Shown: positions 1 to 64,000 of the stretch, one piece after another
Numbering within the stretch: position 1 is the stretch's first letter
Layout: each line of letters opens with the position of its first letter
Origin: Sphingobium sp. EM0848
GTDB taxonomy: Bacteria > Pseudomonadota > Alphaproteobacteria > Sphingomonadales > Sphingomonadaceae
Length of the DNA stretch: 64,000 nt
Reading direction: 5' to 3'
Assembly: GCF_013375555.1 (NCBI RefSeq)
Contig: NZ_JABXWB010000001.1
Coordinates: forward strand, 310,001-374,000
The notes under the pieces: generated by a model
The model's database searches: none
What the model was told of the DNA's origin: nothing
What the model saw: the letters and a program-made list of their open reading frames with translations, nothing else
Program-made: the position numbers and the translations under genes

Positions 1-1485
1 TGGCGAGACGTCTATCGCGGCGCCCCGGTCCGGCTCGACCCGGCCTGTGCCCTGCATGTCGCCGAAAGTGCTGCCGCCGTTGCCCGGATTATCGCGAAGG
101 GCGAGCCCGTCTACGGCATCAACACGGGTTTCGGGAAGCTGGCGAGCGTCCGGATCGGCGATGAGGATCTGAGCACCCTCCAGCGCAATATCGTCCTCAG
201 CCACGCCGCGGGGACGGGCGCGCCTTGTCCCGTCCCGGTGGTTCGCCTGATGATGGCGCTGAAACTCGCCAGCCTTGCGCAGGGCGCGTCGGGCATCAGG
301 CCCGAAACGGTCGCGCTGATGGAGGCGATGCTGGCCAAGGGCCTGACACCTGTCGTCCCGGCTCAGGGTTCGGTGGGCGCCAGCGGCGATCTGGCGCCGC
401 TTGCGCATATGGCGGCAACCATGATCGGCGTGGGCGAGATATTCCTGGGCGACGAACGCCTGCCAGCTTCGGAAGCGCTGGCCCGCGCCGGATTGTCGCC
501 GGTCGATCTTGGCCCCAAGGAGGGGCTGGCCCTGCTCAACGGCACGCAGTTTTCCTGCGGCCTTGCGCTTGCGGGACTGTTCGAGGCCGAACTGCTGTTC
601 CGCTCCGCCCTTGTGACCGGCGCGCTTTCAACCGAAGCGGCCAAGGGGTCCGATACCCCCTTCGACCCGCGCATCCATCGGCTGCGTCGCCACCGGGGCC
701 AGATCGAAGTGGCGGACGCGCTGCGCGGACTCATGGCGGACAGCGCGGTCCGCGCGAGCCACAGGGATAATGACGCCCGCGTGCAGGACCCCTATTGCCT
801 GCGCTGCCAGCCGCAGGTGATGGGCGCCGCGCTCGACCTGCTGCGGCAGGCGGCGACGACGCTGGAGATCGAGGCGAACGGCGTCTCCGACAACCCGCTG
901 ATCTTCCTGGAAAGTGATGAGGCGCTGTCCGGCGGCAATTTCCATGCCGAGCCGGTGGCCTTCGCCGCTGACATGATCGCCATGGCGATTTGCGAGATCG
1001 GCTCCATCGCGGAACGCCGCATCGCCATGCTGGTCGACCCGGCGCTGTCGGGCCTGCCGGCCTTCCTGACGCCGCGCCCCGGCCTCAATTCGGGCTTCAT
1101 GATCCCGCAGGTGACGGCCGCCGCGCTCGTCAGCGAGAACAAGCAGCGCGCCTATCCGGCCAGCGTCGATTCCATCCCGACCTCCGCCAATCAGGAGGAT
1201 CATGTCTCCATGGCCGCGCACGGCGCGCGACGCCTGTTGGACATGGCGGGCAACGCGACCGCCGTGCTGGGCATCGAATGGCTGGCGGCGGCGCAAGGCG
1301 TCGATTTCCATGCGCCGCTCCAGTCCAGCCCGACGCTCGAAAAGGCCCGCGCCTGTCTACGCGAAACCGTACCGACATTGGCTGACGACCGCCATTTCCA
1401 CCCGGATATGGAGGCCGCCAATGCACTGATCCGGTCGGGCGCGCTGGCGACGCTGGCGGGCGATCTGCTGCCCGGTGTCGCATGA
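1..1485 (+). CDS. hutH: Histidine ammonia-lyase, 5' end outside window
   Basis: Deaminates L-histidine to trans-urocanate, the first step of histidine degradation in the cytoplasm. The frame is open from base 1, so only about 10-15 N-terminal residues are missing (494 visible; the family is about 505-510). The substrate-binding segment YGINTGFG is at visible residues 38-45. The Ala-Ser-Gly triad that cyclises into the MIO cofactor is encoded at 379-387, inside [15 protein letters not shown]. The stop overlaps the hutG start by 4 bases (ATGA), which implies translational coupling. hutI or hutC would be expected upstream but lie outside the window. Confidence 0.97.
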
Positions 1486-2294
1486 CCGACTGGCTTGCCA
1501 TTCACCGGGGCGATGCGCCGCTGGTGATCGCTGTTCCCCATGCCGGGACCGATCTGGCCGATGTGGGGGAGGGATTCCGCTCGCCTTGGCTGGCGCGGCG
1601 GGATGTGGACTGGTGGGTGGACCGGCTCTACGGCTTTGCGCGGGACATGGGGGCGACCCTGATCCAGACGCGGATCAGCCGCAGCGTCATCGACCTCAAT
1701 CGCGATCCTTCGGGCGCGTCGCTCTATCCCGGACAGGCGACGACGGAACTGTGCCCAAGCATGACCTTTGACGGTGAGCCGCTCTATACGGACGCCTTGC
1801 CGGACGAAGCGGAAATCGCGCGGCGTCGGTCGCGCTGGTTCGATCCCTATCATGCGGCCCTGACCGAAGAGATGGAGCGGCTGCGTGCCCGGCATCCCCA
1901 TGTCGTGCTCTATGACGCCCATTCGATCCGCAGCCGCATTCCCCGCCTGTTCGAAGGCGTCCTGCCTCAGTTCAACATCGGCACGAATGACGGGGCCACC
2001 TGCGCCCCCGCGCTGTCGGCGGCGGTCGAGCATATCTGCGCCGCGAGCGGTCGGGGCCATGTGCTCAACGGCCGCTTCAAGGGCGGCTGGACCACACGCC
2101 ACTATGGGCGGCCCGAACAGGGCGTCCACGCCATCCAGATGGAACTGGCGATGCGGGGATATCTGGACGAGCCGGACGCGCCGACCGAGGCCAACTGGCC
2201 GCCCGCCTTCGACCCCGCCCGCGCCGCCGGTCTTCATCCCATCCTTGCCGACATCATGAAGGCCTGTCTTGCCTTCGCCCTTCAGAAAGCGTGA
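1482..2294 (+). CDS. hutG: N-formylglutamate deformylase
   Basis: Hydrolyses N-formyl-L-glutamate to glutamate and formate, the last step of the five-step histidine route. The protein has 270 residues, normal for the family. It shows an N-terminal PHAGTD motif (His20) and DAHSIRSR at about residues 145-152, typical of the N-formylglutamate amidohydrolase fold with metal-binding Asp and His. It overlaps hutH by 4 bases and lies 3 bases before hutU, so the three genes are one operon. This form of HutG implies that formiminoglutamate is first deiminated by HutF, which is not in the window. Confidence 0.95.
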
Positions 2295-2297
2295 ACC

Positions 2298-3965
2298 ATG
2301 ACCCGGATCGACAACAGCCGCATCATCAAGCCCGCAACCGGCACTGACCTCAGCGCGAAAAGCTGGCTCACCGAAGCGCCGCTGCGCATGCTGATGAACA
2401 ACCTGCACCCCGACGTCGCCGAGCGTCCAGAGGAACTGGTGGTCTATGGCGGGATCGGCCGCGCCGCCCGCGACTGGGAAAGCTACGACCGGATCGTCGA
2501 GACGCTCAAGCGCCTCGAAGCCGACCAGACGCTGCTCGTCCAGTCGGGCAAGCCGGTCGGCGTGTTCCGCACCCATGCCGATGCGCCGCGCGTGCTGATC
2601 GCCAACAGCAACCTCGTACCGCACTGGGCCAATTGGGAGCATTTCAACGAACTCGATAAGCGCGGCCTCGCCATGTACGGCCAGATGACCGCCGGTTCGT
2701 GGATCTATATCGGCACGCAGGGCATCGTGCAGGGCACCTATGAAACCTTCGTGGAGATGGGCCGCCAGCATTATGATGGCGACCTGTCGGGCAAATGGCT
2801 GCTGACGGCGGGCCTGGGCGGCATGGGCGGGGCGCAGCCTCTTGCGGCGGTGATGGCGGGCGCTTCCTGCCTCGCCATCGAGTGCCAGCCCAGCCGCATC
2901 GACATGCGCCTGCGCACCGGCTATCTCGACGTCGCCGCCTCCACCATCGAGGAAGCGATGGCGATCATCGGGAAGGCCAATGCCGAAAGGAAGCCGGTTT
3001 CGGTCGGCCTGCTCGGTAATGCCGCGGAAATCCTGCCTGAAATGTTCGCACGCGGCATCCGCCCTGACCTTTTGACCGACCAGACCAGCGCGCATGACCC
3101 GGTGAACGGCTATCTTCCCGCCGGATGGACCGTCGCGGAATGGATCGAACGCCGCGAGCGGGAGCCGGAAGCGGTGGCCAGGGCCGCCAAGGCAAGCATG
3201 GCCGCGCACGTCCGCGCCATGCTGGATTTTCAGGCCGCAGGCGTGCCGACGACCGACTATGGCAACAATATTCGCCAGATGGCGCTGGACGAGGGCGTGG
3301 AGAATGCCTTCGACTTCCCCGGCTTCGTCCCCGCCTATATCCGCCCGCTCTTCTGCCGGGGGATCGGGCCGTTCCGCTGGGCCGCGCTCTCGGGCGATCC
3401 GGAGGATATCTACAAGACCGACGCCAAGGTGAAGGAACTGCTGCCCGACGACGCGCATCTGCACAACTGGCTCGACATGGCGCGGGAGAAGATCCACTTT
3501 CAGGGCCTGCCCGCGCGTATCTGCTGGGTGGGTCTGGGCGACCGTCACCGGCTTGGCCTCGCCTTCAACGAAATGGTCGCGAAGGGCGAACTCAAGGCCC
3601 CGGTCGTGATCGGCCGCGATCATCTCGACAGCGGATCGGTCGCCTCCCCCAATCGCGAAACCGAAGCGATGATGGACGGGTCGGACGCGGTCAGCGACTG
3701 GCCGCTGCTCAATGCGCTGCTCAACACCGCGTCGGGCGCGACCTGGGTGTCGCTGCACCATGGCGGCGGCGTCGGCATGGGCTATTCCCAGCATTCAGGC
3801 ATGGTCATCGTCGCCGACGGCACGCCCCAGGCAGCCACGCGTCTGGAGCGCGTGCTCTGGAACGATCCCGCGACCGGCGTCATGCGCCATGCCGATGCAG
3901 GCTATGCCATCGCCCGAGATTGCGCGGTCGAGCAGGGCCTCGACCTGCCCGGCATATTGGGATGA
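2298..3965 (+). CDS. hutU: Urocanate hydratase
   Basis: Converts urocanate to 4-imidazolone-5-propionate using tightly bound NAD+, the second step of histidine catabolism. The length of 555 residues matches the family. The glycine-rich segment [14 protein letters not shown] (about residues 171-184) is the NAD-binding region. The C-terminal half contains [15 protein letters not shown], a urocanase signature. It follows hutG by 3 bases. It is the last visible hut gene; downstream lies only decayed sequence on the other strand. Confidence 0.97.
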
Positions 3966-3981
3966 GTCCGATGCGGATCGA

Positions 3982-4380
3982 TCATTCCATTTTATGCTTC
4001 ATGCACTTCCGCTGCGGATTGTCTGACAGGTCGCGCTCCACTTCGGACAGGGGCGCGCCATTGCCGTTCGACGTGATGGAGGTGGCAAGAAATTCGATCG
4101 CCGCCTGCTTCCCGTCCGGCGCGTCCTCCCGTTCCGGGACGGTGCCGACGAAATTGCGGTGAAAATCGCCCGACGCGATGACGACATTGCTCAGCTGGTG
4201 GCGACGGATGCTGTCGATCAACCGCGCACGGGCCGGGCGATAGGCGGTGACCCCCTGCGGGCCGGGCAATTGGGCGCGGCGCACCGGCATATGTTCATAT
4301 CAGACCTGAAGCGCGGCCAAGCGACACAGGTGGTGGATGAGCGTGCGGCGCTCATCCTGATCTCCATGCGGCCCTTGAGC
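3982..4380 (-). pseudogene. Remnant of alkaline phosphatase D (phoD)
   Basis: On the minus strand the frame ending at 3982 reads segments typical of PhoD-type metallophosphoesterases: YEHMPVRRAQLP, then RPARARLIDSI, then VVIASGDFHRNF and FLATSITSNGNG. In intact PhoD the first two segments are about 130 residues apart, but here they are adjacent, so an internal deletion is inferred. A TGA stop directly precedes YEHMP (near 4295) where families usually have Tyr. The C-terminus ends soon after the SITS motif. The upstream limit is approximate. Deletion, internal stop and truncation together indicate a dead gene. Confidence 0.8.
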
Positions 4381-4777
4381 ATGAGATGGAGGTCGTTCTG
4401 CGACACCTCCTCCCGCGCGGTGATCGGCTGGGACCGCGTCTGGGCTTCTCACAGAAAATCGATGTGCTGGCGGCGGCATGGCAGGGCGAAGGGGAAACGA
4501 TCGATAACGTGTGTGCGACCCTCGGAGGCGCACTTATAACGCAAGCCGTTGTTGAGGAGATCGGCAAGGTGTTCGCTGAGGTGGTTCACGGCATCAAATC
4601 GCTCTTCGACGCCTTCCAGGCTAAGGCCCAGGCGAAAGCGATTGCCAACGACTAACTATTCGGTGCTACAAAAGCTCTTGTCTCGCACTCAAAGAGCTTT
4701 TGGCGCGCTTCATCGATCGGTCGAAGTCAGCTCACGATTCCCCCCTTGGAACGCAGCGCAGCTAGCGGGGGCAGTTG
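4381..4777. other. Region without a supportable gene
   Basis: Between the phoD remnant and the alpha-glucosidase stop I see no convincing gene. Short open frames exist on both strands, and one plus-strand frame (to 4655) ends in an amphipathic-looking tail, but none has a recognisable domain or a ribosome-binding site. The stretch is probably the decayed continuation of the phoD locus. Confidence 0.4.
4670..4701. terminator. Hairpin with 10-bp perfect arms
   Basis: AAAAGCTCTT (4670-4679) and AAGAGCTTTT (4692-4701) are exact reverse complements around a 12-base loop. The A and T runs at the arm ends make it plausible as a bidirectional terminator. It sits about 80 bases beyond the stop of the alpha-glucosidase gene. 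Confidence 0.5.
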
Positions 4778-6433
4778 TCATTTTTGCGACGGTAATCCTG
4801 ACGCACCTCCTGTCCTGAAGGTGATGCCGGAGGCGGGGGGGAAATGCCATGCCTCGACCGCCCCGGCGGCGAGCAGCGGTTGCCAGCGTTCGGCGGCGCG
4901 CGGCATCCATGTCACGGCTTTGTCGCCAAGGTTGAAGACGCAAAGCATCCGTTCATCCTCATGCCCACGCTCGAACGCCAGCAGTTCCTTGGGCGCGTCG
5001 AGGAAATCGATGCTCCCGACGCGCAGGGCGGCCGATCCGTTGCGCAGCGCAAGCACCTTGCGGGTCCAGTGGAGCAGGGATTGCGGTTGCGCTTCCTGCA
5101 CATTGACGGCCAGCGCCCGATGCGCGTCCCCTATGGGCAGCCACGGCCGGGTGTCCGAAAAGCCCAGATAGGGCGCGTCCGACCGCCAGGGCATCGGCGT
5201 GCGCGCGCCGTCGCGGGACAGGGTCAGCGGCCAGTTGGCGATGGCTTCGGGGTCCTGCAGATCCTCAAAGGGAATATCCACCTGCGGCAGCCCCAGTTCC
5301 TCGCCATAATAAAGGAAGATGTTGCCGCGCAGGCACGCCAGAAGCAGCATCTTCATCCGGCAATAGGCGTCCGGGTCCACCCCCTTGGCCCAGCGCGACA
5401 CGGCGCGCGGCGCATCGTGATTTTCAAATGCCCAGCTTGGCCAGCCCGCGTCCTTTTCCGCCGGCCATTTCACCAGCGCGGTCCTGAGCACGCTGGCGGT
5501 CAGTTCCGGCGCATAGAGGAAGTCGAAGCCATAGGCCGTATTCAGGCGCCGATTGCCCTGCGTAAAGGCTTTCATTTCCTTATCGCTGTCATCCCCGCCG
5601 ACTTCGGCCACGGTAAAGCGGTTGTCATATTCATCGAACACTTGCCGCACCCTTTCGAGGAACAGCGGAATGTCCGGATGGCTCTGGCTATATTTCCTGA
5701 TCTGGAAGTCGAAGGGGCGCGTGCGGACCTTGCCATTATCCGGCGCGGGCGGATTGTCGCGCAATTGGGGATCGTGCATCGAATGGTTGATCGCATCGAT
5801 GCGGAAGCCGTCCACGCCCCGGTCCAGCCAGAAGCGGATGATGTCGAACACCCGCTCCTGAACCTCTGCCTTGTGCAGATGCAGTTGCGGCTGCTCGCGC
5901 AGAAACTGGTGCATATAATATTGGCCGCGCCGCGCGTCCCATGTCCAGGCCGGGCCGCCGAACACCGATTGCCAGTTGTTGGGCGGGGAGCCGTCGGGCT
6001 TCGGATCGGCCCAGACATACCAGTCCGCCTTGGGATTGTCGCGGCTGGACCGGCTTTCGATGAACCAGCCATGCTCTTCGGACGTATGCGCCCAGACCTG
6101 ATCGATGACGATGCGCAGGCCCAGTTCATGCGCCCGCGCGACGAGGGTGTCGAAATCCGCCAGCGTGCCGAAGATCGGGTCGACATCGCAATAATCCGAC
6201 ACGTCATAGCCGAAATCGCGCATCGGGCTCTTGAAGAAAGGGGACAGCCAGATCGCATCCACCCCCAGCGACGCGACATAGGGCAGATGGGCGGTGATGC
6301 CCGCCAGATCGCCAATGCCGTCGCCATTGGAATCGGCAAAGCTGCGGGGATAGATCTGGTAGATGGTGGCGCCGCGCCACCAGGGCAGGGCGGTATCGGT
6401 CATCGGATCGTTCAGCCCGGCAAAGTCCCCCAT
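4778..6433 (-). CDS. GH13 alpha-glucosidase
   Basis: Glycoside hydrolase family 13 enzyme, probably a cytoplasmic oligo-alpha-1,6/alpha-1,4-glucosidase releasing glucose from maltose- or isomaltose-type oligosaccharides (551 residues). Visible motifs: IYQIYPRSFADSNGDG near the start; nucleophile Asp212 in DGFRIDA; acid/base Glu277 in VAEVGGDD; Asp340 in FENHDAP. There is no signal peptide. The ATG at 6433 was chosen because GGGAG stands 7 bases upstream; a second ATG at 6403 also gives a complete domain. It stands alone, followed by the gene-poor stretch 3982-4777. Substrate preference cannot be read from sequence alone. Confidence 0.9.
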   Translation of the reverse strand: MGDFAGLNDPMTDTALPWWRGATIYQIYPRSFADSNGDGIGDLAGITAHLPYVASLGVDAIWLSPFFKSPMRDFGYDVSDYCDVDPIFGTLADFDTLVARAHELGLRIVIDQVWAHTSEEHGWFIESRSSRDNPKADWYVWADPKPDGSPPNNWQSVFGGPAWTWDARRGQYYMHQFLREQPQLHLHKAEVQERVFDIIRFWLDRGVDGFRIDAINHSMHDPQLRDNPPAPDNGKVRTRPFDFQIRKYSQSHPDIPLFLERVRQVFDEYDNRFTVAEVGGDDSDKEMKAFTQGNRRLNTAYGFDFLYAPELTASVLRTALVKWPAEKDAGWPSWAFENHDAPRAVSRWAKGVDPDAYCRMKMLLLACLRGNIFLYYGEELGLPQVDIPFEDLQDPEAIANWPLTLSRDGARTPMPWRSDAPYLGFSDTRPWLPIGDAHRALAVNVQEAQPQSLLHWTRKVLALRNGSAALRVGSIDFLDAPKELLAFERGHEDERMLCVFNLGDKAVTWMPRAAERWQPLLAAGAVEAWHFPPASGITFRTGGASGLPSQK

Positions 6434-6550
6434 GGTCGCACTCCCGCCCGAATAGCTCATGTCCCTGTGCTTATGATATAAAGCGGATCGTCGAGCCAAG
6501 CCGGAACTTTACCGCCGGTGCCGGAAACAGGCGCCGCGACCGGGATTTCA

Positions 6551-8497
6551 TTACAGACTCTTGCCCAGAGCATAGCCCTGCTGCGTCGCGAACACGATCC
6601 GCCGGGGCGCATAGGCATCCCCCAGCACATGCACATCCGCCCGCGCTTCCTCCAGCCGCGCGAACAGCCCCGCCTCCGGCATCCCGCCACAGGCCAGCAC
6701 CACGCTGTCGAAGCCGGAATGCACCGCTTCCCGCTGCGAATAGATGTTGCGGGTCCGGATGGCGGGCAGGTCGATGGCCGTCACCGCCTCCATGCATATC
6801 AGCCGCGCCCCTGCTTGGGACAGGCGTCCCAGCAGCGTCCCGATGGAATAGCGGCTGACCAGCGGGGCAGGGCCGTTGGTCTGAATGAACAACGTCACCT
6901 GTTTTCCCTGCCGCGCCAACAGGTCGCCAAAGGCGAGCGGCGCGACATGATCCTCCTGCACCACCAGCGCGACCTTGTCTCCCACCTCGACCTCGTCGCG
7001 CAGCACCTGCCACATGTCGCAGACGGCGGGATGATCCGCACCCTCAATGGCGGGCCGCCGCGCCGTCGCACCCGTCGCCAGCGCGATCACATCCGCCCCA
7101 TGGTCGGCCAAAGCCTCATGGGTCGCCTCCGTCCCGAGCCGGACGGTCACGCCCAGTTCCTCCAGTCGCCGCGCCTGATAGCGGACCAGATCGATGAAAG
7201 CGGCCTGACCCGGCAGCTTCGTCGCCAGCAGCACCTGCCCGCCCAATTCGTCGGCTTTTTCCCAAAGCTCGACCTGATGCCCCCGTTCCCGCGCCGTGAT
7301 CGCAAGCTGCATCCCCGCCGGGCCGCCGCCCACGACCAGCAAATTCCGCGCTTTCTCCGCCGGAGCCAGCGCCGCTCGGTCCCCCAGTCCCAATGCCGGA
7401 TTGACCGTACAGGCAAAGGGCAACCCCTCCGCCACCCCGCGATTGATGCAGTCATTAGTGCCGATGCAGGGCCGGAACAGCCGCGCGTCATCGCCCCGCG
7501 CCTTGGCGACGAAACCGGCATCGGCCAGATGCGCGCGTCCGACCGCCACCATGTCGGCATGGCCCGCCGCCAATATCTCTTCCGCCACCTCCGGTCGGTT
7601 GACGCGCCCGCCATAGATCACCGGCAGATCGAGTTGCCGCTTGAAGCGCCCCGCCATATCGGCCCATTGGCCGGGCCGGAAATGCCCGGTCTGGATGTAG
7701 CTCGGAAAGCCCCAGCCGGTTCCCATCACGCAATGCACATAGTCGACATGGCCGGTCTGTTGCAGCCAGCCCGCAATCGCCAACCCCTGCGCGGCATCAT
7801 AACCGCCCGGCTCCGCCTCCGTCATGTTGAGCCGAACGCCGACCGTCAGTTGCCGCCCCACGCCCTCGCGGATTTCGGCCAGGATCTCGCCCAAAAAAGC
7901 CATGCGCTTTTCGAAACTGCCGCCATAATCGTCGCTGCGCTGGTTGGTGAGCGGCGAGAGGAACCATTCGATCAGATCGTCATGATTGGCGTGCAGTTCG
8001 ACCGCACCCAGCCCGGCGGCCAGCGCCTGCTCGGCGGAATGGCGATATTCCGCGACGAACCAGCCGATCTCGCGCCTTGTCAGCGCATGGGGGATGAGGT
8101 TGATGACCGGCCCCGACAGCGCAGGGGAGGGGCCATGCGGCATCCCGCCCTGCATGATCATCTGCGTGCCGACACAGGCGCCCAGCCCCTTTGCCTCCGC
8201 CGCCAGCCGTCCCATCCGCTCGATGAACAGCGGGTGCCGGAACACGCCGCCCTTGCGCGACCCCACGCCCTGCGGGTCGAAGCCGGGCGGGCAGATATTC
8301 TCCACAAAGCCGTTGAGCGCGACCAGATAGCCGGTGCCGCCCCGCGCCAGCGACGCCCAATAGGAAATATAGCGTTCCGCTTCCTCCTCCGTGCCCAGCA
8401 GCGCACCCAGCATCGCCGCATGGGGCGGCGCGGCGATCCGGTTGCGGACGGTCATCCCGCCGATACGGATCGGTTCGAACATCAGGGCCAGCGCCAT
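6551..8497 (-). CDS. OYE-family FMN/FAD oxidoreductase (2,4-dienoyl-CoA reductase / TMADH type)
   Basis: 648-residue flavoenzyme: an N-terminal Old Yellow Enzyme TIM barrel (MFEPIRIGGMTVRNR at the start; HANHDD and FLSP..N.R.D.YGGSFE in the middle), then a FAD/NAD(P)-binding region with VVGGGPAGMQ. It resembles FadH and trimethylamine dehydrogenase, which carry FMN, a 4Fe-4S cluster and a dinucleotide domain. The cluster motif here is Cys344-I-G-Thr347-N-D-Cys350 ... Cys363, so the second of four expected cysteines is threonine. The start at 8497 has AGGAGAGAG upstream. It is divergent from a TetR gene, with an operator-like site between them. Substrate unknown; an aromatic, enoate or amine substrate is possible. 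Confidence 0.85.
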   Translation of the reverse strand: MALALMFEPIRIGGMTVRNRIAAPPHAAMLGALLGTEEEAERYISYWASLARGGTGYLVALNGFVENICPPGFDPQGVGSRKGGVFRHPLFIERMGRLAAEAKGLGACVGTQMIMQGGMPHGPSPALSGPVINLIPHALTRREIGWFVAEYRHSAEQALAAGLGAVELHANHDDLIEWFLSPLTNQRSDDYGGSFEKRMAFLGEILAEIREGVGRQLTVGVRLNMTEAEPGGYDAAQGLAIAGWLQQTGHVDYVHCVMGTGWGFPSYIQTGHFRPGQWADMAGRFKRQLDLPVIYGGRVNRPEVAEEILAAGHADMVAVGRAHLADAGFVAKARGDDARLFRPCIGTNDCINRGVAEGLPFACTVNPALGLGDRAALAPAEKARNLLVVGGGPAGMQLAITARERGHQVELWEKADELGGQVLLATKLPGQAAFIDLVRYQARRLEELGVTVRLGTEATHEALADHGADVIALATGATARRPAIEGADHPAVCDMWQVLRDEVEVGDKVALVVQEDHVAPLAFGDLLARQGKQVTLFIQTNGPAPLVSRYSIGTLLGRLSQAGARLICMEAVTAIDLPAIRTRNIYSQREAVHSGFDSVVLACGGMPEAGLFARLEEARADVHVLGDAYAPRRIVFATQQGYALGKSL

Positions 8498-8533
8498 TTT
8501 CTCTCTCCTCTTTGCGGGCGAGTTTATGAAATA

Positions 8534-8550
8534 TATCCCATTGTGCAATA
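8534..8550. promoter_or_regulatory. Operator-like site shared with the sulfatase promoter
   Basis: The core TATCCCATTGTGCAATA is an imperfect palindrome within larger arms AAATAT (8529-8534) and ATATTT (8548-8553). It lies 37-53 bases upstream of the OYE gene and just before the TetR gene. A near-identical core occurs at 11674-11690. Binding by the adjacent TetR protein is inferred. Confidence 0.65.
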
Positions 8551-8595
8551 TTTAATCAGGCGGTGACGGCCAGATTTTTGCGCTATAGCCGGTCC

Positions 8596-9306
8596 ATGGC
8601 CGATGCCCGCAAACCGCCCGTCCAATCCCGCAAGCGTCACGCGCTGCCCGCGCCCGCGCGGCTTGTGCAGGCGGCGGAGGCGCTGTTTGCCCAGAGGGGC
8701 ATCGATGCCGTTTCAATGCGCGAGATCGCGACCGCCGCCCAATGTGGCGACACCAATGCGGTCAGCTATTATTTCGGATCGAAGCAGGGGTTGCTTTCCG
8801 CCATTTTCGCCCATCGCGCCGAACAGATGGACGGGTTGCGCGGCGAGATGCTGGCAAAGCTGGCGGAGCAGGGGCGGCTCGACGATCCGCTGGCGCTGCT
8901 GGGCATCCTGTTCCTGCCGCAGCTTGATCTGGTCGATGAAGATGGCCGCCATCCCTATGCGGCCTTCATGCTGCACTTCGCGACGCAATATTGGTCGCTG
9001 ACTTCGGCCTTGTTCGCCCATACCCGCGACCGGGCGCCCCATTTGCTGCGCCTGATGCAGCATCTGACGGCGCTGACCGGACATGTGCATCCCGACATCG
9101 CCCGCAACCGCATTCTCCTGTGCAACATGATGCTGCAATGCGTGCTGGTCCGCTGGGACCATGGCGCGCCGGAGGATCGCCCGGTGCCGCTGCACCAGCA
9201 TGTGCGCGACGTGATGATGACGGCGCGCGCCAACCTTCTCGCGCCGTCGGGGGAGGGGGATGCGGTCCCGGCTTCGGTGGAGGACTGGTTCACCGGGTTG
9301 GGCTGA
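8596..9306 (+). CDS. TetR/AcrR-family transcriptional regulator
   Basis: 236-residue one-component regulator. The N-terminal helix-turn-helix is clear (RLVQAAEALFAQRGIDAVSM, REIATAA, then NAVSYYFGSKQGLL), followed by a variable all-helical ligand domain ending with a conserved-looking C-terminal domain. The ATG at 8596 was chosen; an in-frame GTG at 8563 would add 11 residues but would nearly abut the operator-like site. It is divergent from the OYE gene and convergent with the sulfatase (stops 2 bases apart). It probably represses both neighbours until an unknown ligand, perhaps a desulfated product, binds. Confidence 0.9.
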   Translation: MADARKPPVQSRKRHALPAPARLVQAAEALFAQRGIDAVSMREIATAAQCGDTNAVSYYFGSKQGLLSAIFAHRAEQMDGLRGEMLAKLAEQGRLDDPLALLGILFLPQLDLVDEDGRHPYAAFMLHFATQYWSLTSALFAHTRDRAPHLLRLMQHLTALTGHVHPDIARNRILLCNMMLQCVLVRWDHGAPEDRPVPLHQHVRDVMMTARANLLAPSGEGDAVPASVEDWFTGLG

Positions 9307-9308
9307 GC

Positions 9309-11645
9309 CTATTTCAAAGTCACCCCGACCCTCTCCAGCGTCCCGTTGAACCGGCTTCCCGCACTGTCATAGGCCGCCGGATCGACCGGACTCACCAGGT
9401 CCATGCCGACATCGAAATCCTCGGTATGCGACATCACCTGCGCGAAGGTCCGCTCGACCCGCCCCTGCGCCACGGCCTTGCCGTCGACGCTCAGCGTGAC
9501 ATTGGCCCCACTGGTCGGCGTTTCCTTGTCCATCGCGAAGTCCAGTCCGATCGCATGCGCCCCCGCCGCTACTGGAGAGGACGCCACGATCCGCGTCATA
9601 TGCGCGGGCGTCAGATTATAGGTGAAGGCGATCCGCCCCCGGTCGAAGAACAGGCTATACCCCCCGAAACGTCCCCCCTGCGCGACGATGACGCCCTTGC
9701 CACCCTCCGCTGGAATGGAGAGCTTCGCCGCCACGCCAAAGGACCGGCCCACCAACGCTGGCGCGGCGCTTTCCGGTATGTGGCTGATGGGCGCGTTATA
9801 AACGAACTGCGTGCGGCCCTGATTGAGATCGGGCCGCCCCTTCTGTCCACCCTCGCTGCCATGGATCGGCAGGATGTTGGACAGCGAAGCCTCCGCCCAG
9901 AACAGTTCCTTCAGAGCCTCCAGCTTCTGAGGATTGGCGGCGGCGATATCATGCGCCTCGCTGAAATCGCTGCGGACATCGTAAAGCTGCCATGTCCGGT
10001 CATCCAGCGCCACCGGCTTGGGAGGCGTCCGTTCCCAGGGCGTCACCATCGGCACGGTCGCGGCGACCCAGCCATCCTTGTAGATGCTCAAATTCTGCGC
10101 CATCGCCGATACCTGCATGGTGCGGTGGGAGGGGGCCTCCCTGGCCGTGAAGGTATAGCCCATGCTGACGCCGGTGATCGGCTGCTGGGGGATGCCGTCC
10201 AATATCTCCGGCGCCTTCACCCCGGCGGCTTCCAATATGGTCGGCATGATGTCGCTGACATGGTGGAACTGGCTGCGCAGGCCCCCGGCATCCTTGATAT
10301 GCCCCGGCCACGCCATCACCATCCCGTTGCGCGTGCCGCCGAAATGCGATCCATAGCGCTTCGCCCAGGGGAAGGGCGCGTTCATCGCCCAGCCCCAGCC
10401 GCCGGGCATCAGATTATAGGCGTCCTTCGTCCCGATTTCGTCAATATGGGCGAGCGCATAGGCCGGGTCCTCCTTGACCCCGCTCAGCGCCGACTGTTCG
10501 AACAGCTTGCCGTCGAAACTGCCCTCCGCGCTCGCGCCATTGTCACCCTGAATGTAGATGATGAGCGTATTGTCCAACTCGCCATTGTCGCGCAGCTTCT
10601 GGATCACCCGCCCGATCTGCGCGTCGGCAAAGGCGAGCGAAGCGGCATAGGCCTCCATATAACGGGCATAAAGCCGCTTCTGATCGGGCGTCAGGCTATC
10701 CCAGCGCGGCAGCGTGTCGGGATGCGGCGCATCGTCGGTGCCGGGGGGAATGACGCCCAGCTTCTTCTGTCGCGCCACCGTTTCGGCGCGCAGTACATCC
10801 CATCCCGCATCGAACTTGCCCCGGAACTTCGCCAGCCAGTCGGCGGGCGGCATATTGGGCGCGTGGGCCGTTCCCGTGGCATAATAGAGCAGGAAGGGCT
10901 TGTCCGGCGACGCGGCATGCTGGCTGTCGATCCACGCCATGGCATGATCGGCGAGGTCGCGCTCCAGATGATAGGCCGGGTCGGCGGGCGGCGTGACGGG
11001 ACTGATATTCTCCACCAGATTGGGTTCCGCCATGCTGCTGTCGGCGCCCAGAAAACCGTAAAAATATTCGAAACCCAGCCCCGTGGGCCAGCGATCGAAC
11101 GGCCCGGCGCGGCTCATCTCCCATTCGGGCGTGATATGCCCCTTGCCGATCATGGCGGTGTTGTAGCCATTTTCCTTCAGGATCTGGGCCATCGTCCCCG
11201 CGCTCTTGGGGATCACGCTGTTATAGCCGTCATAGCCGGTCGCCCAATTGGCGACATAGCCCATGCCCACCGCCTGCGGATTGCGCCCCGTCAACAGCGA
11301 GGCCCGCGTGGGCGAGCAGATGGCGGTGGTGTTGAACTGGTTATAGCGCAGCCCGACCTTCGCCAGCGCGTCGAAGGTCGGCGTCGGCACCGGCCCGCCA
11401 AAGGTGCTGCTGGACCCGAAGCCGACATCGTCGGTCATGATGAGCAGGATATTGGGCGCGCCCTTCGCCGCTCGCACCGGCTGCGGCCAACTGGGCGCGG
11501 AGGATTCGGCGGGCGTGCGGCCATAGACTTTCTGCGCGGACGCATCCTGCGCGACGGCGGGCAGCGTTGCGCTGCCCAAAGCCAGCAGCGGCAGCGCGGA
11601 CAGGCATTTTCGGACAAGCGAGGCCGACAGGCGGGGGCAAGACAT
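9309..11645 (-). CDS. Exported arylsulfatase (formylglycine type I)
   Basis: 778-residue sulfatase hydrolysing sulfate esters. It begins with a signal peptide (basic start, hydrophobic segment, cleavage near AVAQD at about residue 33), so it acts in the periplasm or outside. The metal-binding TDD is at residues 71-73. The catalytic Cys110 in CSPTRASLLTGR is the CxPxR motif converted to formylglycine. Length and C-terminal beta region fit the large alphaproteobacterial/mycobacterial arylsulfatases. The promoter carries the same operator-like sequence as the OYE/TetR intergenic region. The formylglycine-generating enzyme is not in the window. Confidence 0.92.
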   Translation of the reverse strand: MSCPRLSASLVRKCLSALPLLALGSATLPAVAQDASAQKVYGRTPAESSAPSWPQPVRAAKGAPNILLIMTDDVGFGSSSTFGGPVPTPTFDALAKVGLRYNQFNTTAICSPTRASLLTGRNPQAVGMGYVANWATGYDGYNSVIPKSAGTMAQILKENGYNTAMIGKGHITPEWEMSRAGPFDRWPTGLGFEYFYGFLGADSSMAEPNLVENISPVTPPADPAYHLERDLADHAMAWIDSQHAASPDKPFLLYYATGTAHAPNMPPADWLAKFRGKFDAGWDVLRAETVARQKKLGVIPPGTDDAPHPDTLPRWDSLTPDQKRLYARYMEAYAASLAFADAQIGRVIQKLRDNGELDNTLIIYIQGDNGASAEGSFDGKLFEQSALSGVKEDPAYALAHIDEIGTKDAYNLMPGGWGWAMNAPFPWAKRYGSHFGGTRNGMVMAWPGHIKDAGGLRSQFHHVSDIMPTILEAAGVKAPEILDGIPQQPITGVSMGYTFTAREAPSHRTMQVSAMAQNLSIYKDGWVAATVPMVTPWERTPPKPVALDDRTWQLYDVRSDFSEAHDIAAANPQKLEALKELFWAEASLSNILPIHGSEGGQKGRPDLNQGRTQFVYNAPISHIPESAAPALVGRSFGVAAKLSIPAEGGKGVIVAQGGRFGGYSLFFDRGRIAFTYNLTPAHMTRIVASSPVAAGAHAIGLDFAMDKETPTSGANVTLSVDGKAVAQGRVERTFAQVMSHTEDFDVGMDLVSPVDPAAYDSAGSRFNGTLERVGVTLK

Positions 11646-11673
11646 GGGCTCTCCTGAAAAGTCGGTAAATTTC

Positions 11674-11690
11674 TATCCTATGGTGCAATT
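11674..11690. promoter_or_regulatory. Operator-like site upstream of the sulfatase
   Basis: TATCCTATGGTGCAATT matches the site at 8534-8550 at 14 of the first 16 positions. It is bounded by arms AAATT (11667-11671) and AATTT (11687-11691) spanning 25 bp, the same total span as the other copy. It lies 29-45 bases upstream of the sulfatase ATG. Confidence 0.65.
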
Positions 11691-11795
11691 TTATATTAAC
11701 GCAACTGATTGAAGTCAAGTGCCGCATCCCACTTGTCGCGCAGTCCCCGCCACACCATATTCAGGCGGTGCAGCATGTGCGCAGAGAGGCGAGCC

Positions 11796-12038
11796 ATGGA
11801 AAGACGGCTACTTCAAATCGAGAAGGCCTGGGAACAGGCGCTCGGCGATATTTTCCAGCCCTATGTCGACCTGAAACGCGAACCCACGGCCAAGGCGATG
11901 GAGGCCTTCCGCGCGGTGCTGGGGTCATCCAGCGACAACGACATCCGCCGCCATATCGCCAAGACGGCGGCGCGGCAGGGATCGACCTTCCTCAGCCGCT
12001 ATCTGGTCGAGGAGGACTGGCGCAGGCCCACGCCCTGA
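11796..12038 (+). CDS. Small conserved-looking hypothetical protein
   Basis: 80 residues, charged and helical, beginning MERRLLQIEKAWEQAL and rich in Arg, Ala and Lys. No signal peptide, membrane segment or known domain is visible. The start at 11796 follows AGAGAGG by about 6 bases; upstream in-frame starts lack a comparable site. It is convergent with the oxidase operon (stop 6 bases from the cytochrome c stop). Function unknown. Confidence 0.6.
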   Translation: MERRLLQIEKAWEQALGDIFQPYVDLKREPTAKAMEAFRAVLGSSSDNDIRRHIAKTAARQGSTFLSRYLVEEDWRRPTP

Positions 12039-12044
12039 ACGCCC

Positions 12045-12722
12045 CTATCGGGCGGCGATCGCCTTGGGCTGCGGCAGCGGCGGCGCCCCCGTTCCCAAAG
12101 TGGCCAGATATTTGATGACCGCCGCCCGGTCAGCCGGATTGCGCAGGCCCGCGAAGGTCATCTTCGTCCCCGGCACCTCCCGCCCTGGCGCGGCGAGGAA
12201 AGCGAACAGATTGTCATAGCTCCAGTTGCCGTGACGCGCCTGCATGGCGGACGAATAGGCAAAGCCGGGATGGCTCGCCACCGGCCGCCCAACCACGCCC
12301 CACAGGTTCGGCCCGATGCGATTGGGACCGCCCTGACTGAAATCATGGCAACTCATGCAAAGCTGCACCTTCTGCTTGCCCGCGCCCGCGTCCGCGCTGG
12401 CGAGCAGGGCGCCCAGATCGGGCGGCGGGGCCGCTGCGGCGCCGGGTGCTGCGCCGGCCGCGGGCGCCGGCGCCTTGCCCTGCATGTCGCGGTGATAGGC
12501 GATCACCCGGCTGCCTTCCCCCGCTTCGCTGAAACTGGCGGGCCAGTCGCGCTGGATAGAGGCCATGTCGACGCGCGGCGGCATGTCCTCCATCGGCTTA
12601 TAGGCCAGTTCTCCCGGCCTGACCCGTGTATAGAGCTTGTCGCTGAACCAGCCGAGGCCCAGCGCCGTCACCGACGCCCCCGCCACGCACAGCGCCACCG
12701 TCATCCCGACCATTCGATCCAT
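12045..12722 (-). CDS. Membrane-anchored cytochrome c
   Basis: 225-residue class I c-type cytochrome of the CycM/c552 kind. An N-terminal hydrophobic anchor (residues about 5-24) precedes an Ala/Pro linker (about 83-102) and the heme domain. CMSCH (Cys122, Cys125, His126) binds heme, and Met188 in GTKMTFAG is the likely distal ligand. It is the last gene of the oxidase operon, 3 bases after subunit IV. It probably delivers electrons from the bc1 complex to this oxidase on the periplasmic face. Confidence 0.92.
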   Translation of the reverse strand: MDRMVGMTVALCVAGASVTALGLGWFSDKLYTRVRPGELAYKPMEDMPPRVDMASIQRDWPASFSEAGEGSRVIAYHRDMQGKAPAPAAGAAPGAAAAPPPDLGALLASADAGAGKQKVQLCMSCHDFSQGGPNRIGPNLWGVVGRPVASHPGFAYSSAMQARHGNWSYDNLFAFLAAPGREVPGTKMTFAGLRNPADRAAVIKYLATLGTGAPPLPQPKAIAAR

Positions 12723-12725
12723 GAT

Positions 12726-13076
12726 TCAGCCCCCTCCGCCCATGAAGATCGCGCGGGTCCAGAAGGCATAGTTCGCCTCGATCGTCATGATCCGCACCAG
12801 CACCAGCAGCACCAGCGGCGGCACCAGTATCGCATAGATCAGCGACAGCCGCTCCCACGCCATATGCATGAAGATCGACACGATCAGCCCGGCCTTCAGC
12901 AGCATGAAGGTCACGATCAGCGTCCAGCGGACGATCCCCTGCACATGCATATAGTCCACCAGATAGGACATGGCGCTGAGCAGGAACAACAGGCCCCAGA
13001 CCTTCAGGTACAGGCTGATCGGATGTTGCTGGCCGTCATGGGCGGCATCGGCGGCGATAGGCGGACTGTCCTGCAT
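12726..13076 (-). CDS. Cytochrome c oxidase subunit IV (prokaryotic, CyoD/CtaF-like)
   Basis: 116-residue membrane protein with three hydrophobic segments: VWGLLFLLSAMSYLV; WTLIVTFMLLKAGLIVSIFM; and LIYAILVPPLVLLVLV. This matches the small subunit IV of bacterial heme-copper oxidases. The ATG at 13076 is preceded by GAGGTG. A GTG at 13088 would overlap the coxO stop and is less likely. Position between subunit III and cytochrome c supports the call. Confidence 0.82.
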   Translation of the reverse strand: MQDSPPIAADAAHDGQQHPISLYLKVWGLLFLLSAMSYLVDYMHVQGIVRWTLIVTFMLLKAGLIVSIFMHMAWERLSLIYAILVPPLVLLVLVRIMTIEANYAFWTRAIFMGGGG

Positions 13077-13084
13077 GGCGCACC

Positions 13085-13786
13085 TCACCAGAGATAGAAA
13101 AAGGCGAAGATGAAAACCCAGACGAGGTCGACGAAATGCCAGTACAGCCCGGCAATCTCGACCGCGCTATAATCGCCCGCCCGGTCATAATGCCCCCGCG
13201 CGACCTTGGACGCGATGATCAGCAGCAATATGACGCCGCAGGTCACATGCAGCCCGTGAAAGCCGGTGATCATGAAGAAACTGGCGCCGAATTGCGGTGC
13301 GCCCATGGGATTATACCATGGCCGCACGCCTTCCTCGAAGATCAGCTTGCTCCATTCGAAGGCCTGCATGCTGAGGAAGGTCAGGCCGAACAGCGCGGTC
13401 AGCAGCATCAGGCCCGCTGTCTTCCGTCGGTCGCGCCGGTATCCGTAATTGACCGCCATCGCCATGGTGCCGCTGGAACTGATGAGCGCGAAGGTCATGA
13501 TCGCGATCAGGACGAGCGGGATTTCGTGCCCGCCGATATTCAGCGCGAACACCTTCGCCGTGTCGGGCCAGGGCAGCACGGCGGACGACCGCATCGTCAT
13601 ATAGCCGGTCAGGAAACAGGAGAAGATGAAGGTGTCGCTGAGCAGGAAGATCCACATCATCGCCTTGCCCCAATGGGTATGGCGGAAGACTTCCTGATCG
13701 GCGGACCAGTCGGCGGCGATTTCCCGCAGGGCAGGGGCGATGACTTCCCGGTCCGCCAGGGTTTGGGCCGATATGTCTTGAGTCAT
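13085..13786 (-). CDS. coxO: Cytochrome c oxidase subunit III
   Basis: 233-residue member of the heme-copper oxidase subunit III family, multi-spanning, with the family's late conserved motifs GFHGLHV and LYWHFVDLVWVFIFAFFYLW at the C-terminus. It stabilises subunit I and helps proton uptake. It is the second of two adjacent subunit III-like genes, the layout described for Bradyrhizobium coxMNOP; the symbol is assigned by that analogy. Confidence 0.85.
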   Translation of the reverse strand: MTQDISAQTLADREVIAPALREIAADWSADQEVFRHTHWGKAMMWIFLLSDTFIFSCFLTGYMTMRSSAVLPWPDTAKVFALNIGGHEIPLVLIAIMTFALISSSGTMAMAVNYGYRRDRRKTAGLMLLTALFGLTFLSMQAFEWSKLIFEEGVRPWYNPMGAPQFGASFFMITGFHGLHVTCGVILLLIIASKVARGHYDRAGDYSAVEIAGLYWHFVDLVWVFIFAFFYLW

Positions 13787-13798
13787 GGCGATACATCC

Positions 13799-14374
13799 TC
13801 AAGTCAAAAGGAGCAAAGCGGCCAGAATCAACCAGATGACCAACAGAAAATGCCAGTAGATCGCGCACAGCGCGACGTTGCGCATATTCGCCGCCGCCAG
13901 CGCGCGCCCGGCGGCGACCAGTCCGCCCACTATGTGCAGCCCGTGCAGCGCCGTCAGCAGATAGAAAAAGGCATTGGCCGGATTGGTGGACAGATAATAG
14001 CCTGCCGCCTGATAATGCTGCCACAGCAGCACCTGCCCAGCAAGGAACAGCATGCCCAGCGCCGCCCCGGCGATCGCCGCGCGGATATCGCCCCTGCGCC
14101 GCGCCCCCTCCCACGCAAGGCTGCTCGCGATCAGCACCAGCGTGTTGATCCACAGCAGCGGCGGGTGGGGCATGGGTTTCCAGTCATGGACATGGTCCAC
14201 GCCGCCATGCAGGCCCATGCGCATCAGATAGGCCGCGACCAGCAATGTGAACATCACCGTCGCCACGGCGAAATAGGCCAGCGTCCCGACCGTGCCCGCC
14301 GAGGGGCGCTCCCGCTCCACCGGCTGCTCGCCCGGTTCCCAGCTCTTTTCCGTCAGGCGGGCGAGGATGCTCAT
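13799..14374 (-). CDS. coxP: Cytochrome c oxidase subunit III-like protein
   Basis: 191-residue second subunit III-like membrane protein with about five hydrophobic segments and the motifs ALHGLHI and IYWHFLLVIWL. It is shorter than classical subunit III and diverges strongly from its neighbour. Its first bases overlap the coxN stop by 4 (14371-14374). Whether O or P corresponds to this copy in the coxMNOP nomenclature is uncertain. Confidence 0.78.
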   Translation of the reverse strand: MSILARLTEKSWEPGEQPVERERPSAGTVGTLAYFAVATVMFTLLVAAYLMRMGLHGGVDHVHDWKPMPHPPLLWINTLVLIASSLAWEGARRRGDIRAAIAGAALGMLFLAGQVLLWQHYQAAGYYLSTNPANAFFYLLTALHGLHIVGGLVAAGRALAAANMRNVALCAIYWHFLLVIWLILAALLLLT

Positions 14375-16104
14375 GCGCGCGGCTCCGGCTCTCGCGGCTC
14401 CGTCTGGGGGATGAAGTCGCGCGGCGCTCCCGGCACGCTATAGTCATAGGCCCAGCGATAGACGACGGGCAGATGCGGCCCCCAATTGCCATGGGCGGGC
14501 GGCGTATCGGGCGTCTGCCATTCCAGGCTCGCTGCGCCCCAGGGATTGGGATCGGCGCGCGGCCCCCGGAACAGGCTCCAGATCATGTTGAAGAAGAACA
14601 GCCCCTGCGCGCAGAAGACGATCAGTGCGGCAATGCTGATCCATTCATTGGCCAGATGCACGGACGGGGGAATGAAGTCCGCCTGACCCAGCGCATAATA
14701 ACGGCGCGGCACGCCCAATATGCCGAGATAATGCATCGGCAGGAAAATCGCATAGACGCCAAGGAAGGTGATCCAGAAATGCAGCTTGCCCAATGTGTCG
14801 TTCCACATCCGCCCGAAAATCTTGGGATACCAGTGATAGATGGCGCCGAAGATCACTAGCACCGGCGACACGCCCATCACCATATGAAAATGCGCGACGA
14901 CGAAGAAGGTGTCGGACAAGGGCACGTCAACACTGACATTGCCCAGAAACAGCCCCGACAAGCCGCCATGAATGAAGGTGAAGATAAAGGCGATGGCGAA
15001 CAGCATCGGCACGCGCAGATGGATGTCGCCGCGCCATAATGTCAGCAGCCAGTTATAGACCTTGATCGCCGTCGGAATGGCGATGATCAGCGTCGATGTC
15101 GCGAAGAAGAAGCCGAAATAGGGGTTCATGCCCGACACATACATATGATGCGCCCAGACGAGGAAGCTCAGCGCGCCGATGATGACGATCGCCCACACCA
15201 TCATGCGGTAACCGAAGATATTGCGCCGCGCATGGACGCTGATCAGGTCCGACACGATGCCGAAGGCGGGCAGGGCGACGATATAGACTTCGGGATGGCC
15301 GAAGAACCAGAAGAGATGCTGGAAGAGCAGGGGGCTGCCGCCCTGCGTCGGCGTGATCGCGCCCATGGACTGCATGGTCGGCATGAAGAAGCTGGTGCCC
15401 GCCAGATGATCGAACAGCATCATGATCGCCGCGACGAACAAGGCGGGGAAAGCGAGCAAACCCATCACGGACGCCGTAAAAATCCCCCATACCGAAAGGG
15501 GCATCCGCATCAGCGTCATGCCCTTGGTCCGCGCTTGCAACACCGTGGTCACATAGTTGAGGCCGCCCATAGTGAAGGCCGCGACGAAGATAGCGAGGCT
15601 CACCAACATGGTGACGATGCCCCACTGATGCCCCGGCGTCCCCTCGCTGATGGCCTGCGGCGGATAGAGCGTCCAGCCCGCGCCCGTAGGCCCGCCCGGT
15701 ACGAAGAACCCCGTCACCAGCACGATCACTGAGAGCAGATAGAACCAGTAGCTCAGCATGTTGACGAAGGGGAACACCATGTCCCGCGCCCCGATCATCA
15801 ACGGGATCAGATAATTGCCGAACCCGCCCAGCAGCAGCGCCGTCAGCAGATAAACGACCATGATCATGCCGTGCATCGACACGAATTGCAGATAATTGTC
15901 GGGCTGGATTGCCGGAAAGGCCCCCGGAAAGCCCAGTTGCAACCGCATCAACGCCGACAGCACCAGCGCCACCAGTCCAATGGCGATGGCGGTGCAGCTA
16001 TATTGAATGGCGATGACCTTGTGATCCTGACTCCAGACATATTTTGTGACCCAGCTATGCGGATGATGCAGCGGGCGCAGGTCGTCAGCCAAAGTGGTAG
16101 CCAT
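14371..16104 (-). CDS. coxN: Cytochrome c oxidase subunit I
   Basis: 577-residue catalytic subunit carrying the low-spin heme and the heme-CuB centre that reduces O2 to water while pumping protons. Seen: MHGMIMVVY (heme ligand His), GARDMVFPFVN (D-channel Asp and Asn), GHPEVY (CuB His, the channel Glu and the cross-linked Tyr), and HHMYVSG (two CuB His). All key residues are present, so the enzyme should be active. The ATG at 16104 overlaps the coxM stop as TGATG; the sequence further upstream belongs to coxM. Confidence 0.95.
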   Translation of the reverse strand: MATTLADDLRPLHHPHSWVTKYVWSQDHKVIAIQYSCTAIAIGLVALVLSALMRLQLGFPGAFPAIQPDNYLQFVSMHGMIMVVYLLTALLLGGFGNYLIPLMIGARDMVFPFVNMLSYWFYLLSVIVLVTGFFVPGGPTGAGWTLYPPQAISEGTPGHQWGIVTMLVSLAIFVAAFTMGGLNYVTTVLQARTKGMTLMRMPLSVWGIFTASVMGLLAFPALFVAAIMMLFDHLAGTSFFMPTMQSMGAITPTQGGSPLLFQHLFWFFGHPEVYIVALPAFGIVSDLISVHARRNIFGYRMMVWAIVIIGALSFLVWAHHMYVSGMNPYFGFFFATSTLIIAIPTAIKVYNWLLTLWRGDIHLRVPMLFAIAFIFTFIHGGLSGLFLGNVSVDVPLSDTFFVVAHFHMVMGVSPVLVIFGAIYHWYPKIFGRMWNDTLGKLHFWITFLGVYAIFLPMHYLGILGVPRRYYALGQADFIPPSVHLANEWISIAALIVFCAQGLFFFNMIWSLFRGPRADPNPWGAASLEWQTPDTPPAHGNWGPHLPVVYRWAYDYSVPGAPRDFIPQTEPREPEPRA

Positions 16105-16988
16105 CAGCGAATGCTCCAGGAGGTGGGCGTAGAACAGGCATTGGCTTTGATGATCAGGATCGACATGGCGGCCGGCGGCGCTTGCGCCAAAATCTGGCTG
16201 AAGCTGGTCTGCTGCGCCTGCCATTGGGCGAAGGCCTTGGGCGTTTCCACCACCACCCGGCCGCGCATGGCGTGATGGCCCGTGCCGCACAGTTCGGCGC
16301 AGAGAATGTCGAACGTGCCCGTCTTCGTCGGCGTCAGCCAGAAATAGGTGACGATGCCGGGCACCATGTCCATCTTTGCGCGAAATTCCGGCACATAGAA
16401 ATCGTGCAGCACATCCTTGGACCGCAGCACGACCTTCACCGGCTTGCCGACCGGCAGATGCAGGTCGCCGCCCTCCACCACCAGATCGTCGCGCCCATAG
16501 GGGTCGAGCGGATCGAGCCCCAGCCCGTTATCCGGCGTGATGAACTTGACCCCCGCCGCGCCCAGCACGCCATCGGGTCCGGGATAGCGGAAGGACCATT
16601 GCCATTGCTGGCCGACCGCCTCGATCACGGTGGCTTCCTTGGGCACGGACACATATTTGCCCCATGCCGCCAGCCCCGGCGCCAGCATCCCGGCGATGCC
16701 GATGGCGGTCCAGAGCGTCAGCCGCTTCTCCAGCGAAGGATTTTCCGGCTCATAATGCGCCTTATGCCCCAGCCCCCGATATTCTGGGCGATGGCGATAT
16801 TTGACCAGCGCCCAGGCGAGGAAAAGGTTCAGCCCCACGAAAGCCGCCGCGCAAATCCACAGTGTCACGTCGAGCGCGGAATCGATCGATCCCCAATTGG
16901 ATGCGATGGGCGTGCGCCACCACGGGCTGAACAGGTGAAAGGCGACAGACCCGATCACGAGCATGGCGATGGCTACCGCAACCGGCAC
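16104..16988 (-). CDS. coxM: Cytochrome c oxidase subunit II
   Basis: 294-residue CuA subunit accepting electrons from cytochrome c. Two transmembrane segments lie near the N-terminus, then a periplasmic cupredoxin domain with LHDFYVPEF and CAELCGTGHHAM, which hold the CuA ligands (two Cys, two His, Glu carbonyl, Met). It is first in the operon coxM-coxN-coxP-coxO-subunit IV-cytochrome c. No assembly gene (Sco, CtaG, CtaB) is present here, so the general assembly factors must be encoded elsewhere. Confidence 0.94.
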   Translation of the reverse strand: MPVAVAIAMLVIGSVAFHLFSPWWRTPIASNWGSIDSALDVTLWICAAAFVGLNLFLAWALVKYRHRPEYRGLGHKAHYEPENPSLEKRLTLWTAIGIAGMLAPGLAAWGKYVSVPKEATVIEAVGQQWQWSFRYPGPDGVLGAAGVKFITPDNGLGLDPLDPYGRDDLVVEGGDLHLPVGKPVKVVLRSKDVLHDFYVPEFRAKMDMVPGIVTYFWLTPTKTGTFDILCAELCGTGHHAMRGRVVVETPKAFAQWQAQQTSFSQILAQAPPAAMSILIIKANACSTPTSWSIR

Positions 16989-17492
16989 AAGCCCTCTCCC
17001 ACATATGCAGACGCTCGCAGCCTATCCGTTGGGCATTTCGAGTCGCCCCGGTAATAACCAACGGGCAAAATACAGAAAAAGTGCCGATGGGGAAAGCGGT
17101 CGGCAGAGGGCCTCGCTGCTGCGTCCATAGGTGAGGTCGATGGCGCGCTATTGTTTCGCCTGCGATCTATAAAACAGCGGCCCTTGATAGCTGTCATGTC
17201 AGGGCGCATGATTTCATGAATTTTATAAGATGGTCGCGCCTCAATATAGGAATATAGAAAAATTTCATTTCGGAAAATCTCGAAATATTCCGCCATATAT
17301 AGGAATATTATTCAGAATTATTCAAAATAATGACTTATGAAATGGCGATATATTTTAGATTATACTTTCTATATCCTTGGATATAAACTTTTCAACAGGC
17401 GTGCTAACGGAAAAATAAAGATTTTGTTAACCGATAATATTTAAAATCGTCCCCGGTCTGAAGGGATGCCTTCGGTACAGGAAGGGAATGGC
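16989..17492. promoter_or_regulatory. Divergent intergenic region, AT-rich half toward the pilus genes
   Basis: No gene is supported in these 504 bases. From about 17200 the composition becomes markedly AT-rich compared with the surroundings, consistent with a promoter region for the pilus cluster and possibly an upstream activator or nucleoid-protein site. It holds repeated ATATAGGAATAT motifs and a lone TTAACC half-site (17427-17432) that resembles half of a CtrA box. Confidence 0.5.
17244..17308. repeat. Direct repeat ATATAGGAATAT with inverted half copy
   Basis: ATATAGGAATAT occurs at 17244-17255 and again at 17297-17308, 53 bases apart (about five helical turns). GAAATATTCC at 17282-17291 contains the same GGAATAT element in inverted orientation. 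It may be a binding array for a regulator of the downstream pilus genes. Confidence 0.5.
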
Positions 17493-18734
17493 ATGTTCGG
17501 CGGATCGATGGGGCGATTGCTGCGGGACAGGACAGGCAATGTCCTGATGATGGCGGCTGCCTCCATGCCCATATTGGTCGGCGCAGCCGGTCTTGCGACC
17601 GATACGGTGCAATGGACCTTGTGGAAGCGGCAGGTTCAGCGCCAGGCGGATTCCGCCGCGCTGGCCGGGGCTTTTGCCCTGGCGCAGGGTTTCAGCGCAT
17701 CGGACAGCGCGACGTCCGACATCAACCGCATGGCGCTTGTCACGCTGTCGCAGACGCCGACCATCGAAAACGCCCCAACCGCAGGCGCCTATGCCGGCAA
17801 TAACAGCGCGGTGCGCGTGGTGCTGCAAACCACGCAGGAACTGCCCTTTTCGAAGATGCTGGGGGTCAAGGCGCCGATCATTTCCGGCGAAGCGACGGCG
17901 GCGGTCATCAGCCAGGGGGAATATTGCGTCGTCTCGCTCGAAAAAACGAGCGCGGTCGGCATCACCCTTCAGGGCAATGCCACGGTCGATCTGGGCTGCG
18001 GCATCGCCACCAACTCGCACTCGTCCAACGCGGTTTCCGCGGGTGGCAGCAGCACGGTGACGGCGACCCCGGTCGCGGCGGTCGGCGGTCTGCAATCCAG
18101 TTCCAACTATGTCGCGCCGACCACGCTGCTACCCTATAGTATCCCTCAGCCGGACCCATATGCCGCACTGCCGACGCCCAGTGTCTCCGGCTGTTCGGCC
18201 AAGGTCAGCGTCAATTCGAACGGCACCAGTTCGATCAATCCCGGCTGCTACAAGGGCTTCGACATCAAGGGCACGCTGAACATGGCGCCCGGCATCTATT
18301 ATGTCGACGGCAGCAGTTTCAGCGCCAATGCGCAGGCTGTCATAAACGGCACCGGCGTCACCATCATCCTCACAAGCAGCAGTGCCGCCACCAATCCCAG
18401 CCAGATCGCCACGGTGAGCATCAATGGCGGTGCGACGATCAACCTGTCGGCGCCGACCAGCGACACCTATTCGGGCATCCTCTTCTATCAGGACCGGCGC
18501 GCGCTGGATTCGGGCGTCAACAACATCAACGGCAATTCCCTTTCCTCCTTCCAGGGCGCTTTCTATTTCGCGTCGCAGGAACTGCAGTTCAACGGCACGT
18601 CGGGCATGACCACCAAATGCGTGAAGATGGTGAGCCGGCGCGTCACCTTCACCGGCAACAGCAAGATCGTCAATCAATGCACCGGGACGGGGACTACGCC
18701 GATAACCGGCTCGCTGGTAAAGCTGGTCGGCTGA
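17493..18734 (+). CDS. TadG-like Flp pilus assembly protein
   Basis: 413 residues. The N-terminus has the Tad/TadG pattern: a short basic leader, RDRTGNVLMMAAASMPILVGAAGLA as the single membrane anchor, then QRQADSAALAGA, which follows the anchor in these proteins. The rest is a large Ser/Thr/Asn-rich extracellular region with beta-type repeats and no von Willebrand domain. The start at 17493 follows GGAAGGG. It ends one base before the TadE-like gene, so it is the first gene of a small operon. No secretion ATPase or pilin gene is nearby. Confidence 0.78.
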   Translation: MFGGSMGRLLRDRTGNVLMMAAASMPILVGAAGLATDTVQWTLWKRQVQRQADSAALAGAFALAQGFSASDSATSDINRMALVTLSQTPTIENAPTAGAYAGNNSAVRVVLQTTQELPFSKMLGVKAPIISGEATAAVISQGEYCVVSLEKTSAVGITLQGNATVDLGCGIATNSHSSNAVSAGGSSTVTATPVAAVGGLQSSSNYVAPTTLLPYSIPQPDPYAALPTPSVSGCSAKVSVNSNGTSSINPGCYKGFDIKGTLNMAPGIYYVDGSSFSANAQAVINGTGVTIILTSSSAATNPSQIATVSINGGATINLSAPTSDTYSGILFYQDRRALDSGVNNINGNSLSSFQGAFYFASQELQFNGTSGMTTKCVKMVSRRVTFTGNSKIVNQCTGTGTTPITGSLVKLVG

Positions 18735-18735
18735 C

Positions 18736-19181
18736 ATGAAGCGTCTTGCCACGGACCAGTCAGGCACCAGCACCGTCGAACTGGCGATCATCATGCCGGT
18801 GCTGGCGCTGCTGACCTTCATGGCGGCGGATATCGCCATGGCCTTCAAGGCGAAGATCGGATTGCAGCGCGCGGCCGAGCGCACGGCGCAGATGGCGACC
18901 GCCGCGGGCATCAACGGCGCGGCCTATGGCACCGACAATCTGAAAGCCGATGCCGCCGCCGCGGCGGGCGTTGCGACGGGCAATGTCAACGTCACCAAGA
19001 CCCTGCTGTGCAACGGCGTCCAGAGCGCCTCCGATCCATGTCCGGACGGTCAGCAGATATCGCGCTATGTCGCGATCAGCATTGCGGAGACATATATGCC
19101 CATGTTCGCCAAGCTCGCGCCCGGCACCACATGGTCGGCCCAGGGGATTGCGCTGACGGGCTCCGCATCGGTGCGCATGCA

Positions 19182-19185
<4 letters not shown>
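18736..19185 (+). CDS. TadE-like pseudopilin (first copy)
   Basis: 149 residues with the TadE signature: TVELAIIMPVLALLTFMAADIAMAF, i.e. a Glu at position five of a prepilin-like hydrophobic helix, preceded by a short polar leader. The remainder is a periplasmic domain containing two cysteines (LLCNG, DPCPD). It starts one base after the TadG-like gene and overlaps the next TadE-like gene as ATGA. It is probably processed by a prepilin peptidase encoded elsewhere. Confidence 0.78.
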
Positions 19186-20715
<1,530 letters not shown>

Positions 20716-20722
20716 CTATTCT

Positions 20723-20750
20723 CCCCGTTCCCGCGCAGGCGGGAACGGGG
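20723..20750. terminator. Bidirectional terminator-type hairpin
   Basis: CCCCGTTCCCGC (20723-20734) and GCGGGAACGGGG (20739-20750) are perfect 12-bp arms around a 4-base loop. It lies between the convergent mreB-like and fbp genes. No long T-run follows, but the stem is very stable. Confidence 0.75.
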
Positions 20751-20762
20751 AAGGATCAGCCC

Positions 20763-21770
20763 TTATCCCTGCCGCCCATAGGCGACCACCGTCTCCACCT
20801 CGGCCTTGTCGCCCAGCACGACGCCGACCCGCTGGTGCAGTCCCGTCGGCGTGACTTCCATGATCCGGTCGAAGCCGTTGCTCGCCGCGCCGCCGGCCTG
20901 CTCGACCAGGAAGGACATGGGGTTCGCCTCATACATCAGGCGCAGCCGCGCCTTGCCGGCTTCGCGATGATCGGCGGGATAGAGGAAGATGCCGCCCCGC
21001 TTCAGGATGCGATGCACGTCCGCCACCATCGAAGCGGTCCAGCGCATGTTGTAATCCTTGCCCAGCGGCCCCTCGGTGCCCTGGATGCGCTCCTCGATAT
21101 AGCGTGCGACGCCCGGCGACCATTGCCGCCGCCGCGCCATGTTGATGGCGAATTCGGCATTGCCCTGCGGCATCCGCATCGGCCCGTCGGTCATCCGCCA
21201 CGACCCGATTTCCCGGTCCAGCGTGAACTCGTAAACCCCCGTGCCGACGGTCAGCACCAGCAGCGTCTGCGGCCCGTAGATCGCATAGCCTGCCGCGACC
21301 TGCTGCGTGCCGGGCTGGAGGAAATCCTGCTCCGTCACCTCGCGGCCCGAACATTCCTCCGGCGCCTTGAGCACGGAGAAGATGGTGCCGACGCTCAGGT
21401 CGACATCGATATTGCTGGACCCGTCGATCGGATCGAACATCATCAGATATTCGCCCTTGGGGTAGCGATTGGGGATGCGATGGATCGTCTCCATCTCTTC
21501 CGACGCCATGGCGGCCAGATGCCCGCCCCATTCATTGGCGTCCAGCAGCAGTTCATTGGCGATCACGTCCAGCTTCTTCTGGACTTCCCCCTGCACATTC
21601 TCGCTGCCCAGGCTCCCCAGCACCTCGCCCAGCGCACCCTTGGACACGCTATGGCAGATCGTCTTGCAGGCGCGGGCGACCGTCTCGATCAGCAGACGCA
21701 GTTCGGACGGAATGGCATTGGCCTCTCGCTGCTGCTCGATCAGGAAGCGGGTCAGGGTGACGGACTGCAT
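20763..21770 (-). CDS. fbp: Fructose-1,6-bisphosphatase class I
   Basis: 335 residues. Hydrolyses fructose-1,6-bisphosphate to fructose-6-phosphate in gluconeogenesis. The class I signature is present: the metal-binding [11 protein letters not shown] (about residues 110-120), an upstream SEE, and [27 protein letters not shown] near the C-terminus. It is 133 bases downstream of the shikimate-dehydrogenase-like gene on the same strand and may have its own promoter there. Confidence 0.95.
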
Positions 21771-21903
21771 AGGCGGTGTACTCGCTCAAGAGGGAATGGC
21801 GGGCGGATGCGCGCCATGCAAGGAAGTGGTGAACGCCGTAGCCGCCGGAACGGCAACAGAAAAGGTCCAATTCACGATGCCCCCATAAGCGGGGACGACC
21901 CGT

Positions 21904-22743
21904 TCAGCCATCAAGGCTGGCCGCCACCTCCGCGCCATGCGCGAACCGCGTCGCTTCCCGCACCTGCTCAGGCGAAGGACGGATGCCGGTATAGAGCAGG
22001 AACTGCTCCACGGCCTGGAGCACGACGACCTCCCCGCCGGAAATGATCGCCTTGCCCGCCGCCCGCGCCGCGCGGATGAAGGGCGTTTCGACCGGCAGCG
22101 CCACAACGTCGAAGGCTACGTCGCAGGCGGTGATGAATGCCGCGGGAAAGGCCATCGCCTCGCTGTCCGGTCCCTCCATGCCCAGCGGCGTCACATTGAC
22201 GAGCAGCGCCGCCGCCGCATCGGGCAGGTCCGCCCGCCATCCATAGCCATATTGCGCCGCCAGCGCCCGGCCCGCCGCCTCGTTGCGTGCGACGATGGTG
22301 CCGTCCGCAAAGCCCGCGTCGCGCAGCGCCGCCACCACCGCCTTCGCCATGCCGCCGCTGCCCCGCAGCAGGAAGGGCAGGGGCCTGGCGATCCGCCGCT
22401 CCAGCAGATCGCGCACCGCCGCATAGTCGCTATTATAGCCGGTCAACACGCCGTCATCGTTGACGATGGTGTTCACGCTGTCGATGACCCGCGCCGACTC
22501 CTCCAGACCGTCGATCAGCGGAATGACGGCTTCCTTGAACGGCATGGAGATGGCGCATCCCCTGATCCCCAGCGCCCGGACGCCGCCAATCGCCGCGGGC
22601 AGGTCCGTGGTGCTGAAGCTCTTGTACACATAATCCAGCCCCAGCAGTTCATAGAGCCGGTTGTGCAGCCGCGACCCCGCATTGCCGGGGTGGCCTGACA
22701 GCGACATGCACAAACGGGTATCGCGTCCAATCGGCGGTTTCAT
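21904..22743 (-). CDS. Shikimate dehydrogenase-family protein, non-canonical
   Basis: 279 residues with the AroE two-domain pattern: catalytic-type Lys in SMPFKEAV, Asp in GYNSDYAA, a Rossmann segment LLRGSGGMAKAV, and NVTPLGM. The canonical shikimate-binding SxS motif near the N-terminus is replaced by SGHPGNAGSRLHN. It is the last gene of the alr-dadA-ridA operon, 2 bases after the RidA gene. A role in D-amino-acid or related catabolism is more likely than aromatic biosynthesis; the reaction is unknown. Confidence 0.75.
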   Translation of the reverse strand: MKPPIGRDTRLCMSLSGHPGNAGSRLHNRLYELLGLDYVYKSFSTTDLPAAIGGVRALGIRGCAISMPFKEAVIPLIDGLEESARVIDSVNTIVNDDGVLTGYNSDYAAVRDLLERRIARPLPFLLRGSGGMAKAVVAALRDAGFADGTIVARNEAAGRALAAQYGYGWRADLPDAAAALLVNVTPLGMEGPDSEAMAFPAAFITACDVAFDVVALPVETPFIRAARAAGKAIISGGEVVVLQAVEQFLLYTGIRPSPEQVREATRFAHGAEVAASLDG

Positions 22744-22745
22744 GA

Positions 22746-23096
22746 TTATTTCGCTTTGGCGGCGGTGATGATGATCTCCACCTTATAGTCCGGGCTGGCC
22801 AGCTTCGCTTCGCCGGTCGCGCGGGCAGGGGCCTCCGCATCCGCGATCCACGCGTCCCAGACCGCGTTCATCTCCGCAAAGTCATTCATGTCCGCCAGCC
22901 AGATCTGCGCCATCAGCATATGGTTCCTGCTGCTGCCAGTACGTTCCAGCAGGGCGTCGATCTCGGCCAGAACGGCCTTGGTCTGCGCGGTCACGCTCTC
23001 GCCCGGCGCGCCAATCTGTCCCGCCAGATAGATGGTGTCGCCATGGATGACGGCCTCGCTCATGCGCGGGCCACGGTCGATGCGGGTGATGGTCAT
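22746..23096 (-). CDS. RidA/YjgF-family protein
   Basis: 116-residue trimer-forming RidA-family protein. Members hydrolyse reactive enamine/imine intermediates formed by PLP enzymes and amino-acid oxidases. It has the family layout (GDTIYLAGQIG early; late PDYKVEIIITAA), although the usual Arg in the C-terminal RxxVE motif is Lys here, so it belongs to a divergent subgroup. The start at 23096 follows GGGAG. Between dadA and an AroE-like gene, it would clear 2-iminopropionate released by DadA. Confidence 0.88.
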   Translation of the reverse strand: MTITRIDRGPRMSEAVIHGDTIYLAGQIGAPGESVTAQTKAVLAEIDALLERTGSSRNHMLMAQIWLADMNDFAEMNAVWDAWIADAEAPARATGEAKLASPDYKVEIIITAAKAK

Positions 23097-23113
23097 GGTG
23101 ATACTCCCTTCCG

Positions 23114-24367
23114 TTAAGAATAGCGGCTGATGGCAAGATCGGCCGTCTCGATGCCGGGCCTCCGCCCGCCGATGATGTCCGCGATCACATGCCCCGACCC
23201 ACAGGCCATGGTCCATCCCAATGTACCATGCCCCGTATTGAGGAAGAGGTTGGAAATCTTCGTCGGCCCGATGACCGGCGTGCTGTCCGGCGTCATCGGC
23301 CGCAGCCCGGACCAGAAACTGGCCCGTGACAGATCGCCCGCGCCGGGGAACAGCGATCCCACAGAATATTCCAGCGTGTCCCGCCGCGCCTTGGGCAGCC
23401 CCCTGGAATAGCCGGACAGCTCCGCCATCCCGCCGACCCTGATCCGGTCGCCCAGCCGCGTGATCGCCACCTTGTAGCTTTCATCGAGCAGCGTCGACAC
23501 CGGCGCGCGCCCTTCCTCGACGATCGGCACGGTGATCGAATAGCCCTTCACCGGATAGACCGGCAGCCTGATCCCCAGCGGCGCCAGCATCAGCGGCGAA
23601 TAGCTGCCCATCGCCACCAGAAAAGCGTCGGCAAAGACATGCCCCTTGTCGGTTTCGACATGGCTGACCTTGCCGTCCTTCACCGCGATCCGTCCGATGG
23701 TCCGGCCGTTGAGGAAGGTCACGCCCTTGGCCTTCGCCATCTCCGCCAGCGCATTGGTGAATTTGAAGCAATCCCCCGTCTCGTCATTGGGCAGACGCAG
23801 CCCGCCCGCCAGCGGCACGCCGCTGCCCGCCAGTCCCGGCTCGGCGGCGATGCAACCCGCCGCGTCCAGCACTTCGAAGGGCACGCCATCCGCCTTCAGC
23901 ACGGCAATATCCTTGGCGATGCCGTCCAACTGCTTCTGCTCGCGGAACAGCTGCAACGTGCCCCGCGACCGTTCATCATAACTTATGCCGGTTTCCCGCC
24001 GCAGGTCGATCAGCCGGTCGCGGCTATACTCCGCCAGCCGCACCATCCGGCTCTTGTTGACCGCATAGGCCCGCTCATTGCAGTTCCCCAGCATCGCCAC
24101 CATCCAGCGCAGCATCGCCAGGTCCATCTGAGGCCGCAGGATCAGCGGGGCGTGACGCATGAACAGCCAGCGCAGCGCCTTCATCGGTATCCCCGGCGCC
24201 GCCCAGGGCGAGGCATAGCCCGGCGAAATCTCCCCCGCATTGGCAAAGCTGGTTTCCAGCGCCGGGCCGTCCTGCCGGTCGATCACCGTCACCTCATGCC
24301 CGGCCTCCGCCAGATACCAGGCGGATGTGACGCCGATCACACCGCTGCCGAGAATAGTGACCTTCAT
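23114..24367 (-). CDS. dadA: D-amino acid dehydrogenase
   Basis: 417-residue FAD enzyme oxidising D-alanine and other D-amino acids to 2-oxo acids plus ammonia, feeding electrons to quinone. The N-terminus has the FAD dinucleotide motif [44 protein letters not shown] and [14 protein letters not shown] are typical DadA segments. The ATG at 24367 overlaps the alr stop (ATGA), so the two genes are translationally coupled. Confidence 0.94.
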
Positions 24368-25491
24368 GCCATGATGCTCCGCTTGTGGGGGACAGTCGCC
24401 GCCTGAATTTCCCGGCAATAGCGTTGCCCGAACTGGGTCAGTATTTCATAGGAAATGGTGCCGGCGTCGGCGGCGACATCATCGATTGTCTGGTGGGGAC
24501 CGATCAGTTCCACCGGCGCGCCGGGATAAAGAAGCGCATCCGGCACATCGGTCACGTCCAGCGTGATGCTGTCCATCGACACCCGTCCGACGATCGGCAC
24601 GCGGATGCTCCCGATAAAGGCCGAGCCGACATTGCCCAGATGACGCGGCCAGCCATCGGCATAGCCGATCGGAATGGTCGCGATCCGCGTCGGACGCTCG
24701 CAGCGATGGGTCAGGCCATAGCCGACGCCCGCACCCGCTGGAATCCGGCGCAATTGCGTGATCCGCGCTTCCAGCGCCACCACGGGCCGCATCGGATTGG
24801 GCGCGCCCTGCGGCGCCCCGCCATAGAGCGCGATCCCGGCGCGAACGAGATCGAAATGCCCGCGCTTCAGGAAAGCGCCGCCGCTATTGTCGAGTGCGCG
24901 CGGCACATCGGGGAAATGCCGGGCCAGCGCCTCGAAATTGCCCCGCTGCACATCGTTGAACGCCGCATCGGGATCGTCCGCGCAGGCCAGATGGCTCATG
25001 ATGAGTTTGAGGTCGATGCCGTCCAGCCACTCAGGCTCGGCAATCAGGATCGCGACCTCCTCCGGCGGCAGGCCCAGCCGTGACATGCCGCTATCCACCT
25101 GCAGCGCGGCAGGTAGGCGCCGCCCCAGCGCACGCGCCTGCTTCGCCCAGCGCGCAATCTGGTCGAGAGAGTTCAGCACCGGGATCGCGCCGATTGCCGC
25201 GCATTCCCCTTCCGCACCCGGTTGCAGCCCGTTGAGGACGAACAGCGCCACGCCTTCCCGCAAGGCCGGTTTCAGCGCCACGGCCTCACCCAGCAGGGCG
25301 ACGAAGAAATGGCGGCATCCCGCGTCCATCAGCGTCGCGGCGACATGCTCGACGCCCAGACCATAGCCGTTGGCCTTCACCACCCCGGCGACCGTCGCGG
25401 GCGCGACCTGACGCTGGATGATCCGGTAATTGTCGGCCAGCGCTTCCAGATCGATGCGCAATATGGCTCCGGCGGTATCAATGGACGGCAT
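24364..25491 (-). CDS. alr: Alanine racemase, catabolic type
   Basis: 375-residue fold-type III PLP enzyme interconverting L- and D-alanine. The PLP lysine is Lys39 in VKANGYGLG, and the second catalytic base Tyr is in GVGYGLTH. The ATG at 25491 follows GAGAGGAAG. Its operon position before dadA and divergence from an Lrp regulator suggest the catabolic (DadX-like) enzyme rather than, or in addition to, the cell-wall one. Confidence 0.93.
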
Positions 25492-25550
25492 GGTGCTTCC
25501 TCTCCATGCCATGCTACCGGGCTATGACGCGAATAGGCTCCCATATGTTC

Positions 25551-25591
25551 GAAGGATCGTCTAATAATGGCGAATTATCGGACGATCCTTC
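25551..25591. promoter_or_regulatory. 41-bp nested palindrome, probable Lrp operator
   Basis: GAAGGATCGTC (25551-25561) and GACGATCCTTC (25581-25591) are perfect 11-bp inverted repeats; inside them ATAAT and ATTAT form a second pair. The site lies midway between the alr start (25491) and the lrp start (25608), as expected for a regulator controlling both directions. Confidence 0.75.
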
Positions 25592-25607
25592 ACAGGAAAT
25601 GCAATAA

Positions 25608-26078
25608 ATGACAGAATCGCTCGACGCCGTGGACCGCTCGATCATCCGCCTGCTGCGCCTCAACGCCCGCCGTCCCAATTCGGAGATCGCCGCCGAAGTC
25701 GGCCTGTCGCCGTCCGCCTGCCATCGCCGCATCCGCATGCTGGAGGATGCGGGCGTCATTCGCGGCTACACCATCGTCACCGCCCCCATCGAACAGGAAG
25801 GCCGCGCCGTGGACGTGCTGGTGCAGGTGACGCTGGACCGCCAGACCGAGGATTATCTCGCCCGCTTCGAACATGCGGTGCGGCAATGCCCGGAAATCCG
25901 CGAATGTTTCCTGATGACCGGGGGGGTGGATTACTGGCTGCGCGTCCAGACCGAAAGCGTCGCCGCCTATGAAGCGATCCACAGCGAGATATTGTCGCGC
26001 ATGCCCGGCGTGACCCGCATCAACAGCAGCATCGCCATGCGCGACGCCCTGCGTCCGCGCAAATCCGCGCGGCGCTAG
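25608..26078 (+). CDS. Lrp/AsnC-family regulator of the D-alanine operon
   Basis: 156 residues: an N-terminal winged helix-turn-helix (DRSIIRLLRLNARRPNSEIAAEVGLS) and a C-terminal RAM ligand-binding domain. Divergent to alr-dadA, it matches the DadR/BkdR arrangement, where Lrp-type activators respond to alanine. The palindrome in the shared promoter region is the likely binding site. The stop TAG is also the first part of the intergenic repeat that follows. Confidence 0.9.
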   Translation: MTESLDAVDRSIIRLLRLNARRPNSEIAAEVGLSPSACHRRIRMLEDAGVIRGYTIVTAPIEQEGRAVDVLVQVTLDRQTEDYLARFEHAVRQCPEIRECFLMTGGVDYWLRVQTESVAAYEAIHSEILSRMPGVTRINSSIAMRDALRPRKSARR

Positions 26079-26180
26079 AGCGGTTTTCGATCTGACTGAG
26101 TCAGATCGGACGCTCTATTCTTTTGTTTTACCGCGATTTCTTAACCGTCAGATGATGCCATCTGACTGGAAATTGCTCTA
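26076..26180. repeat. Intergenic TAGAGCG hairpin element
   Basis: TAGAGCG (from 26076) pairs with CGCTCTA (26111-26117) around an inner GATCTGACTGAGTCAGATC palindrome. A second half repeats the CAGATGATGCCATCTG palindrome and ends GCTCTA at 26175-26180. It lies between convergent genes and contains the stop codons of both, which suggests a REP-like element serving as a terminator. Confidence 0.6.
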
Positions 26181-26942
26181 AATCCGCTTGGCGATCGCGC
26201 CCGCCGCCCAGCCCATGCCGACCGCCAGCATCATCGCCACCAGCCCGTAGAAAAACGGCCATTGTTCCGCCGCGACCGCCATGAAGCGTTCGAACCCCGA
26301 CTTGCGGATGGTGATGTCGCGCACCGCCGCCGCGACCACGCGGCCATCCTGCACCAGAAAGGTTTCCGCCGTATAATCGCCCACGATCACCCGCGCCGAC
26401 AAAGGCAGCCGCGCCCGGTAAAGCACGCCGTCGGTGATCTCCACCGTCCCCTGCTGCTCGACATACAGGCCCGCGCGCTGGCGCAGGTCGATCAGCCCCT
26501 TCTGGAACCTGTCCAGTTCCGCGCTGTCATTGAGCGAGGAGGGGGAAAGCTGGAGCTTGTCCACGCCCATTTCATAGATCGCCGCCGTCCGCTCATCGAC
26601 CACCTTGGCGATGGGCCGGGAGGACGCGATGGCATAGAAACTCGGCGCCGACCGGAACCGCGTGCTGTCGGCATTGACCCAGATGCCCGCGACCTTTTGC
26701 TTCTCGCGCATGGTGATCGACTGGTCCGGGCCTTTCAGCACCACCATGACGTCGGCGGGCTTTTTGGGCCGTCGCCCGTCAGGATAGACGATGGCGCCGA
26801 ACAGCAGCAGGTCGGCGCCGGTGAAGCTGTACTGAATCTCGACATCGCGCTGCGACACGTCGGGCACCAGCATCGGTTCGTCCGCCCCGATGAGCATGGG
26901 CGTCAGCAGCAGCAGGGCCGGGAGCAGGGCGAGCCGCTTCAC
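26178..26942 (-). CDS. TIGR02186-type membrane-anchored protein
   Basis: 254 residues with a signal peptide (MKRLALLPALLLLTPML) and a C-terminal transmembrane helix (WPFFYGLVAMMLAVGMGWAAGA). The periplasmic domain in between has no catalytic motif I recognise. Proteins of this kind (the alphaproteobacterial TM family TIGR02186) occur next to TauE exporters, as here; the start overlaps the TauE stop by 4 bases. It probably assists export of a sulfur anion, by association only. Confidence 0.75.
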   Translation of the reverse strand: MKRLALLPALLLLTPMLIGADEPMLVPDVSQRDVEIQYSFTGADLLLFGAIVYPDGRRPKKPADVMVVLKGPDQSITMREKQKVAGIWVNADSTRFRSAPSFYAIASSRPIAKVVDERTAAIYEMGVDKLQLSPSSLNDSAELDRFQKGLIDLRQRAGLYVEQQGTVEITDGVLYRARLPLSARVIVGDYTAETFLVQDGRVVAAAVRDITIRKSGFERFMAVAAEQWPFFYGLVAMMLAVGMGWAAGAIAKRI

Positions 26943-27853
26943 CGGACCTCGACCGTATAGAGCTCATCAGGCCGGAATCCGAGGCCCAGCGCCATGCGCG
27001 CCGCCACCAACAGCACGATGGCGGCCAGCAATATGCGCAGATATTCGGGCCGGATCGTCATGGAGAGGCGCGTCCCCACCTGCGCGCCGGTGACGCTGCC
27101 GATCAGCAGCAGCATGGCCAGCACCAGATCGACGGCATGGGTGGTCATGGCGTGCATCATCGTCGTCGCCATGGTCACGAACAAAATCTGGAACAGCGAT
27201 GTGCCGACCACCGACTGGGTTGTCATGCCCAGCAGATAGAGCATGGCCGGGACCAGAATGAACCCGCCGCCCACGCCCAGCAACATGGTGAGGATGCCCG
27301 TCGCCATGCCCAGCAGCAGCGGCGCCAGCGGCGAGATATAGAGGCCGGAGCGATAGAAACGCCATCGCATCGGCAAGGACGCGACCAGCGGGTGATGCCG
27401 CCGCTTGCGCGCCTGGATCTTCTGTCCGCTCTTGAGCGCGATCAATGCCTGAATCGATTCCTTCGCCATCAGCGAACCGATCCCGCCCAGCATCAGCACA
27501 TAGAGGATGCCGATCACCGTATCGATCTGGCCGATCGCCTGCAGCAGCCGGAAGATCAGCACGCCCAGCCCCGCGCCAACCACGCCGCCCGCGATCAGCA
27601 CGCCGCCCATGCGGAAATCCACCGTGCCGCGCGACATATGGGTGACGACGCCCGACACGCTGGCGCCCGTCACCTGACTCGCGGCGGATGCGGCCGCGAC
27701 GGTCGGCGGAATGCCGTAGAAAATCAGCAGCGGCGTGGTCAGAAATCCGCCGCCGACCCCGAACATGCCCGACAGCAGGCCCACCACGCCGCCCAGGGCA
27801 ATGATGACCAGCGCGTTCACCGATAGATTGGCGATGGGCAGATAAAGGTCCAT
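26939..27853 (-). CDS. TauE/SafE-family anion exporter
   Basis: 304-residue integral membrane protein with about eight hydrophobic segments and the two internal glycine motifs GMFGVGGGFLTTPLLIF and LLGVGGGFILVPAML that define TauE/SafE. It probably exports sulfite or an organosulfonate. It is coupled by ATGA to the TIGR02186-type gene, and its start is about 50 bases downstream of the NfrA-like gene on the same strand. The periplasmic sulfatase 15 kb away is a possible physiological link, but this is speculative. Confidence 0.85.
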   Translation of the reverse strand: MDLYLPIANLSVNALVIIALGGVVGLLSGMFGVGGGFLTTPLLIFYGIPPTVAAASAASQVTGASVSGVVTHMSRGTVDFRMGGVLIAGGVVGAGLGVLIFRLLQAIGQIDTVIGILYVLMLGGIGSLMAKESIQALIALKSGQKIQARKRRHHPLVASLPMRWRFYRSGLYISPLAPLLLGMATGILTMLLGVGGGFILVPAMLYLLGMTTQSVVGTSLFQILFVTMATTMMHAMTTHAVDLVLAMLLLIGSVTGAQVGTRLSMTIRPEYLRILLAAIVLLVAARMALGLGFRPDELYTVEVR

Positions 27854-27902
27854 GGAGTTGTTGGGTTAAGCGCAATATGCGGAGAGATAAAGGCGCTTCC
27901 TC

Positions 27903-28918
27903 TTAAAAATCCGCGCCCAGCGTCACGGCGAGCCCCGACAGTGGTGCGGCGTGTCCCGCGATCCTTTCCCGCCATTCGACGGTCAGCCGTGCGGCCACGG
28001 GTTTGATCGGCAATCGGACCTGAATCTCCGGGCCGATATCGAGTCGTTCGACATGCGGCTGCGCGCCGCCGGACAGGCTTGCGCCGATCCGCACGGGGGT
28101 TTCCCGGACCGGCGAGAGCAGCGCCATCTTCCCGTCGACAAACAGGTCGTTCGACCGGAAGCCGACCATGCCGCCCTGCGCATAGGCTTCGACCTCCAGA
28201 AAGGGTAGGACGGGTGTGGGGCCGAAGCCACCCACCGCCATCACCGCATTGGCGTTGCGACCGCCCTTGCCGAGCGCGATCCGGCGCTCGGCGGCAAAGC
28301 TGATTGGAACGGCGCGCGCCGGCTGCCACGCCAGCCCCAGCGCGGCTTCGGGGGAGGCGGGCCGGTTCAGCGCAGCGCTCGCCCGTGCATAAACAGTGGC
28401 CCGGCTGGAAGAATGCGGCGTCAGGTCGAAATCGATGCGAACCCCCGCCTGCGATCCGCCGAGCTTGCCTCCTGCAATGGCATCGGCCTGCGTCGCGCCA
28501 CCGTCACGCCAAAGGAACCAGGCGCTCCCGTGCCAGCGATCGACGCTTGCTGCCCGCGGGGGTGCCAGGGGTATGGCGGGGGCTGGGTTGATCGCGGGGG
28601 CTACTTCCGCAGTCTGTTGCGTCACCGGCAGAGCGACGGGAAGGCCGCCGCAGTTTGGGACGCGGCCCTCTGGACGGAAGCCCGGCGCACCGGGCGCCGA
28701 AGGATCGGCGCAAATGGCCGCTCCGGTTGCGCGGCAACCTGCCACAACAGATGGCCGGTCTCCGCCGAAGCCGCCCGGATTTTCGTGGGTGCGGGAGCAG
28801 GGGGAGGCGTCGGCCCGGCCGCCATCTCCCCGCCGGGACTGAGCAGCCGGATGACGATCCAACCGGCCATGACAAGAGCGAAGAAGCGAACCGGCCGTCC
28901 GCTTGCGGTCTGGTTCAT
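27903..28918 (-). pseudogene. NfrA-like outer-membrane beta-barrel protein, frameshifted
   Basis: The ATG at 28918 overlaps the glycosyltransferase stop (ATGA) and encodes a membrane anchor/signal segment (FFALVMAGWIVIRLL) and a Pro/Ala-rich linker, then stops at 28622. The rest of the protein continues in another frame, from about 28660 to 27903: VDRWHGSAWFLWRDG, LGGSQAGVR, ALGLAWQPA and a terminal Phe, the pattern of the NfrA C-terminal barrel domain (phage N4 adsorption protein A). A one-base slip in the 28625-28680 window would join both parts. It may be a true mutation, a sequencing error or programmed frameshifting. Confidence 0.7.
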
Positions 28919-30312
28919 GCGGGTGATTCCAGATCGGGAAAGCGGTGCCGCGTCTTGTCCCATGTCAGCGGCCTGCCGATCAGCGATCGGAGATAAAGGA
29001 CCATCGCCCGCCGTGTGGCCATCATCGCGATGATATTGGCGACGATCGTGCGGGGTATCGCCCCCAGCCCATGGCCCCAGCCATAGCTGATCCCGACGAA
29101 CAGCGCGCGCATCGCCATACGCCACGCCATGAAGCCGAAATTGATCCACAACAGCGCTTCCATGACGGGGGATGGCGTAAAACCCGCGCCCAGCCCGAAC
29201 AGGCTGCCCAGCAGCAACACGCCCCACAGCATCAGCGCCAGATAGGCCGTGAACAGAATGATGGCGGCCAGGGCAGCGCGGCGGTCCCGCATGCGCATCC
29301 ACCATTCGGCCGGCCCGCCCTGCCAGCCCATGCGATCCCATCCGGCCAGTGAAATGCCGACCATCCACCGCGCCTTCTGGGTGACGGCGTCCTTCAGGCT
29401 GTCGGGGAAATATTCCCTGGTGGCGACCAGATTTCCATCGCTGTCGCGCATGCGGACGAATATGCCGCGCCCGCCGATATTGCCGATGCGCAGGCCGACT
29501 TCATAATCCTCGGTCAGCGATGCGGGATCGAACGGTCCGCCACTTTCCGGGTTCACCAACTGCGCCAGGGTCTGCCGTTCGAACGCGCAGGCCACGCCGG
29601 CGGAGGGCATGGAGGCGCCCATCGCTTCCCGCACCGTCAGATATTTCCCATGGCTTTCGGCAAATTCATCGCAATAATGATTGGCAATCGCCCTTGCCCA
29701 CCAGCCGCCTTGCCCCGGCAGGGGCAGAACCGGAAGCTGAACAAGCTGGAACCGATCGGTCATCACGTCGAACAGACGAATCTCGTCGCGATGGACGACA
29801 TCCTCCGCATCATGCAGGACGATGGCCTTGAAGCCGACGCCCGTGCGCGCTTCTTCCTTCAGCATGGCACGCCAGGCGACGTTCAGGCAGTCCGCCTTGG
29901 TGGTCGGTCCATCCCGTTCGTTGAGACAGAGGATCAGCCTGTCCTCGCCCGCCGCCATCGGCGCGACGGCATTCAGCGTCGCCCGGTCATTGGGATAGAG
30001 GCCGACGAAAATCCGATAGTCCTGCCGTCCCCAACTGGCGAGCGCATGGCGCAGCATCGGCCCGATCACATCCGCTTCGCGCCAGGCGGGGATGAAGATG
30101 GCGATGCGGCCGGGCTGATCGGAAAGGGGCAGGGTCGCCGTCGTCATCCGCTGGTGGCGGGAATAGACGGTCAGTTTGCGCCACAGGCGGCGGCACAGGA
30201 ACAGAAGATCGATGATGACATCGTCGATACCGCCAATCGCCAGCCCCACGACCGCGAATAACAGGATTTCATGATGCGCCTTCGCCAGTAAGGCGAAGAA
30301 TATCTCCCCCAC
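28915..30312 (-). CDS. NfrB-like family 2 glycosyltransferase
   Basis: 465-residue membrane glycosyltransferase. One N-terminal helix (residues about 3-38) precedes a GT2 domain with DAED (168-171), TED (267-269) and QKARW (312-316), the processive-synthase motifs, and then three C-terminal membrane segments. It matches the synthase half of E. coli NfrB, which makes a ManNAc-containing glycan under c-di-GMP control and is the phage N4 receptor system. Unlike NfrB it lacks the C-terminal MshEN c-di-GMP domain. Coupled by ATGA to the NfrA-like gene. Confidence 0.8.
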   Translation of the reverse strand: MGEIFFALLAKAHHEILLFAVVGLAIGGIDDVIIDLLFLCRRLWRKLTVYSRHQRMTTATLPLSDQPGRIAIFIPAWREADVIGPMLRHALASWGRQDYRIFVGLYPNDRATLNAVAPMAAGEDRLILCLNERDGPTTKADCLNVAWRAMLKEEARTGVGFKAIVLHDAEDVVHRDEIRLFDVMTDRFQLVQLPVLPLPGQGGWWARAIANHYCDEFAESHGKYLTVREAMGASMPSAGVACAFERQTLAQLVNPESGGPFDPASLTEDYEVGLRIGNIGGRGIFVRMRDSDGNLVATREYFPDSLKDAVTQKARWMVGISLAGWDRMGWQGGPAEWWMRMRDRRAALAAIILFTAYLALMLWGVLLLGSLFGLGAGFTPSPVMEALLWINFGFMAWRMAMRALFVGISYGWGHGLGAIPRTIVANIIAMMATRRAMVLYLRSLIGRPLTWDKTRHRFPDLESPA

Positions 30313-30461
30313 GGTTCAGCCCCCTTCATCCCCGAGATCACGCACATGACAGGAAAAATCAGAATTTCAACAGGTTAATCGGGCGGGTCGAAGCGTTCGG
30401 ACTATTTGATCGCGATGATATTTTGCCTAAAGGTGATCGCTCTGATCAGGAGAAAGCAAGC

Positions 30462-31658
30462 ATGTTGACCCGCCCGCCATCGGCGCTGCGCGATTTTCTG
30501 ACCAGCGAAGCCAGCGGCGGAGTGTTGCTGATGGCGACGGCGGCTCTCGCCATGCTCATGGCCAATCTGCCGGGCGGGGCGGGGCATTTCTACCATGCGC
30601 TGGTCCATGCGGAAATCGGGCCGGAATGGACGCCGAAACTGGGACCGATGACCGTCCATCTGTGGATCAACGATGGGCTGATGGCGATCTTTTTCCTGCT
30701 GGTCGGGCTGGAGATCAAGCGGGAACTGGTCGATGGCGGCCTCTCGACCTGGGAACGGCGGCGCCTGCCGTTCATCGCCGCGGCGGCCGGCATGGCGGCG
30801 CCTGCCTGCGTCTATCTTCTGCTGGCGGCGGGGCATCCCCATCTTTCGAGCGGCTGGGCGATTCCGGCGGCAACCGACATCGCCTTTGCCATCGGCGTGG
30901 TGGCGCTGCTGGGCCGCCGGGTGCCGGCCTCGCTGAAACTGATGCTGACGGCCATTGCCATTGTCGACGATATGGGCGCGGTGGCGATCATCGCGCTCGC
31001 CTATACGCAGGGCATCGACCTGTCGGCGCTGGCCGCGGCGGCGGCCGTCCTCCTGCTGATGTTCGGCCTCAACCGGCTGAATGTTCAGACGCTTCTGCCC
31101 TATATGCTGGCATTCGCCGCCCTATGGTATTTCACCCTGCTTTCGGGCGTGCATGCGACCGTGGCGGGCGTGCTGACGGCGATGTTCGTGCCGATCAAGC
31201 CCACGCCGGGCGCGCCCGATGCCGCCGACAGCCCGCTGCATCGCCTGGAACATGCCGTTCATCCCTGGAGCGCCTATCTGATCGTGCCGCTTTTCGGCTT
31301 CGTGAATGCAGGAGTTCCGCTCGATGCCGCCGCTCTGGGTGCGCTGCTGACGCCGTTGCCGCTGGGCGTCGCCGCAGGCCTGTTCTTCGGCAAGCAGATC
31401 GGCATTTTCGGCGCCATCTGGATGGCCGACCGGTTGCGGCTGTCGCGGCGCCCCGCCGGAACGAGCTGGGCGCAAATCTACGGCATGGCGCTGCTCTGCG
31501 GCATCGGTTTCACCATGAGCCTCTTTATCGGCGCGCTGGCCTTCCCCGGCGCCCCCGCGCTGGTCGAACAGGCCAAGATCGGGATTCTCACCGGATCGTT
31601 GCTCTCCGCTATCGTTGGATATATAATCTTGCGCAGAGCAGAGATGCGTCGTTGTTGA
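30462..31658 (+). CDS. nhaA: Na+/H+ antiporter
   Basis: 398-residue NhaA-type antiporter of the inner membrane, exchanging Na+ for H+. Eleven or twelve hydrophobic segments are visible, with AIVDDMGAVA carrying the paired Asp residues of the ion site, and LHPWSAYL-like and FGFVNAG segments later. The start at 30462 follows AGGAGA by 7-8 bases. It is divergent from the glycosyltransferase gene. Confidence 0.94.
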   Translation: MLTRPPSALRDFLTSEASGGVLLMATAALAMLMANLPGGAGHFYHALVHAEIGPEWTPKLGPMTVHLWINDGLMAIFFLLVGLEIKRELVDGGLSTWERRRLPFIAAAAGMAAPACVYLLLAAGHPHLSSGWAIPAATDIAFAIGVVALLGRRVPASLKLMLTAIAIVDDMGAVAIIALAYTQGIDLSALAAAAAVLLLMFGLNRLNVQTLLPYMLAFAALWYFTLLSGVHATVAGVLTAMFVPIKPTPGAPDAADSPLHRLEHAVHPWSAYLIVPLFGFVNAGVPLDAAALGALLTPLPLGVAAGLFFGKQIGIFGAIWMADRLRLSRRPAGTSWAQIYGMALLCGIGFTMSLFIGALAFPGAPALVEQAKIGILTGSLLSAIVGYIILRRAEMRRC

Positions 31659-31814
31659 TGCTGATTATCCGTTAGACCGCTCTGCTGCTGCGTCGGGCAG
31701 AATCGCTTGTCCAAAATGGCAATGTTATTCTGCACGCCGCCACAAGAGCGAATCGCACAGGATGCGAAGACCCCAGCCAGTCCCTTTCAGCGATCAGGTA
31801 GGAGGGCGAACAAA

Positions 31815-31991
31815 ATGCAGGAATTGGATGTCAACTATCTGCTGCACCGCCAGCAAGTGGCGTTGATCCGCGCGCAACGGAGCGGATCGGCCAAGGGCCG
31901 CGCGGCCTATGAAGATCTGGCGCGCGGTTATACCGATCGGATCGACGCCTATCGGCGTGAGAATGAAAGGCTGATCGAGCTGGCGCATTAG
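31815..31991 (+). CDS. Small hypothetical protein
   Basis: 58 residues, highly charged and predicted helical: MQELDVNYLLHRQQVALIRAQ, then AAYEDLARGY and a Glu/Arg-rich tail. The start at 31815 follows a good GGAGGG site. Proteins beginning MQELDVNYLLHRQQ are common small unknowns in sphingomonads by recollection; no function is assigned. Confidence 0.65.
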   Translation: MQELDVNYLLHRQQVALIRAQRSGSAKGRAAYEDLARGYTDRIDAYRRENERLIELAH

Positions 31992-32007
31992 CCCGTCCCG
32001 CTGGTGA

Positions 32008-32406
32008 TCAGCGCCGGGCAATGAGGCGCGCGATCGATTGGCGGTGCGTTTCGTCGCCACCGCATTCCTTCTCAAGAACCGCTTTGATCTTCTCCAGCTC
32101 CGTTTCGGTCAGATGTTCGATGCCGATGAACTCGTTCCGTGCCGTTTTGATGGCACGGATCAGTTCGTCCATCTTCGCCTGGAGCGCCGCGCTGTCCCGG
32201 TTCTGCGCATTCTGGATCAGGAACACCATCAGGAACGTCACGATTGTCGTGCCGGTGTTGATGATCAATTGCCATGTGTCGGAATATTGAAAGACCGGCC
32301 CCGTCACGATCCAAGTCAGGATCACCAGTATCGCCAGGATGAAGGCGATGGGCTGGCCCGTCCAACTGGCGACCCGATGTGCCAAAGCGGTAAAAATCCG
32401 GTCCAT
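32008..32406 (-). CDS. Low-affinity iron permease-family protein
   Basis: 132 residues with two adjacent membrane helices (QPIAFILAILVILTWIVTGP; TIVTFLMVFLIQNAQNRD) and a cytoplasmic charged helix (MDELIRAIKTARNEFIGIEHL). This pattern defines the small Iron_permease family (related to yeast FET4 by name only). The start at 32406 has GGAG upstream. Transport has not been shown for most bacterial members. Confidence 0.78.
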   Translation of the reverse strand: MDRIFTALAHRVASWTGQPIAFILAILVILTWIVTGPVFQYSDTWQLIINTGTTIVTFLMVFLIQNAQNRDSAALQAKMDELIRAIKTARNEFIGIEHLTETELEKIKAVLEKECGGDETHRQSIARLIARR

Positions 32407-32458
32407 TGCCTGCTCCGCATTTAGCCTCTGTTCAGCCCATGCTTGCCATGAAGGCGCC

Positions 32459-32791
32459 ATGACAACCATCCCCCTTCGTGCGCTGGCCTGTGGGCTCGGC
32501 GCTTCGCTCCTGCTCGCGTCCTGCGCGACGGTTTCACCCGAATCACGCGTGCGCGCCGGTTTGATCGACGCCGGGATTTCGCCTCCCATGGCCGGCTGCA
32601 TGGCCGAAAGAATGGCGGACCGGCTCAGCATCGGACAGCTCCGCAGGCTCCAGTCGCTGGCCTCGCTCCGCAAGTCCCACATCGGCGACATGACGATCGA
32701 TCGCTTCCTCTACAAGGTGCGCGCGCTGGACGATCCGGAGATTTTCGCCGTGACCAGCAAGGCTGCGCTCATCTGCGCGATCGACCGCTGA
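32459..32791 (+). CDS. Small putative lipoprotein
   Basis: 110 residues with a lipoprotein signal peptide (LASC lipobox, Cys at about residue 22). The mature part contains two further cysteines and a helical segment of RLSIGQLRRLQSL type. No catalytic motif. It is divergent from the permease gene (53 bases apart) and ends just before the sucC promoter. Confidence 0.7.
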   Translation: MTTIPLRALACGLGASLLLASCATVSPESRVRAGLIDAGISPPMAGCMAERMADRLSIGQLRRLQSLASLRKSHIGDMTIDRFLYKVRALDDPEIFAVTSKAALICAIDR

Positions 32792-32815
32792 TTTCGCAAT
32801 AAATCGGGGCGGCGC

Positions 32816-32855
32816 TTTGCAAAAGTTTTGCAATTTTGCAAAGTCGTTTTGCGAA
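32816..32855 (+). promoter_or_regulatory. TTTGCAAA repeat array upstream of sucC
   Basis: Copies at 32816-32823 (TTTGCAAA), 32827-32834 (TTTGCAAT), 32835-32842 (TTTGCAAA) and 32848-32855 (TTTGCGAA), plus an inverted TTCGCAA near 32793. TTTGCAAA pairs are the known binding motif of ScfR-family acyl-CoA regulators such as PccR in Rhodobacter. A regulator of that family is a reasonable candidate here. Confidence 0.6.
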
Positions 32856-32930
32856 ATTCGCTGGCGTTGACGTTTCGCCTGTGCTTATCCGCTGAGCATC
32901 AGTTTTCAGCGGAAAGGACGGGCGAGCCCC

Positions 32931-34130
<1,200 letters not shown>

Positions 34131-34243
34131 CGCAGCTTTTCGCCTGAACAAGACACCAAAGGGTGCGGGTGGTCCGGAAACGGGCTGCCCGCGCCCGCGT
34201 TCGCATTTGCGGGCTTGGCGTGAATGAAGGAAGGATGTTGGAG

Positions 34244-34993
34244 ATGAAGATCCTTGTGCCCGTGAAGCGGGTGATTGACTATAATGTGAAGCCGCGTGTG
34301 AAGGCGGATGGGACGGGCGTTGATCTGGCGAACGTCAAGATGAGCATGAACCCGTTCGACGAGATCGCGGTCGAGGAAGCCATTCGCCTGAAGGAAAAGG
34401 GCGTGGCGACCGAGATCATCGCGGTGTCGATCGGCGTTGCGAAGGCGCAGGAAACGCTGCGCACGGCGCTGGCCATGGGCGCGGACCGGGCGATCCTGAT
34501 CCAGACCGATGACGAAGTCGAACCGCTGGGCGTGGCCAAGCTGCTCGCCAAGGTTCAGGAAGAGGAAGGCGCTGGCCTGATCATCCTGGGCAAGCAGGCG
34601 ATTGACGATGACAGCAACCAGACCGGCCAGATGCTGGCGGCTCTGCTGAACCTGCCGCAGGGCACCTTCGCCTCCAAGGTCGAGGTCGAGGGCGACAAGG
34701 TCAGCGTGACCCGCGAAGTCGACGGTGGTCTGGAAACGGTGAAGCTGAACGTTCCGGCGATCATCACCACCGACCTGCGCCTCAATGAACCGCGCTATGC
34801 CTCGCTGCCCAACATCATGAAGGCGAAGTCGAAGCCGCTCGCGACCAAGGCGCCCGCCGATTACGGCGTCGACATTTCGCCGCGTCTGGAAACGCTGAAG
34901 GTCACCGAACCCGCCAAGCGTTCGGCCGGCGTGAAGGTTGCCGATGTCGATGAACTGGTCGCGAAGCTCAAGGCTCTGGGAGTTGCCGCATGA
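34244..34993 (+). CDS. etfB: Electron transfer flavoprotein beta subunit
   Basis: 249 residues. With EtfA it carries electrons from acyl-CoA and other dehydrogenases to ETF:quinone oxidoreductase. [18 protein letters not shown] at the N-terminus and the AMP-binding [19 protein letters not shown] segment are signatures. The start at 34244 was chosen because family homology starts there; codons upstream show none. It overlaps etfA by 4 bases. Confidence 0.96.
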
Positions 34994-35919
34994 AGACGCT
35001 TGTCTGGGTTGAACATGAGGGCGGCGCCGTCAAAGACGCGACCCTTTCCGCCGTCACCGCCGCTGCAAAGCTGGGTGAAGTGCATCTGCTGGTCGCCGGC
35101 GCAGGCGTCGGCGGTGTGGCCGAGGAAGCCGCGAAGATCGCGGGCGTGGGCAAGGTCCATGTCGCCGATGACGCCGCTTTCGGCCATGCGCTGCCGGAGA
35201 ATGTCGCGCCGCTGATCGTCGAGCTGATGGGCAGCCATGACGCCTTCGTCGCGCCCGCCACCAGCAACGGCAAGAATATCGCGCCGCGCGTGGCGGCTCT
35301 GCTCGACGTGATGCAGATCAGCGATATCCTGTCGGTCGAGAGCGAGGACAGCTTCACCCGTCCGATCTATGCCGGCAACGCGATCGCGACCGTCAAGTCG
35401 AAGGACGCCAAGAAGGTCCTCACCGTTCGCGGCACCGCTTTCGAGAAGGCGGCCCGTGAAGGCGGTTCGGGCGCGGTGGAAGCCGTGTCCTCGACCGGCG
35501 ACAAGGGGCTGTCGAGCTTCGTCGGCGCCGAGATCGCCAAGCAGGAGCGTCCGGAACTGACCTCGGCCAAGATCATCGTGTCGGGCGGCCGCGCGCTGAA
35601 GGACGGCGAGACGTTCGAGGCGACCATCTTCCCGCTGGCGGACAAGCTGGGCGCGGCGGTCGGGGCGTCGCGCGCGGCGGTCGACGCGGGCTATGTGCCC
35701 AACGACTATCAGGTCGGCCAGACCGGCAAGATCGTGGCGCCGGAAGTCTATATCGCGGTCGGCATCTCGGGCGCGATCCAGCATCTGGCGGGGATGAAGG
35801 ACAGCAAGACCATCATCGCCATCAACAAGGATGAGGATGCCCCGATCTTCCAGGTCGCGGACATCGGCCTCGTCGGAGATCTCTTCAAGGTCGTGCCGGA
35901 GCTGGTCGAAAAGCTCTGA
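34990..35919 (+). CDS. etfA: Electron transfer flavoprotein alpha subunit
   Basis: 309 residues, the FAD-binding partner of EtfB. The C-terminal FAD domain has the motif [12 protein letters not shown], then [23 protein letters not shown] and [12 protein letters not shown], all typical. The ATGA overlap couples it to etfB and a strong terminator follows. Confidence 0.96.
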
Positions 35920-35942
35920 TTGCTCGATCAGGTTTGAAAGAA

Positions 35943-35972
35943 GGGCGCGGGCTTCTGGTCCGCGCCCTTTTT
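35943..35972 (+). terminator. Rho-independent terminator of etfBA
   Basis: GGGCGCGG (35943-35950) pairs with CCGCGCCC (35960-35967) and is followed by five T (35968-35972), 23 bases after the etfA stop. Confidence 0.9.
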
Positions 35973-35993
35973 CATGTCCCTATTCGCGGCGCC

Positions 35994-36356
35994 CTATTCG
36001 CAGCGTACATCGCTCTTGTCGATGGCCCGGCCCGCCAGCGCGCCGCCTGCGCCGCCCAGGATCGTGCCCAGCGTCTTGGAACCGCCGGGGGCGATGATAT
36101 TGCCCAATACGCCGCCCGCTATGGCGCCGACGATGGTCCCGGTGGTGCCGTCGTCGCGCTTGCAATAATAGCGGCCGTCATTGTCGCGGTAGATATAGTC
36201 ATTGTCGCCGATCTGGCGCCCGCCGCCGGGGCGGCGATGGCCATAACCATCATGGCGGCCTGGGCGGTCATAGCCGTAACGGCCGCCGTCTCCATCCGTA
36301 ACGCAGGCCGTGAGCGGCAGCGCGAGCAGCGCCGCTGCCAATAGGGGGGTGCGCAT
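35994..36356 (-). CDS. Glycine-zipper lipoprotein
   Basis: 120 residues: a signal peptide ending at an LTAC lipobox (Cys about 18), a Gly/Tyr/Arg/Asp-rich stretch, then a glycine-zipper 2TM segment (GTIVGAIAGGVLGNIIAPGG; TILGGAGGALAGRAI). Such outer-membrane or periplasmic lipoproteins are common envelope-stress proteins. It is convergent with etfA. No enzyme motif. Confidence 0.82.
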   Translation of the reverse strand: MRTPLLAAALLALPLTACVTDGDGGRYGYDRPGRHDGYGHRRPGGGRQIGDNDYIYRDNDGRYYCKRDDGTTGTIVGAIAGGVLGNIIAPGGSKTLGTILGGAGGALAGRAIDKSDVRCE

Positions 36357-36529
36357 GGTCTAACTCTCCTTATGTCGTCCCCTGCCGGAGGAATAACCCT
36401 TTGGGTGGAGGGAAGTTGCCGGAATTAGTCTGCCCGCCACGGCCACCCAAAAGGGGGAAGGCAGCCGGGCGGGCAGTGAATCCAGCGGCGAGAGGGTGTT
36501 GGACCGCTGGGAAAGGGGTCTGACTGGCG

Positions 36530-36748
36530 TCAGGATATCAGCGGGGAGGTCGCTGCAGTGGGGGTGTGAGAAGAGGACAGGTTCGGGCTGGGTGTCGCGG
36601 CGTCGCTGTCGCGGCGCTTGTCGAGTTCGGCCTTGGCCTCATTATAGCGGGCCACGAGGTCGTCCTTGAATTCAGTCAACTTGCCTTCGTCATAAAGCTT
36701 CTTGCCGACATAACCGGCAATCGCGCCGAAAATCAGGGTGCGGATCAT
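36530..36748 (-). CDS. Small membrane-associated stress protein (YtxH-like)
   Basis: 72 residues: MIRTLIFGAIAGYVGKKLYDEG is a short hydrophobic segment like the YtxH family, followed by a charged helix and a Ser/Thr/Pro-rich tail. The start at 36748 has AAGGAG upstream. A general-stress sigma promoter (36785-36809) stands at the right distance, so stationary-phase or stress expression is expected. Confidence 0.7.
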   Translation of the reverse strand: MIRTLIFGAIAGYVGKKLYDEGKLTEFKDDLVARYNEAKAELDKRRDSDAATPSPNLSSSHTPTAATSPLIS

Positions 36749-36784
36749 GGGTGGGGACTCCTTGTTCCGGGGGTTTGCACGGAT

Positions 36785-36809
36785 AACGGGCGCGGCGTGG
36801 CGTGGTTCC
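36785..36809 (-). promoter_or_regulatory. EcfG-type general stress promoter
   Basis: On the minus strand GGAAC (36809-36805), 16 bases, CGTT (36788-36785): an exact match to the alphaproteobacterial EcfG consensus GGAAC-N16/17-CGTT. It is 37 bases upstream of the small YtxH-like gene. Confidence 0.78.
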
Positions 36810-36949
36810 GGGTGGCGCGACAAGCTGTGGCCGGGGCGCGACGCGGCGGATCGGGGCGCGAAAGGCCCCCGGAAAGCGGCCAGTGCAGGCGATCAGGGCT
36901 GAATGTCGATCGGCCCTGATCTACACAGTGGTCGGCGGAGTTGGATCGA

Positions 36950-39862
36950 TCACTCCGCCGCCACGGCTTCCATCCCCAATAGGGGCGCCAGATAACGCCC
37001 GGTAAAGCTCCGGCCGTTCTTCGCCACCTTCTCCGGCGTGCCTTCGGCGACGACTTCGCCGCCCTTGACGCCGCCTTCCGGTCCCATGTCGATGATCCAG
37101 TCGGCGGTCTTGATGACGTCGAGATTATGCTCGATCACCACCACGCTGTTGCCCTGTTCGACCAGCGCGTGGAGGACTTCCAACAGCTTTCGGACATCCT
37201 CGAAATGGAGGCCGGTGGTGGGTTCGTCCAATATGTACAGCGTGTTGCCGGTGGCGCGGCGCGACAGTTCCTTGGCGAGTTTGACGCGCTGGGCTTCGCC
37301 GCCGGACAGGGTGGTGGCCTGCTGGCCGACCTTGATATAGCCGAGGCCGACTTCCGCCAGCATCGCCATCTTGTCGCGGATCGGGGGAACGGCCTTGAAG
37401 AATTCCACCGCGTCCTCGACCGTCATGTCGAGCACGTCGGCGATGCTGTGGCCCTTGAACTTCACCTCCAGCGTCTCGCGATTGTAGCGGGCGCCGTGGC
37501 AGACGTCGCAGGTGACGTAGACGTCGGGGAGGAAGTGCATCTCGATCTTGAGCACGCCGTCGCCCTGGCAGGCTTCGCAGCGTCCGCCCTTGACGTTGAA
37601 GGAGAAACGGCCGGGCTTGTAGCCGCGCGCCTGCGCTTCGGGGAGGCCTGCGAACCAGTCGCGGATGTTGGTGAAGGCGCCGGTATAGGTTGCCGGGTTG
37701 GAGCGGGGGGTGCGGCCGATGGGCGACTGGTCGATGTCGATCACCTTGTCGCAATGTTCGAGGCCCGTCACCTTGTCATGGGGGCCTGCGACGATGCGCG
37801 CGCCGTTGAGGGCGCGGGCCGAGGCGGCGTAGAGCGTGTCGATGGTGAAGCTGGACTTGCCCGACCCCGATACGCCGGTGATGCAGGTGAAGGTGCCGAG
37901 CGGGATCGACGCGGTGACGCCTTGCAGGTTGTTGGCGCGGGCGTTGTGGACGGTGAGCTTCTTGCCCGTGCCCTTGCGGCGCTTGGTGGGGACCTCGATG
38001 CGGCGGGTGCCGTTGAGGTAATCCGCGGTCAGGCTGTCCTTGTGGGCGAGCAGCTGGTTGAGGTTGCCCTGCGCGACGATGGTGCCGCCGTGGACGCCTG
38101 CGCCCGGTCCCATGTCGACGATATAGTCGGCGGTGCGGATCGCATCCTCGTCATGCTCCACGACGATGACGGTGTTGCCGAGGTCGCGCAGGCGTTTCAG
38201 GGTGATCAGCAGGCGATCATTGTCGCGCTGGTGCAGGCCGATGGAGGGTTCGTCGAGGACGTAGAGGACGCCCGACAGGCCGCTGCCGATCTGGCTGGCG
38301 AGGCGGATGCGCTGGGACTCGCCGCCGGACAGGGTGCCGCTGGTGCGGTCGAGGTTCAGATAGTCGAGGCCGACATTGTTGAGGAAGCCGAGGCGCTCGA
38401 CGATTTCCTTGAGGATGGCCCTGGCGATCTGGTTCTGCTGATCGTTGAGGTGGGTGGGGAGGGTCTGGAAGAAGCGGAGCGCGTCGACCACCGAGCGGCG
38501 GGTAGAGAGGGAAATGTCCTCGCCCGCGATCTTGACGGCGCGGGCCTCCGGTTTGAGGCGGGCGCCGTTGCACGTCTCGCAGGGCATGGCGGTCTGATAT
38601 TTGCTCAGTTCCTCGCGCATCCACGCGCTGTCGGTCTGGAGCAGGCGGCGGTTGAGGTTGCCGATCACGCCTTCGAAGGGTTTCTTGACCTCGTAGCTCT
38701 TCTTGCCGTCGACGAAGCGCAGGGTGACGGGCTTGCCTGCGGTGCCGTGGAGGATGATGATCTTCACCTCCGGCGGGAGGTCGGCCCAGGGGGTTTCGAG
38801 GTCGAAGCCGAACTCCTTGGCGAGAGACCCAAGCACCTGCATATAATAGGGGCTGGGCGGGTTGGATTTGGCCCAGGGGACGATGGCGCCCTTCTTGAGC
38901 GTCAGGGCTTCGTTGGGGACGACCAGTTCGGGGTCGAACTCCTGCCGCTCGCCAAGGCCGTCGCAGGCGGGACAGGCGCCTTGCGGGGCGTTGAAGGAGA
39001 AGAGGCGCGGCTCGATCTCGGGAATGGTGAAGCCGCTGACGGGGCAGGCGAATTTCTCGCTGAAGACGATGCGGTTGGCGGGGATGCCTGCGCCTTTCAG
39101 GTTGCCGCCGGATTCCGCTTCATCTTCCCGGCCGGGGACGACGCCATCGGCCAGATCGACATAGGCAAGGCCATCGGCCAGTTTCAGCGCCTGTTCGAAG
39201 CTGTCGGCGAGGCGCGTGGACATGTCGTCGGTGACGGCCAGGCGGTCGACCACGACTTCGATGTCATGCTTATATTTCTTGTCGAGGGCGGGCGCGTCCT
39301 CGATCGCGCAGAGTTCGCCATCGATGCGGACGCGGGTGAAGCCGGCCTTCTGCCACTCCGCCAGTTCCTTGCGATATTCGCCCTTGCGGCCGCGCACGAC
39401 GGGGGCGAGCAGGTAGAAGCGCGTGCCCTCTGGAAGCTGCATCACGCGGTCGACCATCTGGCTGACGGTCTGGGCGCTGATGGGCAGGCCGGTCACGGGC
39501 GAATAGGGAATGCCGACGCGCGCCCAGAGCAGGCGCATATAGTCGTAGATTTCCGTGACCGTGGCCACCGTCGAGCGCGGGTTGCGGCTGGTCGTCTTCT
39601 GCTCGATGGAAATGGCGGGGGAGAGGCCCTCTATATGCTCGACATCGGGCTTCTGCATCATCTCCAGAAACTGGCGCGCATAGGCGGAGAGCGACTCCAC
39701 ATAGCGGCGCTGACCCTCGGCATAGATGGTGTCGAAGGCGAGGCTGGACTTGCCCGAGCCGGACAGGCCCGTGATGACGATCAGGCTGTCGCGCGGCAGG
39801 TCGACATCGACGCCCTTGAGATTATGTTCGCGCGCGCCGCGCACGCTTATGGTGGTCAGCAT
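36950..39862 (-). CDS. uvrA: Excinuclease ABC subunit A
   Basis: 970 residues, the DNA damage-recognition ATPase of nucleotide excision repair. Two ABC ATPase modules are visible: the first Walker [13 protein letters not shown] near residue 33, ABC signature [13 protein letters not shown]; the second Walker [12 protein letters not shown], signature [16 protein letters not shown], and zinc-binding CxxC pairs ([22 protein letters not shown]). The start at 39862 ([18 protein letters not shown]) was chosen over upstream frames that lack homology. A LexA box lies 50 bases upstream. Confidence 0.96.
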
Positions 39863-39911
39863 TCGGTAAACCTCTGCTGAGAAATCATAGTGAGACTCAT
39901 GGGGTCGTGTT

Positions 39912-39926
39912 GTTCCAGATTTGTTC
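39912..39926. promoter_or_regulatory. LexA (SOS) box upstream of uvrA
   Basis: GTTC-CAGATTT-GTTC: two direct GTTC half-sites separated by exactly 7 bases, the alphaproteobacterial LexA recognition sequence GTTCN7GTTC. It lies 50-64 bases before the uvrA start, so uvrA is probably SOS-induced. Confidence 0.82.
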
Positions 39927-40024
39927 TTCGGGGGCAAGGCTTCGTCGCGCGAAGATAGGGTGCGTGCGACGAAAGGAAAAGGTGGCGGCTTTTCTCCGCC
40001 GGGCCGCTGGGCTAGGGCCGGGGG

Positions 40025-40597
40025 ATGAGCGGGATTTCGGTTCGGATGCGCCATGCGGTGCTGGCGGCTGCCATGACGCTGGCGGCCTGTGGCGGTGGCG
40101 TGAAATATCGGCCGGTCAGTGACCTGCCGGTGCGGGTGGGCAAGCCCTATACGGTGAAGGGCGTGACCTATGTGCCGGCGGCGGACCCGAGCTATGACTA
40201 TCTGGGCTATGCGAGCTGGTATGGGCATGAATCCGGCAGTCAGACCGCCAATGGCGAGCGTTTCGTTCCCAAGGCGGTGACGGCGGCGCATACGACCCTG
40301 CCCCTGCCAAGCTATGTCGAGGTGACGTCGCTGGACACCGGACGGACCATATTGGTGCGGGTGAACGATCGCGGGCCTTTCGCTGGGCGGGGGCGGATCA
40401 TCGACCTGTCGCGGGGCGCGGCGGAGCAGCTTGGGATCAGGGCCACTGGCCATGCGCCGGTCAGGGTCCGCCTGGTGGAGCCGCCGGAAAAGGACAGGCG
40501 AAAGCTGCGCGACGGCAAGGAGGCGCCGGTGCGGCCCACGGTCGATGAAGGGACTTTGGCCAATTTGCGGGCGCAACTGGCGGCCCAGCCGCGCTGA
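40025..40597 (+). CDS. rlpA: RlpA-type septal ring lytic transglycosylase
   Basis: 190-residue lipoprotein (LAAC lipobox, Cys about 22-24) with a double-psi beta-barrel: [19 protein letters not shown] carries the glycan-binding Tyr/His region and [19 protein letters not shown] the catalytic Asp. RlpA cleaves denuded glycan strands at septa. It lacks the C-terminal SPOR domain of E. coli RlpA. The start at 40025 follows GGGGG; an internal ATG at 40046 is possible. Divergent from uvrA. Confidence 0.88.
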
Positions 40598-41126
40598 TGT
40601 CGTTCGTGGAAGCCCGTCGTCGGTTCGTCGCCGCTGGATGCCGCCGGGCGGGGCGGATGAACGGATTATCGAATGAGGAAAACGGTTCCTTTACGCCAAG
40701 TCTATAGTGCGATCCGATAGCAGGATGATCCGATACGGCTTGGCCGGATCGATGCCGTCTGGCTGATAACAGCTTCAAAAGATTCCGGAGAGCCCGACAG
40801 CTTCCTGGATACACCCCCGGCCTTTTCCCTTGCGCCGGGGGTGTTTTTTATGGGCCCGTTCGTCTTCATATTGTCGTTTTACGCTACGGAAAGCTTGTTT
40901 TTCTCACGTATAACAGTCGTTCGTCTATCCTTGACTGCATTTGGTCGAGGCAAGCGTCGTTGGCCGATGCAACTCGGCATCGGTCGAAAGCGAAAAGCGG
41001 CGCATGTCCATCGGGCGTAAAGGACAAAGCTGCGAAGACAGAGGCGATGATCTGTTCTGAAGGGCCGCTCTTCTCTTCGCTGGAAGTCCGCTGCGAGCGG
41101 ACGGGGAACAGTTGAGGAGATATGCC
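40598..41126. other. Intergenic region ending in an orphan terminator, possible small RNA
   Basis: No protein gene is supported in these 529 bases. A strong terminator at 40812-40849 lies more than 200 bases after rlpA and well before the next gene. The sequence 40690-40810 contains several GATCCGAT/CGGATCG repeats able to fold. A long rlpA 3' region or a separate small RNA would explain it. The part after 40850 serves as the UrcA promoter region. Confidence 0.4.
40812..40849 (+). terminator. Strong intrinsic terminator
   Basis: CACCCCCGGC (40812-40821) pairs with GCCGGGGGTG (40834-40843) and is followed by six T. The plus strand is the transcribed orientation. Confidence 0.88.
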
Positions 41127-41471
41127 ATGATCGTTGCGAAAATGATCGCTGCCGCCAGTGCCGCCGCTCTGTTGGGCGTTGCCGCGACCGCGACCGCCGC
41201 TGAATTTGAATCCAACGGCAAGATCGCCGAGGTTCGCTATCATGATCTGGATCTGTCGAGCGCGAAGGGCCAGAATGCCCTGAAGGGCCGGATCTGGCGC
41301 GCCGCCTGGAAAGTGTGCGAGCATGGCACGACCTCGGCCGAGGTCAAGAAGTGCCAGTCCGTGGCTGCGGCCCATGTGCGCAGCAATGTGGAACTGGCGA
41401 TTGCCAAGGCCAATAATGGCGAACGCTATGCCGATATGGGCAAGGACAAACCGCTCGGCGCCGGCAACTGA
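41127..41471 (+). CDS. UrcA-family secreted protein
   Basis: 114 residues with a signal peptide (hydrophobic helix up to about AATATAAE, residue 28). The mature part, with VRYHDLDLSSAKGQNALKGRI and two cysteines (KVCEHG, KKCQS), matches the UrcA family of small periplasmic proteins found in sphingomonads; their function is unknown. The start at 41127 has GAGGAGA upstream, and its own terminator follows. Confidence 0.85.
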   Translation: MIVAKMIAAASAAALLGVAATATAAEFESNGKIAEVRYHDLDLSSAKGQNALKGRIWRAAWKVCEHGTTSAEVKKCQSVAAAHVRSNVELAIAKANNGERYADMGKDKPLGAGN

Positions 41472-41496
41472 CATTTCGGTTTGGTGATGCGCGAAA

Positions 41497-41521
41497 GGCC
41501 CAGGGCGACCTGGGCCTTTTT
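41497..41521 (+). terminator. Rho-independent terminator after UrcA gene
   Basis: GGCCCAGG (41497-41504), 4-base loop, CCTGGGCC (41509-41516), T-run 41517-41521. Confidence 0.9.
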
Positions 41522-41541
41522 GCATTGCCAATTTATAAGGT

Positions 41542-42285
41542 TTACCGTCCCGTCATCGCGCGGGCGTTGGCCAGATAGGTGCGCCCGATGCGGATTTCGG
41601 TGTCGTCGGCCAGGCAGGCTGACCAGACACCACTGCCGTCATGGCGCAACCGGGCGATATATTCGCGGCGCACGATATGCGACCGGTGCAGGCGGACGAA
41701 TTGCTGCGGGTCCAGCCGGTTTTCCAGCGAACTGATCGTCTGGTGCAGCAAATAGCTGTTTTGCCCGACATGCAGCCGCATATAGTCGCGCTCCGCCTCG
41801 ATCCGGTCGATCTGGACGGCGCCGAGGCGGATCAGGTCCGAACGATGCGGCACCCAGAATTCTTCGGCCCATTCGCTCTCGACCGCCCGGCTGGTCGCGG
41901 GGGAGGGGGCGGCGCGGTTGCCCAGCGCCTGTTCCACCCGGTCGATCGCGCGGGCCAGGCGCTCATGCGCGACGGGTTTCAGCAGATAGTCGACCGCCGC
42001 CAGATCGAACGCCTCGACCGCGAACCCCTCGAACGCGGTGACGAAGATCACCGCCGGGCAGATTCCCATGCGAGAGGTTGCCCGCGCCACGCCGATGCCG
42101 TCGAGCAACGGCATGGCGATGTCCAGCATCACCAGATCCGGTTCCAGCCCCTCGATCAGGCGCAACGCTGCTTCCCCGTCGCTCGCCGTGCCGACAAGGG
42201 CAATGCGCGGCTCGCGGGCGCAGAGCATCTGCAGCCGTTCGACCGCCAGCGGCTCATCGTCGACGATCAGGGTACGGATGGTCAT
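41542..42285 (-). CDS. LytTR-type response regulator
   Basis: 247 residues: a receiver domain (phospho-acceptor Asp55 in VMLDIAMP; VIFVTAFEGFAVEAF; DYLLKP) and a C-terminal LytTR DNA-binding domain (RLHRSHIVRREYI). It follows the sensor kinase with stop and start touching (TGAATG), so the two form a two-component pair. Targets are not obvious nearby; the divergent UrcA gene across the terminator is not a clear candidate. Confidence 0.92.
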   Translation of the reverse strand: MTIRTLIVDDEPLAVERLQMLCAREPRIALVGTASDGEAALRLIEGLEPDLVMLDIAMPLLDGIGVARATSRMGICPAVIFVTAFEGFAVEAFDLAAVDYLLKPVAHERLARAIDRVEQALGNRAAPSPATSRAVESEWAEEFWVPHRSDLIRLGAVQIDRIEAERDYMRLHVGQNSYLLHQTISSLENRLDPQQFVRLHRSHIVRREYIARLRHDGSGVWSACLADDTEIRIGRTYLANARAMTGR

Positions 42286-43398
42286 TCAGCTGCTCCGCCG
42301 GATGATCGGAAGGGTAAGATTGACCGCAAACCCGCCGCTCGGGCGCGGACCATAGTCGATCCGGCCCTGATCGCCAAAGCGCGCCGTCAGACGGTCCCGC
42401 ACATTGGCGAGGCCAATGCCGTTGCCCGCATCGGCTTCGCTGGGTGGATGATCGCCATTGTCGATGACGCTGAGGTGCAGCATGCCGTCCTCTTCCCGCG
42501 CGGCGATGGTGATCGTCACGGGGCTGGAGGTGCGCGACACGCCATATTTGATCGCATTTTCGACCAGCGGCTGGAGGATCAGCCCCGGCACGCAGGCGCA
42601 GAGCAGCCCGTCCGGTATCTGGATGCTGGTCGACAGGCGGTCGGGAAAGCGCACCGCCTCAATATCCAGATAGAGTTTCTGGAGATGCACTTCCTCCTCC
42701 AGCGACACATCCTCCAGCGGATCGCCAGTGAGGCTCGTCCGGTAGAAATTGGAGAGGGAAAGGATCATCTGCTCCGCTTCGTCGCGCCGGTCCTTCATCA
42801 CCAGCGATGACAGCGAGTTCAGCGTGTTGAACAGGAAATGCGGGTTCACCTGATAGCGCAGCGACCGCAGTTCCGCCTGTTGCGCGGCGCGTTCCAGCCG
42901 GTCGGCGCGGCGTTCCACCCGATGCGCTTCGCTGGCGTAGGAGAGCGCGAGATACAGGCCCGCCCAGGCCGCGAGGAAGAAATAGCGGCTGATCGCGTCC
43001 TCGACGATCTGCATCAGGGCGAAACCCTGTTCGTTGGCATATTTCTGATAGTCGGCATCGGGGAAGAGCGATGCCGGATCGTAGATGTTGAACACGTAGA
43101 AATTGGCCGCCGCCGTCGCCAGCGCGAACGGCGCCGCAAGGCTGAAGGCGGCGACGATGCGCGCGGTCAGCGGCTTGCCGTCGAAGCGGCGCAGGCAGAG
43201 ATAGAGGACCCAGGTGACGACGATGCCGATTACCGTCACCACGGCGCGGCGCGCGGCCATGGCTCCCTGCGCCTCGAACCCCATGACGGAGGCGCGCAGC
43301 GTCACCAGCACCGCATAGAAGAACCAGAAACCCAGTATCGAATAGAGTGCGACCGTCGGCGGCACGCCTGGCTCGCCGTCTTCCATCTTTATGTTCAT
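42286..43398 (-). CDS. LytS-type sensor histidine kinase
   Basis: 370 residues with four membrane helices in the N-terminal half (about residues 18-155) and a His_kinase domain with His187 in QVNPHFLFNTLNSLSSL, the LytS/YehU phosphorylation motif. The ATPase motifs follow (LVENAIKYG; NDNGD-type VIDNGD; GNGIGLANVRDRL). Signal unknown. Operon partner of the LytTR regulator downstream. Confidence 0.9.
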   Translation of the reverse strand: MNIKMEDGEPGVPPTVALYSILGFWFFYAVLVTLRASVMGFEAQGAMAARRAVVTVIGIVVTWVLYLCLRRFDGKPLTARIVAAFSLAAPFALATAAANFYVFNIYDPASLFPDADYQKYANEQGFALMQIVEDAISRYFFLAAWAGLYLALSYASEAHRVERRADRLERAAQQAELRSLRYQVNPHFLFNTLNSLSSLVMKDRRDEAEQMILSLSNFYRTSLTGDPLEDVSLEEEVHLQKLYLDIEAVRFPDRLSTSIQIPDGLLCACVPGLILQPLVENAIKYGVSRTSSPVTITIAAREEDGMLHLSVIDNGDHPPSEADAGNGIGLANVRDRLTARFGDQGRIDYGPRPSGGFAVNLTLPIIRRSS

Positions 43399-43642
43399 GG
43401 GACCAGTCTAGGCCAAGCGGCGGGCGCTGTCGCCCCTTGGCCGTGATGCTTGTCGAAGGGTTCCATATGTTGGTCGATGAAGGGGGTGGGGGCGATCATG
43501 GCGATCCGCTGGCCTCCTCCGGTTTTCAGGAAGGGACGGATAAGCAGGACCAGCGATAGACGGGCCGGGAAATCATGATATGATCGATGCGGAAAGGGCG
43601 GAACGACGCCGCCCTTCCCGCAGGTGAGAGGAGCCACTTCAT

Positions 43643-43894
43643 ATGCCGACTTCCGCCACTCCCGCGATCGAACGCATTGCCCGCGTTCTGGCAGGGCGCC
43701 AGCTCAGCCTGAACGGTGAAGGCAGCGATCCGCACGCGGCGAGCGCAGTCGATGCCAGTTGGCATGATCATGTCGACGATGCCTACGCAATCCTGCACAC
43801 CCTGCGCGAACCTGATGCGCGCATGGCGCAGGCGGGGGATGTGGCGGTGTGGCGCAACATGATCGGCGCGATATTGGAACCTCGGGCCGACTGA
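43643..43894 (+). CDS. Small hypothetical protein
   Basis: 83 residues, soluble, acidic; His/Asp-rich in the middle (DASWHDHVDDAYAILHTLREPD). No domain recognised. A hairpin with 8-bp arms AAGGGCGG / CCGCCCTT (43594-43616) sits just upstream of its AGGTGAGAGG ribosome-binding region, which might modulate translation. Upstream genes are on the other strand, so it has its own promoter. Confidence 0.62.
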   Translation: MPTSATPAIERIARVLAGRQLSLNGEGSDPHAASAVDASWHDHVDDAYAILHTLREPDARMAQAGDVAVWRNMIGAILEPRAD

Positions 43895-43962
43895 GCTTCG
43901 GGGACAAGTTTCCGGCTCTCTGCGCATTGGCGCGGCCGGTCGACCGTGGCATAAGCGGCGGC

Positions 43963-44325
43963 ATGACCGGACCGGCGTTGAAGATCAAGATTCAGGTTTA
44001 TTGTGGCGAGGAAATCGCCATGGGTCCGGGCAAGGCCGACCTGCTGGACGCCATCGCCAGCGAGGGATCGATTTCGGCTGCCGGGCGCAAGCTGAAGATG
44101 AGCTATCGGCGCTGCTGGATGCTGGTGGATGTCATGAATCGCTGCTGGACCATGCCGGTCGTCGCGACCTCCACCGAAGGGGCGCGGTTGACCGATTTCG
44201 GGGTCGATCTGCTGACGCGGTATCGGGCGTTGCAGGCGGCGGCGCAGGCAGGTGGCGCGGGGCGCTGGCCGGCGCTGGAGGAGTTGCTGCGCGCCGAACC
44301 CTTGCCGGTCCAACCGGCGGATTGA
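43963..44325 (+). CDS. ModE-type N-terminal winged-helix regulator
   Basis: 120 residues equal to the DNA-binding half of ModE: KADLLDAIASEGSISAAGRKLKMSYRRCWMLVDVMN is the winged helix-turn-helix that controls molybdate uptake genes. The C-terminal TOBE/Mop molybdate-binding half is absent, as in many short ModE proteins. It follows the previous small gene by 68 bases. No mod transporter is in the window, so the target may differ. Confidence 0.85.
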   Translation: MTGPALKIKIQVYCGEEIAMGPGKADLLDAIASEGSISAAGRKLKMSYRRCWMLVDVMNRCWTMPVVATSTEGARLTDFGVDLLTRYRALQAAAQAGGAGRWPALEELLRAEPLPVQPAD

Positions 44326-44498
44326 TCTGCACGAAAAGGTCGTCGCTTCAACCATTTGGCGCATTCACAAAAATTACATGTTGCGCCGCACAAGGAAAAA
44401 TGATTCCCTGTGACTGTCGGCGCAACCGGCGCTTAATCTTGTAGAAACCATATTGGGCGCATGGTTGGCTGATCGACTTGAAGTCGGAGGGCATGAGC

Positions 44499-45047
44499 AT
44501 GGGCACGAGTGCAAGACCTGCGGACGGGGCCATCACACTGGCGGAATTGCGTGAATTCGCCAGCTTCCCGGCCGCCACGCAGCGCTATATCCGTCGATCG
44601 CTGGACATCGGCCTCCATCGGCGCGACGCCATGAAGCTTTGGTCGCGCGATGTGGTGGAAGAAGCGAGCATCCGCGCGCAGGCCCGTATCTACGGGCGAC
44701 TGGAGGAGATCAAGGCTGTGGTGCCCGATGACAGCGGCCTCGACCAGATGGAGCCGTTCATGGCGCCGCTGGTGACGATATCGGCCTTCGATCTGGGGCA
44801 GGATCGGCTTTGCAGCTTTTCGGCCTATCGCTTTCTGTATGAGCGGCTATTGGGTGCGGGGGCGCGGCCCTGGCTGCCGGGCGCCTTCTGCGCGGCGGCG
44901 AGCCTGCCGCATCTGCATCCCGAAAAGCGCCGGGCGCTGCTCCAGTCGATCAGCGAAGCGGCGGCGACGGCCGTGGGCTGGTCGAACCGCGAGCCGACCT
45001 TCTACCCCGAATGGGTCGAAAAGGTCGATCTGAGCAAGGCGAACTGA
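44499..45047 (+). CDS. Hypothetical protein, helical
   Basis: 182 residues, soluble, no signal or membrane segment. Contains an Arg/Ala-rich helical first half (LAELREFASFPAATQRYIRRSLD) and a Trp/Pro-rich C-terminus (GWSNREPTFYPEWVEKVD). No family recognised. Of three close ATGs, 44499 has the best spacing (8 bases) from GGAGG. It is preceded by an AT-rich promoter region (44330-44420). Confidence 0.6.
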   Translation: MGTSARPADGAITLAELREFASFPAATQRYIRRSLDIGLHRRDAMKLWSRDVVEEASIRAQARIYGRLEEIKAVVPDDSGLDQMEPFMAPLVTISAFDLGQDRLCSFSAYRFLYERLLGAGARPWLPGAFCAAASLPHLHPEKRRALLQSISEAAATAVGWSNREPTFYPEWVEKVDLSKAN

Positions 45048-45058
45048 CCCCTTCGCAC

Positions 45059-45088
45059 CCACGCCCGTCCGGGGGGAGGGGCGTGGGA
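45059..45088. terminator. GC-rich hairpin between convergent genes
   Basis: CCCACGCCC (45059-45067) and GGGCGTGGG (45080-45088) are perfect 9-bp arms, 12-base loop, no T-run. It lies between convergent genes at 44499-45047 and 45160-45849. Confidence 0.5.
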
Positions 45089-45159
45089 GGAAGGCGGAAA
45101 TGCAGGTTCAGCGCCGCAACCGCTCCGGTCCATGACCCGGCATTTTGCTGCTGGGGGAG

Positions 45160-45849
45160 CTAGGCGATGGCTTCCGCTGCCTCGCGGATGACTTCGTAGA
45201 CGCGCTCGGGCTGCGACAGCATCGGGACATGGCTCGACTGCAATTCGGTGATTTTCGCGTTCATCCGCTGGGCGACGAACCGCTGGAGGTCAGGGTGCAC
45301 CGTCCGATCCTCGGCGCCAAGAATATAATAGGTCGGCTTCGACTTCCACGCCGCGCCCTTCACCGGCTGGTTGAACAGATCGGCGAGCGGAACCGTTTGC
45401 GTCGCCCAGACCATCTGCTGTTCGTCATCGGGAAGATCGCCGCAGAAATCCGGCGTTCCCGACTGCTTCAGCCAGATCCGGCCATCGGCCACCTCGATAT
45501 GGGCAAAGACCGGCGTCCTGGGATGGCGGTCCTGTTCATATTGGGATGTTTCCCCTTCGTCGGGCGCGAGCGCGCAAATATACACAAGCGCTCCGACCCG
45601 ATCGTCGGTGCCGGCGGCCGTGATCACGGTGCCGCCGTAGGAATGACCGACGAGCACCACCGGGCCGCTCACCTGGCCGATTGCCGTGCGGGCGGCCGCC
45701 GCGTCCTCTTCGACCGTGTTGAGCTGGTTCTGGGTCGAAATCACTTCATAGCCATCGGCCTGAAGCAGTTTCATGACCTTGCTGTAGCAGGAGCCATCGG
45801 CCCAAAGCCCATGGGCGAACACGATGCTCGGCTTGCTTTGCGTAGACAT
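45160..45849 (-). CDS. Alpha/beta hydrolase
   Basis: 229 residues, cytosolic. Nucleophile Ser in VGHSYGGTV (about residue 89), oxyanion His-Gly in FAHGLWADGS, Asp in GAEDRTVHPDL, and His in SSHVPMLSQP complete the catalytic triad region. It belongs to the small EstC/RsbQ-type hydrolases. Its divergent LysR neighbour (45978) suggests substrate-inducible expression. Substrate unknown. Confidence 0.85.
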   Translation of the reverse strand: MSTQSKPSIVFAHGLWADGSCYSKVMKLLQADGYEVISTQNQLNTVEEDAAAARTAIGQVSGPVVLVGHSYGGTVITAAGTDDRVGALVYICALAPDEGETSQYEQDRHPRTPVFAHIEVADGRIWLKQSGTPDFCGDLPDDEQQMVWATQTVPLADLFNQPVKGAAWKSKPTYYILGAEDRTVHPDLQRFVAQRMNAKITELQSSHVPMLSQPERVYEVIREAAEAIA

Positions 45850-45977
45850 AGGCGTTCTCCTTGGATGAGGCGTGACCGCAACCTCTTGTCGGCCACGGGG
45901 ACAAACTGCTCTTCTCTTGGAACGGAGACCAAGACTTTATATGGTCGTGCCATACTTTGCAGGCATGGGTGGCCAGC

Positions 45978-46895
45978 ATGGAAATTCGCCATTTGCGTTA
46001 CTTCATCGCGGTTGCCGAAGAGGGCAGCCTGACAAGTGCGGCCGAGCGGCGGCTGCACACCGCGCAACCCTCGCTCAGCCGGCAGATGCGCGAACTGGAG
46101 TTTGAGGTTGGCGTCAGGTTGATGGAACGCAGGGCGCGCGGGATCGAGCTTACGCTTGCTGGCCGCATATTCCTCGATCATGCGCGGATGATCCTGATGC
46201 AGATCGATGCGGCCGGCGAAGCCGCGCGCCGTGCGGGGCAGCCTGAACGGACCGGATTTGTCATCGGCTTCGTGGCCGGACAGGAGGTCGTCTGGCTCTC
46301 GGAAGCGCTGCGAATCCTCCGGGAGGAAGCTCCGGGCGTCGACGTCACGATCTCCAGCCTGTCCTCACCCGAACTGGCCAGCGCCCTCATGCAGAACAGG
46401 ATGGATGTGGCTCTGCTCCGGCGCGAGCCGCAAACTTCGGGGCTCGCTTTCCGATTGCTGATGAAGGAGCCCCTGGTGGTGATTCTGCCCGCCAACCATC
46501 GTCTTGCCGAGAATGAGGCAATCAGCCCGCAGGAACTTGCCGGGGAAAGTTTCATCGCCGGGTCGACCAAGCTGGCGCCCGTGCTGAAGGCGACGGTGAA
46601 GGATTATGCGGAAAGGGTCGGGATCGCCCTGAACGAGAAATATGATGCCGAGAACATTTCCGGGGGGATGTCGCTCGTGGCTTCCACGGGCAGCGTTACC
46701 CTGCTTCCGCTCTATGTGACGAACATGCTGGTTCCATCGGTGGTCGCGCGCCCGTTGGCGGGCGATCCTCCGACCATCGACCTGATGATGGGCTATAGCA
46801 GGTCGAACACCTCGCCCCTGCTCAAGCGCTTCCTCGCGCGCGTCGACGAACTGGTGGCGAGTGTATCGAAAGGCAACGCGCCCTTTCTCTCTTGA
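45978..46895 (+). CDS. LysR-family regulator
   Basis: 305 residues with the N-terminal winged helix (MEIRHLRYFIAVAEEGSLTSAAERRLHTAQPSLSRQMRELE split over two helices) and the periplasmic-binding-type effector domain. The ATG at 45978 begins the canonical LysR sequence; a TTG 7 codons upstream is less likely. It is divergent from the alpha/beta hydrolase gene, 128 bases apart, the usual arrangement for LysR control. Confidence 0.92.
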   Translation: MEIRHLRYFIAVAEEGSLTSAAERRLHTAQPSLSRQMRELEFEVGVRLMERRARGIELTLAGRIFLDHARMILMQIDAAGEAARRAGQPERTGFVIGFVAGQEVVWLSEALRILREEAPGVDVTISSLSSPELASALMQNRMDVALLRREPQTSGLAFRLLMKEPLVVILPANHRLAENEAISPQELAGESFIAGSTKLAPVLKATVKDYAERVGIALNEKYDAENISGGMSLVASTGSVTLLPLYVTNMLVPSVVARPLAGDPPTIDLMMGYSRSNTSPLLKRFLARVDELVASVSKGNAPFLS

Positions 46896-46949
46896 TTGCA
46901 GGCGTGGCCAGAGCCGTCCGCCCATCACTTAGCCATATGGATTAGTAAG

Positions 46950-46978
46950 TTGACATGATCGCTGGGCGTGATCATAGT
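46950..46978 (+). promoter_or_regulatory. Sigma-70-type promoter of a predicted leaderless arsR-like gene
   Basis: TTGACA (46950-46955), 17 bases, CATAGT (46973-46978). Transcription would begin about 46985, at or one base before the ATG at 46986, so the mRNA is predicted to be leaderless. TTAGCCATATGG repeats at 46929-46940 and 46978-46989 flank the promoter and probably bind the repressor. Confidence 0.7.
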
Positions 46979-46985
46979 TAGCCAT

Positions 46986-47327
46986 ATGGCTCACCTTGAT
47001 CGCATATTCCATTCGCTTGCGGACAGCACCCGCCGCGCCGTGATCGCCCAGCTCGCCATCGGCCCGGCCAGCATCAGCGATCTCGCGCAGCGTCACCACA
47101 TGGCGCTGCCGAGCTTCATGAAGCACATTCGCGTGCTTGAGCAGAGCGACATCGTTGTTTCCCGCAAGTCAGGGAGAGTGCGCATGTGCGAGTTACGACC
47201 GGAAAGTCTGAAAACCGCCCAGGGCTGGCTCGAAAGTGAGCGTCGCACCTGGGAAACCCGCCTCAATCAACTCGACACCTTCGTCGAAAATCTCGCCGCA
47301 AAGGACAATGCAGATGGAAATCGATAA
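46986..47327 (+). CDS. ArsR-family transcriptional regulator
   Basis: 113 residues: winged helix [44 protein letters not shown]. The metal-binding Cys motif of classic ArsR is absent, so it resembles the SRPBCC-linked ArsR group. It overlaps the AHSA1-like gene by 14 bases and should form an operon with it. An upstream in-frame start at 46968 (ATC-like codons in part) lies within the promoter and was rejected. Confidence 0.88.
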
Positions 47328-47781
47328 AGACCTGGACCTCCTGCTCGAACGCACAGTGAAGGCCAGCCCCGCGCAGCTCTGGCGCGCCTGGACCGAACCC
47401 GAACTGCTGAAACAATGGTTCGCGCCAAAGCCTTACAGCGTCGCCAAGGCTGCGGTGGACCTCGTGCCTGGCGGCGTGTTCAACATCGTCATTTGCTCGC
47501 CGGAGGGCCAGTCATTTCCCGAAAAGCCCGGCTGCATCCTCCTTGTCGAACCGGAGCGCCGCCTGGTCTGGACCGATAGCCTGGGACCGCTGTTTCGGCC
47601 GAACGAAGATCCTTTCATGACAGCCGAGATCACGATGGAAGCGGTCGAAGGCGGCACGCTTTATCGCGCCCTCGTGCGCCATAAGGGACCCGCTGAGCGC
47701 GCCAAGCATGAGGAAATGGGCTTCTTCCAGGGGTGGGGCACTTGTCTGACGCAGTTGGAGGAATTTGCCCTTACCCTCTGA
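47314..47781 (+). CDS. SRPBCC/AHSA1-family protein
   Basis: 155 residues with the AHSA1 signature: [22 protein letters not shown] near the N-terminus, VDLVPGGVF, and a late [16 protein letters not shown]. Members bind small hydrophobic ligands in a helix-grip fold. The start at 47314 follows AAGGAC. Co-transcription with an ArsR-type repressor is the common arrangement for this family; the ligand is unknown. Confidence 0.87.
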
Positions 47782-47858
47782 AGCTCTTCTGGACAGGGAA
47801 GTCTCCGCCGCCTTCCGCGCCAGCCTCGAGCTGGCGCCAATTCTGCGCCGAACTTCAA

Positions 47859-47884
47859 TTTGAAAGCAAGGATCGGAGTGCAGC
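47859..47884 (+). promoter_or_regulatory. Shared alkylation-regulon motif, copy 1 (before ogt)
   Basis: Contains TTTGAAAGCAAGGATCGG then AGTGCAGC. It agrees with copy 2 (51598-51620, opposite strand) at 22 of 23 positions and with copy 3 at about 20 of 26. It lies 137 bases before the ogt start in a 240-base region with no gene. Confidence 0.7.
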
Positions 47885-48021
47885 TTGCGTTGCAATGCAG
47901 CAGCCTGTCTGCTGCCTCCCCGGCCCCCTCGCAGAGCGGTCTCAAGGAAATGCCGATGTTTCCCAGACTGCCTGACGGTCCATAGGAGGTGCAGATGTCT
48001 ATATTATCGGAGAGCTGAAGC

Positions 48022-48576
48022 GTGGATAAATCTCCATATCATTATGTTTTCGAAACGGCATATGGCTTTGCGGCTATCGGTTGGCGCGCGTCGCGCGTTT
48101 CGAGCGTCCGGCTGCCTTCAAGGACGGCAGGAGCAGCCGAAAGCTCCCTTCTCCGTAGATTTCCCACATCCAAGCTGGCTGTGCCCCCGGAGTTCGTGCG
48201 CACCGTGGTCGACAGCGCGCAGCGTTATTTCGGCGGTGAACGCGTGGATTTTTCCGCCGTTGAAATCGATCTGGGAGAGCAAGAGCCGCTATTTGAACGC
48301 ATCTACGCTTTCGTGCGTGCCTTGGGTTATGGCGAGACGACGACCTACGGGGCCATTGCCAAGGCGCTGGGAGAGGAACCGCAGGTTGCGCGGATCGTCG
48401 GCGAGGCGATGTCCCGCAACCCAGTCCCTCTGATCGTGCCTTGTCATCGCGTGACTGCGGCCGGGGGGAAGATCGGTGGCTTCTCCGCGCCGGGCGGCTC
48501 CCATTCAAAGGCCCATATGCTCGCGCTGGAGGGAGTCGTCCCGCCCTCGGACGGCCAGGCCGGCTTCGGATTCTAA
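48022..48576 (+). CDS. ogt: Methylated-DNA--protein-cysteine methyltransferase
   Basis: 184 residues. Transfers alkyl groups from O6-alkylguanine to its own cysteine, a suicide repair reaction. The active centre IVPCHRV (Cys141) and helix-turn-helix segment YGETTTYGAIAKALG are present. It starts with GTG after GGAGAG. It is separate from the ada operon but shares the upstream motif at 47859. Confidence 0.93.
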   Translation: MDKSPYHYVFETAYGFAAIGWRASRVSSVRLPSRTAGAAESSLLRRFPTSKLAVPPEFVRTVVDSAQRYFGGERVDFSAVEIDLGEQEPLFERIYAFVRALGYGETTTYGAIAKALGEEPQVARIVGEAMSRNPVPLIVPCHRVTAAGGKIGGFSAPGGSHSKAHMLALEGVVPPSDGQAGFGF

Positions 48577-48600
48577 CCGCAAGACGGGAGGAGGATATGA

Positions 48601-48783
48601 TCCAAAGGCGCCGTTTTTCGCAAGCTGCATGACAGCTTCTTCATCCTGCCGAACGCAGCGACAGCCGGGGAAACGAGAGCGCTCGACAAGGCCGGTTTCA
48701 GGGCGATCGCGTCGACCAGCCATGGCCGCGCGCCAACCGCGCGCATGCCCGCCGGTCAGCTTCGCTCCGGTCCATGCCCTTAA
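48601..48783 (+). pseudogene. Remnant of a PEP mutase/isocitrate lyase-family gene
   Basis: The frame from 48601 to the stop at 48781 reads VFRKLHDSFFILPNAATAGE and TRALDKAGFRAIASTSHGRA, the N-terminus of phosphoenolpyruvate mutase-family proteins (normally about 250-280 residues). It is not preceded by a start in frame (TGA at 48598) and stops after about 60 residues. An ATG at 48597 in another frame gives only 11 residues, so a frameshift plus truncation is inferred. Confidence 0.7.
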
Positions 48784-48818
48784 AATGGATGCCGCTTGCC
48801 GGTCACGACGCCGGTTTG

Positions 48819-49157
48819 TCAGACGAGTCGCAGGATCGCGGTTTCCGCCAGAAGATAGATCTCGCCCGACGTGAAGCGCACCTCAATCTCGCCGTTCATC
48901 TGCGCCTCGAACTCTGCATGACCGTCGACGACGAGGCGCGCGATATAGGTCAGGACCAGCTTCTTTTCCGGATCGTCCTTCGCGAATGCGACGAAACCAG
49001 CCGAGACCTTCTCCGCTTGATCGCGCCTGCGCCGTTTCGCACTCGCGCTGTATCCGCCGCGCGAAAACATGGATATCGTTTCCTCGTTCTGCTCAGCCCG
49101 TCCGCCTGATCTGGCGCCATGATCGATGGGGGTGAGTGGTTCAAACAAATCGGGCAT
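48819..49157 (-). CDS. Small hypothetical protein in the ada operon
   Basis: 112 residues: an Arg-rich N-terminal half and a C-terminal part VLTYIARLVVDGHAEFEAQ...GEIYLLAETAILRLV that reads like a beta-sandwich sequence. No domain recognised. It overlaps the upstream gene by 17 bases and is the fourth gene of the ada-alkA unit, which suggests a link to alkylation stress by position only. Confidence 0.6.
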   Translation of the reverse strand: MPDLFEPLTPIDHGARSGGRAEQNEETISMFSRGGYSASAKRRRRDQAEKVSAGFVAFAKDDPEKKLVLTYIARLVVDGHAEFEAQMNGEIEVRFTSGEIYLLAETAILRLV

Positions 49158-49791
49158 GTTCGGGTCGGCCGGAAATAATGCGCAATGATGGATGGAGCAT
49201 TGGCCGGTATCCGGACCTGAGCGCTCCCAGTGTCGACGGGGGTGTCAGCAGCCAATCCGCGCGGTCGAGGGACGGGGCGGGCACATATCCGCCCTCAGTC
49301 CAGTGATGAGGCCGGCCGTCGCACAATGTGAACGCGTCCCGCCCTGCTGCGACCACCGCGCCATCGGGCAGGTCCGTCAGCGGCGCCGGGATCGGGTGCA
49401 GGCGTTTGCGGCTGCGGCTGAGCCGCTCGCCGTGCAGGATGATGTCCATGCGATCCGCCGATGGCCGGGCTTCTCCCCGATGATCCGCCCAGCAGGCGCG
49501 AAAATGTTCGGCAGCGTCTCGCCGGCATAGAAAACAGGGGCGATGACCGGCGGCCAGCGCGATCGCTTCGTCGAGGAAGAACAGCTCGGTCCAGCTTCGG
49601 TTGGCCATCAGGTCCCGCCGTCGCCCCTTATAGTCGCAGGTGCAGACCAGCCATGCTCTTGACGCCCAGCGCTTCGCCAGCAGCCTTTTCGTTGCCGGGT
49701 CATGGATGATGCCGCGATTGCCGATAAGCAGACCGCGTTGCGCGATGGCTACGACCTCACCGAAGGGGGTGACGCGGTTTTGCAGCGGCAT
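49141..49791 (-). CDS. Uncharacterised four-cysteine protein linked to ada/alkA
   Basis: 216 residues of a conserved unknown family (begins MPLQNRVTPFGEVVAIAQRG). Cys50-x-Cys52 and Cys86-x2-Cys89 with the flanking GHRPCFLC recall the Ada N-terminal zinc site, where GFRPCKRC holds the second Cys pair. Spacing is C-x-C-x33-C-x2-C against C-x3-C-x26-C-x2-C in Ada. It starts 16 bases after alkA on the same strand. A metal-binding or methyl-accepting role is inferred, not shown. Confidence 0.72.
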   Translation of the reverse strand: MPLQNRVTPFGEVVAIAQRGLLIGNRGIIHDPATKRLLAKRWASRAWLVCTCDYKGRRRDLMANRSWTELFFLDEAIALAAGHRPCFLCRRDAAEHFRACWADHRGEARPSADRMDIILHGERLSRSRKRLHPIPAPLTDLPDGAVVAAGRDAFTLCDGRPHHWTEGGYVPAPSLDRADWLLTPPSTLGALRSGYRPMLHPSLRIISGRPEHARFV

Positions 49792-49807
49792 GACGTCTGC
49801 TCTCCCT

Positions 49808-50449
49808 CTATTTGAGAACGGTCCCGCGCTCGCGCGGGATGCGCCACAGATACCAGGCAGCGACGGTGCGATGCGGTGCCCAGGCCTTCGCGATTTCGCG
49901 CAGCACCTTCGGCTTGGGCTGCTCGTCCAGCGACTTCAGCACCCGATAGCCCTCACGGACCCCGAAATCGTCGACCGGGAGGACATCCATGCGCTCGAGT
50001 GAATACATAAGCAGCATCTCGACGGTCCAGCGGCCGACGCCCTTGATGCCGACCATCCGGTCGATGAGCGTTTCATCGTCCATCGTTGCGGCCATTTCGC
50101 GCGTCGGAATGACGCCCGAGATCGTTGCGGCGGCAATCGCCTGGATCGTCGCGGCCTTGCTGGCCGAGAATCCGCAGCTTCGTAGCCGCTCATACTCTGT
50201 ACCGACGAGATCGTGGGGTGTTGGAAAAGCCCGATCTTCGAACAGCGCCTTCAGGCGCTCAATGATCGCGTCGCCGGCCTTGGCGGTGAGTTGCTGATAG
50301 GCGATCGCCCGCACGAGTGCCTCATACGGTTCGCGTGCCGCCTTGGGATCGTGTCGGCAGGGGCCGACCCGTTCGATCAGCTTTGCCCAATCGCCGTCGA
50401 CATTCGCGAGAAAGGCAACCGAAGCGTCATAGCGCGCGGAAAGGGTCAT
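49808..50449 (-). CDS. alkA: DNA-3-methyladenine glycosylase II
   Basis: 213 residues. Removes 3-methylated purines and other alkylated bases. The helix-hairpin-helix GIKGVGRWTVEMLL (about 134-147) and catalytic Asp161 in LPVDDFG are present. Only the catalytic HhH part is there; the N-terminal domain of E. coli AlkA is missing. The start overlaps the ada stop (ATGA), so expression is coupled. Confidence 0.93.
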   Translation of the reverse strand: MTLSARYDASVAFLANVDGDWAKLIERVGPCRHDPKAAREPYEALVRAIAYQQLTAKAGDAIIERLKALFEDRAFPTPHDLVGTEYERLRSCGFSASKAATIQAIAAATISGVIPTREMAATMDDETLIDRMVGIKGVGRWTVEMLLMYSLERMDVLPVDDFGVREGYRVLKSLDEQPKPKVLREIAKAWAPHRTVAAWYLWRIPRERGTVLK

Positions 50450-51543
50450 GCGACCTGCGCGGCCTCGCGATCCAGGATCGCGCGCTTGCGCTCGACGCCC
50501 CACGCATATCCTGAGAGCGATCCGTCGTTGCGCACCACGCGATGACAGGGGATGGCAACGGCCAGATTGTTTGCGGCGCAGGCGCCCGCAACCGCCCTGA
50601 CCGCTGTCGGCGATCCAATGCGCCGCGCAATCTCGGCATAGGATACACGCTGGCCGACGGGGATTTCCTGCAACGCCTGCCACACGCGCCGCTGAAAGGC
50701 GGTGCCGCGAACATCAAGCGGCAAGTCGAGGCCGACACCGGGATTTTCGACGAAGCCGACCACCCGCGCGATCAGCGCCTCATAATCCCGGTCCATGCCG
50801 ATCAGGTGCGCCTTGGGGAAGCGATCCTGGAGGTTGCGGACCAGCGCGTCGGGATCGTCGCCGAGCAGGATGGATGCCACCCCCTTCTTGCTTGAGGCAA
50901 CCAGGATCGCGCCGAGATAGGATTCGCCGACGGCGAATTTGATCTCCTCGTCGGCGCCGCCCGCGCGATACTGGGTCGGGGTCATGCCGAGCATGCCGGT
51001 CGATTTCTCGTAGAAGCGGCCGCTGGAGTTGAAACCGGCGTCGTATATCGCTTCGGTGACGCTGGTTCCCGATTCCAGGCCTTCGCGAACCTTTCGGGCA
51101 CGATCAGCCGCTGCATAGGCTTTGGGCGTCAGGCCGGTCGTGGCCTTGAAGACGCGATGGAAATAGCTGGGGCTTCGATCCATGGCCGCCGCGACTTCCT
51201 CGAGCGACGGTTCCGTCTCGCATTCCTCGATGAAGCGGCAGGCTCTGGCGACCAGCACGGCGTTTTCGACATCCAGCGAAGGGCCATCGGGGTTGCAGCG
51301 TTTGCAGGGACGGAAGCCGGTCCTCTGCGCGCTTTCCAGCGTGTCGTGGAGCGTGACGTTCCGAGGGTTTGCGGTCCGCGACGGACAGGATGGACGGCAA
51401 TAGACGCCCGTGGTCGAGACCGAGTACCAGAGTTCGCCATCGGCCGCCTTGTCGCGCGCGACGATGCGCGCCCAGCGCGGATCGTCCTCGACCGCAAGCA
51501 ATGCCGTGGGCGGAGTCGGTGCGATATGAGAATTGGGCATCAT
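50446..51543 (-). CDS. ada: Bifunctional Ada: transcriptional activator and DNA alkyltransferase
   Basis: 365 residues. N-terminal zinc domain with Cys49, Cys53, Cys80, Cys83 (C-x3-C-x26-C-x2-C): one cysteine accepts the methyl of phosphotriesters and turns the protein into an activator. Then an AraC-type helix-turn-helix (about 96-190), and the O6-alkylguanine transferase domain with IPCHRV (Cys333). First gene of ada-alkA-216aa-112aa. A conserved motif lies 55-77 bases upstream. Confidence 0.95.
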   Translation of the reverse strand: MMPNSHIAPTPPTALLAVEDDPRWARIVARDKAADGELWYSVSTTGVYCRPSCPSRTANPRNVTLHDTLESAQRTGFRPCKRCNPDGPSLDVENAVLVARACRFIEECETEPSLEEVAAAMDRSPSYFHRVFKATTGLTPKAYAAADRARKVREGLESGTSVTEAIYDAGFNSSGRFYEKSTGMLGMTPTQYRAGGADEEIKFAVGESYLGAILVASSKKGVASILLGDDPDALVRNLQDRFPKAHLIGMDRDYEALIARVVGFVENPGVGLDLPLDVRGTAFQRRVWQALQEIPVGQRVSYAEIARRIGSPTAVRAVAGACAANNLAVAIPCHRVVRNDGSLSGYAWGVERKRAILDREAAQVA

Positions 51544-51597
51544 TTCTCTTCTTCTCTATCAGGTCTGCGCGCACCCTGCCGCCGTATCACGCCGACC

Positions 51598-51620
51598 GCA
51601 CTCCGATCCTTGCTTTTAAA
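51598..51620 (-). promoter_or_regulatory. Shared alkylation-regulon motif, copy 2 (before ada)
   Basis: On the minus strand the core reads AAAGCAAGGATCGGAGTGC, preceded by TTTA. It matches copy 1 upstream of ogt at 22 of 23 positions. It ends 55 bases before the ada ATG, a position suited to an Ada-bound upstream activator site. Confidence 0.7.
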
Positions 51621-51736
51621 TCGAAACTGCCCGCTTCGCTGCGCCATAAACGCCCCGGATAGCGGCTTTCAGCTTCGTGTCAGGCCGCGAACGCAGCTTC
51701 AATGGGATTGGCGGGAAGCGGAGCGGGTGGAAATGA

Positions 51737-51770
51737 ATGGGGCTCGCACCGATATCCGCGCGAGCCCCAT
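51737..51770 (-). terminator. Hairpin downstream of the SnoaL-like gene
   Basis: ATGGGGCTCGC (51737-51747) and GCGAGCCCCAT (51760-51770) are perfect 11-bp arms. It follows the SnoaL-like gene (minus strand) by about 40 bases; no clear T-run. Confidence 0.5.
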
Positions 51771-51812
51771 CCGGTGCGACCTGTCTCTGGAACAGCTGAT
51801 TTGAGATACGGG

Positions 51813-52262
51813 TCAGGCCCTGTTGATCAGCCCGAGTTGCATCATCGCCGTCAGGCCGTCATCAAGGCCGTTCTCCTCGACGATCAGGCCGTCGACCACC
51901 TTCAGCACGGTCTTGCCGGTGAAATGCATCTTGCGGCCGGTTGCCGGCGGCAGGCCGCCCAGCAGGAAGTCGTCAAACGCCGGACCCATGTGGGTGCCAC
52001 CGCCTTCCCACTGGCCGACGACATAGTCGCCCTCGGCAATCAGGTCGGCGGTGCCCCAGAAGTTGAGGTCCGGGAACGCTGCGCGAAAATCGGTCATGAA
52101 GGCCTTGATGTCGGCGCGGCCACGACGCGGCTCATGCAACGAATATTGCAGCAGCATGTCGGGGTGGGCGATCTCGTCGATTACCGACAGGTTGACGTCC
52201 TTGCCCCAGAATTCGGTGAACCAGCGGACGACGACGGCCTTGTTGTCTTCTTCTTTGCTCAT
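51813..52262 (-). CDS. SnoaL/NTF2-like protein
   Basis: 149 residues with the SnoaL-like pattern: VVVRWFTEFWGKDVNLSVIDEI; AFMTDFRAAFPDLNF; GDYVVGQWEGGGTHMG; FTGKTVLKVVDGLIVEE. The fold is a cone-shaped alpha+beta barrel used by ester cyclases and ketosteroid isomerase-like proteins. A motif like that of ogt and ada lies 89-109 bases upstream. Function unknown; possibly detoxification. Confidence 0.82.
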   Translation of the reverse strand: MSKEEDNKAVVVRWFTEFWGKDVNLSVIDEIAHPDMLLQYSLHEPRRGRADIKAFMTDFRAAFPDLNFWGTADLIAEGDYVVGQWEGGGTHMGPAFDDFLLGGLPPATGRKMHFTGKTVLKVVDGLIVEENGLDDGLTAMMQLGLINRA

Positions 52263-52563
52263 GGGAGAATCCTTCCTTCCTTTCGGGGGATCGGTCAGCG
52301 AAATCTCTCGATGACCTGGAGGTTGGATATGGGAGCTGGTCGAGCGCAAAACTCCGCTTCTTACTTTCAAACCGGAAACGGCGTTGCGCCGACGTTTCGC
52401 GCCGCGGCTGACCTTAGCTATAGGGCGCCAGGCGCTGCATCAGCGCGAACCGCATGTGGCGCGGTTGATCCCGCGCGATCTCGTTAATGTCTCGTGCACT
52501 CGTCCTCGGACCTGCTCCAGAAGGGCGCTTCCAAGGGAATTTATCGCAGACGATGAAAGATTT
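52263..52563. other. Intergenic region upstream of the SnoaL-like gene
   Basis: About 300 bases without a supportable gene, between the SnoaL-like gene and the LuxR stop. It carries copy 3 of the shared motif (52351-52371). The remaining part is GC-rich with short inverted GCGC tracts and no recognised coding sequence. Confidence 0.45.
52351..52371 (-). promoter_or_regulatory. Shared alkylation-regulon motif, copy 3 (before SnoaL-like gene)
   Basis: On the minus strand: TTTGAAAGTAAGAAGCGGAG, then T. It agrees with copy 1 in TTTGAAAG, AAG and CGGAGT but differs inside the GGAT core. Weaker than copies 1 and 2, but in the same promoter-like position. Confidence 0.5.
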
Positions 52564-53343
52564 TCATCCCTCGGCAGAGTAAAGGATCATGAGATCCCGC
52601 AGGCCCGCCACATTCAGCCTCTCGTAAGCGCGTTTGCGGTGGGTGACCACGCTCGACGCTTTGAGCCCCAGCTTATCCGCCGTCTCTTCCGCGGTTCGTC
52701 CGGCGATCGCTTCGGCGGCGGCCTGCGCCTCCCGCATGGTAAGCATAGGAAAACGCTCTATAAGCTGAAGCAAAACGCGATCAGGATCACGATAATCTCT
52801 CGCCACGGTCAACTCGCAATGACGCGCCACGGCTGCGCCGAGCATCGGAGAGAGGGAGAGAGCCAGGTCGAGATGGCTGTCATCCAATGGCCCTGATCGC
52901 GCATCTCGATAAAGATTGACCGAAATCGCCTCACCACAACTCAGCTTCCGAACCACGGTGAAGCGGTCGACGATCCGGGCCTCTTCATAACATTGGCGGC
53001 GATAGGAGAGCGTCGGCACTTCGGTTCTCGTCATATAGAGTGCCGCAATCCCGCCAACGGGCAGATGATTGGAAATGACCTCTTTTGCGGGATCTTCGCG
53101 GAAATAGACCGACATATAGCTCCGCATCGCCCTTTGTTCGTCAAAGGTTCGCGCGAGCGTCCCATGGCCAAGCAGAACCGGCTTTTCGCCATTGTGCAGG
53201 AACATCGAAATAAGATCGGGTCGAACCGTTGAGCGGAGGCTCTGTAGCAATCGATTTCCAAAATCGGCGCGTCCGATCGAATCGATCAAGCTGCAGGCAA
53301 TGAATCCCGGCTGCTCCGCGTTCGGAATCGGCAACATCCGCAT
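52564..53343 (-). CDS. LuxR-family regulator
   Basis: 259 residues. The C-terminal helix-turn-helix of LuxR type is present (LTMREAQAAAEAIAGRTAEETADKLGLKASSVVTHRKRAYERL spread over about residues 198-240). The N-terminal half has no clear autoinducer motif and no receiver domain. The start at 53343 follows AGGAGAG. An inverted repeat 78-136 bases upstream may be its operator. Ligand unknown. Confidence 0.85.
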   Translation of the reverse strand: MRMLPIPNAEQPGFIACSLIDSIGRADFGNRLLQSLRSTVRPDLISMFLHNGEKPVLLGHGTLARTFDEQRAMRSYMSVYFREDPAKEVISNHLPVGGIAALYMTRTEVPTLSYRRQCYEEARIVDRFTVVRKLSCGEAISVNLYRDARSGPLDDSHLDLALSLSPMLGAAVARHCELTVARDYRDPDRVLLQLIERFPMLTMREAQAAAEAIAGRTAEETADKLGLKASSVVTHRKRAYERLNVAGLRDLMILYSAEG

Positions 53344-53420
53344 CTTTCTCTCCTGATCCGCGCTGGCGCCTCTGTCATGGCGGCGCTGCGAAGCGCCCGT
53401 TCCCATTTTCGACGGAAACG

Positions 53421-53479
53421 AGGTCCAGGCGGGCGACGGATCGAAACGCGATCGACCGTTGCATACCTCCTGGACCTCT
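53421..53479. repeat. Inverted repeat upstream of luxR-like gene
   Basis: GAGGTCCAGG (53421-53430) and CCTGGACCTC (53470-53479) are perfect 10-bp inverted repeats 39 bases apart, between the LuxR start and the FAH remnant. They could be a distal operator pair or the trace of a small element. Confidence 0.45.
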
Positions 53480-53494
53480 CAAAGGATGAAATCG

Positions 53495-54076
53495 CTACGC
53501 TGCATATTCCTTGGCCGGCATGATTTCGACATCGAGTGTTCCAACACTCTGAATCATTGCCGATATCTTGTCACCGGGCTGAAGAAAGTCACGGCTCTTC
53601 AAGCCCGAACCCGACGGTGTGCCAGTCAGGATTACATCGCCCGGCTCAAGCGTTGCGATGTGCGAAATCAACGATAGCTGTTCAGCGACCGACCAGATCA
53701 TATGCCGGGTATTGCTTGACTGCTTGGTGACGCCGTTGACGCTAAGGCGCAGATCAAGCGCCTGCGGATCTGGGATGAGTGCCGCCGGAATGATCCACGG
53801 CCCTATAGGGCAGCTTCCGTCGAAAGCCTTGCCCCCGAAAACATCCATGCTCATGCTGCTTTGCGGGTGGAACTGGGCATCCCGTGCGGAAAGGTCGATC
53901 CCGATGGTATAACCGGCAACGAAGGAACCCGCTTTGTCCACCGGCACGCACGAGGCGGTTTTCCCGATCACCACCGCGAGCTCGATCTCCCAGTCGAACT
54001 CCGTGACGCCTGCGGGATAAGAAACGGAACGGCCTGCGCCCACCACGGCTGTTGTCGGCGGTTTCAGGAAGAAGTT
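53495..54076 (-). pseudogene. Fumarylacetoacetate hydrolase-family gene, 5' truncated
   Basis: The C-terminal FAH domain is intact in frame: NFFLKPPTTAVVGAG, then EFDWEIELAVVIGKTA with the metal-binding Glu pair, GYTIGIDLSARDAQ, ILTGTPSGSGLK. Members hydrolyse acylpyruvates or ring-opened catechol products. The normal N-terminal 70-100 residues are missing: homology stops at 54076, exactly where the divergent acyl-CoA dehydrogenase fragment begins. A GTG at 54046 could start a shorter protein, but a functional enzyme is unlikely. Confidence 0.82.
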
Positions 54077-54078
54077 GG

Positions 54079-55080
54079 CCCGCCGAGAAATATGGCGGCA
54101 TGGGCGAGGAAGATTTCCGCTTCGAGCAGATCATCATCGAAGAAACCGTGCGCGCCGGGTGCGGGTGCTGGTTCAACACTTTGCACAGTCGGCTTGTCGG
54201 TCCGTATCTTCAGCGCTTCGGCACAGAAGAGCAGCGCGAGCGTTTCCTTCCGGGTTGCGTCAGCGGAGAGACAATCCTCGCCATCGCCATGACCGAAGCG
54301 GGGGCGGGCTCCGACCTTGCGGGCATGGGCACCACCGTCACCGATCAGGGCGACCATTATCTCCTGAATGGCTCCAAGACGTTCATCTCCAATGGCATCA
54401 ACGCCGACCTTGTAGTCGTCGCCGCCAAGCCCGCGGGAGCGGAAAAGCGCCATGACATGGTGCTGCTGCTGGTCGAGCGTGGCATGGAAGGGTTCGAGCG
54501 GGGGCGCAATCTCAAGAAGATGGGCCTGTCCGCGCAGGACACCGCCGAGCTCTTCTTCAGCAATGTGAAAGTCCCCAAGGCCAATGTGTTGGGCGAACCC
54601 GGCAAGGGCTTTTATCATCTGATGGAGGGGCTCGCTGAAGAAAGGCTGATCTCGGCTGTCGGCGCTGCGGCAAATGCACGGCGCGCCTTCGACATGACGC
54701 GTGAGTATGCCATGCAGCGCAAGATGTTCGGGAGCGTGCTTTCGGAGCAGCAGAACACGCAGTTCCGTATGGCTGAAATGGATGCGGAGATCGATTTGGT
54801 ACAGACCTATGTCGACCTATGTGTTGTCGAGCATAATCAAGGCCGCCTGACCTCCAATATGGGCGCCAAGGCCAAGATGCTCACGACGGAGGTCGAGTGG
54901 AAGATGATGGATCTGGGCGTCCAACTCCATGGTGGCCACGGCTATATGGATGAATACCCCATCAGCCATATGTTCACCGACGCGCGCATCAACCGTATCC
55001 TGGCGGGCAGTTCCGAAGTGATGCGGCTCATCATAGGGCGGGATGTTTTCTCGCAAAATTATCGGTCGTTGCTATCCTGA
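54079..55080 (+). pseudogene. Acyl-CoA dehydrogenase gene, 5' truncated
   Basis: The frame is open from the junction: PAEKYGGMGEEDFRFEQIII, MTEAGAGSDLAG, LNGSKTFISNG, and the late GGHGYMDEYPISHMFTDARI with an ACAD C-terminus. The first 40-50 residues of the alpha-domain are absent. Catalysis needs the full-length fold, so it is probably dead. The only in-frame initiator before it is a TTG at 54052 inside FAH-derived sequence. It would have fed electrons to EtfAB. Confidence 0.82.
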
Positions 55081-55097
55081 AGAAGCGAGGGAGATAG

Positions 55098-55292
55098 GCA
55101 AGAGCGATCTCATTGGCTGTTGGACCACAGGGCGCTTGCATCAAGACCGTCAGGTTCAACGGCCTCGAACCGCAGGTCTGCATTGCCGATGTCATCGACA
55201 AAATCGCTGGCGGCTGGCCCGCCGCTCGCGGGGATCAGCTCATGTCGTGGAACTGGCGACCGAGCGAGCGGGACGTCGCCCAAGCCGCATAG
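55098..55292 (+). pseudogene. IS66-family transposase C-terminal remnant
   Basis: The frame ending with TAG at 55290 reads TVRFNGLEPQVCIADVIDKI and QLMSWNWRPS, matching the C-terminus of IS66 TnpC (typically LNGxxPxxWLADVLxRI and LLPWNW). No start and no upstream transposase part; it follows the truncated acyl-CoA dehydrogenase by 17 bases. It points to an insertion sequence once active at this junction. Confidence 0.75.
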
Positions 55293-55300
55293 GTGCGGCG

Positions 55301-56020
55301 TCAGCGCAGCCGGATGGTGTCGAAGTCGATCGAGACCAGCAGCGGATCGGGAACCTTCCGCATCGCGTCGTCATAGGCATAGACGCGCCGTCTGGTCGGC
55401 ATCATGATACCTTGGAAGGCGCGATAGTCGCTGGGATAGTTCGCGCCCCGCGCTCTGCCGAGTACATCCACCACATAATCATGGCGACGCATCAGCCCGT
55501 CCGGCCCGAAATGGGTGATCTGCGTCTTCGTGTGGCTCTTCACGGTGTCGGGAAACGTCACCTTCAATCTGCGCCAAGTCTCGCCATTCTCGTGCCAGGG
55601 TTCGATTTCTTCGCTTTCGAAGCCGGGATATGTGTAGAGGAAGGGCGAGGTCAGGTAGGTCCAGAGCGCCTCGCTCGCGAAATAGGCTGCGTGCAGCGGT
55701 TCCCATGGCGTCTCGCGGGCGTGGCCCGCAAAGGCGCCCTCGGGATGGTCCCAGGCTTCGATGATCTTGCCCTCGGCATTCTCCAAGGCCAGTCGCTGGG
55801 GCACGAAGATCGTGCGAAGGTCGGGCTGGAGGAACGGGACGATCGCAAGACGCTCCTTGTGCGTGTCGATTTCAACATGCTTGTTCCGGAGCAGGCCGGA
55901 CTGCTGCTTCACATCCCAGATCGCGCCGTCGATGGACAGGTGCGCCTCAAGCGTCGTGAAGGCGTTCCAGCGATCCAGGCCACCATGGGCTTGAACGGCG
56001 TAGGCGAGGAGGTCGTTCAC
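55301..56020 (-). CDS. Hypothetical protein
   Basis: 239 residues, no signal peptide. Beta-rich pattern with repeated WxxL and DGxxxxHD-like segments (DGLMRRHDYVVDVLGRA; YAYDDAMRKVPDPLLVSIDFD). No family named with certainty. Starts MNDLLAYAVQAHGGLDRWNA, a head found in lipoprotein-like LolA/outer-membrane sorting-like unknowns. Overlaps the upstream NTF2-like gene by 4 bases, so both act together. Confidence 0.6.
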   Translation of the reverse strand: MNDLLAYAVQAHGGLDRWNAFTTLEAHLSIDGAIWDVKQQSGLLRNKHVEIDTHKERLAIVPFLQPDLRTIFVPQRLALENAEGKIIEAWDHPEGAFAGHARETPWEPLHAAYFASEALWTYLTSPFLYTYPGFESEEIEPWHENGETWRRLKVTFPDTVKSHTKTQITHFGPDGLMRRHDYVVDVLGRARGANYPSDYRAFQGIMMPTRRRVYAYDDAMRKVPDPLLVSIDFDTIRLR

Positions 56021-56442
56021 AGCGTTTCTCCCTCATCCGGGAAATGGTCGCCGAACATCGGATGACCGCCCAGCGAGCCTGCGCGGGTCGCTTCGTCCTG
56101 AATGACGTCCCAATGCTCGACCATCACACCGTCCTTGAGGCGGAGGATATCGACCACCACCCAGTTCGCGGGCAGGCCGAGACCGGTGAAACGGCCGTGC
56201 AGCATGACATGATCGCCTTCCGCGACCGCGAGCTGATTTTCATAGCGCAGGTCGGGCGAGCCGTTGGCGACCAGGCCGAACAGCCCTTCGCGTCCGGCGG
56301 GAACATGGGCGCTGTGCTGGACATAATCGGACGACCAGAAGCGTCTGGCCGCAGCAATGTCCTTGCGATTGAAGAGCGTTTCGAAGGCTTCGAGAACGAT
56401 GGCCTTGTTCGCGGCCGGGGTGTGTGCGGTGGTCTCGGTCAT
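56017..56442 (-). CDS. SnoaL/NTF2-like protein (second)
   Basis: 141 residues: KAIVLEAFETLFNRKDIAAARRFWSSDY..HSAHVPAGREGLFGLV, HVMLHGRFTGLG and VVVDILRLKDGVMVEHWDVIQ follow the SnoaL-like polyketide-cyclase/limonene hydrolase-like layout seen in stress-inducible small proteins. Coupled to the hypothetical gene downstream (ATGA). Confidence 0.85.
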   Translation of the reverse strand: MTETTAHTPAANKAIVLEAFETLFNRKDIAAARRFWSSDYVQHSAHVPAGREGLFGLVANGSPDLRYENQLAVAEGDHVMLHGRFTGLGLPANWVVVDILRLKDGVMVEHWDVIQDEATRAGSLGGHPMFGDHFPDEGETL

Positions 56443-56525
56443 GGGGTGAACCTTGGTCGATGGGGCGATGTCGTGAACATCATCCCTTCGACCCGGTCCC
56501 GGTAGCCGGCCTTTGCCGCTAATAT

Positions 56526-57449
56526 CTATGTATCATCCGCATCAATCGCGGAACGATCGTCGGCATGGCCGCGCTGCATTCCGGCGATGAGATAATCGAC
56601 GAGCGCGCGCGCCGCGGCGCGGGTTGCGCGCCCCATCGGGAAATAGGCATGGACGGGAATCTGCTCCATCGTCCAGCCGGCAAAGAGGCGGACGAGCAGG
56701 CCCTGTTCGATCTCGCGCCGGCACGACAGGAGCGTGGTCGAGGTGATGCCGAGGCCCGCGACGGCAGCCGCCACCGCGCCTTCATTTTCGTTGGTCGTGA
56801 AATGCGTCTCGATATCGGGGCGCAAGGTCTCGCCATCCCGCTCGAAGACCCAGGCGTTGGGAACGGCGGATGCCGGTCCGCCAACGATGCGGTGCGCGGT
56901 GAGCTCGGTTGGCGAACCGGGCGTGCCCGCCGCCGCGAGATAGTCGGGCGCGGCGATGACGACGCGTGATACGGTGGTGATCACTTTGGCGGTAGCCGAG
57001 GAATCCTGGAGCCTGCCGACGCGGATCGCGACGTCGACGGCGTCGCGCACCAGATCCTGTCGGCGATCGCCCATCTGCACTTCGATATGGAGGCGGGGAT
57101 GCTGCGCGGCGAAGGCGGGCAGGCGCGGGATCACCTCGCGAATGCCGACGCTCGCGGGCATGCTCAGCCGCACTAGGCCGCGCAGGTCGCCGCCATCGCG
57201 CACGCTATGTTCCGCGTCGTCCAGCGCGGAGAGGATGGGCTCAAGCCGGGCAAGAAACTCGGTGCCGGCTTCGGTCGGCACCACGGCGCGGGTTGTGCGC
57301 GTGAGCAGCCTTGCGCCCAAGCCGGCTTCGAGATCGGCGATGATGCGCGAGGCTTGGGATTGGGAAAGCCCGCATTCGCGCGCCGCGGCCGAAAAGCTGC
57401 CGAGGCGCGCGACGCGGGTGTAGAGTCGCAGGGCGAAAATATCCTTCAC
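56526..57449 (-). CDS. LysR-family regulator (second)
   Basis: 307 residues with N-terminal winged helix (FALRLYTRVARLGSFSAAARECGLSQSQASRIIADLEAGLG as two helices) and a C-terminal effector domain. It is on the same strand as the SDR gene upstream and the NTF2-like gene downstream, 50 and 83 bases away. Likely controls these. Confidence 0.9.
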   Translation of the reverse strand: MKDIFALRLYTRVARLGSFSAAARECGLSQSQASRIIADLEAGLGARLLTRTTRAVVPTEAGTEFLARLEPILSALDDAEHSVRDGGDLRGLVRLSMPASVGIREVIPRLPAFAAQHPRLHIEVQMGDRRQDLVRDAVDVAIRVGRLQDSSATAKVITTVSRVVIAAPDYLAAAGTPGSPTELTAHRIVGGPASAVPNAWVFERDGETLRPDIETHFTTNENEGAVAAAVAGLGITSTTLLSCRREIEQGLLVRLFAGWTMEQIPVHAYFPMGRATRAAARALVDYLIAGMQRGHADDRSAIDADDT

Positions 57450-57499
57450 CCCCTGGGCATAGGATCAATCCGCAGGCTTCGCCAGCGCGGCGACCATCG

Positions 57500-58258
57500 T
57501 CAGCCGAACGCGCCGCCGGCCAGCAGCTGGTCGTTGAACTGGGTCACGCCCGCATGCTCATTGGGACCGGGCATGGCGCGCAGGACCGAGGCCGGTGCAA
57601 CGAGGATTTCCTCCGCCCCGCGTTCAAACTGCTCCATGGCGCCGGCGATGAACTGATCGAGCGGGATGGCGCGTTCTTCCTCGGTGCTGTTGAGGAGTTC
57701 GGTGCGCACCCAGGGCGGCGCGATCTCGACAACCTCAATGCCGTGCGGTCGCAACAGATAGCGCTGCGAAAGCGTCCAGCTATGCATGGCGGCCTTGGTC
57801 GCGGAATAAACGGCCGTGATCGCCATCGGCACGAAACCCAGCACCGACGAGACATTGGCGATGACGGCATCGGGCCGGCCCTTGAGATGTTCGATCAGGG
57901 CCGAGGTCATCCGGATCGGCCCGAGCAGATTGGTGGTGACGGTCGACGTGGCGAGCGCATCGTCAACCGGCCCGTCGGCCTGGTCGAGCAGCATGATGCC
58001 GGCATTGTTGATCAGCACATTGAGGTCGGGATGATCGGCGATCAGCGTCGCGGCGGCCGCCCGGATGCTGTCGGGATCGGTGATGTCGAGCTCGATCGCG
58101 GCCATGCCGGGATTGGCGTCGAGGGTCTCCTGCAGCCGCTCCTTGCGGCGGCCCGAGATGATCACCCTGTTGCCGCGCTGGTGAAAGGCCTCGGCCAGCC
58201 CGCGACCGATGCCCGAGCCGCCGCCGGTGATGAAGATGGTGTTGCCGGTCATACGCAT
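57500..58258 (-). CDS. Short-chain dehydrogenase/reductase
   Basis: 252 residues, classical SDR: TGGGSGIGRGLA (cofactor motif), NNAGI, catalytic Ser in NVSSVLGF and YSATK with Tyr and Lys. The start at 58258 follows AGGAGAAG by 6 bases. Substrate not inferable. A LysR gene lies immediately downstream. Confidence 0.9.
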   Translation of the reverse strand: MRMTGNTIFITGGGSGIGRGLAEAFHQRGNRVIISGRRKERLQETLDANPGMAAIELDITDPDSIRAAAATLIADHPDLNVLINNAGIMLLDQADGPVDDALATSTVTTNLLGPIRMTSALIEHLKGRPDAVIANVSSVLGFVPMAITAVYSATKAAMHSWTLSQRYLLRPHGIEVVEIAPPWVRTELLNSTEEERAIPLDQFIAGAMEQFERGAEEILVAPASVLRAMPGPNEHAGVTQFNDQLLAGGAFG

Positions 58259-58641
58259 GATGCTTCTCCTGGATGGATGATATGGTCAGCGGCATCCAGG
58301 TGACGAACTGGGTCGTGGCGCCGCGGATGACGTGGCGCCAAAATGATCCTGACACTTTGTAGGAAGTAGCCATGAATATCGGCTATCTTTTATGCGTCCT
58401 ATGCATAGGGAGCGGACGTCGATCCGGCGCTTCGGGCCTTGGGTCCGGCATGCGCAACGCGGGCCTCAGGTCGGCTGTGCCCGCTTTCCTGTCGCCATGA
58501 AAGCCTCTCCCAACTGTGCTCACACGCGATGATTTGTCATCACCATATAAGCACCGCAGCGGAAATCGGCTCCGTCAACAACCTGCTCTGGCGTGGCTAA
58601 CCATATTGAAATGCCTGCGATTTTCCGCGCCAGCCTACGCC
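58259..58641. other. Intergenic region between SDR and trmB
   Basis: 383 bases with no supportable gene. It holds the SDR promoter side (an imperfect TCCT...AGGA palindrome near 58335-58355 and TATGCGTCCTATGCATA near 58389-58407) and, from about 58500, sequence before the trmB stop without features. Neither palindrome is strong. Confidence 0.4.
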
Positions 58642-59337
58642 CTAATTTCGCCGGTAGCGGAAGTACCAGACTTCGTGCCCGATCCGCCGGGCCTTGGCCT
58701 CATAGCGGGTTTCGGGCCATCCGCCGGGCCGGTTCTGAAAGTCCTTCGGTTCGCTTGCCAGCCATTCGAAATCGGGATGGCCGTTCATCACCATCAGCGC
58801 CCAGCGCAGATAGACGGGATGATCCGTGCCGAAGCGAAATTCGCCGCCCGGCTTCAGCTTTTTCGCGATCATGGCGACCGGCCCCGGATTCATCATGCGG
58901 CGCTTGGCATGGCGGGCCTTGGGCCAGGGGTCCGGGTGGAGCAGATAGACGAAGCTGAGCGCGCCGTCGGGAATGCGATCGAGCACCTGAAGCGCATCGC
59001 CCATGTGCAGTCGGACATTGCCCAGCGCCTGATCGCGAATATGGCCGAGCGCGGTGACGACGCCGTTCAGGAACGGTTCGCAGCCGATGAAGCCATGGTC
59101 GGGCAGCAGGTCGGCGCGATAGGCGAGATGCTCGCCCCCGCCGAAGCCGATCTCGAAATGGAGCGGGCGGTCGTAACCGAAGAGGTTGGCGGCGGTGACT
59201 TCGCCTTCTTCCGGCACGGAAACGGCCGGGAGCAGCGTGTCGATCAGCTGTTGCTGGCCCGCGCGCAGCTTGGGGCCGGACTGGCGGCCGTAAAGGCGGT
59301 TGAGAGTGGTCGGATCGCCGGATTTATGCGCTGTCAT
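58642..59337 (-). CDS. trmB: tRNA (guanine-N7-)-methyltransferase
   Basis: 231 residues. Methylates G46 in tRNA variable loops using S-adenosylmethionine. Signature segments: EIGFGGGEHL (SAM motif), LHPDPWPKARHAKRRM (catalytic Asp and basic tract), GTDHPVYLRW. The start at 59337 (MTAHKSGDPTTLNRLYGRQ) was chosen; an upstream in-frame ATG adds low-complexity sequence without homology. Confidence 0.94.
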   Translation of the reverse strand: MTAHKSGDPTTLNRLYGRQSGPKLRAGQQQLIDTLLPAVSVPEEGEVTAANLFGYDRPLHFEIGFGGGEHLAYRADLLPDHGFIGCEPFLNGVVTALGHIRDQALGNVRLHMGDALQVLDRIPDGALSFVYLLHPDPWPKARHAKRRMMNPGPVAMIAKKLKPGGEFRFGTDHPVYLRWALMVMNGHPDFEWLASEPKDFQNRPGGWPETRYEAKARRIGHEVWYFRYRRN

Positions 59338-59551
59338 GGGCGCGCCGATAGCGGGCGGCAGCGGTTGGAGCAAGCCGGGATGGGGGCCTCCTGTCCCCGG
59401 TGTTGAGGAGATTGGCCGGGGACAGGAGGAGGGGGGCCGCAACGCCGGGGCTGGCGGCGCTGTGGCTTTTGCTGGATGGATGGGGCTCGGCAAGCCGCGC
59501 CCGGTGCGTCAGGCGTCGAAAATCGGCTCTTCCAGCCAGATTTTCGTCAGC

Positions 59552-59827
59552 TCATTTGCACTTGGTGAACCGGCCCTTGGCGTCCCGGCACGGCGCCTTT
59601 TTGGCGGCGGGCTTGGCGACGGCCATCGCAGTGGGCTTCGCCATTGGCTTGGCAGCGGGTTTCATCGCCGGCATCGCCGCGGATTTCATCGCTGGTTTGG
59701 CGGCAGGCTGGGGTGGGCATTTGATGAATTTGCCCTTGGCGTCCTTGCAGGGCGCTGCGGCGAGCGCGGGAGCGGCGCTGCCAGCCAGGAGGGTGAGAGC
59801 GAGGAGGGCGGAGGTCAGCTTCTTCAT
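59552..59827 (-). CDS. Secreted Ala/Lys/Pro-rich protein with two PC-KDAKG repeats
   Basis: 91 residues: signal peptide (MKKLTSALLALTLLAGSAAPALA), then PCKDAKGKFIKCP and, at the C-terminus, PCRDAKGRFTKCK, separated by an about 45-residue Ala/Lys/Pro/Met-rich linker. Each repeat has a Cys-x8-Cys pair able to form a disulfide. Repeat spacing and flanks suggest two small knobs on an unstructured tether. Function unknown. Confidence 0.72.
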   Translation of the reverse strand: MKKLTSALLALTLLAGSAAPALAAAPCKDAKGKFIKCPPQPAAKPAMKSAAMPAMKPAAKPMAKPTAMAVAKPAAKKAPCRDAKGRFTKCK

Positions 59828-59971
59828 CGCATATCCCTTTATTGAGAGGGAGTTGCCGGACCCGACAGGGGTGCGGGCCCGACACGCTGCTTATCGCCGT
59901 TTTTCCTGTTCCAGGCTAATGAACTTTTCGTCATTTTGCCGCCATGCTGGCGTGAAAAGCCTGGCGCGGGA

Positions 59972-60214
59972 TCAGGCTGTTGCGGCGATGGCGATCGATC
60001 CTTGCTGGATCATGGCGGCGCGGGCCGCTTCGGTCCGGGCGTTGAGGGCGAGCATGTTGGTCTGCGCCGCAATGCCGCCGATGGTCGACACGATGTCACC
60101 CAACTGATCCATGGCCTTTATCAGCGCGTTTTTCTGTCGCTCCAGATCCTGCTGGAGGCGCGTGATATCGGTCGCGATCTTCTTATGGTCCGGCGTTGGT
60201 TTTCTTGTCATCAA
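59972..60214 (-). CDS. Minimal methyl-accepting chemotaxis-like hairpin protein
   Basis: 80 residues, almost all helical, lacking membrane and sensor parts. IGGIAAQTNMLALNARTEAARA equals the cytoplasmic tip of MCPs (typically IAxQTNLLALNAxIEAARAGE), the CheA/CheW contact site. The upstream charged helix resembles the adjacent MCP coiled coil. It has an independent start and follows metK after a strong terminator (60234-60266), so it needs its own promoter. It may be a stand-alone tip protein or a decayed MCP fragment. Confidence 0.6.
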   Translation of the reverse strand: MMTRKPTPDHKKIATDITRLQQDLERQKNALIKAMDQLGDIVSTIGGIAAQTNMLALNARTEAARAAMIQQGSIAIAATA

Positions 60215-60233
60215 GAAAGCGGTAACGCTCGTG

Positions 60234-60266
60234 AAAAAGGGGGCCGCCGACGGATCGGCAACCCCC
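60234..60266 (-). terminator. Intrinsic terminator of metK
   Basis: On the minus strand: GGGGG, TTGCCGA, 4-base loop, TCGGC, GG, CCCCC, then TTTTT (60238-60234). The G/C arms pair throughout; it begins 27 bases after the metK stop. Confidence 0.88.
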
Positions 60267-60292
60267 TTGAATATCGGCTCCGACGGATGGGG

Positions 60293-61498
60293 TCAGAGCG
60301 CTGCCTTCAGCTTTTCCACCAGATCGGTGCGTTCCCAGGGGAAGAAATCGCCCTCGGGCTTGCGGCCGAAATGACCGTAAGCGGCCGACGGCTGGTAGAT
60401 CGGCTTGTTAAGGCCAAGATGCGTGCGGATGCCGCGCGGGGTCAGGCCGCCCAGTTCCTTGATATTCTTGATCGCATTTTCGATCCGGTCGTCGCCGACC
60501 GTGCCGGTGCCATGGGTGTCGACATAGAGCGACAGCGGCTCCGACACGCCGATGGCGTAGGCAAGCTGGATCGTGCAGCGCTTGGCAAGGCCCGCCGCGA
60601 CGATGTTCTTCGCGAGGTAGCGGGTGATGTAGGCCGCCGAACGGTCGACCTTGGTCGGGTCCTTGCCGCTGAACGCGCCGCCGCCATGGGGCGAGGCGCC
60701 GCCATAGGTGTCGACGATGATCTTGCGGCCGGTGAGGCCGGCGTCGCCGTCCGGGCCGCCGATTTCGAAGCTGCCGGTCGGGTTGATGTGATAGACGGTT
60801 TCGTCCGAGAGCAGTTCGCCGGGCAGGACCTCCGCAACGACGCCCTTCACATAGGCCTTGAGTTCCGCGTCCTTCGCGCCTTCGTCATAGCCCGGCGCGT
60901 GCTGGGTCGAGACGACGATGGCGGTGGCGGCGGCGGGCTTGCCGTTTTCGAAGCGCAGCGTCACCTGGCTCTTGGCGTCGGGTTCCAGGAAGGGCGCGCG
61001 GCCCGAATGACGGTCAGCGGCCATCTTCGCCAGGATCTTGTGGCTGTAGTCCAGCGTGGCGGGCATGAGGTCCGGGGTTTCGTCGCAGGCGAAGCCGAAC
61101 ATGATGCCCTGATCGCCGGCGCCTTCATCCTTGTTGCCCGCGGCGTCGACGCCCTGCGCGATGTGCGCGGACTGGCCATGCAGGTTGTTTTCGAAGCGGA
61201 AGCTTTCCCAGTGGAAGCCGTCCTGCTCATAGCCGATGCGCTTCACGGTTTCGCGGACCGTGCGTTCGATTTCTTCCTGCGCGCCGGGTGCCCAGGCGCC
61301 GTTTTCATAGACGCCCTTGCAGCGGATTTCGCCCGCCAGCACCACGAGCTGGGTCGTGGTCAGCGTTTCGCAGGCGATGCGGGCTTCGGGGTCCTTCGAC
61401 AGGAACAGGTCGACAATGGCGTCGGAGATCTGGTCGGCGACCTTGTCGGGATGGCCTTCGGAAACCGATTCCGAGGTGAAGAGATAGTTGTTGCGCAT
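60293..61498 (-). CDS. metK: S-adenosylmethionine synthetase
   Basis: 401 residues. Makes AdoMet from ATP and methionine. Seen: [21 protein letters not shown] (ATP binding), [10 protein letters not shown], and [19 protein letters not shown], the P-loop-like and metal-binding motifs. The start at 61498 follows GGGAG. A small hairpin in the 58-base leader may regulate it. Follows lnt on the same strand. Confidence 0.96.
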
Positions 61499-61502
61499 GG
61501 GA

Positions 61503-61531
61503 CTCCCGTTACCACGCTCTGGAGACGAGCG
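61503..61531 (-). promoter_or_regulatory. Possible SD-sequestering pseudoknot in the metK leader
   Basis: On the minus strand: stem CGCTC/GAGCG (61531-61527 and 61519-61515) with loop GTCTCCA; loop CTCC can pair with the SD GGAG at 61506-61503. Together they would form an H-type pseudoknot over the ribosome-binding site. It lacks the conserved core I know from SAM/SAH riboswitches. Confidence 0.4.
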
Positions 61532-61556
61532 ATATAAAGAAAAGTTTATGTGCCTA

Positions 61557-63110
61557 TTAGCGGGTCGTTCTGCGGGTGGCAATGGCCAGTGCGATCAGAG
61601 CGATCATGAAGCCGAAGGGCGCCCAGTTGCCGAGGCGGGAGAAGAGCGTCGGCGGCAGCGGCGAAGGCAGAGCGGTGTCGAGGAAACCGGCGCGATGGTG
61701 GCCGATGCTGTGCAGGATATGGCCGCGGGCGTCGACCACGGCGGAGACGCCGGTGGGGGTCGAGCGGATGATGGGGATGCCTTCCTCCAGCGCGCGGAGG
61801 CGGGCTTGCGCCAAGTGCTGGACCGGGCCCCAGCTGCCGAACCAGGCGTCGTTGGAGGGGTTGAAGAGGAAGCTGGGGCGGTGGGCTTCGTCCACCACCT
61901 GACCTGAGAAGATGATCTCATAGCAGATCTGGACGCCCATTTTGAGTTCGGGGCGGCCGAGCGTGGCGGGCAGGGTCAGGCTTTGGGGGCCGGGGCCGGG
62001 CCAGAAGTCGACGGCGCCGGGGACGAGGCGGGAGAGGCCGAGCGGCTGGAGAATCTCGCGCATCGGCAGATATTCGCCATAGGGGACGAGGTGCGACTTG
62101 TCGTAGCGGCCCAGCAACCGGGCCTTGGGATCGACGATGAACAGGCTGTTGTTGGCGCCGGCAAGGGTGTTTTCGAGGGCGCCGTTTTTCTCGACCTGTT
62201 TGAAATAGACCTTGGTCGCGCCGGTCATGAGCAGGTCGCCGGGGCCGAGCAGCGCCGCGAGGCGGGCGCGCCAGTCAGGTTCCAGATCGAGATAGGCGGG
62301 AATCGCGGCTTCGGGCCAGAAGATCAGGCGTGGGGCCGGGCGGGGCGTGCCGGAGAGGGCGGCGAGGGTCTGGAAATGGGCCTCTTCGAGTTCGGCGGAA
62401 TATTTCTCGTCCTGGCCGATATTGGGTTGGACCACGCGGATGCGGGGTGCGCCCGCCGGGGTGGGTGGCGCGGGGGAGAGGAGGCTCCATAGGGCGAGGG
62501 CTGCCAGCGGGGCGGCCAGTGCGGCGGCGGGCCTGAACTGGCGGCGCAGGGTCAGAAGGATCGCGCCGGAGGCGAGGATGGCGAGGGCGCCGAGGCCGTA
62601 TGTGCCGATCAGGGTCGAAGCGATGGCGATGCCGGTGGGAAGCAGCGTGACGCCCAGCGGGTTCCACGCAAAGCCGGTGAAGGCGGTGGCGCGGAGATAT
62701 TCGGATGCAAGCCATGCCGCCGCGAAGAGCAGGGTGAAGGTGAGCCTGCAATCGCCGCCGCCGAGTTTTCGCCCGAACCACCATGTCGCGAGCGTCGCAA
62801 GGGCGGGATAGACCGCCAGATAAAGCGACAGCAGGACCACCGCGCCATAGCCGAACCAGTGCGGCATGGAATCCTGAAAGGTGAAGGCGTGGGCGATCCA
62901 GTTGAGGCCCAGGGTGAAATGGCCGACGCCGAACAGCCAGCCGCGCAGGAAAGCGCTGCGGCGGTCGGGCGCGCGTTCGATGAGGACGATCAGCAGCGCG
63001 AAGCAGGCGAGAGTGACGGGCCAGAGCTTCAGCGGTTCGAAACCCGTGGCCGCGACGAATCCGGCGAGCAGGGCGGTGAGCTTTGGAAAGCGGGCCGGAA
63101 TGTTCTTCAT
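61557..63110 (-). CDS. lnt: Apolipoprotein N-acyltransferase
   Basis: 517 residues, inner membrane. Adds the third acyl chain to lipoproteins. N-terminal half with several transmembrane segments, then the nitrilase-like domain with the catalytic triad Glu267 (WPEAAIP), Lys338 ([15 protein letters not shown]) and Cys396 (GVQICYE). Followed by metK 58 bases downstream. Confidence 0.94.
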
Positions 63111-63120
63111 GGGCTGCGGA

Positions 63121-63756
63121 TCAGCGCAGGGTGGCCATGGTGGCGTGGCTGCACTTGTCGCTCTTGTCCCCGCCGCCGGTCAGGGCCGAGGCCGCGATGA
63201 AGCCGCCGACCACCAGCACGAGGAAAGCGGCGGAGAGCAGGCCCAGATATTTTTCGATGAACGCCTTGATCGGGCTGCCGAATTTCCAGAACAGAAAGCC
63301 CACGAGCATGAACTGGAAGGCGCGGGACAGGACGCTGGCCCAAAGGAAGGTGAAGAGCGACAGCCCGATGAAGCCCGCCGTGATGGTGATGAGCTTGAAG
63401 GGGATGGGTGTCGCGCCCTTGATGAGGATGATTTCCGCCCCGTAATCGCGCAGATAGCAGGCGGCGACGGGGAATTTCGCGGCGAGGCCGAGAGTGTTCA
63501 ATATCTGCTGGCCGACCGTTTCATAGACGAAATGGCCGATGGCGTATCCGAACAGTCCGCCCATGACCGAAGCGATGGTGCAGATGAGGCCGAAGCGGAT
63601 CGCGCGTTCCGGGCGGGCCAGGCACATCAGGCCCAGCAGCGGATGCGGCGGGATCGGGAAGAAGCTCGATTCCATGAAACTGATGGCGAAAAGCCAACGT
63701 TCGGCGTGGGCGTGGGCGGCTTTCGCCAGCGTCCATTGGTACAGCTTCGTAAGCAT
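63121..63756 (-). CDS. DedA/YqaA-like (VTT domain) membrane protein
   Basis: 211 residues, several hydrophobic segments and the VTT/SNARE-associated motif pattern: FFPIPPHPLLGL, GLFGYAIGHFV and IKGATPIPFKLITITAGFIG, typical of YqaA/DedA-like proteins of undecaprenyl-phosphate or lipid recycling. 10 bases upstream of lnt on the same strand, so both share an envelope operon. Confidence 0.85.
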   Translation of the reverse strand: MLTKLYQWTLAKAAHAHAERWLFAISFMESSFFPIPPHPLLGLMCLARPERAIRFGLICTIASVMGGLFGYAIGHFVYETVGQQILNTLGLAAKFPVAACYLRDYGAEIILIKGATPIPFKLITITAGFIGLSLFTFLWASVLSRAFQFMLVGFLFWKFGSPIKAFIEKYLGLLSAAFLVLVVGGFIAASALTGGGDKSDKCSHATMATLR

Positions 63757-63782
63757 CGGCCTGACCCCTAGACGAAGAGGTT

Positions 63783-64000
63783 TCAGGCCGCCAGTGCTTT
63801 TGCCAGGACGAGCATTTCGTAAGGCGGGTCGAGCGGGACCGGATAGGGGCGGCGTTCGCCCGTCGGTTCGTAGCCACGCCGCTGATAATAGGCGATCAGC
63901 CGGTCGTGGCTGGCGATGACGGTCATTTCCATCCGATGGGTCTGGAAGGTCGAAACCGCAAGCCGCTCGGCGGCGGCGAGCAGTTCATGGCCGAGGCCGC
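63783..64000 (-). CDS. GNAT-family N-acetyltransferase, 5' end outside window
   Basis: The minus-strand frame is open to the window edge and ends ALAA-stop at 63785-63783. Its visible 72 residues (GLGHELLAAAERLAVSTF; HDRLIAYYQRRGYEP) contain the GNAT motif A acetyl-CoA segment and the C-terminal YYQRRGY, typical of GNAT family proteins. Target unknown. Confidence 0.85.
   Translation of the reverse strand, partial: GLGHELLAAAERLAVSTFQTHRMEMTVIASHDRLIAYYQRRGYEPTGERRPYPVPLDPPYEMLVLAKALAA

Follow-up and report, generated by a model that had tools for sequence, protein, structure and literature searches.

An extended Ada-box motif upstream of a SnoaL-like gene suggests an additional adaptive-response member in Sphingobium sp. 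EM0848 and many other bacteria

Results

A conserved motif upstream of ogt and ada in a 64,000-nucleotide stretch of the Sphingobium sp. EM0848 genome (the window) is probably the operator of the Ada protein encoded there, and the SnoaL-like gene preceded by a weaker copy is probably a genuine member of the same regulon, a reading to which we assign a probability of about 0.8 on the basis of sequence comparisons. Ada is the protein by which bacteria sense methylation damage to their DNA, and the adaptive response is known from textbooks as a regulon of ada, alkA, alkB and aidB. As an Ada-type site precedes SnoaL in many distant bacteria, this gene is likely to be an overlooked part of the defence against alkylation.

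The operator motif and its copies in the genome

An earlier note made from the letters of this DNA had placed the motif before ogt and, inverted, before ada, with 22 of 23 bases equal, and a weaker copy before the SnoaL-like gene, and all three copies were recovered (Table 1). The sequence AAAGCAAGGATCGGAGTGC is exact at 47863–47881 (forward strand) and 51598–51616 (reverse strand), with 0.02 matches at up to three mismatches expected by chance in the window, and the longer stretch ATTT[G/A]AAAGCAAGGATCGGAGTGC is identical at both copies except for one base. The weaker copy, GGTTTGAAAGTAAGAAGCGGAGTTT, lies 86 bases before the SnoaL ATG (52262). A degenerate 25-base motif, formulated to include the SnoaL copy as well, was found with up to three mismatches at five places in the whole 5.64 Mb genome (none in the reversed control), and these precede ogt, the ada–alkA operon, the SnoaL-like gene, alkB and an ogt/2OG-oxygenase pair, with the last two sites lying about 63 kb from the other three. 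The contrary case named in the earlier note, a dispersed mobile repeat unrelated to repair genes, was looked for and is ruled out, as the motif occurs at these five places only and each is before regulon genes. A search with the 19-mer added one match with three mismatches (C5:1486435), which we take as chance rather than as a regulon site because the reversed 19-mer control also gave one and the match lies inside a long open frame, in this case one resembling an integrase.

The operator has the form RAT-N6-GCAA followed by CGGAGT and can be described as an extended Ada box. The E. coli core, AAT-N6-GCAA according to the accessible part of PMC3788762, is exact at two of the five sites, with GAT-N6-GCAA at two more and GGT-N6-GTAA at SnoaL. 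It should be noted that the pattern ARMAGYAAGNANCGGAGTK is present in 2 of 397 Sphingomonadaceae genomes, this genome being one, and that its rarity is no proof of absence, since the pattern is too strict and skips both the copies before ogt and SnoaL in this very genome and the operator variants of the Sphingomonas loci L030, L039 and L069, the last of which is from Sphingomonas leidyi DSM 4733, a relative with the cluster.

Table 1. Predicted operators and genes of the alkylation-repair locus (positions in the window).
Feature	Positions	Strand	Basis
Predicted Ada-type operator 5' of ogt, AAT-N6-GCAA-N4-CGGAGT	47857..47881	+	genome motif search
184-aa methyltransferase of the ogt type, starting with GTG 140 nt past operator	48022..48576	+	profile match
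112-aa protein without Pfam match, overlapping preceding gene; homologue in 37/80 SnoaL loci	48819..49157	-	
216-aa protein without Pfam match, 16 nt past alkA; homologue in 10/80 SnoaL loci	49141..49791	-	
alkA-like HhH-GPD glycosylase, ATG overlapping ada end	49808..50452	-	profile match
ada, 365 aa: zinc domain, AraC HTH, methyltransferase	50446..51543	-	profiles, alignment
Predicted Ada-type operator 5' of ada, GAT-N6-GCAA-N4-CGGAGT	51598..51622	-	genome motif search
SnoaL-like gene, 149 aa	51813..52262	-	PF07366 94.6 bits; AlphaFold model
Predicted Ada-type operator 5' of SnoaL, GGT-N6-GTAA-N4-CGGAGT	52349..52373	-	motif and matrix search; same place in orthologues

The Ada and SnoaL-like proteins

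Pfam profile matches agree with the gene calls for Ada, the HhH-GPD glycosylase, the Ogt-type methyltransferase and SnoaL; a LuxR-type gene adjoins SnoaL in the window. The window Ada has an N-terminal zinc domain (PF02805, 97 bits) whose four cysteines align with those of 1wpk and 1u8b, followed by an AraC-type HTH and a methyltransferase (PF12833, PF00165 and PF01035) with PCHR aligned to 1sfe. Its CRPSCPSR and CKRC segments align, with position judged by eye, with the E. coli A-box arginines, which are R45 and R71 in the accessible part of PMC3788762.

The SnoaL-like protein belongs to PF07366 by profile match (bit-score cut-off 28.4) and by fold, as the AlphaFold model (pLDDT 89) is SnoaL-like in a VIA-align comparison, where a family missing from the list excludes nothing, and its closest known relatives are those of the PF07366 SnoaL-like family (SnoaL, SnoaL2 and IdmH). 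SnoaL has a catalytic aspartate close to the C-terminus and limonene epoxide hydrolase an Asp-Arg-Asp triad. In the SnoaL-like protein, D134 and D135 are invariant across 59 sequences, and an alignment pairs D135 with an Asp in 8ysb. The protein perhaps handles an electrophile, and that this is a reactive alkyl compound is a guess.

Conservation of the operator before SnoaL orthologues

A matrix scan, of the kind that the earlier note had proposed, covered 80 orthologous SnoaL loci from 22 named genera with proteins 77–94% identical (L130, L131 and L132 were outside the analysis). With the matrix built from the four non-SnoaL sites of this genome, 77 of the 80 loci scored E < 0.01 somewhere in the upstream 400 nt, with L088, L019 and L020 above this threshold, and shuffled controls reached E < 0.05 in 50 of 800 cases. 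The matches stand mostly 78–90 nt before the SnoaL ATG, a near-fixed place across many genera, and the opposite strand holds the best match in nine of the 77 loci. Using a matrix trained on the SnoaL sites, a gene-strand site within 160 nt was found before 73 of the 80 SnoaL genes compared with 25 of 822 other ORFs of the same loci. Several Mesorhizobium loci have kept the site before SnoaL but lack one in front of ada.

An Ada-type protein is encoded near SnoaL or elsewhere in the genome for 79 of the 80 loci. An Ada with the zinc domain lies within 61 loci, and 17 of the 18 genomes in which SnoaL has no Ada next to it encode one elsewhere (two of these 17 remote Adas, G619 and G625, align only from residue 98–104 on and are without the zinc domain, and one, G624, contains an internal stop). 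Of 30 ada genes, taken from 29 alphaproteobacterial genomes plus the second ada of this genome, 25 also have GCAA-N4-CGG close to their start, compared with 22 of 1500 shuffles. Among the 29 class genomes, the eight Adas nearest to that of the window (52–59% identity) all have RF in the second HTH, with CGGAGT in four of the eight, and the more distant Adas (40–47%) have CGGATA in 13 of the 16 having a site. This pattern of second HTH and operator end tracks the Ada tree and is no proof of a contact.

Three more distant SnoaL homologues (52, 53 and 69% identical) had neither the motif nor a repair gene within about 1.5 kb on each side. Newly found Burkholderiaceae copies at least 73% identical, counted apart from the four belonging to the 80 loci, have AAG-N3-CGG in 10 of 11 cases, and Ada is encoded in all 14 Burkholderiaceae genomes bearing the closer SnoaL copies. 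The SnoaL site has CGGAGT in none of the 11 of these genomes with only the other Ada clade and in two of the three with a window-clade Ada, which suggests that, across 14 related genomes, the bases following CGG vary partly in concert at the SnoaL and ada sites; within a single genome the two kinds of site do not agree base by base.

A shared promoter element in Bacillota

In Paenibacillus and Cohnella the imported SnoaL gene is without the window-type operator, likeness to the proteobacterial sequence starts at the first base of its ATG, and CATGTCCNAAAACNGC precedes both SnoaL and the neighbouring Ada–AlkA fusion gene. The 17-mer occurs with up to two mismatches 19 times in G586 and 11 times in G587, counts that show no excess over the reversed controls (16 and 23), and with up to one mismatch only at the two promoters of each genome plus one coding-frame place in G586. 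The exact 16-mer is found at two places in G586 (one in the reversed control) and at none in 29 congeners, which may or may not encode the Ada–AlkA fusion. As these counts are near those of the controls, the weight of the element lies in the location of the places and not in their number.

Discussion

The proposal that the motif is an Ada operator is supported by the match to the Ada-box core, by the restriction to five places of which four precede repair genes or operons, and by the sites near most alphaproteobacterial ada genes, and the proposal that SnoaL belongs to the regulon by the sites in nearly all orthologous loci, the co-occurrence of Ada and the element shared in Bacillota. The gene could also have come to lie beside ada by transfer of the whole block, so that the promoter likeness was inherited and SnoaL has no role in alkylation. 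The patchy distribution of SnoaL (2 of 192 class genomes) and the recurrence of the same gene block suggest transfer, an Ada with the zinc domain is frequently nearby, and as the SnoaL proteins are very similar the likeness of their promoters may in part be plain descent. We nonetheless consider such passive carriage unlikely, because AAG-N3-CGG is kept within 160 nt in 12 of the 13 SnoaL loci without any repair gene, in genomes with Ada elsewhere, and because the flanking columns of the SnoaL loci have decayed to 0.03–0.39 bits while those A-box columns that the search pattern does not cover stay at 0.6–1.5; the element common to SnoaL and the Ada–AlkA fusion in Bacillota, moreover, did not come from the donor.

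It is less probable again that another regulator acts on the motif, either the second full-length Ada of this genome (C1:1882158, 45% identical to the window Ada), which has GCAA-N4-CGG near the start of its own gene, or some other AraC- or LuxR-type protein such as the product of the gene adjoining SnoaL. In the second ada site, however, GCAA-N4-CGG is followed by GAAG instead of AGTG, and the site is absent from the matches with up to three mismatches in the whole genome. Against the consensus of the four other sites the SnoaL copy has 4 differing bases out of 25, GTAA for GCAA among them, and it might be a match that arose by chance or has decayed and has no function here. Under a matrix from this genome's four other sites only it has p = 1.4e-8 per position, and matches of this quality are expected 0.16 times genome-wide but only 1.1e-5 times per 400-base upstream region (both strands), so the copy is significant for its place and not, alone, for the genome. 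As GTAA also recurs at the same place in orthologues including L017, L023, L040 and L054, we regard a functionless copy as very improbable.

Under regulation by the window Ada, the protein methylated at its N-terminal cysteine would bind the operator with the zinc domain on the A box, the first HTH on GCAA and the second on CGGAGT. Bound Ada would then recruit RNA polymerase to a promoter with a –35 region of about GAGTTT and a –10 at the conserved TA found 34–35 nt past the C of GCAA, and turn on SnoaL along with ada–alkA, ogt and alkB; we infer both the binding and the induction of SnoaL from comparative sequence data. SnoaL would be a small NTF2-fold enzyme, and that it converts a small electrophile arising in alkylation stress is a guess with somewhat less than an even chance of being right. 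More tentative still is the wider suggestion that Ada-type alkylation sensors of Proteobacteria, Myxococcota and some Bacillota control a dedicated NTF2-fold enzyme destroying the alkylating electrophile or a toxic by-product, with the transferred gene taking on the local promoter in a host whose Ada-type operator is a different one. If true, the adaptive response would have a small-molecule detoxification arm alongside DNA repair. A further Ada target so widely kept and strongly conserved raises the question of the other needs of an alkylated cell, and it provides a definite gene and assay for approaching it.

In E. coli and Pseudomonas putida the Ada response, as described in the accessible parts of PMC4437013 and PMC3788762, comprises ada, alkA, alkB and aidB or gcdH. 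It has the same regulator layout and Ada box core as the system described here and shares the set ada, alkA, alkB and ogt, but SnoaL and other genes are additional in the predicted regulon of the window Ada and the window operator has CGGAGT beyond the B box. A literature search with most subscription journals outside its coverage found no link between SnoaL and the Ada response, and the words SnoaL and cyclase are absent from the main text of the Caulobacter Cada2 paper (PMC10957082); SnoaL is apparently a conserved adaptive-response gene so far unreported.

In the accessible part of that paper, Cada2 has no cysteine domain, has RLHD in its second HTH, and is associated with GCAA, a 3-bp spacer and CGG. 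The genome studied here resembles this system in having GCAA then CGG in the operator and in pairing an ogt-type gene with one for a 2OG dioxygenase, and the CGG extension to its A box and B box is like the Caulobacter X box. In contrast, the window Ada has the cysteine domain and its second HTH reads GFNSSGRFYEKS (SSGRFYEKS) without RLHD, and the window operator has a spacer of 4 rather than 3 and has kept an A-box-like RAT. The three-part operator blurs the published division between A+B (EcAda) and B+X (Cada2) systems, since GCAA with CGG is found near 25 of the 30 alphaproteobacterial ada genes and many of their products have the cysteine domain.

Ada-type sites and gene layout in the Sphingobium genome

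A search of the 5.64 Mb Sphingobium sp. EM0848 genome (five contigs, with the window at C1:310001-374000) for RWTTYRAMAGYAAGRANCGGAGTKY at up to three mismatches returned five sites, compared with none in the reversed control. One copy lies upstream of each of three units in the window, SnoaL, the ada operon and ogt, and two lie outside it (Table). Within the likely operon the end of ada and the start of alkA share ATGA, the gene for a 216-aa protein starts 16 nt past alkA, and this in turn is overlapped by the last gene, which encodes a 112-aa protein. Neither protein has a Pfam match, and the 216-aa protein carries CFLC after GHRP.

Because SnoaL-ada-alkA-216 aa-alkB-ogt-2OG form a single cluster in several relatives (loci L017, L040, L042, L069, L075 and L084), the cluster seems to have been split in this genome into pieces about 63 kb apart. 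The shortened copy of the 216-aa gene upstream of alkB, 64 kb off (75% identical over 84 aa), looks as if the cluster had been broken at that point. We note that ada, alkB and a glycosylase gene also adjoin an 'ester cyclase' on the annotated plasmid NZ_CP084754.1.

The five sites read AAT-N6-GCAA (two), GAT-N6-GCAA (two) and, at SnoaL, GGT-N6-GTAA, each with CGGAGT four bases further on. Two therefore match exactly the A box AAT, six bases and B box GCAA given for the Escherichia coli Ada operator in PMC3788762, with CGGAGT in addition, whereas the Caulobacter Cada2 operator, as given in PMC10957082, has GCAA and CGG separated by three bases rather than four.

Table. Coordinates of genes and sites (unprefixed positions refer to the window, C1 to a contig of this genome, G000, and L-numbers to loci of relatives around SnoaL orthologues)
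Feature	Position	Strand	Remarks
SnoaL	51813-52262	minus	
ada-alkA-216 aa-112 aa	51543 to 48819	minus	likely operon
216-aa protein	49141-49791		
112-aa protein	48819-49157		
ogt	48022-48576	plus	
Motif	C1:293124		upstream of shortened 216-aa gene copy, then alkB (identities read from translations)
Shortened 216-aa gene copy	G000:C1 about 293280-293575		
Motif	C1:294373		upstream of ogt-type gene, then 2OG-oxygenase-like gene (identities read from translations)
Second full-length Ada	G000:C1:1882158-1883168		
Nucleotidyltransferase, ChaC-like, DJ-1/PfpI-like and TMEM175-like genes	L025:4018-4530, L049:4879-5652, L030:4895-5641, L064:6613-7344, L029:6784-7461, L042:6657-7325		
Homologues of 112-aa protein (examples)	L025:8044-8394, L046:7838-8203		
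Ada_Zn-HTH-AlkA fusion	L019:7326-8786		486 aa
105-aa protein	L034:4548-4865		
99-aa frame	L020:10613-10912		resembles 105-aa protein

The proposed operator at SnoaL in relatives

One genome-collection scan yielded 237 SnoaL relatives, and the counts refer to the best 80 of them; it should be noted that the sampled genomes are related and these counts are not independent. A match to the matrix built from our genome's four other sites was found at E<0.01 within 400 nt upstream, on either strand, in 77 of the 80 loci (the best match being on the opposite strand in nine), with E-values that are slightly too good, as 50 of 800 shuffled sequences (6.3%) reached E<0.05. The pattern.AAGA[AT].CGGA[GT]T was present on the gene strand no more than 160 nt upstream in 67/80. 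An alignment of 65 sequences anchored on this pattern has high columns there by construction, but outside it the C of GCAA was kept in 56/65, the T past CGGAGT in 61/65, and T and A at +34/+35 in 62/65 each, with the A-box columns at 0.6–1.5 bits compared with 0.03–0.39 bits for the flanks. A matrix trained on the SnoaL sites placed a site at 73/80 SnoaL genes and at 25/822 other ORFs of at least 150 aa in the same loci. These sequences suggest that SnoaL, along with other genes, would be regulated by Ada.

A set of 200 Burkholderiaceae genomes contained 17 SnoaL copies, in 16 genomes. AAG-N3-CGG was found at the usual position in 13 of the 15 copies of at least 73% identity; four of these (L183–L186) were by their coordinates already among the 80 loci, and the 11 fresh copies have it in ten, although only six pass the matrix cut-off, owing to a different end (CGGGG, CGGGTATT). 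L199 has CGA in place of CGG, and no site of this type was found upstream of SnoaL in L186, nor any motif at two Burkholderiaceae copies of 52–53% identity or an alphaproteobacterial copy of 69% (L098). Ada is encoded in each of the 14 genomes that carry the closer copies, with GCAA-N4-CGG upstream of an ada in 12 and CGA in one further.

Ada genes and their promoters

An Ada-like protein with the Zn domain is encoded in 61 of the best 80 loci, another repair gene without such an Ada in six, and no repair gene in 13 (two having <300 nt of downstream sequence). In one of the six, L046, Ada is divided between two parts that overlap, which looks like a frameshift. A search for a remote Ada in the other 18 genomes gave a match at E≤1e-60 in 17 (those in G619 and G625 lack the Zn domain, and that in G624 has an internal stop). 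Nine of 18 remote matches have CGGAGTG 45–95 nt upstream and two GCAA-N4-CGG with another ending; the other seven have no trusted site or no upstream DNA present. Across 192 alphaproteobacterial genomes Ada was found in 39 (E≤1e-75) and SnoaL in two (E≤1e-45), at unequal cut-offs.

GCAA-N4-CGG occurs in 25 of 30 ada start regions (150 nt upstream to 30 nt inside; the 29 best-scoring of 38 other class genomes with Ada plus this genome's second ada) compared with 22/1500 shuffles. Within the 29, CGGAGT stands at 4/8 genes whose Adas are nearest the window's, and a site at 16/21 genes with more distant Adas, ending CGGATA in 13/16. The second full-length Ada of our genome is 45% identical and has a different operator end near its start; judged by sequence, this one genome has two Ada systems. 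Mesorhizobium loci including L073, L076, L078 and L080 keep the operator at SnoaL and lack it at ada, and in several GCAGGAAACGGGTGGCG, perhaps a changed operator, lies about 23 nt upstream of ada.

SnoaL in the Bacillota

In Paenibacillus sp. N3.4 (L019) and Cohnella silvisoli (L020) SnoaL is 91% identical and has 58–59% GC within 42–48% DNA. DNA likeness to the proteobacterial loci begins at the first ATG base in all eight listed matches and reaches into or beyond the end of the gene. The Ada operator is absent upstream of SnoaL in both; CATGTCCNAAAACNGC starts 101 nt upstream of its ATG, and again, in both genomes, 74 nt upstream of the start of the adjoining gene for a 486-aa Ada_Zn-HTH-AlkA_N-HhH-GPD protein, positions that point to an operator. 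The exact 16-mer occurs in the Paenibacillus genome at these two promoters only (reversed control, one) and in 0/29 congeners. We count both loci as one event; they are 95.6–97.1% alike in this region. The L019 fusion gene adjoins the imported SnoaL and a nucleotidyltransferase gene remnant.

SnoaL and other candidate targets

The SnoaL structure model (pLDDT 89) has SnoaL-like cyclases, limonene epoxide hydrolases and ketosteroid isomerases as near folds, and residues invariant among 59 aligned proteins include Y40, H43, W85, E86, H91, E130, D134 and D135. The 80 loci hold 244 sites at p<1e-6, 161 no more than 200 nt from one of the set's genes; some of the remaining 83, examined by clustering only, will be due to chance. 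Clustering of the genes downstream of operator-like sites in relatives gave, among others, nucleotidyltransferase (six loci), ChaC-like (five), DJ-1/PfpI-like (two) and TMEM175-like (two), with Pfam or NCBIfam checks on one or two members each. ChaC and DJ-1 proteins elsewhere act on glutathione and reactive carbonyls, and for this reason we lean toward electrophile handling as the setting of SnoaL.

The 112-aa protein has homologues in 37 of the best 80 loci, with an operator-like site of the gene's own in six members of one cluster, making it a candidate for a further, unexplained regulon member. The 105-aa protein of L034, downstream of an operator-like site, matches Ada_Zn_binding weakly, at 20.8 bits against a cut-off of 23.
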